Assembly (NCBI GenBank): GCA_030041115.1
Contig: JASHOM010000089.1
Location: forward strand, 1 to 33,504
Length of the DNA: 33,504 bases
Direction of reading: 5' to 3'
Source: Vulcanimicrobiota bacterium
Lineage (GTDB): Bacteria > Vulcanimicrobiota > Vulcanimicrobiia > Vulcanimicrobiales > Vulcanimicrobiaceae
Position 1 is the stretch's first letter. Every line of letters begins with the position of its first letter. Positions 1 through 33,504 of this stretch are shown piece by piece. Made by a program: the position numbers and the translations under genes. Below the pieces are notes generated by a model, which saw only the letters and a program-made list of their open reading frames with translations, had not been told where the DNA came from and did no database searches.

Positions 1-414
1 TTTGTTGCCGCCCGTGCGTACGTCGGACGCACCGCCGCCCCCGGTGCCGTCATACGAACTCACGGCGCCGCCGTTGCCGCCACCGTTATAGCCGCCGGTG
101 GCACCGAGGGCAACTCCGCCGACGAAAACCGCGAGCAATTCTTTCGGCTTCACCGGAATTGTCGCGGTCACCAAACCGGCGCGCGCCGTCGCGGTCGCCG
201 CACCGACGGCCGTGATCGTGACCTGAGTTACGCCGGCGGGCACTTTGAAGTTCTGCTGAGCGCCGGTGTAATAGAACGTCATGGATTCGGGCGGATATCG
301 TTGCTGCGTCAGTGCGGACGATCCGATCACGGCTTGCGATCCGCCGCAGCCGCTCAGCAGCGTTGCGGCCGTGCAGCCGGTCAAGGCGCAGCGAGCGATA
401 GTTGCGATGCTCAT
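1..414 (-). CDS. Glycine-rich lipoprotein, partial (N-terminal part)
   Basis: The minus-strand frame is open from ATG at 414 to the window edge (138 codons, C-terminus missing), and the ORF track does not list it. Residues 1-23 are a lipoprotein signal ending in LLSGC (Cys23). Next come a beta-sandwich-like stretch with FKVPAGVTQVTITAVGA and a run of Gly/Asn repeats (GGYNGGGNGG, then GGGGASDVR). This order, VPAGVT..I...GA followed by GGGGASDVR, resembles the bacterial glycine-rich domain family (Gly_rich, PF12810); that assignment is from memory of the family. The role is probably cell surface or extracellular, but the function is unknown. The start is preceded by AGTAAGG. The in-frame upstream stop (TAG in TTGTAG) excludes a longer N-terminus. 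It lies downstream of, and in the same direction as, the S53 peptidase gene. Confidence 0.75.
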   Translation of the reverse strand, partial: MSIATIARCALTGCTAATLLSGCGGSQAVIGSSALTQQRYPPESMTFYYTGAQQNFKVPAGVTQVTITAVGAATATARAGLVTATIPVKPKELLAVFVGGVALGATGGYNGGGNGGAVSSYDGTGGGGASDVRTGGNK

Positions 415-467
415 GGCCTTACTCGACGCGAAAGCGCCGAATCCGAAAAGACCATAGCCCTACAAGG

Positions 468-479
468 CTCCTAGTAAGC
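468..479. repeat. 12-bp direct repeat, copy 1 (3' end of the S53 gene)
   Basis: CTCCTAGTAAGC occurs here across the S53 stop codon and again exactly at 1731-1742 in the S53 leader. Read on the minus strand it is GCTTACTAGGAG. In the leader copy this gives the Shine-Dalgarno core of the S53 gene. Here it overlaps the stop TAG and lies upstream of the glycine-rich lipoprotein gene. Confidence 0.6.
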
Positions 480-1721
480 TTTGATTCCATTGGGCGTGCC
501 CCATCCGCCCGTGCCGGAATAGAACTTCTTGTATCTGCCGTAGCCGCAGAGATAGTCGCTGCAGCCGCCTTCGCTGCCGCTGGGGTGGTTGAAGTATCTC
601 TTATGCTTCTTGCGCGAGAACGTCCAGAACGTTTTGCCGGCCTCGAGTTTCGTGGCGTTGCCGGCCAGGGCGACGACGCCGGACGTCAGCGGCGACGCGA
701 CGCTCGTGCCGCAGATGTCGTTCCAGCCGCCGTAAACGCCGATATAGACCGAGACTCCCGGCTCGCAGCCCGCCTCGGCCGAAACGTCGCCGACGGTGCG
801 ATAGCTGCAGTCCGGATCCTTTTGCCAGGAGGGCTTCGAAATACCCGAGCCTCCGATTTCCGACGGATCGGCGCAGCCGGCGCCGGCGTCGCTCCAGAGG
901 GTTTCGCTGTAGGTCGAACCGCTCTCGGCGAGTTGCGTGCCGCCGACCGCAAGCACGGTGTCGAGCGCCGAAGGGGCGGCGATATTGTCGTACCCCGCAT
1001 CGCCGGTGGCGGCAAGATAGGCGATGCCCGGCGTGTCGAAATAGTTCGAGAAGTCAGGATCGCCGCAATCGTAACTGCCGTAACATCCCCAACTGTTGCT
1101 GAGAATCGTTGCGCCGAGCGTAACGGCTTCGGCTTCGGCTGCTTCGAGATCGCTGATGCTGCCTTTGGCCTCCATCAGGAAGATGTTGCATTTCGGGCAC
1201 GTCGCCGACACCATGTCGATGTCGAGATCGGTCTCGGCGCACCAGCCGTAGTCCTCGCAACTGGGCGGGTAGTCGGACTGCTGTCCGTACTCGTTGTATT
1301 TGGTCATGTTGGCCGTGCCGAGACCGTATTCGGTGCGGTACGTCGCAAGGTCGGACGAAGCGTCCGCGAGATCCCCGGACTCGATGAGGGCGACGTTCGT
1401 TCCCGCTCCGTTGCCCAACACGCTGGTCAGATTGTACGCGGCTTCGATCTGTTGCGCCGTCCACCCGCAGCCGCCCGAAGGCGAGCAAAGCGGCGAAATG
1501 CCGCCTTTGAGGGCCTGCAGCGCAAAGCAGGTCGGCTTGCCGACGACCTGGGGGCAGAGCGCCCGCGCGAGATGATGGGTCTGCCAGCGCGGTAACGCGC
1601 CGTGAATGAGAGTTGGCGCAGCGCCGCCCGGCGGCCCGACTTGCGGCTGCGACGCGCCGCATCCGGCCAGTAACGTCACTGCAACGCCGACGAGAAGAGA
1701 GCGGCTCAGTCGCGTACCCAT
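471..1721 (-). CDS. S53 (sedolisin-like) serine-carboxyl peptidase lipoprotein
   Basis: This 416-residue protein has a lipoprotein signal (LLAGC, Cys21). The core matches the sedolisin layout: a Glu/Asp pair spaced four apart in CAETDLDID (E163, D167), an oxyanion Asp in AATGDAGY (D241), and the nucleophile in CGTSVASP (S340; S53 peptidases carry SGTSxxxP). Several Cys pairs in the mature part suggest disulfides, as expected for an exported enzyme. Typical S53 enzymes carry a long activation prodomain of roughly 150-200 residues; here only about 100 residues lie between the lipid anchor and the catalytic core, so the prodomain is absent or very short. The start is supported by AGGAGG nine bases before ATG. 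It would act at the cell surface or in the periplasm as an endopeptidase. Substrate is unknown. Confidence 0.85.
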   Translation of the reverse strand: MGTRLSRSLLVGVAVTLLAGCGASQPQVGPPGGAAPTLIHGALPRWQTHHLARALCPQVVGKPTCFALQALKGGISPLCSPSGGCGWTAQQIEAAYNLTSVLGNGAGTNVALIESGDLADASSDLATYRTEYGLGTANMTKYNEYGQQSDYPPSCEDYGWCAETDLDIDMVSATCPKCNIFLMEAKGSISDLEAAEAEAVTLGATILSNSWGCYGSYDCGDPDFSNYFDTPGIAYLAATGDAGYDNIAAPSALDTVLAVGGTQLAESGSTYSETLWSDAGAGCADPSEIGGSGISKPSWQKDPDCSYRTVGDVSAEAGCEPGVSVYIGVYGGWNDICGTSVASPLTSGVVALAGNATKLEAGKTFWTFSRKKHKRYFNHPSGSEGGCSDYLCGYGRYKKFYSGTGGWGTPNGIKAY

Positions 1722-1949
1722 TGTTGTGGCCTCCTAGTAAGCAGAACGGATGGTTGGTCGGCTCGTTCGACGGTAACGGAGTCGGGTCATGCGACGCCGG
1801 CGCGCATTCCGCTCGCGCAACGTGATGCGAGTGGTGCGTAACATCGCTGCGTAAGAAAACGCCGAAGGAAGCAAGCCCGAGGAAGGGCCCCGTTGCCGCC
1901 GAAATCCGCGGGTCCACTTCTCAGAGCACGGGATGAAAGGACGACGTTT
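1722..1949. other. Divergent intergenic region between two secreted-protein genes
   Basis: These 228 bases separate the minus-strand S53 gene from the plus-strand propeller lipoprotein gene and must hold both promoters. I see a strong ribosome binding site on each side (AGGAGG on minus, GAAAGGA on plus), but no convincing -35/-10 pair, tRNA or strong terminator. The ORFs that the track runs through it are low-complexity Arg-rich frames. Confidence 0.4.
1731..1742. repeat. 12-bp direct repeat, copy 2 (S53 leader, contains its ribosome binding site)
   Basis: This is an exact copy of the 12-mer at 468-479. On the minus strand it reads GCTTACTAGGAG and is followed by GCCACAACA and ATG, so it contains most of the S53 ribosome binding site (AGGAGG). 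Confidence 0.6.
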
Positions 1950-3083
1950 ATGAACCAGCGTGGCTTCTTGACCTACGCGTTTCTGCTGAGCGCGGCCGGC
2001 GCGGCCGCACTCGCCGGATGCGCGGGCTCCAGCTCGACCGATGCGATGAATCCATCGAGCTCGGGGACCGCGAGCCTTGCCCGGTTTCACGGAATGGACT
2101 TGACTCGAATCGTTGCCATGACGAACCGGATGCACGCGTCGCCGAAAATCCGGTATAACAAGCGACGTTCCTGGAGCCGGCAGCAGCGCGCCGGCGGTTT
2201 CTTGACCTACGCATCGGACGGGGCATCGGGAACGGTGGACATCTACAACACGCAAGTCAAGAACGGCAAGCTCTACGGTCAAATCACCGGCTTCGCGCTG
2301 CCGTTCGGCGCTTGCGCGGACGCAAGTGGGAACGTTTACGTCGCCGACCTGGGAAACCAGGACGTCGTCGAGTTCGCCCACGGCGGCATCACACCGATCA
2401 ATACGTTCTACGCGAGCGGTGCGCTGATCGGCTGTTCGGTCGATCCGACTACCGGCAACGTCGCCGTGTCGGCCTTTTTCGGCGCGAACCAATCGTCGTA
2501 TAGCGGCGGCGTGTACGTCTTTCCGGGCGGCTCCAGTACGCCGGCCTTCTATTCTGATCCCAACGTCGCGCTGTATTATCCGCCCGCGTACGATAGCCAA
2601 GGGAACCTGTTCGTGCAGGGACTTGGCAACGGATACGCCTGGGGAAGCGGCGGAGCGAGCTACCTCGACGAGCTTCCGAGCGGCGGAAGTTCGTTGGAGG
2701 AGCTCTCGCTTTCCGGCGCGACGATTTACTTTCCCGGAAGCGCGCAGTGGGACGGCAAGTACGTCATGCTGACCGACCAGGCCTACCAAGACGGCTCGAC
2801 GACCGGGCTCTACCGCGTCACCGTTTCGGGTTCGACCGCCACCGTGGTCGGCGCTTCCGACTTAACCGATACATGCGGTTACTATGGCAGTAGCACCGAC
2901 GTCATTCAGCCCTGGCCCAACGGCACGACGTTCAAGATGAATCAGGTGTTGGGCGGCAACCTCGCCTGCTATTCGCGGTTCGATACGTGGAAATACATGG
3001 AGGGCGGAAATCCAAAGCGGTCGCTGCCCCGGAACATCGCGCCGGTCTTCGGAACGGGCCAAACCCTCAGCCCTCCAAAATAG
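1950..3083 (+). CDS. Beta-propeller (NHL/SMP-30-like) surface lipoprotein
   Basis: This 377-residue protein starts at ATG 1950, not at the TTG (1893) of the track. GAAAGGA lies eight bases upstream of the ATG, and a clean lipoprotein signal starts there (Cys24 in ALAGC). The body has repeated blocks of the type PFGACADASGNVYVADLGNQDVVEF, characteristic of NHL-like propeller blades, followed by Gly/Ser/Tyr-rich blades. No catalytic signature is visible, so ligand and function are unknown. A perfect GC-rich hairpin follows the stop directly. Similar lipoproteins lie at 3138-4145 (opposite strand) and 18759-19856. Confidence 0.8.
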   Translation: MNQRGFLTYAFLLSAAGAAALAGCAGSSSTDAMNPSSSGTASLARFHGMDLTRIVAMTNRMHASPKIRYNKRRSWSRQQRAGGFLTYASDGASGTVDIYNTQVKNGKLYGQITGFALPFGACADASGNVYVADLGNQDVVEFAHGGITPINTFYASGALIGCSVDPTTGNVAVSAFFGANQSSYSGGVYVFPGGSSTPAFYSDPNVALYYPPAYDSQGNLFVQGLGNGYAWGSGGASYLDELPSGGSSLEELSLSGATIYFPGSAQWDGKYVMLTDQAYQDGSTTGLYRVTVSGSTATVVGASDLTDTCGYYGSSTDVIQPWPNGTTFKMNQVLGGNLACYSRFDTWKYMEGGNPKRSLPRNIAPVFGTGQTLSPPK

Positions 3084-3092
3084 CCTCGAGCC

Positions 3093-3121
3093 GGAGCGCG
3101 CGGTTTTCGTCCGCGCGCTCC
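3093..3121 (+). terminator. GC-rich hairpin between convergent propeller genes
   Basis: The arms GGAGCGCGCGG and CCGCGCGCTCC pair perfectly over 11 bases around loop TTTTCGT, ten bases after the stop codon. No U-run follows, so it could act in both directions on the convergent genes or use a U-independent mechanism. Its core sequence recurs at 11049-11075. Confidence 0.6.
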
Positions 3122-3137
3122 AAGCAGCTTGCGATGA

Positions 3138-4145
3138 TTATCGCTTGACTTCGGGCGACGATGCGATTTCGGCCGCCGACGACGCTCCCTGGAGCGTCGA
3201 GAACGGACTGGTCTGCCCCTTCTTGTAACCGACGACGTCGTCGTCTTGATTCGTTTGGAAGAACATGCCGGAGTGCGTCACGCCGTCTTGCGTCGGACCG
3301 TCGATGCCGCTCGTGATCGTTTCGTACGGACTGGTCGAGCCGGACTTGTAAACGGAGACGTCGTTTCCGCTAAAGTTGGCGACGTAAACCTGATCCTTTT
3401 TCCCGATCGTGATGCCGACCGGGCCTTCAAGGCCGCTCAGGTTCGCGTTCGTAACTCCGGTCGAGCCGGATTTGATTTCAAAGACCGCGTTGCTCGTGTC
3501 GCATGCAACCCATACGGTGTTCTTTGAATCCACGGCGATGCCGACGGCCTGACCGTAGTCATTGAAGTTGATGGTTTCGAACGGCGACGTCTGTCCCGCA
3601 GCGTAGGCGGTGATCTCGTTGGTGCCGAGATTGGAGACGAAGACGTTCCCTTTCGAGTCGACGATGACGCCGTACGGGCTGGAAATGCCGTCGGTAATCG
3701 TCAAATCCGGCGAGCTCGAGCCGGGAGCGTACACCGTCACCGAATTGCCGCTGATGTTGGCCACGTACAGGTTGCCCTTTTTGTCGACTGCGGCGCCGAA
3801 GGCGCAGTCGACGCCGTCGGTGATCGAGCCTTCGGGCGAACTGTTCGCGTCGTTCGGATCGTACAGGAGTACGCTGGAACAGTCGGCTACGAAGAGGGTG
3901 GGAGCCGGCTTTTTCTTCTTCGGCCACCCCGCGGGTGCGTTGGGTTTGCCGGGAAAGAGGGGAATGACGATCGGGCCGGAGACGGCCGGGCCCGGTAAGA
4001 CTCGGACCGGCCCGCTATACTTGCTCGCCGAAGGCGCAAGTGATGTAGACGATGAGCCGGGTGCCAGCGAATTGCTCGCGCAACCGGCCGCAAACGAAAG
4101 CGCCGCCGCTGCAACCAGCATGCGGCGCGGGAACGTATGCAACAT
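3138..4145 (-). CDS. Beta-propeller (NHL-repeat-like) surface lipoprotein
   Basis: This 335-residue protein has a lipoprotein signal (Cys22 in SFAAGC) and a Ser/Pro-rich linker containing PKKKKPAP. It is followed by about six blades with a recurring pattern near 42 residues: G.PxGVxVDSKGN.(Y/F)V(A/S)N...N.(V/I)(T)(V/A)Y..G.TSP..TI. This is the NHL/YVTN-type six-bladed propeller pattern. The track's start at 4160 is a TTG whose codons contain the ribosome binding site (GGGAGG). The ATG at 4145 sits seven bases after that site and is preferred. The function is not deducible; such propellers usually bind proteins or carbohydrates outside the cell. It converges with the 1950-3083 propeller gene. 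Confidence 0.82.
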   Translation of the reverse strand: MLHTFPRRMLVAAAALSFAAGCASNSLAPGSSSTSLAPSASKYSGPVRVLPGPAVSGPIVIPLFPGKPNAPAGWPKKKKPAPTLFVADCSSVLLYDPNDANSSPEGSITDGVDCAFGAAVDKKGNLYVANISGNSVTVYAPGSSSPDLTITDGISSPYGVIVDSKGNVFVSNLGTNEITAYAAGQTSPFETINFNDYGQAVGIAVDSKNTVWVACDTSNAVFEIKSGSTGVTNANLSGLEGPVGITIGKKDQVYVANFSGNDVSVYKSGSTSPYETITSGIDGPTQDGVTHSGMFFQTNQDDDVVGYKKGQTSPFSTLQGASSAAEIASSPEVKR

Positions 4146-4230
4146 ATTGGATCCTCCCAAGGAGTTAGGGAAGGGGCATTTTCCGATCGTCGCATCGCGC
4201 CCCTGCCGCCGAGGCAGGGCAACCCCGTGG

Positions 4231-4236
4231 TATCAT
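4231..4236 (+). promoter_or_regulatory. Candidate -10 element of a leaderless ogt transcript
   Basis: TATCAT lies seven bases upstream of the in-frame GTG at 4244 and overlaps the ATG at 4235. No Shine-Dalgarno sequence is visible. If it is the -10 box, transcription would begin at or next to GTG 4244 and the mRNA would be leaderless. There is no clear -35 box. This is an inference from spacing only. Confidence 0.35.
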
Positions 4237-4750
4237 GTGCCCGGTGGATCTATTTCGCTCGAGGATCGAGACGCCGTTCGGACCGATGCAGGTTGCGGTC
4301 GATGCGGAGGGCGTGCTCGTCGAAGTGTTGTTGCCCAATCGCGGTCGCCGGGAAGAAACGCGCACGTGCTTTACGCCTGAGGCCCGCGAAGGAACGCGCG
4401 CGGTACGCGCGCAGCTCCACGAATACTTTTCGTGCCGGCGGCGCGACTTCGATCTGCGGTTGAATCCGTGCGGATCGGCCTTCGAGCAAATCGTCTGGGA
4501 GCGCTTGCGCGCGATTCCGTACGGCCTGACGACGTCGTACGGGGCAATCGCGGGCGAGCTTGGCCTGCGTAACGGCGCCCGCGCCGTCGGGCGGGCGAAC
4601 GGCGCCAATCCGATTCCGATCGTCATCCCGTGCCATCGGGTCGTCGGAACGGATGGAACGCTGACCGGCTACGGCGGCGGCTTGCCCCTCAAGCGCGCTC
4701 TACTCGAGTTGGAAGGCGTCATCGATCCGGCGGCTCCGCGTCTTTTCTAA
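4235..4750 (+). CDS. ogt: Methylated-DNA--protein-cysteine methyltransferase (Ogt/MGMT)
   Basis: This 171-residue protein has the diagnostic active site IPCHRVVG, with acceptor Cys133. Upstream lies the DNA-binding helix region with YGAIAGELG and ARAVGRANGANP, including the Arg finger region, and GYGGGLPLKRALLELEG closes the domain. Proteins of this family transfer the alkyl group from O6-alkylguanine or O4-alkylthymine irreversibly to their own Cys, a suicide repair reaction. The length fits a single-domain Ogt with an N-terminal RNaseH-like domain and no Ada regulatory domain. The start could be ATG 4235 or, with the putative leaderless promoter, GTG 4244. The gene converges with the dehydratase gene and their stop codons overlap by four bases. 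Confidence 0.93.
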   Translation: MCPVDLFRSRIETPFGPMQVAVDAEGVLVEVLLPNRGRREETRTCFTPEAREGTRAVRAQLHEYFSCRRRDFDLRLNPCGSAFEQIVWERLRAIPYGLTTSYGAIAGELGLRNGARAVGRANGANPIPIVIPCHRVVGTDGTLTGYGGGLPLKRALLELEGVIDPAAPRLF

Positions 4751-5721
4751 CGCCGTTCTCGAACGATCGCTTCGTAGAAGGTCGCGAGGTCGATGTTGCC
4801 GCCGGAGATTACGGCGACGATCGGGCCGTCACCGATCTTTCCGCTCAGTGCGGCGGCGAGCGACAACGCGCCCGCACCTTCGGCGATGACCCGCGATCGC
4901 TCCGCGAGGAGGCGCATTGCATTGCGGGTCTCGTCGAGGGTAACGACGACGGAGTCGTCGACGAGGCCGCGCATTCGTTCCCACATGCGGGGAAAGACGC
5001 TCTTGCCGCCGGCGCCGTCGACGAAGGAGGGTTGCCACTGCTCGAAGGCTGACGGCTTTCCCAACTGCAGCGAGCGCGCGTACGGCGCCGCCGTTTCCGG
5101 TTCGGCGACGAAGACGCGCACGCCGCGCTTCCTCGCGCGGACCGCGGATGCCACGCCCGTGATCAAGCCGCCGCCGCCCAGCGCGGTGACGACCGCGGCA
5201 ACGTCGGGGAGATCCTCGACGATCTCGAGCCCGGCGGTGGCGTTGCCCGCGATGAAGTCGTCGTCGTCGAACGGATGAACGAACGTGCCCTCGATGCCTG
5301 GATACGTATGACGTTCCAAGGCTTCCCAGCAGGCGTCGAACGAGGCGCGAACGATCGTTGCGCCGAGCGCCTGCATCCGCCCGATCTTAGTTTCGGGCGC
5401 CGTCTCGATCGCTACGACCGTGCAGGGGACGCCGGCTGCGCGAGCCGCATACGCGATTCCCTGGCCCGCGTTGCCTGCGCTGATCGTCCACACGCCCAGC
5501 GCGCGCTTTCCGGGAGCGAGCATCGCGACCGCGTTGGCGGCTCCGCGCAGCTTGAAGGAATTGATGGGTTGGAGATTTTCGAGCTTGAGGAAAATCTTCG
5601 GCCGGGAGGTACCTTGGAGCTCCAGCAGCGGCGTGCGCACGATCGTCCCGGCGATGCGCGCTCGCGCGGCTTCGATCGCATCGAGCGAAATCGGTTGCAC
5701 GGTCGTTCTCTGTCCGGTCAC
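4747..5721 (-). CDS. Threonine/serine dehydratase-like PLP enzyme
   Basis: This 324-residue protein belongs to fold type II PLP enzymes. The cofactor lysine is in NSFKLRGA (K57). The Asn loop is SAGNAGQG, close to the family SSGNHAQG. The phosphate-binding loop is ALGGGGLITG, and ISGGN lies near the C-terminus. The length matches catabolic threonine dehydratase without a regulatory ACT domain, so it is probably a threonine or serine deaminase making 2-oxobutyrate or pyruvate plus ammonia. Serine racemase or a related hydroxy-amino-acid ammonia-lyase cannot be excluded. The start codon is GTG and no ribosome binding site is obvious. It is divergent from the solute-binding protein gene, 71 bases away. 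Confidence 0.85.
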   Translation of the reverse strand: MTGQRTTVQPISLDAIEAARARIAGTIVRTPLLELQGTSRPKIFLKLENLQPINSFKLRGAANAVAMLAPGKRALGVWTISAGNAGQGIAYAARAAGVPCTVVAIETAPETKIGRMQALGATIVRASFDACWEALERHTYPGIEGTFVHPFDDDDFIAGNATAGLEIVEDLPDVAAVVTALGGGGLITGVASAVRARKRGVRVFVAEPETAAPYARSLQLGKPSAFEQWQPSFVDGAGGKSVFPRMWERMRGLVDDSVVVTLDETRNAMRLLAERSRVIAEGAGALSLAAALSGKIGDGPIVAVISGGNIDLATFYEAIVRERR

Positions 5722-5781
5722 GGCGACGACGTTCGCCGCGCTTCGGAATGCTCCGCCGAGGTTAATCCGGAGCGCCGGCAG

Positions 5782-5787
5782 TATTTA
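5782..5787 (+). promoter_or_regulatory. Candidate -10 element of the solute-binding protein gene
   Basis: TATTTA ends five bases before the GTG start and no ribosome binding site is visible between them. The geometry would place the transcription start at or beside the start codon. There is no convincing -35 box, so confidence is low. Confidence 0.3.
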
Positions 5788-5792
5788 GTCGC

Positions 5793-7406
5793 GTGAGCAC
5801 GGCGGTATTGGGACAAGCTCGTTTCGTGCTATGCGTGGCCGCATCGCTGGCGGCCTTGGCGGGGTGTACGCGCAGCGGCGCCGCGCGGAACGGCCCTCCG
5901 CACGTTTTGCGGATCGCCTATGCGGGCGATCCGGCGTCGCTCGTGCCTTTCGTTGCGATCGATCAAGAGATCATCGCGCTCGACACGCTTTTCTGCCAAA
6001 CGCTCGTGGGGCTCTCGGCGAACAATCGCGATGTCCCAATCCTCGTCACTCGCATCCCGTCTCGACGTAACGGCGACATCTCCCGGGACGGTACGCGAAT
6101 CACCTATCACCTCCGTCGCGACGCGCGCTTCGCCGACGGCGTCGCGCTCACGTCGGCCGACGTCGCCTTCACTTACCGGGCGCTCTTCGATCCCCGCAAT
6201 CGCGCCACGTCGCTCCAGCCATATCGGCAGATCCGTTCCTTGCAAACTCCCGATGCGCACACGGTCGTCGTTCGACTGCGAAAGCCTTGGAATGCCGCCG
6301 TTCGCGTGCTCTTCGCCGAAGCCGACTACGTCTACGGCATCTTGCCGAAGCACGCGTTCGCCGATACGAAGGTCGTGGGGACGCCCTGGGAAAACGCGCC
6401 GTTCGGTACCGGGCCGTTCCGCGTGAGAGCATGGCTGCGCGGCGACCGGATCGTTTTGGAGCGGAATCCGTACTATCGTCCGCGGCCGAAGCTCGACCAA
6501 ATCGTGCTGCGGATCGTTCCGAATTTGAACTCGAATTTCGTCGCGCTACAGTCCGGTGCCGTCGACGTCGGGACGCTGACGGCTGAAAACGTCGCACAGG
6601 CGCAGCGCCTCGCCGGCGTTCGCGTCCTGCGCATTCCCGAGAACGCGACGCGGCTGCTTTACCTGCAAACGCAGGCGCCGCCCACGCGCGATCTTCGGGT
6701 GCGCCGGGCGATTGCGAGCGCGCTCGACTACGCGGCGCTTGCCGGCGCGTGGCGAAACGAATATCCGCCTGCCGCGTCATTTCTTCCGCCGCCGATCGTC
6801 ACGTGGGAGAACGTGGTCGTCCGGCCGTACGTTCACGACGTGAGCGCCGCAAACCGCGCGCTCGATGCCGCCGGCTGGCGAATGCGCAACGGAGTCCGCT
6901 TCAAAGACGGGATCGCGCTCGGCGGTCTCATCGGCGTGAACTCCGAGGATCCGATCAACGTTCGCATCGCTACGCTCGTGCAAGCGCAACTGGCGACGGT
7001 CGGAATGGAGCTTTCGATCAAGTCGAATCCGACGCGAATCTGGTTCAGTCCGGACGGTTTGTTGCGCAACGGAAAGGCCGCCATCGTCGGCGAGACGTGG
7101 GTCGGCGGCAGCGATCCGGAGCAATCCTTGAACTTCCGCTGCGTCCAGGCCATCGCGGGCGACGAGAACCATTCCTTCTATTGCTCCAAGCGTTTTGAGG
7201 CCCTGTACGGCGATCAGGAGGATACGCCGAGCCGCGCGCGCCGCGAGCGCGATTTCAACGCCATCCAAGGTCTGATTCACGCCGACGTTCCCGTGATTCC
7301 GCTCTATTACGAAGATCGATTGCTCGGAGTGAGCAAACGAGTAACGGGTTACCGCCTGAACATGTTATGGATTCCGGTTGATGCCGAAGCGTGGGACGCG
7401 CGTTAG
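5793..7406 (+). CDS. Family-5 ABC solute-binding lipoprotein (peptide/nickel type)
   Basis: This 537-residue protein has a lipoprotein signal (Cys25 in LAALAGC). The mature part follows SBP_bac_5 architecture: HVLRIAYAGDPASLVPF at the N-terminus, FADGVALTSADVAFTYRAL (the family FHDGxPLTAxDVxFS motif), GTGPFRVRAWLRGDRIVLERNPYY, and DVPVIPLYYEDR near the end. The length is typical of oligopeptide or dipeptide-binding proteins. No permease or ATPase genes are adjacent, so it is an orphan binding protein and its transporter must lie elsewhere, or it has another role. The start is GTG without a Shine-Dalgarno sequence. TATTTA lies five bases upstream, which may mean a leaderless mRNA. Its 3' end overlaps the convergent permease gene by 42 bases. 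Confidence 0.9.
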   Translation: MSTAVLGQARFVLCVAASLAALAGCTRSGAARNGPPHVLRIAYAGDPASLVPFVAIDQEIIALDTLFCQTLVGLSANNRDVPILVTRIPSRRNGDISRDGTRITYHLRRDARFADGVALTSADVAFTYRALFDPRNRATSLQPYRQIRSLQTPDAHTVVVRLRKPWNAAVRVLFAEADYVYGILPKHAFADTKVVGTPWENAPFGTGPFRVRAWLRGDRIVLERNPYYRPRPKLDQIVLRIVPNLNSNFVALQSGAVDVGTLTAENVAQAQRLAGVRVLRIPENATRLLYLQTQAPPTRDLRVRRAIASALDYAALAGAWRNEYPPAASFLPPPIVTWENVVVRPYVHDVSAANRALDAAGWRMRNGVRFKDGIALGGLIGVNSEDPINVRIATLVQAQLATVGMELSIKSNPTRIWFSPDGLLRNGKAAIVGETWVGGSDPEQSLNFRCVQAIAGDENHSFYCSKRFEALYGDQEDTPSRARRERDFNAIQGLIHADVPVIPLYYEDRLLGVSKRVTGYRLNMLWIPVDAEAWDAR

Positions 7407-8690
7407 CGCGAAATATGCCGCGATTCCGGCGAGCTCGACGCCGACCCCGTAAAGCGTATCGCGCGGATAGATCGCGAACTCGGCGGCGAAGATGGCGAGC
7501 AATACGACGATGAAGAAGCCCGTCGTTACGGGATGTCCCGGCACCGTCGTCGCCGGCACCGGACGTTTGGCGTCGCGCGCGCGCAGGATGAAAACCGCTA
7601 TGGCCGCTAGGAAGATGAAGAGCCACTGCGGCGCGACGACCCAGTTGATGATCTGCTCGTACGTTCCCGTCAGCGCAATGAACGAGGTTATGACCGCTTG
7701 CAGCAGTATCGCGACGACCGGCGCGCGCGTCGAAGGGCTGATCCAGGCGACCTGCTTGAAGAACAACCCTTCGGCGGCCATTTGAAAATAGACGCGGGGA
7801 AACGCGAGCATGCAGGTGCTGAGATAACCGAGCGTCGAGAGCGCGATTGCCACGGCGATGAAGCGGCTCCCGAGGTCGCCGACGGCCGCGCGCATCGCCT
7901 GCGCCGCCGGCGCCGCGGTGGCGGCGACCCCGCCGGCACCGAGCATACGAAGGTAGGCAATGTTGGCGAGCACGTAGATCGCGATCACGACGAGGATGCC
8001 GGCGATCAGGGCGCGCGGAATCGTGCGGCGGGCGTCGACCGTTTCGGCCGTCACCAAGGCGGCCGACTGAAATCCCGAATAGGTAAAGAGAACGGGCAGC
8101 ATCGCGACCCCGATCGCCGCGACGAGCGAGGCGGAAGGCTCGAACGGCGGCGCCGGCGCGAACGTATGCGGATGTGCCGTGAAACAGGCGACGATGAGAA
8201 TGCCCAATGCGCCGACCTTGAGCAGCACCGTCAGATTCTGCCAGTTACTGCCTTGGCGCACGCCCAGCGCATTGATTGCGGCCAGCACGACCAGCGTGAC
8301 CACCGCGACGATCCGCGGATCGAGCGACAAACCGGCGAGCGGCCCGAGATAGCCCGCGAAGAGAACGGCCGCCGCGGCGTTCGCGCCGCTGCCTGAAACC
8401 AGCAGCAGCGTCCATCCGAAAAGGAATCCGACCATGGGATGGTAGGCGTTGCGCAGGTAACCGTAGAGGCCGCCGCCCAGCGGCCGGCGCGCGGCGAGCT
8501 CGGCGAAAACGAAGGCGCCGATCAGCGCGATGACGCCGCCGGCCAGCCAGCAGCCGATCACGATGGCAGGGAACTGCGCCCGCTGCGCAACGACCGCAGG
8601 CGTCCGAAAGATTCCCGAACCGACGATTCCGCCGATCGCGATCAGCGTGAGGTCGAAGGTCTTGAGGCGCCGTACGAGCTGTCGCCGCAC
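7365..8690 (-). CDS. APC-superfamily amino acid permease
   Basis: This 441-residue, strongly hydrophobic protein probably has 12 transmembrane helices. The first helix carries the APC signature IGGIVGSGIFRTPA, the unwound substrate-binding segment of TM1. GPLG-type loops follow (RRPLGGGLYGYLRNAYHP), and TM6 carries FTYSGFQSAALVTAETVDARRTIPRAL. This resembles the LAT-like / amino acid-polyamine-organocation branch; the substrate amino acid cannot be read from sequence. The start codon is GTG with AAGG eight bases upstream. Its last 42 bases overlap the convergent solute-binding protein gene. It is divergent from the small lipoprotein gene. Confidence 0.88.
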   Translation of the reverse strand: MRRQLVRRLKTFDLTLIAIGGIVGSGIFRTPAVVAQRAQFPAIVIGCWLAGGVIALIGAFVFAELAARRPLGGGLYGYLRNAYHPMVGFLFGWTLLLVSGSGANAAAAVLFAGYLGPLAGLSLDPRIVAVVTLVVLAAINALGVRQGSNWQNLTVLLKVGALGILIVACFTAHPHTFAPAPPFEPSASLVAAIGVAMLPVLFTYSGFQSAALVTAETVDARRTIPRALIAGILVVIAIYVLANIAYLRMLGAGGVAATAAPAAQAMRAAVGDLGSRFIAVAIALSTLGYLSTCMLAFPRVYFQMAAEGLFFKQVAWISPSTRAPVVAILLQAVITSFIALTGTYEQIINWVVAPQWLFIFLAAIAVFILRARDAKRPVPATTVPGHPVTTGFFIVVLLAIFAAEFAIYPRDTLYGVGVELAGIAAYFALTRVPRFGINRNP

Positions 8691-8767
8691 TACGGACCTT
8701 GATGCATGCGGCGGCTCGGCACGTTAGGTTTGGGCGGAAGCCGTCCCTGCAAGTCGAATACGATCGA

Positions 8768-9118
8768 ATGCGTCTTTGCCTCGTCGTTCTCGCCGCGGTT
8801 GCCTTCGTCGCCTGTACGAACAACGACTACGTCCCCAACGTGATTCGGTTGAATCCCGACGGCACGTCGGCGCATCCTGCAAATCAGTCGATCGAGTCGT
8901 CGTTCACGTTGACGGCAGAAGAAGACGGATACACCGGGCAGTTCACGGCGCAGACGATCGTCGGAAAATGCTGGGTCGTTCAAGCGCCGATCACGACGAG
9001 CGGGGCGTGGACCGTCGTTCCACAGGGCGCGACCTGCAGCACGAGGCTCGACACCGAGCAGATTCAGGTCAAGGACACCAAAGGAAACTCGGCCGTTACC
9101 TATATCCACTCCACCTAA
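8768..9118 (+). CDS. Small lipoprotein of unknown function
   Basis: This 116-residue protein starts at ATG 8768. The track's longer start (8699) only adds a non-signal-like Arg/His-rich extension that overlaps the divergent promoter region. The signal MRLCLVVLAAVAFVAC places the lipidated Cys at 16. The mature part is one small beta-rich domain (SSFTLTAEEDGYTGQF, WTVVPQGATC) with a possible disulfide between its two Cys residues. I do not recognise a family. It converges with the cytochrome c gene, and their stop codons overlap by four bases. Confidence 0.65.
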   Translation: MRLCLVVLAAVAFVACTNNDYVPNVIRLNPDGTSAHPANQSIESSFTLTAEEDGYTGQFTAQTIVGKCWVVQAPITTSGAWTVVPQGATCSTRLDTEQIQVKDTKGNSAVTYIHST

Positions 9119-9555
9119 GGGGCGAGCTGCGTCAAAACGTACGCGGCGACGTCGTGCAGATCGTTCGGCGGCATATGCCAGCGCGGCATGACGGGATCGA
9201 GCGGCTCTCCATCGTTGTCGATGCCGGTCGAAATCGCGCGCTCCAGTAAAGCGAGCGTGTACGGATGGCGCTGATCCGTTACGAGCGCGCGGTGACGTAG
9301 GTCCGCACTGACGACGCCCCCGGGAAAGTGCACGCCGCCGGAACCGTCGGTGCGATGGCAGGCGGCGCAATACGCAAAGAGCGGTCTCGGTGACGCCGAA
9401 ATCGGTACGCCGGAGCCGTCCCGGCCGGTGAGAAAGATGGCGCGGCCGTTGGAGAGTTGGGACGGCGACGCGCAAGCGGTCAGCGCCAGGACCGCGAGAC
9501 CGAGCAACCCGGCCGCTGCGCCTGCCGGCGTACGTCTGAGAGCGCCAAGCCGCAT
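9115..9555 (-). CDS. Mono-heme cytochrome c lipoprotein
   Basis: The ATG at 9555 gives a 146-residue protein with a lipoprotein signal (Cys28 in LALTAC). The track's start at 9648 adds an unlikely leader and would overlap the phosphoesterase start. One heme-binding motif, CAACH (C63-H67), lies inside FAYCAACHRTDGSGG, typical of class I cytochromes c. Distal methionine candidates are M123 and M128 in PVMPRWHMPPND, followed by the C-terminal helix LHDVAAYVLTQL. It should be a membrane-anchored periplasmic electron carrier. No oxidase or dehydrogenase genes are adjacent, so the partner is unknown. It is divergent from the phosphoesterase gene with 70 bases between starts. Confidence 0.85.
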   Translation of the reverse strand: MRLGALRRTPAGAAAGLLGLAVLALTACASPSQLSNGRAIFLTGRDGSGVPISASPRPLFAYCAACHRTDGSGGVHFPGGVVSADLRHRALVTDQRHPYTLALLERAISTGIDNDGEPLDPVMPRWHMPPNDLHDVAAYVLTQLAP

Positions 9556-9625
9556 AGCCGGTCTTTCGTCGGCGTCGGCAACCGCCACTGCGGGAGTCCG
9601 ATGGACCGTCTTGGAAATCTCGACC

Positions 9626-11050
9626 ATGTTGGGCAGGTTCCGATTCATTTCGGCAATGTCGTGGTTGGTCGCAACCGCCGCCGGGTGCTCGGGTTACGGC
9701 GCACCCGCCGGCGCACCCGCCGGCGTTCCCACGGCGCCGTCACTTGGGAGCTCGGTAAGCAAGTACATCTCGCACGTCGTCGTCGTCATTCAAGAGAATC
9801 GCAGCCTCGAGAATTTCTTCGCGGGATTCCCGGGCGCCAACGCCCCGCTCTACGGCTGTGCGAAAAAACAGCAAAAACAGTTTGCAGCGCGTGGTGCTCA
9901 ACGCACGAGCTCGGGTTGCCCGTCCGGCGACGTCGTCATTCGCCTCCATCAGATTACGTTCGACGGTCCCGATCTGCGCCACGACTGGGAATCCTCGATG
10001 GCCGATTGGGACAAGGGCAAGATGGATGGATTCTACGAGTTCGGGAACCACACCAAAGACGAAGCGTACGCCTACGTCGTGCATAAGCAGACCGAACCGT
10101 ATTGGGCGATGGCCCGCCAATACGTGCTCGCCGACGAGATGTTCCCCACCGAATTCGGCGGGAGTTTCACGGCCCATCTCACGCTCGTAGCGGGAACCGA
10201 CGACATCAAGCTGCCGTCCGAAGCCGAAGTCGACTTTCCGAGCGCCGCGCCCGACGATTGCGACTCGCCACCCGGCACGAAGAGTTCGTACATAACCGAG
10301 AAGCCGTACCGGGTCAAGTATTATTTCCAGGGGCCGTTCCCGTGCTTCGATCAGTTCAATACGATGGCCGAAGTGCTCGACCGCGCCGGGGTCTCGTGGA
10401 AGTTCTACGCGACCAAACTGCTCGACGCCGGCTTCTGGGAGCCGTTCGAGGCGATCAGGTACGTACGCTACGGTCACGACTGGCGCTCGAACATCATCGT
10501 GCCGCAAACGAAGATTCTAACCGATCCCGAAAAAGGCGAGCTGGCCTCGGTGAGCTGGGTCACGCCGAGCAAGGCCGATTCGGATCATCCGGCCGCTCAC
10601 AGCGATTTGGGGCCGTCCTGGGTCGCATCGATCGTGAACGCGATCGGTGAAAGTCCCTACTGGAATACGACGGCGATCATCATCCTGTGGGACGACTGGG
10701 GAGGCTGGTACGACAACGCCCCGCCGCCGCAGCTCGATTATCGCGGCCTCGGCATTCGCGTGCCGTGCTTGATCATCTCGCCGTACGCGAGGCAAGGAGA
10801 ATCGCACGAAGGCTACGTGTCGCACACGCAATACGAGTATGGCAGCATCCTGAGGTTCATCGAGCAGGTTTTCGACCTTCCCCATATCGGCACGGAGGCG
10901 AACGGCTATACGGATAAGCGCGCCAACAGTCTCATCGACAGCTTCGACTTCACGCAGTCTCCGCGTCCGTTCACGCCGATTAAAACGGTCTACCCGAGCT
11001 CGCGCTTCATTCACGAGCCGCCGTCGGACGAACCCGTCGATACGCAGTAG
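9626..11050 (+). CDS. Secreted phosphoesterase (phospholipase C / acid phosphatase family)
   Basis: The ATG at 9626 gives 474 residues with a probable lipoprotein signal (VATAAGC, Cys21) and a Gly-Ala-Pro repeat linker (GAPAGAPAGVP). The catalytic domain matches the PF04185 phosphoesterase family: HVVVVIQENRSLENFF at the N-terminus (metal ligands in ENRS, 57-60), DGPDLRHDWESSMADWDKGKMDGF, DEMFPTEFGGSFTAHL, WDDWGGWYDN (355-360), and SPYARQGESHEGYVSHTQYEYGSILRFIE. Members include phospholipases C and AcpA-like acid phosphatases, so phospholipid or phosphomonoester hydrolysis outside the cell is likely. The exact substrate is open. The track's start at 9350 runs antisense through the cytochrome gene and is rejected. 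A strong hairpin overlaps the stop codon. Confidence 0.9.
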   Translation: MLGRFRFISAMSWLVATAAGCSGYGAPAGAPAGVPTAPSLGSSVSKYISHVVVVIQENRSLENFFAGFPGANAPLYGCAKKQQKQFAARGAQRTSSGCPSGDVVIRLHQITFDGPDLRHDWESSMADWDKGKMDGFYEFGNHTKDEAYAYVVHKQTEPYWAMARQYVLADEMFPTEFGGSFTAHLTLVAGTDDIKLPSEAEVDFPSAAPDDCDSPPGTKSSYITEKPYRVKYYFQGPFPCFDQFNTMAEVLDRAGVSWKFYATKLLDAGFWEPFEAIRYVRYGHDWRSNIIVPQTKILTDPEKGELASVSWVTPSKADSDHPAAHSDLGPSWVASIVNAIGESPYWNTTAIIILWDDWGGWYDNAPPPQLDYRGLGIRVPCLIISPYARQGESHEGYVSHTQYEYGSILRFIEQVFDLPHIGTEANGYTDKRANSLIDSFDFTQSPRPFTPIKTVYPSSRFIHEPPSDEPVDTQ

Positions 11051-11084
11051 CGCGCGGTTGGCAAAACCGCGCGCTCCGTTTCTT
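11049..11084 (+). terminator. Rho-independent-like terminator after the phosphoesterase gene
   Basis: The arms AGCGCGCGGTT (starting inside the stop codon) and AACCGCGCGCT pair perfectly over 11 bases around loop GGCAA, and the stem is followed by CCGTTTCTT. The gene downstream is convergent, so the hairpin may serve both strands. Its core is nearly the same as that of the hairpin at 3093-3121. Confidence 0.7.
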
Positions 11085-11104
11085 ATGCGGACGAACGCCG
11101 CGGT

Positions 11105-12142
11105 TCAGTAGACCGGCGCGGTGCCCACGCCGGTCGGCGGCTGCTCAATCGGCGGAATCGGTTGCGAGAACGGAATCGGCGTCGGTGTGGGACCCGAGAA
11201 CGGAATCGGCGTCGGAACGGGGCCCGAAATCGGCTGCCCGAGGATCGGCGTGGGAGTGGGCCGGCGCTGCTCGTACCCATTGACGAGGGCACCGCCGAGG
11301 TCCACGTCGTGCGCGCTAACGTCGACGTTCACGCCTTTCTCTTGGGGGGTAAGCGTCGTCTCGATTCGTCCCCCATTGCCGTTCTGCGCGCTCACGCGCA
11401 GTGCCCCGTTCTGCTCGTAGGTAACCGACTCGCCGTTGCCGAGCTGCAGCGTCTGTCCCTTCGCGATGGAGATCGATTGTCCGTAGCTCGTGATCGACGC
11501 GTCGCCGTCGTTATTCATCGTGACCGTCGTCGCCCCGTTGTTCAGCGCGACCGTCGCCGATTGGTTCCAGTCGACGCCTTTACCGTCGCGCGGCGTAACC
11601 TGCGTCGAGACGCGAAATCCGCCGGCGATCGAATCGGAGTTGATCAAATCGGGTTGCGAAGCCATGTTGTTCCATTTGGCACCGTTGAAGGATAGATGCG
11701 GATCGCCGTCGCTCGAACCTTTGGCGTTTTGGAAGTAGCGTTCGTTGCCGGAGGGCGGGCAACCGGTGCCGCCGTATGGCGAACAGCCGTTACCGCCGTT
11801 GGGCGGACAGCCGTTACCGCCGTTGGGCGGACAACCGTTGGATCCGTAGGGCGAATTGGAGCCGTAGCCCATCAGCGACTGAAGCATCTGCATCAACTGC
11901 TGCAAGACGCCCATGAGCGGCCCGAAGAGCCCTTGCATCGAGCTCGAGCTGCCGTAGCCGTCGGCGTACGAGGATGAGGCATCGCTTTGAGTGAGCCAAG
12001 GCGGAACGAAACGCGAGATATTGTCGCCCGCGGCGGGTGCAGCCGACCCGGCAAAGAGCGCGCCTTCGGCTTGCGCGCCCTCGGCGGGAGAGGAGAGCGA
12101 ACTTGGGGTGAGCGAGCCGTCGAACGGCTGAACGTACATCAT
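11105..12142 (-). CDS. GDPH-motif (vWD/DUF1521-like) protein with Cys octapeptide repeats
   Basis: This 345-residue protein has no classical signal peptide. The layout is a Ser/Ala-rich N-terminus, then a Met/Leu-rich amphipathic stretch GLFGPLMGVLQQLMQMLQ (about 71-90). Next are four or five octapeptides of the CPPNGGNG type (about 97-132). A beta domain (about 140-290) opens with SSDGDPHLSFNG and contains repeated TVTM..DGDASITSYGQSISI strands. The tail has decapeptides of the type PTPIPFSGPT. GDPH opens von Willebrand type D domains and is also the self-cleavage site of metal-ion-inducible autocleavage (MIIA, DUF1521) domains of rhizobial NopE proteins. Which of the two applies here cannot be decided by eye. 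GGAGG lies three bases before the first ATG and six before the second (12139), so the second may be the true start. Confidence 0.75.
   Translation of the reverse strand: MMYVQPFDGSLTPSSLSSPAEGAQAEGALFAGSAAPAAGDNISRFVPPWLTQSDASSSYADGYGSSSSMQGLFGPLMGVLQQLMQMLQSLMGYGSNSPYGSNGCPPNGGNGCPPNGGNGCSPYGGTGCPPSGNERYFQNAKGSSDGDPHLSFNGAKWNNMASQPDLINSDSIAGGFRVSTQVTPRDGKGVDWNQSATVALNNGATTVTMNNDGDASITSYGQSISIAKGQTLQLGNGESVTYEQNGALRVSAQNGNGGRIETTLTPQEKGVNVDVSAHDVDLGGALVNGYEQRRPTPTPILGQPISGPVPTPIPFSGPTPTPIPFSQPIPPIEQPPTGVGTAPVY
11165..11224. repeat. 30-bp tandem repeat (2 copies) coding the Pro-rich tail
   Basis: Two adjacent 30-base units share CGAGAACGGAATCGGCGTCGG and differ only in the last bases. They encode the PTPIPFSGP-type decapeptides of the GDPH protein. 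A degenerate third unit follows. The repeat is in frame, so copy number can change without breaking the gene. Confidence 0.7.
11763..11858. repeat. 24-bp tandem repeat (4 units) coding Cys octapeptides
   Basis: Four 24-base units lie head to tail. The two central ones (11787-11810 and 11811-11834) differ by a single base and the outer two are diverged. Each encodes one octapeptide of the CPPNGGNG / CSPYGGTG / NSPYGSNG type in the GDPH protein. It is a coding repeat without spacers, not a CRISPR array. Confidence 0.8.
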
Positions 12143-12231
12143 AAACCTCCGTCGTAATGAATTGCGCTTCGATCACGACGAGTGCGCTGCGCGACAAGGG
12201 GCGGCGGACACGCTAGAAAAACCGAGGCGAC

Positions 12232-13342
12232 ATGAGCGATACGCAGATAACCACCGTGGCCCGTCTTCAGCAGCGCTTGGAAGCGCTCAAGGAGCGTCTT
12301 TGACGACGCCGGCAGCCGTCGCCGGATAGCCGAGCTCGAGGAACGCTCGCGATCGCAGGAGTTCTGGAGCGATCCGGACTCGGCGCAGCGCACGATGAAG
12401 GAACTCGCCGAGTTACGCGAACGGACGGAGTCGTTCGCTGCCGTCGGCGCCGCGCTCGACGAAGCGCGCGAGCTGCTGGCGCTCTTCAAGGACGATCCGG
12501 CGGCCGAAGGTGAAGCCGATCGGAGCATCGCTTCGGCGGCGGACTCGCTCGAAGCGCTCGAGATGGCGGCCAGCTTTAGCGGTGAGTTCGATGCGCACGA
12601 CGCAATCGTGAGCATCTTCACGGGGGCCGGGGGAGTCGATGCCGCCGATTGGACGGCGATGCTCGCTCGCATGTACCTGCGCTGGGCGGAAACGAAGGGA
12701 TTTTCGACGCAGATCGTCGACGAGTCGCCGGCCGAAGAAGCCGGTTTGAAATCGCTGACTTTCTTCGTACGCGGCCGTAACGCTTATGGGTTGCTCGAGA
12801 GCGAGCGCGGGGTTCATCGCCTGGTCCGGCTTTCACCGTTCGACGCGGCGCACCGCCGCCACACCTCGTTTGCGGCAGTCGACGTTATCCCGGAGGTTGA
12901 AGCCGGCGAAAGCCCCGACGTCGAGATCAAGCCCGACGATCTGCGAATCGAAACATTCAAATCCGGCGGCGCGGGCGGGCAATACGTGAACAAGACCGAG
13001 TCGGCGGTTCGAGTCGTGCACCTGCCGACCGGAATCGTGGTTGCCTCGCAGCAAGAACGCTCGCAAGCGCAAAACCGCGAAGTGGCGTTGAACATTCTGC
13101 GCGCAAAGCTGGTTGCCCGCGCGGGCGAGGAGCGCGACCGGAAGCTCGCCGATTTGCGCGGGGAACGTCAGGCGAACGAGTGGGGCTCGCAGATTCGGTC
13201 GTACGTGCTGCAGCCCTACCAACTCGTCAAGGATCATCGCACCGGCGTCGAAACGGGTAACGTCGGCGACGTACTCGACGGTCGAATAGATACGTTCATT
13301 TGGCCCTTTCTCCAGCAGCGTCGCGGCGCGCCGCCGGGGTAA
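12232..13342 (+). CDS. prfB: Peptide chain release factor 2 (programmed +1 frameshift)
   Basis: The gene starts at ATG 12232 (GAGG five bases upstream). It reads 23 codons to an in-frame TGA at 12301-12303, then continues in the +1 frame from GAC at 12302 to the TAA at 13342, giving 369 residues. The ORF track lists only the second part from an internal ATG (12395). The release-factor hallmarks are present: the anticodon-like tripeptide in LVRLSPFD and the catalytic GGQ in SGGAGGQYVNK. RF2 terminates at UGA and UAA by triggering peptidyl-tRNA hydrolysis. Low RF2 favours the frameshift, so the protein controls its own synthesis. The next gene starts two bases after the stop, suggesting coupling. 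Confidence 0.95.
12289..12304 (+). promoter_or_regulatory. prfB programmed frameshift site
   Basis: AAGGAG, a three-base spacer, then CTT TGA C reproduces the classical RF2 recoding signal: an internal Shine-Dalgarno sequence just upstream of a slippery CTT codon and a UGA stop followed by C. Ribosomes shift from CTT to TTT when UGA is decoded slowly. The downstream +1 frame is continuous with the rest of RF2. Confidence 0.93.
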
Positions 13343-13344
13343 CC

Positions 13345-14685
13345 ATGCGCGACCGTTTTTTGTGGATTGGGGTGGCGGTCTACGCGGCGCTCTTCGCGTG
13401 GCTGGGGTCGGTGAAGTACGCCGCGCATCGCAACCTGGTGGATTTCGGAATCTTCGCGCAGACGGCGGCAAGCGCGTTCGGCTGCTTCTGCAATCCGATC
13501 GAGGGTAGTCACTGGGCGTTTCATTTCTCGCCGATTCTCTATCCGGTGGGGATCGCGGTCGCGTTGATGCACGCGCCGCTCACGATGATCGCGCTTCAGG
13601 CGATTGCCGGTGCGCTTGTGGCGCCGCCCGTCTACGCACTGGTTCGGGCGCGCAGCGACGCCGGGCGCGCGCGGCTGGCGGCACTCGTTACGTGGCTCTA
13701 TCCCCCGCTTGCCGGACTGATCTTCGGCGACTTTCACGAAAACGGTTTCGCGCCGGCGGCGGTGGCCTGGACGATCTACTGCTTCGACGCCGGTCTGATC
13801 GGCGCGACGTTCATCGCGGCACTCGTCACGTTGTCGATCAAAGAGGATCAAGCCGTTTTTTTGGCCGTCGCCGGCGCGCTGGGCGCGTGGCGCTTTCGCG
13901 GGACGAGCCGCGGCCGCGTTGCCGCTGCGATCGCGACCGTCAGCGTGCTCGTGCTGTTGGTCTTTTTCGGATACATCCGTTCGCACGCAACGGCTTGGAA
14001 CGGAACGTCGTGGCAGCCGATGCGCTTTTATGCCTGGAGCGTAGCCGACGCGGCGACTCTCGTCGCGGGAATCGGCGCGCGAGCCGGCTTCGTGGTGCTC
14101 GTCTTCGTGCCGTTGCTCTTTTTGCCGTTTCGCTCCGCCGCGATCTGGCTCGCGGTCGCACCGCTTGCCGAAGTGCTTCTTTCGCGCATCCCGGCGACGT
14201 TCGTGGTCGGAACGCATTATGCCGGAGCCTGGATCGGTTACGTTCTGGCGGCGTTCGCCTTCGCGCTACGCGATCTCCCGGCCGGAAAGGCGCGCGTCGC
14301 GCTGATCGTCTGTGCCGCGCTCTGCGCGCTGGAGCTGGCCGTCGCCGATCCTCTCCATCCCGCGTTGAATCTGCGCGCCGTGCAATCGCGCGACGCGGCT
14401 TTGGACTGGTTCTTGACGACGCTACCGGCCGATGCCAGCCTGGCAACGCAAGAAGAAGCCTACACGCATTTGGCCCTCGCGGATCCGTACGCGCGTCTCT
14501 TGCCCGAGCTGCCCGGCCGGGAAGTGCGGGCCTGCTTCGTCCTGATCGATTGGAACTTTCCCGATTCCGCGCGCTTGCAGGAATACGGCGCGGCCTTCGA
14601 GCGGCTCGTGGAGCGACAGCGCTATCTTCTCGTTGCGAAGCGCGGCGGCATCGAGCTTTATCGCCGTACCGGCGGCTGCCGTTAA
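13345..14685 (+). CDS. DUF2079 polytopic membrane protein (GT-C-like)
   Basis: This 446-residue integral membrane protein has about ten hydrophobic helices. Near the N-terminus, LVDFGIFAQTAASAFGCFCNPIEGSHWAFHFSPILYPVG matches the conserved opening of DUF2079 proteins, which resemble GT-C glycosyltransferases (acidic residue in the first loop, then a conserved His and SPI). FGDFHENGFAP and SIKEDQAVFLAV are also typical. The soluble C-terminal part holds LPADASLATQEEAYTHL. The true enzymatic role is unproven; a lipid-linked sugar transferase is the usual guess. ATG 13345 lies two bases after the prfB stop. The gene converges with a GT9 gene, sharing a TTAA stop overlap. Confidence 0.85.
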   Translation: MRDRFLWIGVAVYAALFAWLGSVKYAAHRNLVDFGIFAQTAASAFGCFCNPIEGSHWAFHFSPILYPVGIAVALMHAPLTMIALQAIAGALVAPPVYALVRARSDAGRARLAALVTWLYPPLAGLIFGDFHENGFAPAAVAWTIYCFDAGLIGATFIAALVTLSIKEDQAVFLAVAGALGAWRFRGTSRGRVAAAIATVSVLVLLVFFGYIRSHATAWNGTSWQPMRFYAWSVADAATLVAGIGARAGFVVLVFVPLLFLPFRSAAIWLAVAPLAEVLLSRIPATFVVGTHYAGAWIGYVLAAFAFALRDLPAGKARVALIVCAALCALELAVADPLHPALNLRAVQSRDAALDWFLTTLPADASLATQEEAYTHLALADPYARLLPELPGREVRACFVLIDWNFPDSARLQEYGAAFERLVERQRYLLVAKRGGIELYRRTGGCR

Positions 14686-15656
14686 CTCGATACGAGTTGC
14701 ACGAGCGCATCGCTCGCCGTTACCGGCCATCCCGAATCGCCGCGGACGATGCGGTGCGGTGCGGCCCACGGCGTCCAGCGGGCAACCTGCAGCGCGAAGT
14801 CGCGCCGCGCGGGGAAAACGGCGACGACGGGCGTTCCGATCATGCCCGCGACGTGCAAGGCGCCCGAATCCGGAGTCACGATCGCCCGTGCCGCGCCGAT
14901 CGCCGCCTTCCACGGCTCGACGTCGTCGAAGTAGGTGACGGCGAGTCCGGTCGCTCCCGCGATTTGCCGCGCATAGGCGGCCTCGCGTCGAGCCGAGAGC
15001 AGCGCCGGAGCTCCGCCGGCCGCTAGCCGGCGAACGAGCTCGATGACGTCCGCGAGAGCAATGCCCAGCCGCTCCCACTTGTCGGTGATCTGCACGGCCA
15101 CGCGTTCACGCCGTTGGGACGTGCATTCGAGGATGAGCGGCCGCAGCTGCGCCGCGTCACGCGTCGGCGGCTCGTCGCCCACGAGCGGCCGCGCCAAGTC
15201 GAAGAGTACGGCGCATTCATGCGGTGCCCGCGAATCCAGGCCGGCGCTGCGATAAATCGTGCCGGTGAGGAAACGGCGCGTCCAGAGCGTCTTGAACGGC
15301 TTCCCCCAGCCATTGGCAAAGCCGACGCGCGCCGGCGCGCCCACCGCGCCGGCAAGGCGGTAGCCGGCCGGATCTTCGGTCGCTACCAGGACGTGCGTGT
15401 AGTCGTGGCCGCGCAGCTCGCGCCCCAGGCTCGCGATCGCGGCGAGATTCGATCGAGTGCTCGAGCGCAGCTCGAACTCGGCGACGATGCTACGGCGAAC
15501 GGCGCCGGAGGCGAAAATGCCGGCGTTTTCGCGGCTGAGCACCAAGTCGACCGGCAGTGCGCGGCGGCGTAACGCGGCGAGCAGCGGCGTCAGCGCGAGC
15601 GCGTCGCCGATCGCGTCGAGGCGGATGATGAGCACCGACGCGGAAACACTCGGCAT
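14682..15656 (-). CDS. Glycosyltransferase family 9 (heptosyltransferase-like)
   Basis: This 324-residue protein opens with the GT9 signature LIIRLDAIGDALALTPLLAAL. It carries the nucleotide-sugar binding region TPDSGALHVAGMIGTPVVAVF near residues 255-275. Both are diagnostic for ADP-heptose:LPS heptosyltransferase-like enzymes (GT-B fold). It probably adds a sugar to an outer-membrane glycolipid or to another cell envelope glycan at the cytoplasmic face. The acceptor and donor are not certain, since GT9 also occurs in lineages without classical heptose LPS. The start is ATG 15656. It converges on the DUF2079 gene, a possible partner in envelope glycan assembly, and diverges from the YbjQ-like gene. 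Confidence 0.88.
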   Translation of the reverse strand: MPSVSASVLIIRLDAIGDALALTPLLAALRRRALPVDLVLSRENAGIFASGAVRRSIVAEFELRSSTRSNLAAIASLGRELRGHDYTHVLVATEDPAGYRLAGAVGAPARVGFANGWGKPFKTLWTRRFLTGTIYRSAGLDSRAPHECAVLFDLARPLVGDEPPTRDAAQLRPLILECTSQRRERVAVQITDKWERLGIALADVIELVRRLAAGGAPALLSARREAAYARQIAGATGLAVTYFDDVEPWKAAIGAARAIVTPDSGALHVAGMIGTPVVAVFPARRDFALQVARWTPWAAPHRIVRGDSGWPVTASDALVQLVSS

Positions 15657-15701
15657 GGCCGTTCATTGCGCCTGCGAATTCACGGTCGCCTGCCTGCTGC
15701 C

Positions 15702-16043
15702 GTGATTGCGCGCGACGACGTGGTGACGTTCGAGCAGCTGGACGGATACCGGACCGTTCGCAGCTTCGGACACGTTTCGGGAACCGCGTCGCGTCCGCGC
15801 AATCGCTTACGGTCGACCTTTCGCAGTCTTGGGATGCTGATCGGCCTGGCCGGTTCGGAGTTTCTCAGCGATGCCGAGCAGCTGCGCAACGAGGCGATCG
15901 AAGCGCTGCGCCGCCGAGCCGGCACGATGGGAGCCAACGCCGTCATCGGTCTGCAGTTCTTCGTTTCCGACGAGCCCGACGGATCGTGCGAAGTGGTCGC
16001 GTTCGGCAACGCGGTTGCGGTGACGAAGACGGAGGATGCTTGA
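15702..16043 (+). CDS. YbjQ/UPF0145-like small protein
   Basis: This protein of about 113 residues begins near IARDDVVTFEQLDGYRTVRSFGHVSGTASRPRN. It continues with SDAEQLRNEAIEALRRRAGTMGANAVIGLQFF and ends in CEVVAFGNAVAV. This is the UPF0145/YbjQ pattern (putative heavy-metal-binding domain, pentameric in solved structures); the function is not established. The track's TTG start (15666) adds Arg-rich residues. GTG 15702 or GTG 15717/15720 fit the family better, but none has a clear ribosome binding site. It is the first gene of a plus-strand operon with the UDG and rlmN genes. Confidence 0.75.
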   Translation: MIARDDVVTFEQLDGYRTVRSFGHVSGTASRPRNRLRSTFRSLGMLIGLAGSEFLSDAEQLRNEAIEALRRRAGTMGANAVIGLQFFVSDEPDGSCEVVAFGNAVAVTKTEDA

Positions 16044-16721
16044 GTGGAGAACGGCGAGCGGGAGCGCCGGGCAGAGCTGCTCGCGCAAGCCTCGACTGCG
16101 GCCGCCGCCTGCCGCAAATGCCCGATCGGGTACGAGCGGCGCAACAACGTCTACGGCGAAGGCGATCCGTGCGCGCGCCTGATGGTCGTCGGAGAGGGCC
16201 CTGGCGAGACCGAGGACCAGCTGGGCCGGCCTTTCGTCGGTCGCGCCGGCCAACTGCTCGATCGCATGCTGGCGGCGATCGAGCTCGCGCGCGAAGAAGT
16301 CTACATTTGCAACACGGTCAAATGCCGCCCGACGCTTGCGGGGCCGTATGGAGCGCGTAACCGAGCGCCGGACGCGCAGGAGATGGAAAACTGCCGCCCC
16401 TTTTTAGACCAGCAGATCGCTATCATTGCGCCGCAAGTCATCCTTGCGCTCGGGTCGCCGGCCGCGAAGTCGTTTTTGGGGCGCGATTTTCAGATCACGC
16501 GGATGCGCGGCCGCTGGTATGCCGGTCCGCGCGACACGCCGCTCATGGTGACCTTCCACCCGGCCTACGTCCTGCGGCAGACCGGCGGCGAGATCGAGGG
16601 CGTGAAACGCATGGTTTGGGCCGATTTGAAGGCGGTTCGCGCAAAGCTCGACGCGCCGCCCGAAGTCCCGCACGTGCAAGCGGTCGAGATACGTCAGGCG
16701 AGTCTCTTTGAAGCCCGTTGA
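16044..16721 (+). CDS. Type-4 uracil-DNA glycosylase (4Fe-4S)
   Basis: This 225-residue protein has the family-4 UDG motif A VVGEGPGETEDQLGRPFVGRAGQLLD and motif B HPAYVLR. The iron-sulfur Cys ligands are C23 and C26 (CRKC), C94 (VKCRPT) and C117 (ENCRPF). The gap between the last two is longer than in Thermus UDGa, due to an insert with PYGARNRAPD. It removes uracil from DNA in base-excision repair. The GTG start follows the upstream TGA directly (TGAGTG) and has GGAGG eight bases before it, so it is translated with the YbjQ-like gene. Its end overlaps rlmN by 14 bases. Confidence 0.93.
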   Translation: MENGERERRAELLAQASTAAAACRKCPIGYERRNNVYGEGDPCARLMVVGEGPGETEDQLGRPFVGRAGQLLDRMLAAIELAREEVYICNTVKCRPTLAGPYGARNRAPDAQEMENCRPFLDQQIAIIAPQVILALGSPAAKSFLGRDFQITRMRGRWYAGPRDTPLMVTFHPAYVLRQTGGEIEGVKRMVWADLKAVRAKLDAPPEVPHVQAVEIRQASLFEAR

Positions 16722-17814
16722 AATCTGGCTTCGCGACGCCGTCGCGCGCGCCGGCTTCCAAAACGCCGGTGAGTTCGCGAGCCGGTTCGACCTCAAGCCG
16801 TACCGGCTGCGGCAGCTCTACCACGCCGCCGCCAAAGAGCTGCTCGACAGCGTGAGCGAGGTGAGCACGCTGCCGAAGGCACTGCGCACGGCGATCGCGG
16901 AGTGCGGCGTCGCCCTCTGCGCGGTCGAGCCGATTACCCTCCAACGCTCGCGGGACGAGCAGACGTTGAAGGCGCTCTTTCGGCTACGCGACGGCAACGA
17001 AGTCGAAGCCGTGCTGATGGAGCATTACGGCAATCGCACCACCGTTTGCATCTCTTCGCAAGCGGGATGTGCCTTTGCCTGCGCATTCTGTGCGACCGGG
17101 CAAGGCGGATTCAACCGCAACTGCTCCGCCGGCGAGATTTTCGATCAAGCGCGCTTCTTCGCGCGACTCCTCGCCGCGCGCGCGAAGCGAATTACGAACG
17201 TCGTGTTCATGGGCATGGGCGAGCCGTTTCACAACTACGATGCGGTCATGGACGCCGTCGCGCTGCTCAACGACCCGAACGGTTTCGGGCTGGGACAGCG
17301 CCACATCACGATCTCGACGGTCGGCCTGGTCGACAAGATCGATCGCTTCGCCGGCGAGCGGCTCCAAGTCAATCTGGCCATCTCGCTCCACGCGCCGACC
17401 GACGAGCTTCGCTCGCGGCTGATGCCGGTCAATCGACGGTTCCCGCTCGGCGAGTTGATGGCGGCGTGCGAACGGTACGTTGGCAAAACCAAGCGCAAGG
17501 TGTTCTTCGAATACGTGATGCTCGCGGGCGTGAACGACGATGCCGCTTGCGCAAAAGAGCTCGCGCGGCTGATGCGCGGTCACCTCTACCACGTCAACTT
17601 GATTCCATACAACACGACGCCCGACGGCCGGTTCGCGGCCACGCCGGATGCGCGAATTTGGGAGTTCGCGGCGATCCTCGATGCGGCGGACGTTGCGGTG
17701 ACCGTCCGGCAAAACATGGGTCGCGACATCGCCGCCGCCTGCGGCCAGCTGCGCGGAACGGTCGAACGGAATCGAACGGCAAGACGCGCGGCCGATGCCG
17801 AAACGGTGATTTAG
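16708..17814 (+). CDS. rlmN: Dual-specificity RNA methyltransferase RlmN
   Basis: This 368-residue radical-SAM enzyme has cluster motif CAFACAFC (C121, C125, C128) after TTVCISSQAG. Other family motifs are VVFMGMGEPFHNYD, ITISTVGLVDKI, LAISLHAPTDELRSRLMPVN, FFEYVMLAGVND, and the C-terminal methyl-accepting Cys region MGRDIAAACGQL. RlmN methylates C2 of A2503 in 23S rRNA and A37 of some tRNAs, supporting decoding fidelity. The only early start is TTG 16708 inside the UDG gene, giving a 14-base overlap and suggesting translational coupling. The N-terminal helical domain DLKPYRLRQLYHAAAKE is intact, so the start is plausible. Confidence 0.95.
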   Translation: MKPVEIWLRDAVARAGFQNAGEFASRFDLKPYRLRQLYHAAAKELLDSVSEVSTLPKALRTAIAECGVALCAVEPITLQRSRDEQTLKALFRLRDGNEVEAVLMEHYGNRTTVCISSQAGCAFACAFCATGQGGFNRNCSAGEIFDQARFFARLLAARAKRITNVVFMGMGEPFHNYDAVMDAVALLNDPNGFGLGQRHITISTVGLVDKIDRFAGERLQVNLAISLHAPTDELRSRLMPVNRRFPLGELMAACERYVGKTKRKVFFEYVMLAGVNDDAACAKELARLMRGHLYHVNLIPYNTTPDGRFAATPDARIWEFAAILDAADVAVTVRQNMGRDIAAACGQLRGTVERNRTARRAADAETVI

Positions 17815-17847
17815 TCTGCGTGGAGCCGCTCGGCGGGGACCCCGGTG

Positions 17848-18600
17848 CTAACGACCTTTCGCAAAAATGAGGAGCTGCAAGCCCGCGAATATCAAGACCA
17901 GCTCTATCAAGAGCGCGAAAATTCGTTCCGGCAGACGTTCGACGATGTTCCTTCCAACGTACGAGCCGGCGATCATTGCCGGAGACAAAGCCAAGCCGAT
18001 GAGCGCCGATTGCGCGGAGATCAAACCCAGGTTTCGATAGGCGAGCGCCTTCGTCGCATGCATGCAGAGCGCGCCTACCGCTTCAGTCGCGACGTATGCG
18101 GTCTTGAGCAAGCCGTACGATAAGAACCACGGCGCCACGAACGGACCGACGCTTCCAAGGATCGCCGACAGGAATCCGAATGCGACGCCCACGGGCACAA
18201 AGCCCCAGAGCGCCATCGCACGACGGTGAAATGCCGTGTGACGATAGACGACCGTGGCGAGCAAGAAGATGCCGAGCAGCCGCTCCAGCCAGACAACCGA
18301 AAGGTCAGCGAAGATCACCGACCCGGCTATTGCGGATGGGACCGCGCCGAGCACGAAAAGGCCGGCAACCTTCCAATCGATCGCGTGGCGTCCGAAGAAT
18401 GCCCGGGACCCGTTCCCCACGGCTTGCGCAATCGTAAGAATCACGACCGCAGGACGCGCACCGTAAGCGGCAACCAGTGCCGGGAGCATTAGAACCGCTC
18501 CGCCGAAACCCGTCACTCCGGAGATCGTCGAGGCAATGAAAGCGAGAACGAGCACGCCGCCGAAAACGAAGGTGTTAACGAGAGTCGCGTGCGGCGCCAT
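17848..18600 (-). CDS. TauE/SafE family sulfite/anion exporter
   Basis: ATG 18600 gives 250 residues with about eight hydrophobic helices. The two family repeats are visible: IASTISGVTGFGGAVLMLPAL in the first half and FGFLSAILGSVGPFVAPWFL in the second. The TSVTGxGG-like motif defines the TauE/SafE (DUF81) family. Members export sulfite, sulfoacetate or related organosulfur anions; the substrate here is unknown. The track's TTG start (18690) adds a charged, non-membrane leader and is less likely. It converges with rlmN, with 33 bases between the stops. Confidence 0.87.
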   Translation of the reverse strand: MAPHATLVNTFVFGGVLVLAFIASTISGVTGFGGAVLMLPALVAAYGARPAVVILTIAQAVGNGSRAFFGRHAIDWKVAGLFVLGAVPSAIAGSVIFADLSVVWLERLLGIFLLATVVYRHTAFHRRAMALWGFVPVGVAFGFLSAILGSVGPFVAPWFLSYGLLKTAYVATEAVGALCMHATKALAYRNLGLISAQSALIGLALSPAMIAGSYVGRNIVERLPERIFALLIELVLIFAGLQLLIFAKGR

Positions 18601-18695
18601 GTCGTGCTCGACCTTCGTCCGGTTTTCCGCCGAGCCTTCGCTCGCGGCCCGCTTGGGAAGGATTTGCCGCCCGGAAACGCAACCGCTCAATTACG

Positions 18696-18723
18696 TCCGG
18701 AGGAGCTGCGTCTCCCTTCCGGA
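18696..18723 (+). promoter_or_regulatory. Imperfect inverted repeat between TauE and a lipoprotein gene
   Basis: TCCGGAGGAG pairs with CTCC-ct-TCCGGA across loop CTGCGT, with a two-base bulge. It lies in the 158-base divergent region, about 35 bases before the lipoprotein start. It could be an operator or an mRNA-leader hairpin. No regulator gene is adjacent, so this is structural observation only. Confidence 0.35.
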
Positions 18724-18758
18724 GCAAACTCCCTCGCTACATCTGTAAGGAGACCCAC

Positions 18759-19856
18759 ATGATGCGTTCGTTGACTGCAACGCTGTGTACGATGGTCGCC
18801 GTTGGACTTCTTGCGGGCTGCTCGGGGTTCGGATCGACGAGCTCCTCGCTGCCCGGCATGGGAAGCCAATCGCAGCGTCTGCACAACGCAAACAATGCGC
18901 CGCTCAGCCTGATTCCACAGGGTTTCGTCCCGGCGGGCGTACGGCGGCTTCACCTCGACGTCCCTCCTCTGAAGAAAACCAAATCCTCCGGACTGATCTA
19001 CGCCAGCGAGTTTTACGGCGACGCGGTCTACGGCTATCCAAATCCCAACAGCAAAGACAAGCCGGCGACCTGCTCGCTCGGCACTTCGGCAAACTATCTC
19101 GAATACGTCAACGGCTTCGGGACCGACTCGAAGGGCGACACGATGATTCCGGCGTTAACGCCGAGCACCTCGGACTATCTCTACATCAACGTCTTCAAGC
19201 CGAACTGCGGCGCGCTCGTGTGGTCGACCGAGGTCGAAGCCGGACAGGCCGCCGACGCATACACGAATGCCAAGAGCGCGATTACCGGATCGATCCTCGT
19301 CGGGTTGCTTCGAATTGGGACCACCGACGCCGGCGGCGCCGTGATATGCTCGGCCAAGAGCGGATGCGGTACGCCGATTAGCAACGCATCGGTTACGGGT
19401 TACGTCGCCGGTGTCGCAATGGCGACAAACGGAGACTGCTGGATCTCGGGCGCGACGGACACGACCACGGGCTTCGTTCTCGTGTACTTCAAAGGTTGCA
19501 CCGGCTCGGGTAAAGTGGCCTCCGGCACGAAGAACGCAAGCTACGGCGGCCTCTTCTTCGACGCGGCGGGCAATCTGGCAGCGGTGGACGGCAGCGGAAT
19601 GCTGTACGTCTACCAGGGATGCGATCCCAAATGCAAGGTGGTGAGCACCTCGAAGCTCGAGGGTGAGTCGTTCTTCGGCGGTCTCGACTCCAAGGGGACG
19701 AGTCTGGCGCTCGGCGATTACGAGAACGGCCAGATCGACGTCTATTCCTATAGCACGAAAAAGGGTGCGAAATACCAGTACAGCTTCTCCAACGGACTCA
19801 CGCAAAGCGACATGGTCGAAACCGGGCAGTTCGCTCCGGCCATCAAGAAGACCTAA
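18759..19856 (+). CDS. Propeller-like surface lipoprotein
   Basis: This 365-residue protein has a lipoprotein signal (Cys21 in GLLAGC). AAGGAG lies six bases before ATG 18759, a strong ribosome binding site. After a low-complexity linker come blade-like blocks: SGLIYASEFYGDAVYGYP, YVAGVAMATNGDCWISG, YGGLFFDAAGNLAAVDGSGMLYVYQ and FFGGLDSKGTSLALGDYENGQIDVYSY. Several Cys pairs (for example NGDCW...KGCTG and GCDPKCK) suggest disulfides outside the cytoplasm. It resembles the two propeller lipoproteins at 1950-3083 and 3138-4145 but has more Cys. The function is unknown. Confidence 0.78.
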   Translation: MMRSLTATLCTMVAVGLLAGCSGFGSTSSSLPGMGSQSQRLHNANNAPLSLIPQGFVPAGVRRLHLDVPPLKKTKSSGLIYASEFYGDAVYGYPNPNSKDKPATCSLGTSANYLEYVNGFGTDSKGDTMIPALTPSTSDYLYINVFKPNCGALVWSTEVEAGQAADAYTNAKSAITGSILVGLLRIGTTDAGGAVICSAKSGCGTPISNASVTGYVAGVAMATNGDCWISGATDTTTGFVLVYFKGCTGSGKVASGTKNASYGGLFFDAAGNLAAVDGSGMLYVYQGCDPKCKVVSTSKLEGESFFGGLDSKGTSLALGDYENGQIDVYSYSTKKGAKYQYSFSNGLTQSDMVETGQFAPAIKKT

Positions 19857-19914
19857 TCCGGCAGTCCGGGTCGCGCGCTGCGGCGTCGCTGCCCATCCAC
19901 CGCTTCGCGCGTTA

Positions 19915-19932
19915 CGGCGGGGGTTTCCGCCG
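19915..19932 (+). other. Short hairpin upstream of glyQS
   Basis: CGGCGG and CCGCCG pair around loop GGGTTT in the 97-base gap between the lipoprotein and glycyl-tRNA synthetase genes. It may terminate the lipoprotein transcript. It is followed within a few bases by GATAAAT, a weak -10 candidate for the synthetase gene. Both readings are tentative. Confidence 0.35.
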
Positions 19933-19953
19933 AATGCGATAAATCTAGGAGCG

Positions 19954-21300
19954 ATGGAAACGGCGGCTTCGACGCAGCGCGTCGCCATGGAGGAGATCAC
20001 CGCGCTGGCAAAGCGTCGCGGATTTATCTTTCAATCGAGCGAAATCTACGGCGGCATCAACGGCTTTTGGGACTACGGCCCGCTCGGCGCCGTTCTCAAG
20101 CGCAACGTCAAGGACGCATGGTGGCGCGACACCGTCGAGTTGCGAGACGACGTCGTCGCCTTCGACTCGGCGATCGTCATGCATCCGCTCGTGTGGAAAG
20201 GGTCCGGCCACGTCGACGCTTTCCACGACGTGATGATCGACTGTAAGGTTTGCAAGCATCGTTTTCGCGCCGATCACCTGGCAAACCGCTCGCAATGCCC
20301 GGATTGCGGGAGCAAAGAGTCGTTTACCGAGCCGCGTAACTTCAATCTGATGATGCGGACGTGGGTCGGTCCGATGGAAGATACGTCGTCGGTCGCGTAC
20401 CTGCGGCCGGAGACGGCTCAGGGCATCTTCGTCAACTTCAAGAACATCTACCAAACGGCGCGCAAGCGTCCGCCGTTCGGCGTCGCGCAGATCGGCAAAT
20501 CGTTCCGCAACGAGATTACGCCGGGAAACTTCACGTATCGGTCGCGCGAATTCGAACAAGCCGAGCTCGAGTACTTCGTACCGGACGACGGCAACGATAT
20601 GGCGGTCTTTCGCGAATGGGTCGAGCGGCGCAGGAATTGGTACGCGCAGTACGGCATCGACTCGGAGCGGTTGCGTTTTTACGAGCTGAACGAGTCGGAG
20701 CGTCCGCACTACGCCAAAGCCGGCGTCGACGTCGAATACCTCTTTCCGTGGGGCTGGGGCGAGCTCGAGTCGATCGCGCACCGCGCAACCTTCGATCTCG
20801 ACGCGCACGTGAAGCTCTCGGGCAAAGACCTCCGGTTTTTCGACGAGGCGGCGAAGACGCATTACACGCCGCTGCTGATCGAGAGCTCGGCCGGCGTCGA
20901 TCGCACCGTGCTCACGTTCATGATCGACGCGTACGAGCGCGAGCGCAGCGTCGATCCGAACGGTAAGGAGACGGAACGGACCGTGTTGCGCTTTCACCCC
21001 GCGATCGCCCCGGTGCAAGTTGCGATCTTCTCGCTGGCGCGTAACAAGCCCGAGCTCGTCGAGCGCGCGCGCTCGATCGAAGGGTCGCTGCGGCGCGACT
21101 TCCGGACGCAGTACGACGAAGGAAACATCGGCCAACTCTACCGCCGGCAAGATGAAATCGGAACGCCGTTTTGCATTACCGTGGATTACGATACGCTGGG
21201 CGACGGCACGGTGACGTTGCGCGCGCGAGACACGATGCTCCAGGAACGAGTTGCAGCCGAGGGATTAACGAGCTATTTGAGGGAGAGATTGAAACCATGA
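19954..21300 (+). CDS. glyQS: Glycine--tRNA ligase (single-chain dimeric type)
   Basis: ATG 19954 gives 448 residues. The N-terminus has ITALAKRRGFIFQSSEIYGGINGFWDYGPLG, the hallmark of alpha2-type GlyRS. A zinc-ribbon insert has Cys at 97, 100, 115 and 118 (CKVC, CPDC). Class II motif 2 is FRNEITPGNFTYRSREFEQAELEYF, and motif 3 lies around GVDRTVLTFM. The C-terminal anticodon-binding domain begins near IAPVQVAIFSLARN. It charges tRNA-Gly in the cytoplasm. AGGAG lies only two bases before the ATG, so the internal ATG 19987 is an alternative. The track's start at 19663 is a shadow running through the lipoprotein gene. Its stop overlaps ppdK (ATGA). Confidence 0.95.
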   Translation: METAASTQRVAMEEITALAKRRGFIFQSSEIYGGINGFWDYGPLGAVLKRNVKDAWWRDTVELRDDVVAFDSAIVMHPLVWKGSGHVDAFHDVMIDCKVCKHRFRADHLANRSQCPDCGSKESFTEPRNFNLMMRTWVGPMEDTSSVAYLRPETAQGIFVNFKNIYQTARKRPPFGVAQIGKSFRNEITPGNFTYRSREFEQAELEYFVPDDGNDMAVFREWVERRRNWYAQYGIDSERLRFYELNESERPHYAKAGVDVEYLFPWGWGELESIAHRATFDLDAHVKLSGKDLRFFDEAAKTHYTPLLIESSAGVDRTVLTFMIDAYERERSVDPNGKETERTVLRFHPAIAPVQVAIFSLARNKPELVERARSIEGSLRRDFRTQYDEGNIGQLYRRQDEIGTPFCITVDYDTLGDGTVTLRARDTMLQERVAAEGLTSYLRERLKP

Positions 21301-23993
21301 CGGTGCAGGCCGCAAAAGATACCAAGTACGTCTATTCTTTCCAAGAAGGAGAGGCGCTGCGAGCACCGGCCGAGCCCAATGCGATGCGCAACATGCTCGG
21401 CGGCAAAGGCGCCGGTCTCGCGGAGATGACTGCGGCCGGCTTGCCCGTGCCGTCGGGTTTTACGATCACGACCGAGGCCTGCTTGCGCTTTTACGAAGCG
21501 GGCGGCGTTTTCCCCGACGGACTGCAAGCGCAGATCGACGGCGCGATGGGCGAGCTGGAGACCCGCACGGGCAAAACATTCGGCAGCGTCGAGAATCCGC
21601 TGCTGGTCTCGGTCCGCAGCGGGGCGCGCGTCTCGATGCCCGGCATGATGGATACGATCCTCAACCTCGGTCTCAACGACGCAACCGTGGGCGGCCTCGC
21701 GAGCCTCACCTCCAACGAGCGCTTCGCCTGGGACGCCTACCGGCGTTTCGTCATGATGTACTCCAGCGTCGTGCTGGGCATCGATAAGGAGCGCTTTGAA
21801 GAAGAGATCGACGACGCCAAAGCGCCGGCGGGCGCAGCTACGGATGCCGAGGTCGACGCGCCCACCTGGCGGAAGCTCGTCGGGCGTTTCAAGGCCATCG
21901 TACGCGAGAGCACCGGCCGCGAGTTCCCGCAGGACGTGCACGAGCAACTGCGCGGCGCAATCGAAGCGGTCTTCGATTCATGGAATTCGAAACGCGCGGT
22001 CGATTATCGCCGCTTCAACAGGTTTTCCGACGATTGGGGCACCGCGGTGAACGTGATGGAGATGGTCTTTGGAAACATGGGCGACGACTCGGGCACGGGC
22101 GTCGCCTTCACGCGCAATCCCAACACCGGCGAGCGCGCGCTCTTCGGGGAATATTTGACCAACGCGCAGGGCGAGGACGTGGTCGCCGGAATCCGCACCC
22201 CCGAGAAGATCGCCGACTTGGCGAAGCATCAGCCGAAGGTGTACGAGCAGTTCCAAGAGATCGCCGGCCGGCTCGAGCGCCACTACCGCGACGTGCAAGA
22301 CCTCGAATTCACGGTGGAACGCGGCAAGCTCTTCATGCTTCAGACGCGCAGCGCGAAACGCACCGCGGAGGCTGCGGTCAAGATCGCGCTCGACTTGGTC
22401 AAGGAGGGCCTCATCGACAAACGGCGCGCCGTTACGATGGTCGGCGCGAACTCGCTCGACCAGCTCTTCCATTCCCGCATCGATCCCGCTGCGGAGATCG
22501 TCGTCGCGTGTAAGGGTCTCAACGCGTCGCCCGGCGCCGCGTGCGGTCGGATCGTCTTTTCCGCCGAGGACGCGGTGGAGTGGAGAGAGCGGGGAAACAA
22601 GACGATTCTCGTGCGAACGGAGACGACGCCCGACGACGTTCACGGGATGATCGCGGCGGAAGGCGTCCTCACCGCGAAAGGCGGAGCGACCTCGCACGCC
22701 GCGGTCGTCGCGCGCGGAATGGGCAAGCCGTGCGTCGCCGGATGCGATGCCCTGCAGGTCGACCGCCGCAACAAAGCCGCGATGCTCGGCTCGCAGGAGC
22801 TGCACGAGGGCGATTGGATCACGATCGACGGCACGACGGGCAACGTCGTCGTCGGCGAGCTGTCCTTGATTCGGCCGTCGTCGAAGCTGCCGGAATGGCT
22901 CGCGACCTTCCTGTCGTGGGCCGACGAGCTGCGTCGCCTGCAAGTGTGGGCAAACGCCGACACGCCCGAGGACGCCGTAAAAGCGCGCGAGCTCGGAGCG
23001 CAAGGCATCGGGCTCTGTCGCACCGAGCACATGTTCATGCAGCAGGAACGCCTCCCGATCGTGCACCGAATGATTCTCGCGGAAACCGCGCACGAACGCG
23101 CTGCGGCGCTCGCGCAACTGCTGCCGTTCCAGCGCGACGATTTCAGCGGCATCCTGCTCGCGATGGACGGCCTGCCGGTGACGATTCGTCTGCTCGATCC
23201 GCCGCTTCATGAGTTTCTGCCGTCACTCGAGCAACTGCTCGTCGAAACGACCGAGTTGCGTCTCACCAAGGGTCCCGGCTCCGCCGAATATCAAGCGAAA
23301 GAGACTCTGCTTGCGCGCGTGCGCCAGCTTCACGAACAGAATCCGATGCTCGGCCTTCGCGTCTGCCGTCTCGGCATCGTCTTTCCCGAAATCTACGAGA
23401 TGCAAGTTCGTGCGATCTTTGAAGCGGCTTGCGCGCTCAAACGCGCGGGCCGCGACCCGAGGCCCGACGTCATGATTCCCGGCGTCGGCACGCAGGAAGA
23501 GATGCAGCTCACGCGCGAGGCGGCCAAACGAACCGCCGGCGAAGTGCTGGCGCAACGCGGGGTCACGCTGGCGTACCGGATCGGAACGATGATCGAGCTT
23601 CCCCGAGCCTGCGTCGTGGCGGACGAACTTGCCGGCTATGCCGAGTTCTTTTCGTTTGGCACGAACGACCTCACCCAAACGACCTACGGATACAGCCGCG
23701 ACGATGCGGAGGGCTCGTTCATTCCGGTCTACCTCGAAAAGCGCATTCTCAAGGAGGATCCGTTCCAAGTGCTCGACCGCCGCGGCGTCGGCGAGCTGAT
23801 GCAGCAGGCGGTGCAGCTCGGGCGCGGCGCGCGCGAGGGTCTCAAGATCGGCATCTGCGGCGAGCACGGCGGCGATCCCGGCAGCGTCGCGTTTTGCGAC
23901 CGGCTGGGACTCGACTACGTTTCGTGTTCCCCCTATCGCGTCCCGATCGCGCGACTGGCCGCGGCCCAGGCCGCCACCGGCGCGTTATCCTAA
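21297..23993 (+). CDS. ppdK: Pyruvate, phosphate dikinase
   Basis: ATG 21297 gives 898 residues; the track's extension upstream (21171) is out-of-frame GlyRS sequence. The N-terminal ATP-grasp part has NMLGGKGAGLAEMTAAGLPVPSGF and RSGARVSMPGMMDTILNLGLND. The swivelling domain carries the phospho-histidine in GGATSHAAVVARG (H467). The TIM-barrel PEP-binding domain has GIGLCRTEHMF, SFGTNDLTQTTYGYSRDD and the catalytic Cys854 in GICGEHGGDP. It interconverts pyruvate + ATP + Pi and PEP + AMP + PPi, which can run for gluconeogenesis or PPi-linked glycolysis. Coupled to glyQS by a four-base ATGA overlap, with AGGGAGAG upstream inside glyQS. Confidence 0.96.
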   Translation: MTVQAAKDTKYVYSFQEGEALRAPAEPNAMRNMLGGKGAGLAEMTAAGLPVPSGFTITTEACLRFYEAGGVFPDGLQAQIDGAMGELETRTGKTFGSVENPLLVSVRSGARVSMPGMMDTILNLGLNDATVGGLASLTSNERFAWDAYRRFVMMYSSVVLGIDKERFEEEIDDAKAPAGAATDAEVDAPTWRKLVGRFKAIVRESTGREFPQDVHEQLRGAIEAVFDSWNSKRAVDYRRFNRFSDDWGTAVNVMEMVFGNMGDDSGTGVAFTRNPNTGERALFGEYLTNAQGEDVVAGIRTPEKIADLAKHQPKVYEQFQEIAGRLERHYRDVQDLEFTVERGKLFMLQTRSAKRTAEAAVKIALDLVKEGLIDKRRAVTMVGANSLDQLFHSRIDPAAEIVVACKGLNASPGAACGRIVFSAEDAVEWRERGNKTILVRTETTPDDVHGMIAAEGVLTAKGGATSHAAVVARGMGKPCVAGCDALQVDRRNKAAMLGSQELHEGDWITIDGTTGNVVVGELSLIRPSSKLPEWLATFLSWADELRRLQVWANADTPEDAVKARELGAQGIGLCRTEHMFMQQERLPIVHRMILAETAHERAAALAQLLPFQRDDFSGILLAMDGLPVTIRLLDPPLHEFLPSLEQLLVETTELRLTKGPGSAEYQAKETLLARVRQLHEQNPMLGLRVCRLGIVFPEIYEMQVRAIFEAACALKRAGRDPRPDVMIPGVGTQEEMQLTREAAKRTAGEVLAQRGVTLAYRIGTMIELPRACVVADELAGYAEFFSFGTNDLTQTTYGYSRDDAEGSFIPVYLEKRILKEDPFQVLDRRGVGELMQQAVQLGRGAREGLKIGICGEHGGDPGSVAFCDRLGLDYVSCSPYRVPIARLAAAQAATGALS

Positions 23994-25154
23994 AGCTCGG
24001 CGAAGCGGGCGGCGCACGAAGAGCTTTCGCCAGTAGGCCTTGCCGCTGAGCTTGGCGATCACGTCGGAGACCTCGCGCGCGTCGACGATGCCGGCGGGGC
24101 CGTCCACCCAAACGGTCGCTTCGCCGCCCAATCCGAAGGGCAGCCGATGGAGCAGCTGAGCCTGGCTATCGGCCCAGACGTTCTCCGCGCCGAAACGCTC
24201 GACCAGCTCCGCGTGACCGGCCTCGAAGGCGCGCAAATCGCGCTCGGCGTTGAACTCGGCCGCCAGCGCCCAAACTCGGACCCGGTTGCGCAGCGCCCGG
24301 GCCGCCTCGCTCTGATTGTCGTCGAGCGAGTTGAGGACTCGAAAGTCGTCCCAGCGTAAGAATTCGCCGATCGGGTCGAGCGCGCGCGGATCCGGCCACA
24401 GCTCGCGCAGCACGTCGTGGAGCACGTGCTCGAACATCCGCGTCGTGTGATGGAAATAGACCGACGCAAACATCATATAGCGAGCCATGACGAACGACTC
24501 CAGCGCGACGACCCCGCGACGATCGATCCCGACGACGAGCTTGCCGTCGCGCTCGAGCACGCGCAGCGACGCGCTTAGCTGATCGGCGTCGTAGCGCCCG
24601 GTCGCAACGCCGGTGAAGTAGGCGTCGCGCAGGAGATAGTCCATCCGGTCCGCGTCGAGGTTCGGTCCGCTCACCAGCTCCCGGAGCGCGGGATAACGGC
24701 TCCGAGGGTCGCCGACGATCAATCCCAGAACGTCGGCGGGATTTACCTCGAGCGCCGCGATGCCGTCCGTCACCTCCGGCAAGGCAAGCAACGCGGACGT
24801 GCGCTGCTCGTGTGCGACCCCGAGCACGCTCTCGCAGGCGTGACTGAACGGGCCGTGGCCGACGTCGTGGAGCAGCAGCGCGGCACGAACGAGGCGGCGC
24901 TGGTATGCCGCGTCGGCGGCCGTTCCGAAGAATTCGCGACCGCTTCGAAGCAATTCGTCGAAAGCTCGCGACCCCATGGCCAGCGCTCCGAGCGAGTGCG
25001 AGAAGCGCGAATGCTCCGCCGACGGAAACGCGAGGTAGGCCAATCCGAGTTGACGTAGGCGGCGCAGCCGCTGCATCACCGGCAGATCGAGCAGCTGTGC
25101 TTCCGCTGTGGATAACTCGATAAAGTGATGAACGGGGTCGAAAATACGCTTCAC
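23985..25154 (-). CDS. HD-superfamily phosphohydrolase (dGTPase/SAMHD1-like)
   Basis: This 389-residue protein has the metal-binding HD set: His48 in EHSRFSHSLG, the HD pair in LLHDVGHGPFSH (H96, D97), and a later Asp in NLDADRMDYLLRDAYFTGV. The opening KRIFDPVHHFIELSTAEAQLLDLPVMQRLRRLRQLG is characteristic of the YwfO/YdhJ-like group related to SAMHD1. Such proteins hydrolyse dNTPs or act on nucleotide signals; the substrate here is untested. The start is GTG without a good ribosome binding site. It is divergent from dnaG (53 bases) and its last nine bases overlap the end of ppdK. Control of dNTP pools next to replication primase is an attractive but unproven link. Confidence 0.87.
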   Translation of the reverse strand: MKRIFDPVHHFIELSTAEAQLLDLPVMQRLRRLRQLGLAYLAFPSAEHSRFSHSLGALAMGSRAFDELLRSGREFFGTAADAAYQRRLVRAALLLHDVGHGPFSHACESVLGVAHEQRTSALLALPEVTDGIAALEVNPADVLGLIVGDPRSRYPALRELVSGPNLDADRMDYLLRDAYFTGVATGRYDADQLSASLRVLERDGKLVVGIDRRGVVALESFVMARYMMFASVYFHHTTRMFEHVLHDVLRELWPDPRALDPIGEFLRWDDFRVLNSLDDNQSEAARALRNRVRVWALAAEFNAERDLRAFEAGHAELVERFGAENVWADSQAQLLHRLPFGLGGEATVWVDGPAGIVDAREVSDVIAKLSGKAYWRKLFVRRPLRRALG

Positions 25155-25207
25155 GACGACGCGACGGAGACTTCGCAGCGAGCGACGAAAGTCCTAGAGA
25201 ACCATCC

Positions 25208-26998
25208 GTGAGATACGACCAAGACGTTCTTCGCGAAATCCGGGCGCGCATTGACATAGCGAACCTCATCGGGGGCTACCTGCCGCTCAAGAAGCGAGGC
25301 AACGACCTCGTCGGTTTGTGCCCGTTCCACGCCGAAAAGACGCCGTCGTTTCACGTTCATCCCGACCGGGGTTTCTTCAAATGCTTCGGCTGCGGCACGG
25401 GCGGCGACGTGATCACGTTCCTGCAAAAGACGGAGAGTCTGAGCTTCGGCGACGCGGTGCGCGCGCTGGCGAAAAAAGCGGGCATCGAAGTGGCGCCGGA
25501 GAGTCCCCACGCGGCGCGCGCGCGCAGCGAACGCGAGGCGATGTACGATGCGAACCGGATCGCGGCAGCCTATTTCAAGCGGATGCTGGCGACCGAGCAG
25601 GGTGCCGCGGCTCGGGCCTATTGCCGGCAGCGGGGACTCGCGGCAGAAACCGTGGAGCGCTTCGATCTCGGCTATGCGCTCGACGCCTGGGACGGCTTGG
25701 TCGCGGAACTCGGCGCCAACGCGGTCGACCTTGGGCTGGCGGCCAAAGCCGGACTGGTCAAGAGCGGACAGCGCGGCTACTACGATTTCTACCGCAATCG
25801 TCTGATGGTGCCGACCTACTCGACGACGGGTGAAGTGATCGCGTTCGGCGGGCGCGCGCTCGGCGAAGCGGAGCCCAAATATCTCAACACTGCGACGACG
25901 CCCGTCTACGTCAAAGGTCAGCATCTCTTCGCCCTCAACCTGGCGCGCCGCGCCGTCCAAGCCGAGCGGACGCTCATCGTCGTGGAGGGCTATCTCGACT
26001 GCATCGCCTTGCATCAAGCCGGCTTCGAAAACGTGGTTGCGGCGCTGGGAACCTCCTTTACCGCCGAACAAGCGGCAGAGCTACGCAGGTATGCCGATTA
26101 CGTGTTCCTTTGCTTCGACGGCGATGCCGCCGGGAGCGCGGCTGCAACCAAAGCGGTCGAGGTAGCGTCTAAAGAAATCGAGCACACGGGATCCTCGGTT
26201 CGCATCGTGCTGCTCCCCCCCGGCGATGACCCCGACAGTTTCGTACGGCGCGACGGCGCGCAAGCGTTTCGCAACCTCCTCCAATCGGCAAAACCGGCCT
26301 TACAGTTTACGATCGACGTCGAAGTCGACCGGCTTCGGGCCGGATTCGACTCGCCTGCGCGAGCCGCACCGAAGGCGGAGGCGTTGATCCGCGCGTTGGC
26401 GCCGCGCGAGGAGTGGGACCGATGGCGGGTCTACGTCGCCGGCCGGCTGCAGGTGAACGTCGACGACCTTCGGAATAGCACGTTTCTCCGCGATCGCGCT
26501 AATTTTGCTCCGCAGCGCAGCGCGGCGTTCGCGCGCAGCCGGCACGCCGCTGCATCGGTCGAGCCGCTCTCGTTCGAACGCGAAGTTCTGGGCATTTTGC
26601 TCGAGGAGCCGCAGCTCGCCGGCGAGTACGGCGGGCGCATCGGCACAGCGCGTTTTCGTAATGAGGTGTATCGCCGAGTTTACGAGCGGATTGTCGAGGC
26701 CGGCGCCGCGGTCATCACGACGGCAGACGTCTTCGGACTCTTCGCGGAGGATCAGGGCACGCTCGATCTTCTCGCCGAGATTGGGCGGCGCGACCGCAGC
26801 TCCGCCGTGCGGTACGGCGGCTCGGAGGAGCGGCGCGCACACTTGGAACGGGTGGTCGAGCGATTGCAGCTCGAAGACGAGCGGCACCGGTATCGCGAGC
26901 TTTCCGATCTCATTGACGAGCGGCTTTCGAACGGCGAAGAAGTCTCCGAAGAGCTGCGCGGAGAGTTCGACGCGCTCGTCGCGAAGCTCAAGCGATAA
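25208..26998 (+). CDS. dnaG: DNA primase
   Basis: This 596-residue protein has the CHC2 zinc finger at the N-terminus (C38, H41, C59, C62 in [13 protein letters not shown] and [10 protein letters not shown]). The catalytic RNA polymerase core has [17 protein letters not shown] and [12 protein letters not shown]. The Toprim motifs are [15 protein letters not shown] (E260) and [12 protein letters not shown] (D304, D306). The helical C-terminal domain should bind the replicative helicase DnaB. It makes RNA primers for lagging-strand synthesis. The start is GTG without a Shine-Dalgarno sequence; TAGAGA lies seven bases upstream and may be a -10 box of a leaderless mRNA. rpoD follows after 35 bases, as in the macromolecular-synthesis operon. 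Confidence 0.96.
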
Positions 26999-27014
26999 GG
27001 ATGAAAAGTGGGAA

Positions 27015-27022
27015 GGAGGTGA
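27015..27022 (+). promoter_or_regulatory. Strong rpoD ribosome binding site
   Basis: GGAGGTGA lies in the 35-base dnaG-rpoD gap, 11 bases before ATG 27034. It matches the 16S anti-Shine-Dalgarno tail almost perfectly and decides the rpoD start. Confidence 0.8.
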
Positions 27023-27033
27023 AAGCAAAAACA

Positions 27034-28200
27034 ATGGCCCGTAAGAAGAGCGGTGGACCGGCGACGGTCGAGCCGCCCGCAACGCTCGAAGAGCTCAAGA
27101 AGAAGCTCATCGCGCGCGGCAAGAGCCAAGGGTCGCTGACCTACGAAGAGATCAGCGCCGCTTTTGACGTGCTCGAAGAGATCAGTCCCGAGCAGCTCGA
27201 GGAATTTTTCGAGGAGCTGGCCGCGGCGGGCATCGAGCTTGCCGAGGAGCAGAAGGACGAAAAGGCTGAAACCGAACGGGAAGAAGAGGCGGAAGAGACG
27301 ATTCCGGACGGCCTCTCGCTCGACGATCCCGTCCGCATGTACCTCAAGGAGATCGGTCGCGTCCCGCTCCTCTCCATGGAGCAAGAAAAATCTTTAGCGA
27401 TGCGGATCGAGGCGGGAGAGTTCGAGGCGCGGCGCGACGGCGCGGGCGACTTGAAGATCGTGGACGGCGGAGAAGAGGCCAAACGCCAGCTCACCGAGGC
27501 CAACCTGCGGCTCGTCGTTTCGATTGCGAAGAAGTATGTCGGCCGCGGCATGCTCTTTCTCGATCTGATTCAGGAAGGCAACCTCGGCCTGATTCGCGCG
27601 GTCGAGAAGTTCGACTACCGCAAGGGATACAAGTTTTCCACGTACGCGACGTGGTGGATTCGGCAGGCGATCACGCGTGCGCTGGCCGATCAGGCGCGCA
27701 CGATTCGCATCCCCGTGCACATGGTCGAGACGATCAACCGCCTCATCAAGGTTTCGCGTCAGCTCCTTCAAGAGCTTGGGCGCGAACCTTCGGTCGAGGA
27801 GATCGCCGAAGCGATGGCGCTGACTCCGGAGAAAGTTCGCGAGGTCATGAAGATCTCGCAGGAGCCGATTTCGCTCGAGACGCCGATCGGCGAAGAAGAA
27901 GATTCGCACCTCGGCGATTTCATCGAAGACCAGGAAGCCGTCGCCCCGGCGGAAGCCGCTTCGGTCATGCTGCTCAAAGAGAAAATGCAGGACGTCTTGC
28001 AGAATCTCACCGAGCGCGAGCGCAAGGTGCTCGTCCTGCGTTTCGGTCTCGAGGACGGGCATCAGCGGACGCTCGAAGAAGTCGGTCAAGAGTTCGGCGT
28101 CACGCGCGAACGCATCCGGCAAATCGAAGCAAAGGCGTTGCGCAAGCTGCGGCATCCGTCCCGCGGCAAGGCGCTCAAGGACTACTGGACGAACGAATAG
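27034..28200 (+). CDS. rpoD: RNA polymerase primary sigma factor (sigma-70/SigA)
   Basis: ATG 27034 gives 388 residues. AAGGAGGTGA, a near-perfect ribosome binding site, lies 11 bases upstream, so the track's ATG 27001, which precedes it, is rejected. Region 1.1 is short with an acidic stretch. Region 1.2 starts [11 protein letters not shown]. Region 2 carries [54 protein letters not shown]. Region 3 follows, and region 4.2 ends [31 protein letters not shown]. It directs RNA polymerase to housekeeping promoters. The gene follows dnaG in the same transcript direction, a conserved arrangement in many bacteria. Confidence 0.97.
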
Positions 28201-28212
28201 CCCTTCAGGATC

Positions 28213-28878
28213 GTGTTTTCGATGCTCTGGCTCAACCTAGTGACCGCCGTCTTGGCCGTCGCGCTTCCCGCTCCGTCGCCCACGCCGGCCGAACCGAAGA
28301 CGATCATCACGGTGACGTCTTCGCCGTATTGCAACTCGCTCGGTGACCACTTCAACGGCGCCTTGCTGCCGATGCTTGCGAACGATCGAACGCTCGACGG
28401 CGTGAACGTGCAGCTCGACGATTTCAACGAACTCTTTTCCCAAGTAAACTACATGCAGCAGTTTCTACACGTGCGCGATACGCTCGGCCGCCAAGAAACC
28501 GCGCTCAATAACTCGCTGGCCGGCATTCAGCGAGAGATCAACACGCTGCGCGACGGCTCGCGCTTGACGAGCGACCCGCAGGCCGCGGCCGAGGTCCACG
28601 CCGCCGCCGGGGACCTGCAGACGGCCTACGATAGGCAGCGCCAACTCTCGATCGATCTGCAAAACCTGTACGAGTGGATGCTGCAATACAATCTCAACCG
28701 GTTGCACCCGGCGCTGGGTGGCTTCGATCCGCAAGACATGGCGGCGCCCGAAGACGCGCGCAACATCAAGAGCTACCTGCGCTTCGACGGCCAACGCGAC
28801 ATCATCGCGGCAAACGAAGACAAAGCCGCCGACATCGCCCTCGACGCCGCCCAGAAATACTGCGCCGCCGCCAAGTAG
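28213..28878 (+). CDS. Exported protein of unknown function, coiled-coil
   Basis: This 221-residue protein has a signal peptide (MFSMLWLNLVTAVLAVALPAPSPTPA) followed by a Pro-rich linker. The mature part is helical with heptad-like stretches (RQETALNNSLAGIQREINTLRDGSR and AAGDLQTAYDRQRQLSIDLQNLYEWML) and one Cys near each end (SPYCNSL, QKYCAAAK) that could form a disulfide. No known family is evident. The GTG start lies 13 bases after rpoD with AGGA just upstream; ATG 28222 is an alternative. Its position suggests partial read-through from the dnaG-rpoD operon. It converges with the 28919-29596 gene. Confidence 0.68.
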   Translation: MFSMLWLNLVTAVLAVALPAPSPTPAEPKTIITVTSSPYCNSLGDHFNGALLPMLANDRTLDGVNVQLDDFNELFSQVNYMQQFLHVRDTLGRQETALNNSLAGIQREINTLRDGSRLTSDPQAAAEVHAAAGDLQTAYDRQRQLSIDLQNLYEWMLQYNLNRLHPALGGFDPQDMAAPEDARNIKSYLRFDGQRDIIAANEDKAADIALDAAQKYCAAAK

Positions 28879-28918
28879 CTCGTGCCGCTCTGCGCCGCGC
28901 TCCGGACGACGGCAGGAA

Positions 28919-29596
28919 TTACATGTCGCCTTTTTCGGCGTTGGCGCTCGGCGTGACCAGCGGGTTTTTGTCGGCGAAGGCGCCGTTGGGATTGGGTTTC
29001 ACCCAGACGATGAGATCCCAGACCGATGGAAAGAGAAAGACGCGTTTGACGTCGGCGACGCTTTTTGCCTTGCCCATCGCGACGACCGTAGCGGCTTGCG
29101 GGTTATCCACGTTGCCGCCGGCGGCGGCAAACTTCTTGGCGCTCGTCGCGCCGTAGATTTCGGTTCCGTTGGGGCCGGCGAGAATGTAGTGGATGTGCTC
29201 TCGAAACGAAATCCAGCGGGAGTAGTTGACGCCCCAAACCTTCGGCGGCTCCGGCGACGTGCTCTGCAGCACGGAGAAATCCGCCCCCAACAGAGTACCG
29301 TTGACGTCGTACCAGAGCTGGCTGGGCTCCTGCGGATTGCCGCTCTGCCAATGCAGATTTGCATAGCTGATTGCGCCGTCTTCGTCCTCGTTGGTGTAAC
29401 GGAAGTAACCGGCTTTCACGGCATCAGCGGCGGTCGGGAACCGGGCCGTGAGATCTTGCTGGATCGACTTTACAAATGCGACCTCCGTGCCTTGCGGGAC
29501 GGGGGATAGCGTCGCTTGCGGCGCCGGCATAGCGGCGAAGGCGGGCACGGCGATCATGGCGAGCAGCGAAGCGGCGCACGTCATTCGGATGAACAC
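28919..29596 (-). CDS. Exported protein of unknown function
   Basis: This 225-residue protein has a Sec-type signal (MFIRMTCAASLLAMIAVPAFAAMPAP, likely cut after AFA). GAGGT lies six bases before the GTG start at 29596, supporting that start. The mature domain has FRYTNEDEDGAISYANLHW, SRWISFREHIHYILAGPNG, and VKRVFLFPSVWDLIVWVKPNPNGAFADKNP near the end. I recognise no family. It is the last gene of a minus-strand run (KGG protein, Pro-rich protein, this gene). Confidence 0.72.
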   Translation of the reverse strand: MFIRMTCAASLLAMIAVPAFAAMPAPQATLSPVPQGTEVAFVKSIQQDLTARFPTAADAVKAGYFRYTNEDEDGAISYANLHWQSGNPQEPSQLWYDVNGTLLGADFSVLQSTSPEPPKVWGVNYSRWISFREHIHYILAGPNGTEIYGATSAKKFAAAGGNVDNPQAATVVAMGKAKSVADVKRVFLFPSVWDLIVWVKPNPNGAFADKNPLVTPSANAEKGDM

Positions 29597-29636
29597 GAAG
29601 GTACCTCACTTTCTTTGAGGGCTTGCTCTTCTGGAT

Positions 29637-29656
29637 GCGATGCCCGAAAGCATCGC
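29637..29656 (-). terminator. Hairpin after the Ser-Pro-tailed protein gene
   Basis: GCGATGC and GCATCGC pair perfectly around loop CCGAAA, immediately downstream (minus strand) of the TAA at 29660. No U-run follows, so it may be a weak terminator or an mRNA 3'-end stabiliser between two co-directional genes. Confidence 0.45.
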
Positions 29657-29659
29657 GGT

Positions 29660-30415
29660 TTACGGGGTCGGCGAAGGCGAGGGTGAGGATGAAGGCGAGG
29701 GCGACGGCGAGGGCGTTGCATGCCAACGCCCGTGGCCCCGAGGCGTTGCCGCATCGGGGCCGAAGGGCGTCGCAAGCGGGCTGACGGGAAAAGCGGAGAC
29801 GGGAGTCTCGGAGCTCGCCGCCAGCGGTGGCGGCGTGACGATGGCGATGGTGCCGTTGGGTTGCGTGGTCAACGTCGCTTCGGTGTTCGCCGGAATAACG
29901 GAGCCCGGTCCGAGCACGAAGTTCTTCCCCTTGCGCATGATCTGCCAGAGCGGATAGTACGGCACGAAGATGTCGCCGGCGGTGTCCTCGGCTTCGACCG
30001 TCGTTTCGTGTCCCGCCGAAACGTTGGGAGCGAGTCGCGCGACGGGCGTGCGCAGAGGAAGAGCGCGCCCATCGCCCAGCGCCAGCGGCTCGAAGAAGAT
30101 GTCGACGAAGCCGTACGTGTCCATGATGTCCGCGGGCGACGTGTCGACGATTCTGATCTGCACCGGCGCTCCGGCCGGCGCGACGGTGCGGCCGCCCACG
30201 ACGAGCGGACTCTTGAGATGCGCGCGGACCGTCGCTCCGGGCTTCGAGCCCCTCGACGAAATCGGATCGTCGAGCACGAAAAGCAGCGTCGAGTCAAACG
30301 GCAAGACGTTGGCGGGGGGAGGCGTCGTCGGCTTCGGAGTCGCCTTCGGCATGGGTGTCGGAGGCATCGGATAAGCCGCCGCCGTTCCAATTCCGAGAGT
30401 TACAAACGCGAGCAC
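29660..30415 (-). CDS. Exported protein with Ser-Pro tail, unknown function
   Basis: The frame encodes a hydrophobic signal-like segment (GLGLVLAFVTLGIGTAAAYP), a Pro/Thr-rich linker (PMPPTPMPKATPKPTTPPP), a beta-rich domain, and an SPSPSPSP tail. The domain includes LLFVLDDPISSRGSKPGATVRAHLKSPLVVGG and GHETTVEAEDTAGDIFVP. The start is uncertain. GTG 30415 avoids overlapping the KGG gene but omits the basic RLGRG n-region. GTG 30520 or ATG 30556 would include a Lys/Arg-rich leader but overlap the KGG gene by about 75-110 bases in another frame. The function is unknown, probably periplasmic or surface-exposed. It is encoded just downstream of the KGG protein. Confidence 0.65.
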   Translation of the reverse strand: MLAFVTLGIGTAAAYPMPPTPMPKATPKPTTPPPANVLPFDSTLLFVLDDPISSRGSKPGATVRAHLKSPLVVGGRTVAPAGAPVQIRIVDTSPADIMDTYGFVDIFFEPLALGDGRALPLRTPVARLAPNVSAGHETTVEAEDTAGDIFVPYYPLWQIMRKGKNFVLGPGSVIPANTEATLTTQPNGTIAIVTPPPLAASSETPVSAFPVSPLATPFGPDAATPRGHGRWHATPSPSPSPSSSPSPSPTP

Positions 30416-30446
30416 GAGGCCCAGGCCGCGCCCGAGCCGGGAAGGC

Positions 30447-30773
30447 TTAGCTGGCTTTCTGCTTCCGATCGATTGCGGCGCGCTTGCCCTCTTCGATGAG
30501 CTGTTTGACTTTTTGGCCACCCTTTTGGCCGATGCGTTCGTAGAAGTTCGGGCCATAGCGATCACGCGTGGCTTCGCCGCCCTTCTTTCCACCCTTCTTG
30601 CCGATCTGCTCGTAGAACTCGTGTCCGTGAGCTTGCTTGGTCGCCAAGCCGCCCTTCCGCCCGATTTCCTCGTAGAACTGGGCGCCGTACTTATGCTTGA
30701 CGGTTTCGCCGCCTTTTTGGCCGGCTTCCCGCACGGACATGCCGCCGCCGCGCCTGTTCTGATCCGATACCAT
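30447..30773 (-). CDS. KGG-repeat general stress protein (GsiB/YciG-like)
   Basis: This 108-residue, very hydrophilic protein has repeated units of about 22 residues: GQKGGETVKHKYGAQFYEEIGRKGG, then HGHEFYEQIGKKGGKKGGEATRDRYG, then PNFYERIGQKGGQKVK. The YGxxFYExIGxKGG pattern is that of the KGG family (PF10685), known from Bacillus GsiB and E. coli YciG. These are stress-induced hydrophilins thought to protect during desiccation or osmotic stress. ATG 30773 is preferred over the track's GTG 30782, because AGGTGA overlaps that GTG and sits five bases before the ATG. A leader hairpin and a TGTAAT -10 candidate lie upstream. Confidence 0.9.
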   Translation of the reverse strand: MVSDQNRRGGGMSVREAGQKGGETVKHKYGAQFYEEIGRKGGLATKQAHGHEFYEQIGKKGGKKGGEATRDRYGPNFYERIGQKGGQKVKQLIEEGKRAAIDRKQKAS

Positions 30774-30794
30774 CTTTTTCACCTATTTTCTCGC

Positions 30795-30810
30795 GCCGCC
30801 GTGAGGCGGC
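30795..30810 (-). promoter_or_regulatory. Leader hairpin upstream of the KGG gene
   Basis: GCCGCC and GGCGGC pair perfectly around a four-base loop, about 21 bases before ATG 30773 and just before the ribosome binding site. If transcribed from the TGTAAT candidate it would sit in the 5' leader and could modulate translation or mRNA stability. The ribosome binding site itself is not in the stem. Confidence 0.4.
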
Positions 30811-30825
30811 AAGCTTGCTCCATCC

Positions 30826-30831
30826 ATTACA
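30826..30831 (-). promoter_or_regulatory. Candidate -10 element of the KGG gene
   Basis: TGTAAT (one mismatch to TATAAT) is read on the minus strand about 52 bases before the KGG start. No good -35 hexamer lies at 16-18 bases, so either an alternative sigma factor or a weak promoter is possible. The surrounding 141-base gap (30774-30914) holds no gene. Confidence 0.3.
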
Positions 30832-30914
30832 ACGCAGGTTGAGGGCCGAAAGTTTGGGCTGAAGGTTGGGGCATGATGAGAATAGGCTGATTCGGGAAGG
30901 AAGGCAACCGGCCC

Positions 30915-31364
30915 CTAGAACACACGTTTGGTGTCGAGCAGGATCGTAACCGGCCCGGTGTTGATCAGTTCGACCTCCATCTGCGCGCCGAACTCCCCGT
31001 AAGCCACCGGGACTGCCGACGCTTCGAGGGTCCGGCCCGTCAACTCGTAGAGGCTGCGTGCTTGCGGCTCCTTCGCGGCGGCGATGAAGGATGGTCGCCG
31101 GCCGTGGCGGGCATCGCCGTGCAGCGTGAACTGCGACACCAGCAGCACCGCACCGCCGGTCTCCAGCACGCAGCGATTCATGAGACCACGCTCATCGGCA
31201 AAGATCCGCAGTCGGGCGACCCGTTCCGCCATGACGCGCGCGTCGCGCGCATCGTCGTCCGTGCCGACGCTCACGAGCACGAGCAGACCGGCGCCGATCG
31301 CGCCGACGACCCTCTCGCCGGCGCGGACGCGCGCGCCGGAGACGCGCTGAACGACGGCGCGCAT
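30915..31364 (-). CDS. dtd: D-aminoacyl-tRNA deacylase
   Basis: This 149-residue protein has the two DTD signatures: VSQFTLHGD in the middle (family SQFTLxxD) and NTGPVTILLDT near the C-terminus (NxGPVT). The start MRAVVQRVSGARVRAGERVVGAIG is also typical. It removes D-amino acids (and glycine from mischarged tRNA-Ala) from tRNAs, a proofreading step in trans. The start ATG overlaps the proline dehydrogenase stop in TGATG, so the two genes are translationally coupled. Confidence 0.96.
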   Translation of the reverse strand: MRAVVQRVSGARVRAGERVVGAIGAGLLVLVSVGTDDDARDARVMAERVARLRIFADERGLMNRCVLETGGAVLLVSQFTLHGDARHGRRPSFIAAAKEPQARSLYELTGRTLEASAVPVAYGEFGAQMEVELINTGPVTILLDTKRVF

Positions 31365-32236
31365 CAGCGCGAGAAGATCGACGAGAGCGCGAAGAGCGCG
31401 TTCTCGCGCCGCTCGAGCACGCGCCGGTAGAAATAGCCCGCCCAGTGGGTTCCGAACGGAACGTAGACGCGCAAGCGGTAACCCTCGGCGACGATCGCGC
31501 GCTGAACGTGCGGCCGGCAGCCGTAGAGCATTTGGAACTCGAAGCGGCCCGCGGCGATGCCCCGGTCGCCGGCGAACTGCTTCACTGCGGCGATCAGGCG
31601 ATGGTCGTGCGTGGCGATTCCCGGATAGGTGCCGCGGGCGAGCAGCTCGCGGGCGAGCTCGAGATAGTGCGCGCGAATCTCGGGCATGCGCTTATAGGCG
31701 ATCTCCGGCGGCTCGTTGTAAGCGCCCTTGCAAAGCCGGACGCGGGCGCCGATCTCGATTGCCCGCGCAACGTCCCCGGCCGTGCGCTTCAAGTACGCTT
31801 GAAGGACCGGCCCGACGTTCTTGTGCCCGGCGAAAGCCCGCTCGAAGACCCGCAACGTCGCCTCGAGAACCGCCGACCCCTCCATGTCGATTCGTACGAA
31901 CGGGTCGGCGTTGCGGGCCGCGCGCTCGACGATCGCGACGAGATTATCGAGGGCTAGACCTTCATCGAAGAGCAGCCCCATCGCGGTGAGCTTTACCGAG
32001 ACGTTCGAGTCGACGCCGCCGGCTGCGATCGCGTCGAGCATCTCGATGTAGACGTCGCGCTGGCGCAGTGCGGCATCGCGCTCGCCTACGTCTTCGCCTA
32101 AAAAATCGAGCGTGGCCGAGATCCCGTGGGCGTTCAAGGCGCGGACCGCTCGAATCGCCGAATCGATTCGTTCGCCCGCGACGAAACGCCGAGCGAGGAA
32201 GTAAAAGTTCCGCTGTATGGCCGCTCGACCGTTCAC
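31364..32236 (-). CDS. Proline dehydrogenase (monofunctional)
   Basis: GTG 32236 gives 290 residues beginning NGRAAIQRNFYFLARRFVAGE, where RFVAGE is the usual N-terminal motif of small bacterial PRODH. The flavin TIM-barrel motifs follow: TLDFLGEDV, SVKLTAMG, VRIDMEGSA, VRLCKGAYNEP, GIATHDHRLI, FEFQMLYG, and the substrate-binding C-terminus LRVYVPFGTHWAGYFYRRVLE. It oxidises proline to pyrroline-5-carboxylate using FAD and passes electrons to the quinone pool. No P5C dehydrogenase is adjacent. AGGA lies eight bases before the GTG; the track's start (32464) runs far into the divergent gene and is rejected. Confidence 0.92.
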   Translation of the reverse strand: MNGRAAIQRNFYFLARRFVAGERIDSAIRAVRALNAHGISATLDFLGEDVGERDAALRQRDVYIEMLDAIAAGGVDSNVSVKLTAMGLLFDEGLALDNLVAIVERAARNADPFVRIDMEGSAVLEATLRVFERAFAGHKNVGPVLQAYLKRTAGDVARAIEIGARVRLCKGAYNEPPEIAYKRMPEIRAHYLELARELLARGTYPGIATHDHRLIAAVKQFAGDRGIAAGRFEFQMLYGCRPHVQRAIVAEGYRLRVYVPFGTHWAGYFYRRVLERRENALFALSSIFSR

Positions 32237-32330
32237 GTTAACGGTCCTATACCCGATCGTGCTCCCCGCTTCCCTACCACGGCCGCCGAGCCAGGCTTCC
32301 CGGCAGCCCGGTAGAATGCCCCCGACGCTC

Positions 32331-33119
32331 ATGACGCACACGGTGATGAACGCGCCCCAGGCGCGGTTGGAGCTGCTGATCGTTGCGGTCGTCATCGCGC
32401 TCGTGGTCGCGCTCCACGCCGTATTGCGGCGCATCGTCCGGACCGATACGTTGCGCCGGCACAACGACGTTGCCGGGTATCTTTTCTCGGCAATCGGCGT
32501 GCTCTACGCGGTGGTGCTGGGCTTCGTCGTCGTCGTGGTGTGGGAAAAATACGACTCGACGGTCGCAAACGTCGAGGACGAGGTTTCGGCGGCTTCCGAC
32601 CTCTACCACGCGGTCGCCGGCTACCCGCCGCTCTTGCAGCGCCGGATCCGTGGCGATCTGCGCGAATACGCGGCGGCAGTCATTCGGGTCGAATGGCCGG
32701 CGATGATGCGCGACGCGCCCGTCCCCGACGACGCCTCGAAGCTGCTCGAAGACGCCGCCTATCGCGTGGCGACGTTTTCGCCGAGAAACGCCGAGGAGTC
32801 CGACGCGCAGCAAGCGGCGACCGCTCAAGTGCTGCGCGTCTTCGACGCTCGACGGCAGCGCCTGGTTCAAGCGGCGCCTTTGGTGCCGTCGGTTCTGTGG
32901 TTTTCGTTGATCGTGGGTGCCATGGCCATGATCGCTTTTGCGTATCTCTTCGGCGTGGAAAATCAGCGCACGCAGCTAACCATGACCGGCATCCTGGTCG
33001 GACTCATCGCAATCCTTTTCGTCGTCGTGCATGCCTTCGCCAACCCGTTCTCGGGGTCGGTGCGGATTTCCGACGAGGGCTGGCTGCACTTCACCGCGCA
33101 CGAGCCGCAGATTCGCTGA
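32331..33119 (+). CDS. DUF4239 membrane protein (bestrophin-like)
   Basis: This protein of about 262 residues has two N-terminal membrane helices (LELLIVAVVIALVVALHAVL and LFSAIGVLYAVVLGFVVVVVWEKY), a soluble helical region, and two C-terminal helices (VLWFSLIVGAMAMIAFAYLFGV and MTGILVGLIAILFVVVHAFANPFSG). The sequence GVLYAVVLGFVVVVVWEKY..TVANVEDEVSAASDLY and the closing NPFSGSVRIS are characteristic of the DUF4239 / bestrophin-like family. Its function is unknown. The start could be ATG 32316, 32331 or 32346; TAGAAT at 32312-32317 is a possible -10 box. It is divergent from proline dehydrogenase and convergent with the ABC permease. Confidence 0.82.
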   Translation: MTHTVMNAPQARLELLIVAVVIALVVALHAVLRRIVRTDTLRRHNDVAGYLFSAIGVLYAVVLGFVVVVVWEKYDSTVANVEDEVSAASDLYHAVAGYPPLLQRRIRGDLREYAAAVIRVEWPAMMRDAPVPDDASKLLEDAAYRVATFSPRNAEESDAQQAATAQVLRVFDARRQRLVQAAPLVPSVLWFSLIVGAMAMIAFAYLFGVENQRTQLTMTGILVGLIAILFVVVHAFANPFSGSVRISDEGWLHFTAHEPQIR

Positions 33120-33126
33120 CCCGTTT

Positions 33127-33504
33127 CTAATGGACCATGCCTCGCCGAAGCATCCACGCGGCGGCGAGCACGACGGCTGCGAGGAGAACGAAACCATAGC
33201 AGAGCGCGAGTGCTTCGCGCACGCCCGATGCGGAAAGGGCGACGTAGAGCGCGACGGGGAGGGACGTCGGATGATAGGCGACGATGCTGGTCGCGCCGTA
33301 TTCGCCGATCGCGCGCAACCAGGCGAAGGCGATCCCGGCGCCGATGCTTCCGGCAGCGGCCGGTAGCGCGATGCGCGAAAAGATTCGCCACTCGCCGGCT
33401 CCCAGCGTGCGAGCGGCATCGCCGTAGATCGGATCGAGCGCGCCGAAAGCCGCCGTGGCCGCGATTGCGACGAAGGATCCGGAGACGAAGAACTCGGCGA
33501 CGCC
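33127..33504 (-). CDS. ABC transporter permease, partial (C-terminal part; ModB/CysT-like)
   Basis: The minus-strand frame is open to the window edge (125 residues; N-terminus missing). The EAA loop that contacts the ATPase reads DAARTLGAGEWRIFSRIALPAAAGSIGAG, and is followed by AFAWLRAIGEYGATSIVAYHPTSLPVALYVALS. The pattern GEYGAT...P.SLPVALY is typical of molybdate/tungstate and sulfate permeases (ModB, WtpB, CysT/W), so an oxyanion importer is likely. The substrate cannot be fixed from this fragment. The track lists only its last 63 residues from an internal TTG. Confidence 0.85.
   Translation of the reverse strand, partial: GVAEFFVSGSFVAIAATAAFGALDPIYGDAARTLGAGEWRIFSRIALPAAAGSIGAGIAFAWLRAIGEYGATSIVAYHPTSLPVALYVALSASGVREALALCYGFVLLAAVVLAAAWMLRRGMVH

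Follow-up and report, generated by a model that had tools for sequence, protein, structure and literature searches.

Within the window, the 33,504-nucleotide stretch of DNA analysed here, the open reading frame at 11105–12142 on the minus strand is a real gene of a Candidatus Eremiobacterota genome, that of a soil bacterium (all coordinates of its features below are likewise on the minus strand). The frame encodes 345 residues from an ATG at 12142, and a Shine-Dalgarno sequence, GGAGG (12146–12150), lies 3 bases 5' of this ATG and 6 bases 5' of the next one. The sequence ACGGAGGT recurs upstream of most orthologs in the genus. Because the orthologs begin MYVQP and mostly have a six-base spacing from GGAGG, translation probably begins at the second codon, base 12139, which would give a protein of 344 residues. 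Residue numbers in this report follow the 345-residue count from the first ATG.

The protein begins with a disordered region (residues 1–73, MYVQP...AAGDNISRFVPPW; 11924–12142) that is conserved in the genus and carries no signal peptide. The first 30 residues contain no Lys or Arg and therefore no n-region of the Sec/Tat type, so that export by Sec or Tat is unlikely. A Met/Leu stretch, GPLMGVLQQLMQMLQSLM, is modelled as an uncharged, amphipathic helix rich in Met, Leu and Gln (residues 74–91; 11870–11923) and is followed by four Cys octapeptides (residues 102–133; 11744–11839), NGCPPNGG, NGCPPNGG, NGCSPYGG and TGCPPSGN, which are encoded by a 24-bp DNA tandem repeat of 4.5 copies. Next comes a predicted von Willebrand factor D (vWD)-fold domain of 12 strands (residues 133–290; 11273–11746), which in the window protein is free of Cys. 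Its GDPH motif (residues 146–149; 11696–11707) falls within the turn that follows strand 1, and the predicted scissile bond is D147-P148. A Pro-rich tail built on a decapeptide repeat closes the protein (residues 292–345; 11108–11269); the tail is real but variable, and is absent from some relatives. The anatomy given in the first-pass annotation, namely the reading frame, GDPH, the four octapeptides, the Met/Leu stretch, the Pro-rich tail and the lack of a signal peptide, was thus recovered in every part.

The divergent neighbour is prfB, encoding release factor 2 (12232–13342, plus strand), with its programmed-frameshift site, CTTTGAC, in classical form at 12298. This synteny is conserved: the family gene adjoins divergent prfB in 27 of the loci compared, and in 22 a gene that we take from its sequence to be secA lies close by on the opposite flank. 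Plasmid and phage records yielded no relatives, and there is no sign of mobility. The locus is stable and vertically inherited, unlike a typical effector gene. In one genus the N-terminal half alone is kept at the same site and the GDPH domain has been lost, so the domain is dispensable there. Two prfB-site orthologs in genus g19 (L032 and L185) retain the N-terminus and helix without the GDPH domain.

Pfam and NCBIfam gave zero family matches for the window protein. Whole-genome searches placed the family in 34 of 60 related genomes, and a profile search in 86 of the 149 genomes of the phylum, nearly all within one taxonomic family. The named records among them are Candidatus Eremiobacterota, and their isolate names include many palsa, bog and soil MAGs. 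One ortholog (L189:3614-4504, minus strand) is assigned to Vulcanimicrobium alpinus WC8-2, the member of the phylum that was brought into culture first (PMC9758169). In an alignment of 30 sequences GDPH is the sole run of four consecutive invariant residues. The motif is intact in all 77 distinct domains, at identities down to ~32%, and these domains were gathered by similarity, with GDPH never used as a search key or pattern. Gly213 is also kept in 77 of 77, and Asn193 and Met160 (11663–11665) each in 75. One further domain piece lacks the domain start, the gene being split in genome G013: its two parts lie ~113 kb apart on contig C1 (L033 and L016, at about 184 kb and 298 kb), and the first half stops directly past GDPHLSFNG, through either rearrangement or assembly error. 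A family present in 34/60 and 86/149 genomes with an invariant GDPH is more than a chance observation.

The first-pass annotation had proposed to look for orthologs that retain both GDPH and the octarepeats. GDPH was retained throughout, whereas the octarepeats vary between relatives. This bears on the proposal, also made there, that the Cys residues are possible metal ligands, in which case metal bound by the octapeptides would act as the trigger. The window protein does have four Cys at even spacing, as such a site might, but the linker holds anywhere from 0 to 4 Cys between relatives and none in many orthologs that keep GDPH, and a 24-bp tandem repeat such as this array is likely to expand and contract. 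On account of this variation we do not accept the octarepeats as a conserved site for metal, and the metal-binding trigger appears highly improbable. Triggering of the window protein by metal in any form is a broader proposition, and we regard it as unlikely.

The structure was predicted with AlphaFold2 from a 30-row alignment. Residues 133–290 were modelled confidently (pLDDT blocks mostly 75–98), the helix at 74–91 reached a confidence of only about 65, and the remainder outside domain and helix was disordered. In the model strand 1 spans residues 135–144 and GDPH follows at 146–149. A Foldseek search of the PDB returned vWD or vWD-related chains as all of its best 34 matches (E to 2e-6, probability 1.00), namely MUC5AC, MUC2, VWF, MUC5B, FCGBP, Cypridina luciferase and an insect pigment protein, and the next match fell clearly to noise at a probability of 0.23. 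The query TM-scores are low (about 0.3), being normalised to 345 residues of which more than half lie outside the domain. No significant fold match was found in a viral structure library. At the sequence level, the best PDB match of the family profile was FCGBP, with E=0.001 summed over several domains; the matches follow the pattern GDPH..F.G..[FWY]..M and are weak, with no single domain significant. The Pfam VWD profile (PF00094) gave no match to family proteins.

Two features of the self-cleaving subset of vWD domains, the beta-sandwich and a GDPH between strands 1 and 2, are present in the predicted structure, the latter in the alignment as well. The conserved disulfide Cys of vWD domains, including the one that ties strand 1 to the domain, are absent, and Cys flank GDPH on both sides in only 11 of 30 members. 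The domain is very probably a vWD fold, as predicted from the model, and is not a PF00094 member. Of the two profiles named in the first-pass annotation, neither DUF1521 nor PF00094 was matched.

What might such a domain do? We infer cleavage from the motif, its position and its conservation, and consider it likely that the window protein cuts itself at D147-P148. In the D10 domain of FCGBP, strands 1 and 2 are joined by the turn that holds GDPH, and the Asp and the His of the motif are both required for cleavage (PMC10880436); a Gln at position +14 aids the reaction. Met160 takes the place of this Gln in the window protein, although FCGBP domains with GDPH and Met at that position exist. According to the proposed mechanism, the protein would be made as a leaderless and mostly disordered chain with one folded vWD-fold module and an intact GDPH. 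Once the domain has folded, the side chain of Asp147 would attack its own main-chain carbonyl, with His149 assisting, and the D147-P148 bond would then be hydrolysed. The N-fragment (residues 1–147) would comprise the disordered region, helix, linker and first beta strand, and the C-fragment residues 148–345. Because the C-fragment of the window protein has no Cys, the two would be joined through strand 1 and not by a disulfide. Speculatively, the product is probably a surface or exported structural protein, which its helix would anchor or assemble.

An alternative is that the domain is a structural or adhesive module of vWD fold whose GDPH stays uncut and is conserved purely for the geometry of the turn. 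The motif sits in a tight turn, for which Gly and Pro would be suitable, cleavage itself is deduced from the sequence and a predicted model, and the stable, single-copy locus resembles that of a housekeeping or structural gene more than that of a variable effector. However, animal vWD domains fold without GDPH, many vWD D assemblies of known structure do so without a cleaved GDPH (PMC10880436), and Asp and His are as invariant in this family as Gly and Pro. Since the fold does not need the motif, selection for the chemistry is the best explanation of why GDPH is invariant, and we judge an uncut GDPH to be unlikely. A Cys-independent vWD-fold module that self-cleaves at D147-P148 is, on present sequence and modelling evidence, a reasonably probable account and the best explanation overall. 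Against it count the failure to match any family, the missing vWD Cys, the Met in place of Gln at +14 and the loss of the GDPH domain in one genus. Of the two families named in the first-pass annotation, vWD was thus the better candidate, as the predicted fold and total GDPH conservation both fit self-cleavage.

The other candidate was DUF1521/MIIA, according to which the window protein would be effector-like and exported, with a disordered domain that folds when it binds Ca2+ and then cuts itself. The GDPH cleavage motif and a leaderless, low-complexity N-terminus are indeed common to both. Among 30 family members, however, DUF1521 (PF07481) gave no match at E<=10, and a profile-profile comparison of the two families yielded probabilities of 4–27% with no local alignment of GDPH to GDPH. 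The published MIIA domain is moreover highly acidic, with 42 acidic and 21 basic residues in 171 (PMC6506597), against 17 acidic and 10 basic in 159 for the domain of the window protein. Membership was rejected on the first two of these results, and a true MIIA/DUF1521 protein now seems very unlikely; the reading fails as membership and survives as an analogy.

Part of the DUF1521 argument draws on other lineages of the phylum, where PF07481 exceeds its cut-off in nine other genomes. True DUF1521/MIIA proteins were seen in other Eremiobacterota lineages (L077–L087 and L092–L097), with several copies in some genomes, and most of their N-termini are rich in Met, Gly, Pro or Cys. The first-pass statement that no such protein is described in this lineage agrees with the papers searched, but other lineages of the phylum do have true DUF1521 genes. 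Two DUF1521-bearing genomes, G069 and G081, each have in addition a distantly related copy of the window-type GDPH domain. An N-terminal domain is common to L141 of G081, which has a vWD-like GDPH module, and L078 of G069, which has DUF1521 (42% identity, E=4e-18). This shared domain argues that either GDPH module can take the other's place in the architecture, and they appear from sequence comparison to be alternatives on one N-terminal carrier. In a DUF1521 model of moderate confidence, the only fold matches above a probability of 0.3 were vWD chains, none of them significant, and the model's resemblance to vWD is a lead only.

A further question is how a leaderless protein might leave the cell. 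One possibility, compatible with a self-cleaving vWD-fold module, is that the protein is a substrate of a flagellar-type export apparatus, and so a surface or secreted protein that leaves by a type III route and processes itself. In the window genome and its genus, a gene of the FlhA/FHIPEP type is clustered with genes for FlhB (NPxH kept), FliP/Q/R, FliI, FliF and rod-like proteins. Such clusters were located at L138 (contig C119 of the window genome), L139:953-12743 and L188:10542-14579, with members FlgC-like, FliE, FliF, FliH, FliI, FlgF/G-like, FliM/N, FliP, FliQ, FliR, FlhB (NPxH) and FlhA. No flagellin exceeded the cut-off in these genomes, and the function of the clusters there is a matter for conjecture. 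Flagellin-like matches in the window's genus were set aside, as they scored 21–26 bits, below the cut-off, and in the two genomes inspected lay in or over unrelated reading frames. V. alpinus has homologs of FlhA, FlhB, FliR and FliQ, yet is reported to lack both flagella and a flagellin gene (PMC9758169). The FHIPEP gene had suggested a host-directed type III system, an idea that was dropped because the export cluster keeps flagellar rod-like and C-ring proteins and resembles a reduced flagellum.

Export by this route would fit the disordered N-terminus and the presence of the apparatus without a flagellin over the cut-off, and the MIIA proteins NopE1 and NopE2 are type III-secreted (PMC6506597). 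On the other hand, the family gene and the apparatus genes are unlinked, the 96%-complete genome G021 carries the family without a FHIPEP match, and four genomes of a sister family in the same order have the apparatus without the family gene. We therefore hold this route to be possible and rather doubtful. A more far-reaching proposal joins it to the shared carrier, such that a bacterial, Cys-free, self-cleaving vWD fold would be exported via a filament-less flagellar-type apparatus and MIIA/DUF1521 would be a reduced relative of the same fold, with the modules swapped on one carrier. It strikes us as decidedly unlikely in this full form.

Work on self-cleavage at GDPH has dealt with animal mucins and related proteins and, as a separate line, with a small number of type III effectors. 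The open-licence literature searched yielded no bacterial vWD protein with GDPH, and the window protein, as modelled, is probably of a self-cleaving kind not yet described in bacteria. A bacterial vWD-fold family without conserved disulfides would offer a simple system in which to study the purpose of the cut, and would be relevant to the origin of the vWD fold. Since cultured V. alpinus carries an ortholog, the question of cleavage is open to direct testing now.

Among known systems, the GDPH vWD domains of FCGBP, MUC2, MUC5AC, MUC4, BMPER and the RGM proteins are the first to be compared. The window family differs from them in being bacterial and without conserved Cys, and the window protein has neither C8/TIL/E companions nor a signal peptide and is undetected by PF00094. 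FlhB/SctU cuts itself spontaneously before the Pro of its NPTH motif once the domain has folded; it differs from the window protein in having Asn-Pro at the site, an unrelated fold and a place as a component of the export gate itself. The MIIA/DUF1521 proteins NopE1, NopE2 and VIC_001052 resemble the window family in GDPH, in a leaderless, low-complexity character and, in one pair, in an N-terminal partner domain, whereas the window family is a different sequence family that has no significant profile match to them and is not acidic. The DUF1521 proteins of Eremiobacterota share with it the phylum and the GDPH motif, and differ in matching PF07481, in an invariant LxDG after GDPH, in their multiple copies in some genomes and in genome sizes of 5–8 Mb.
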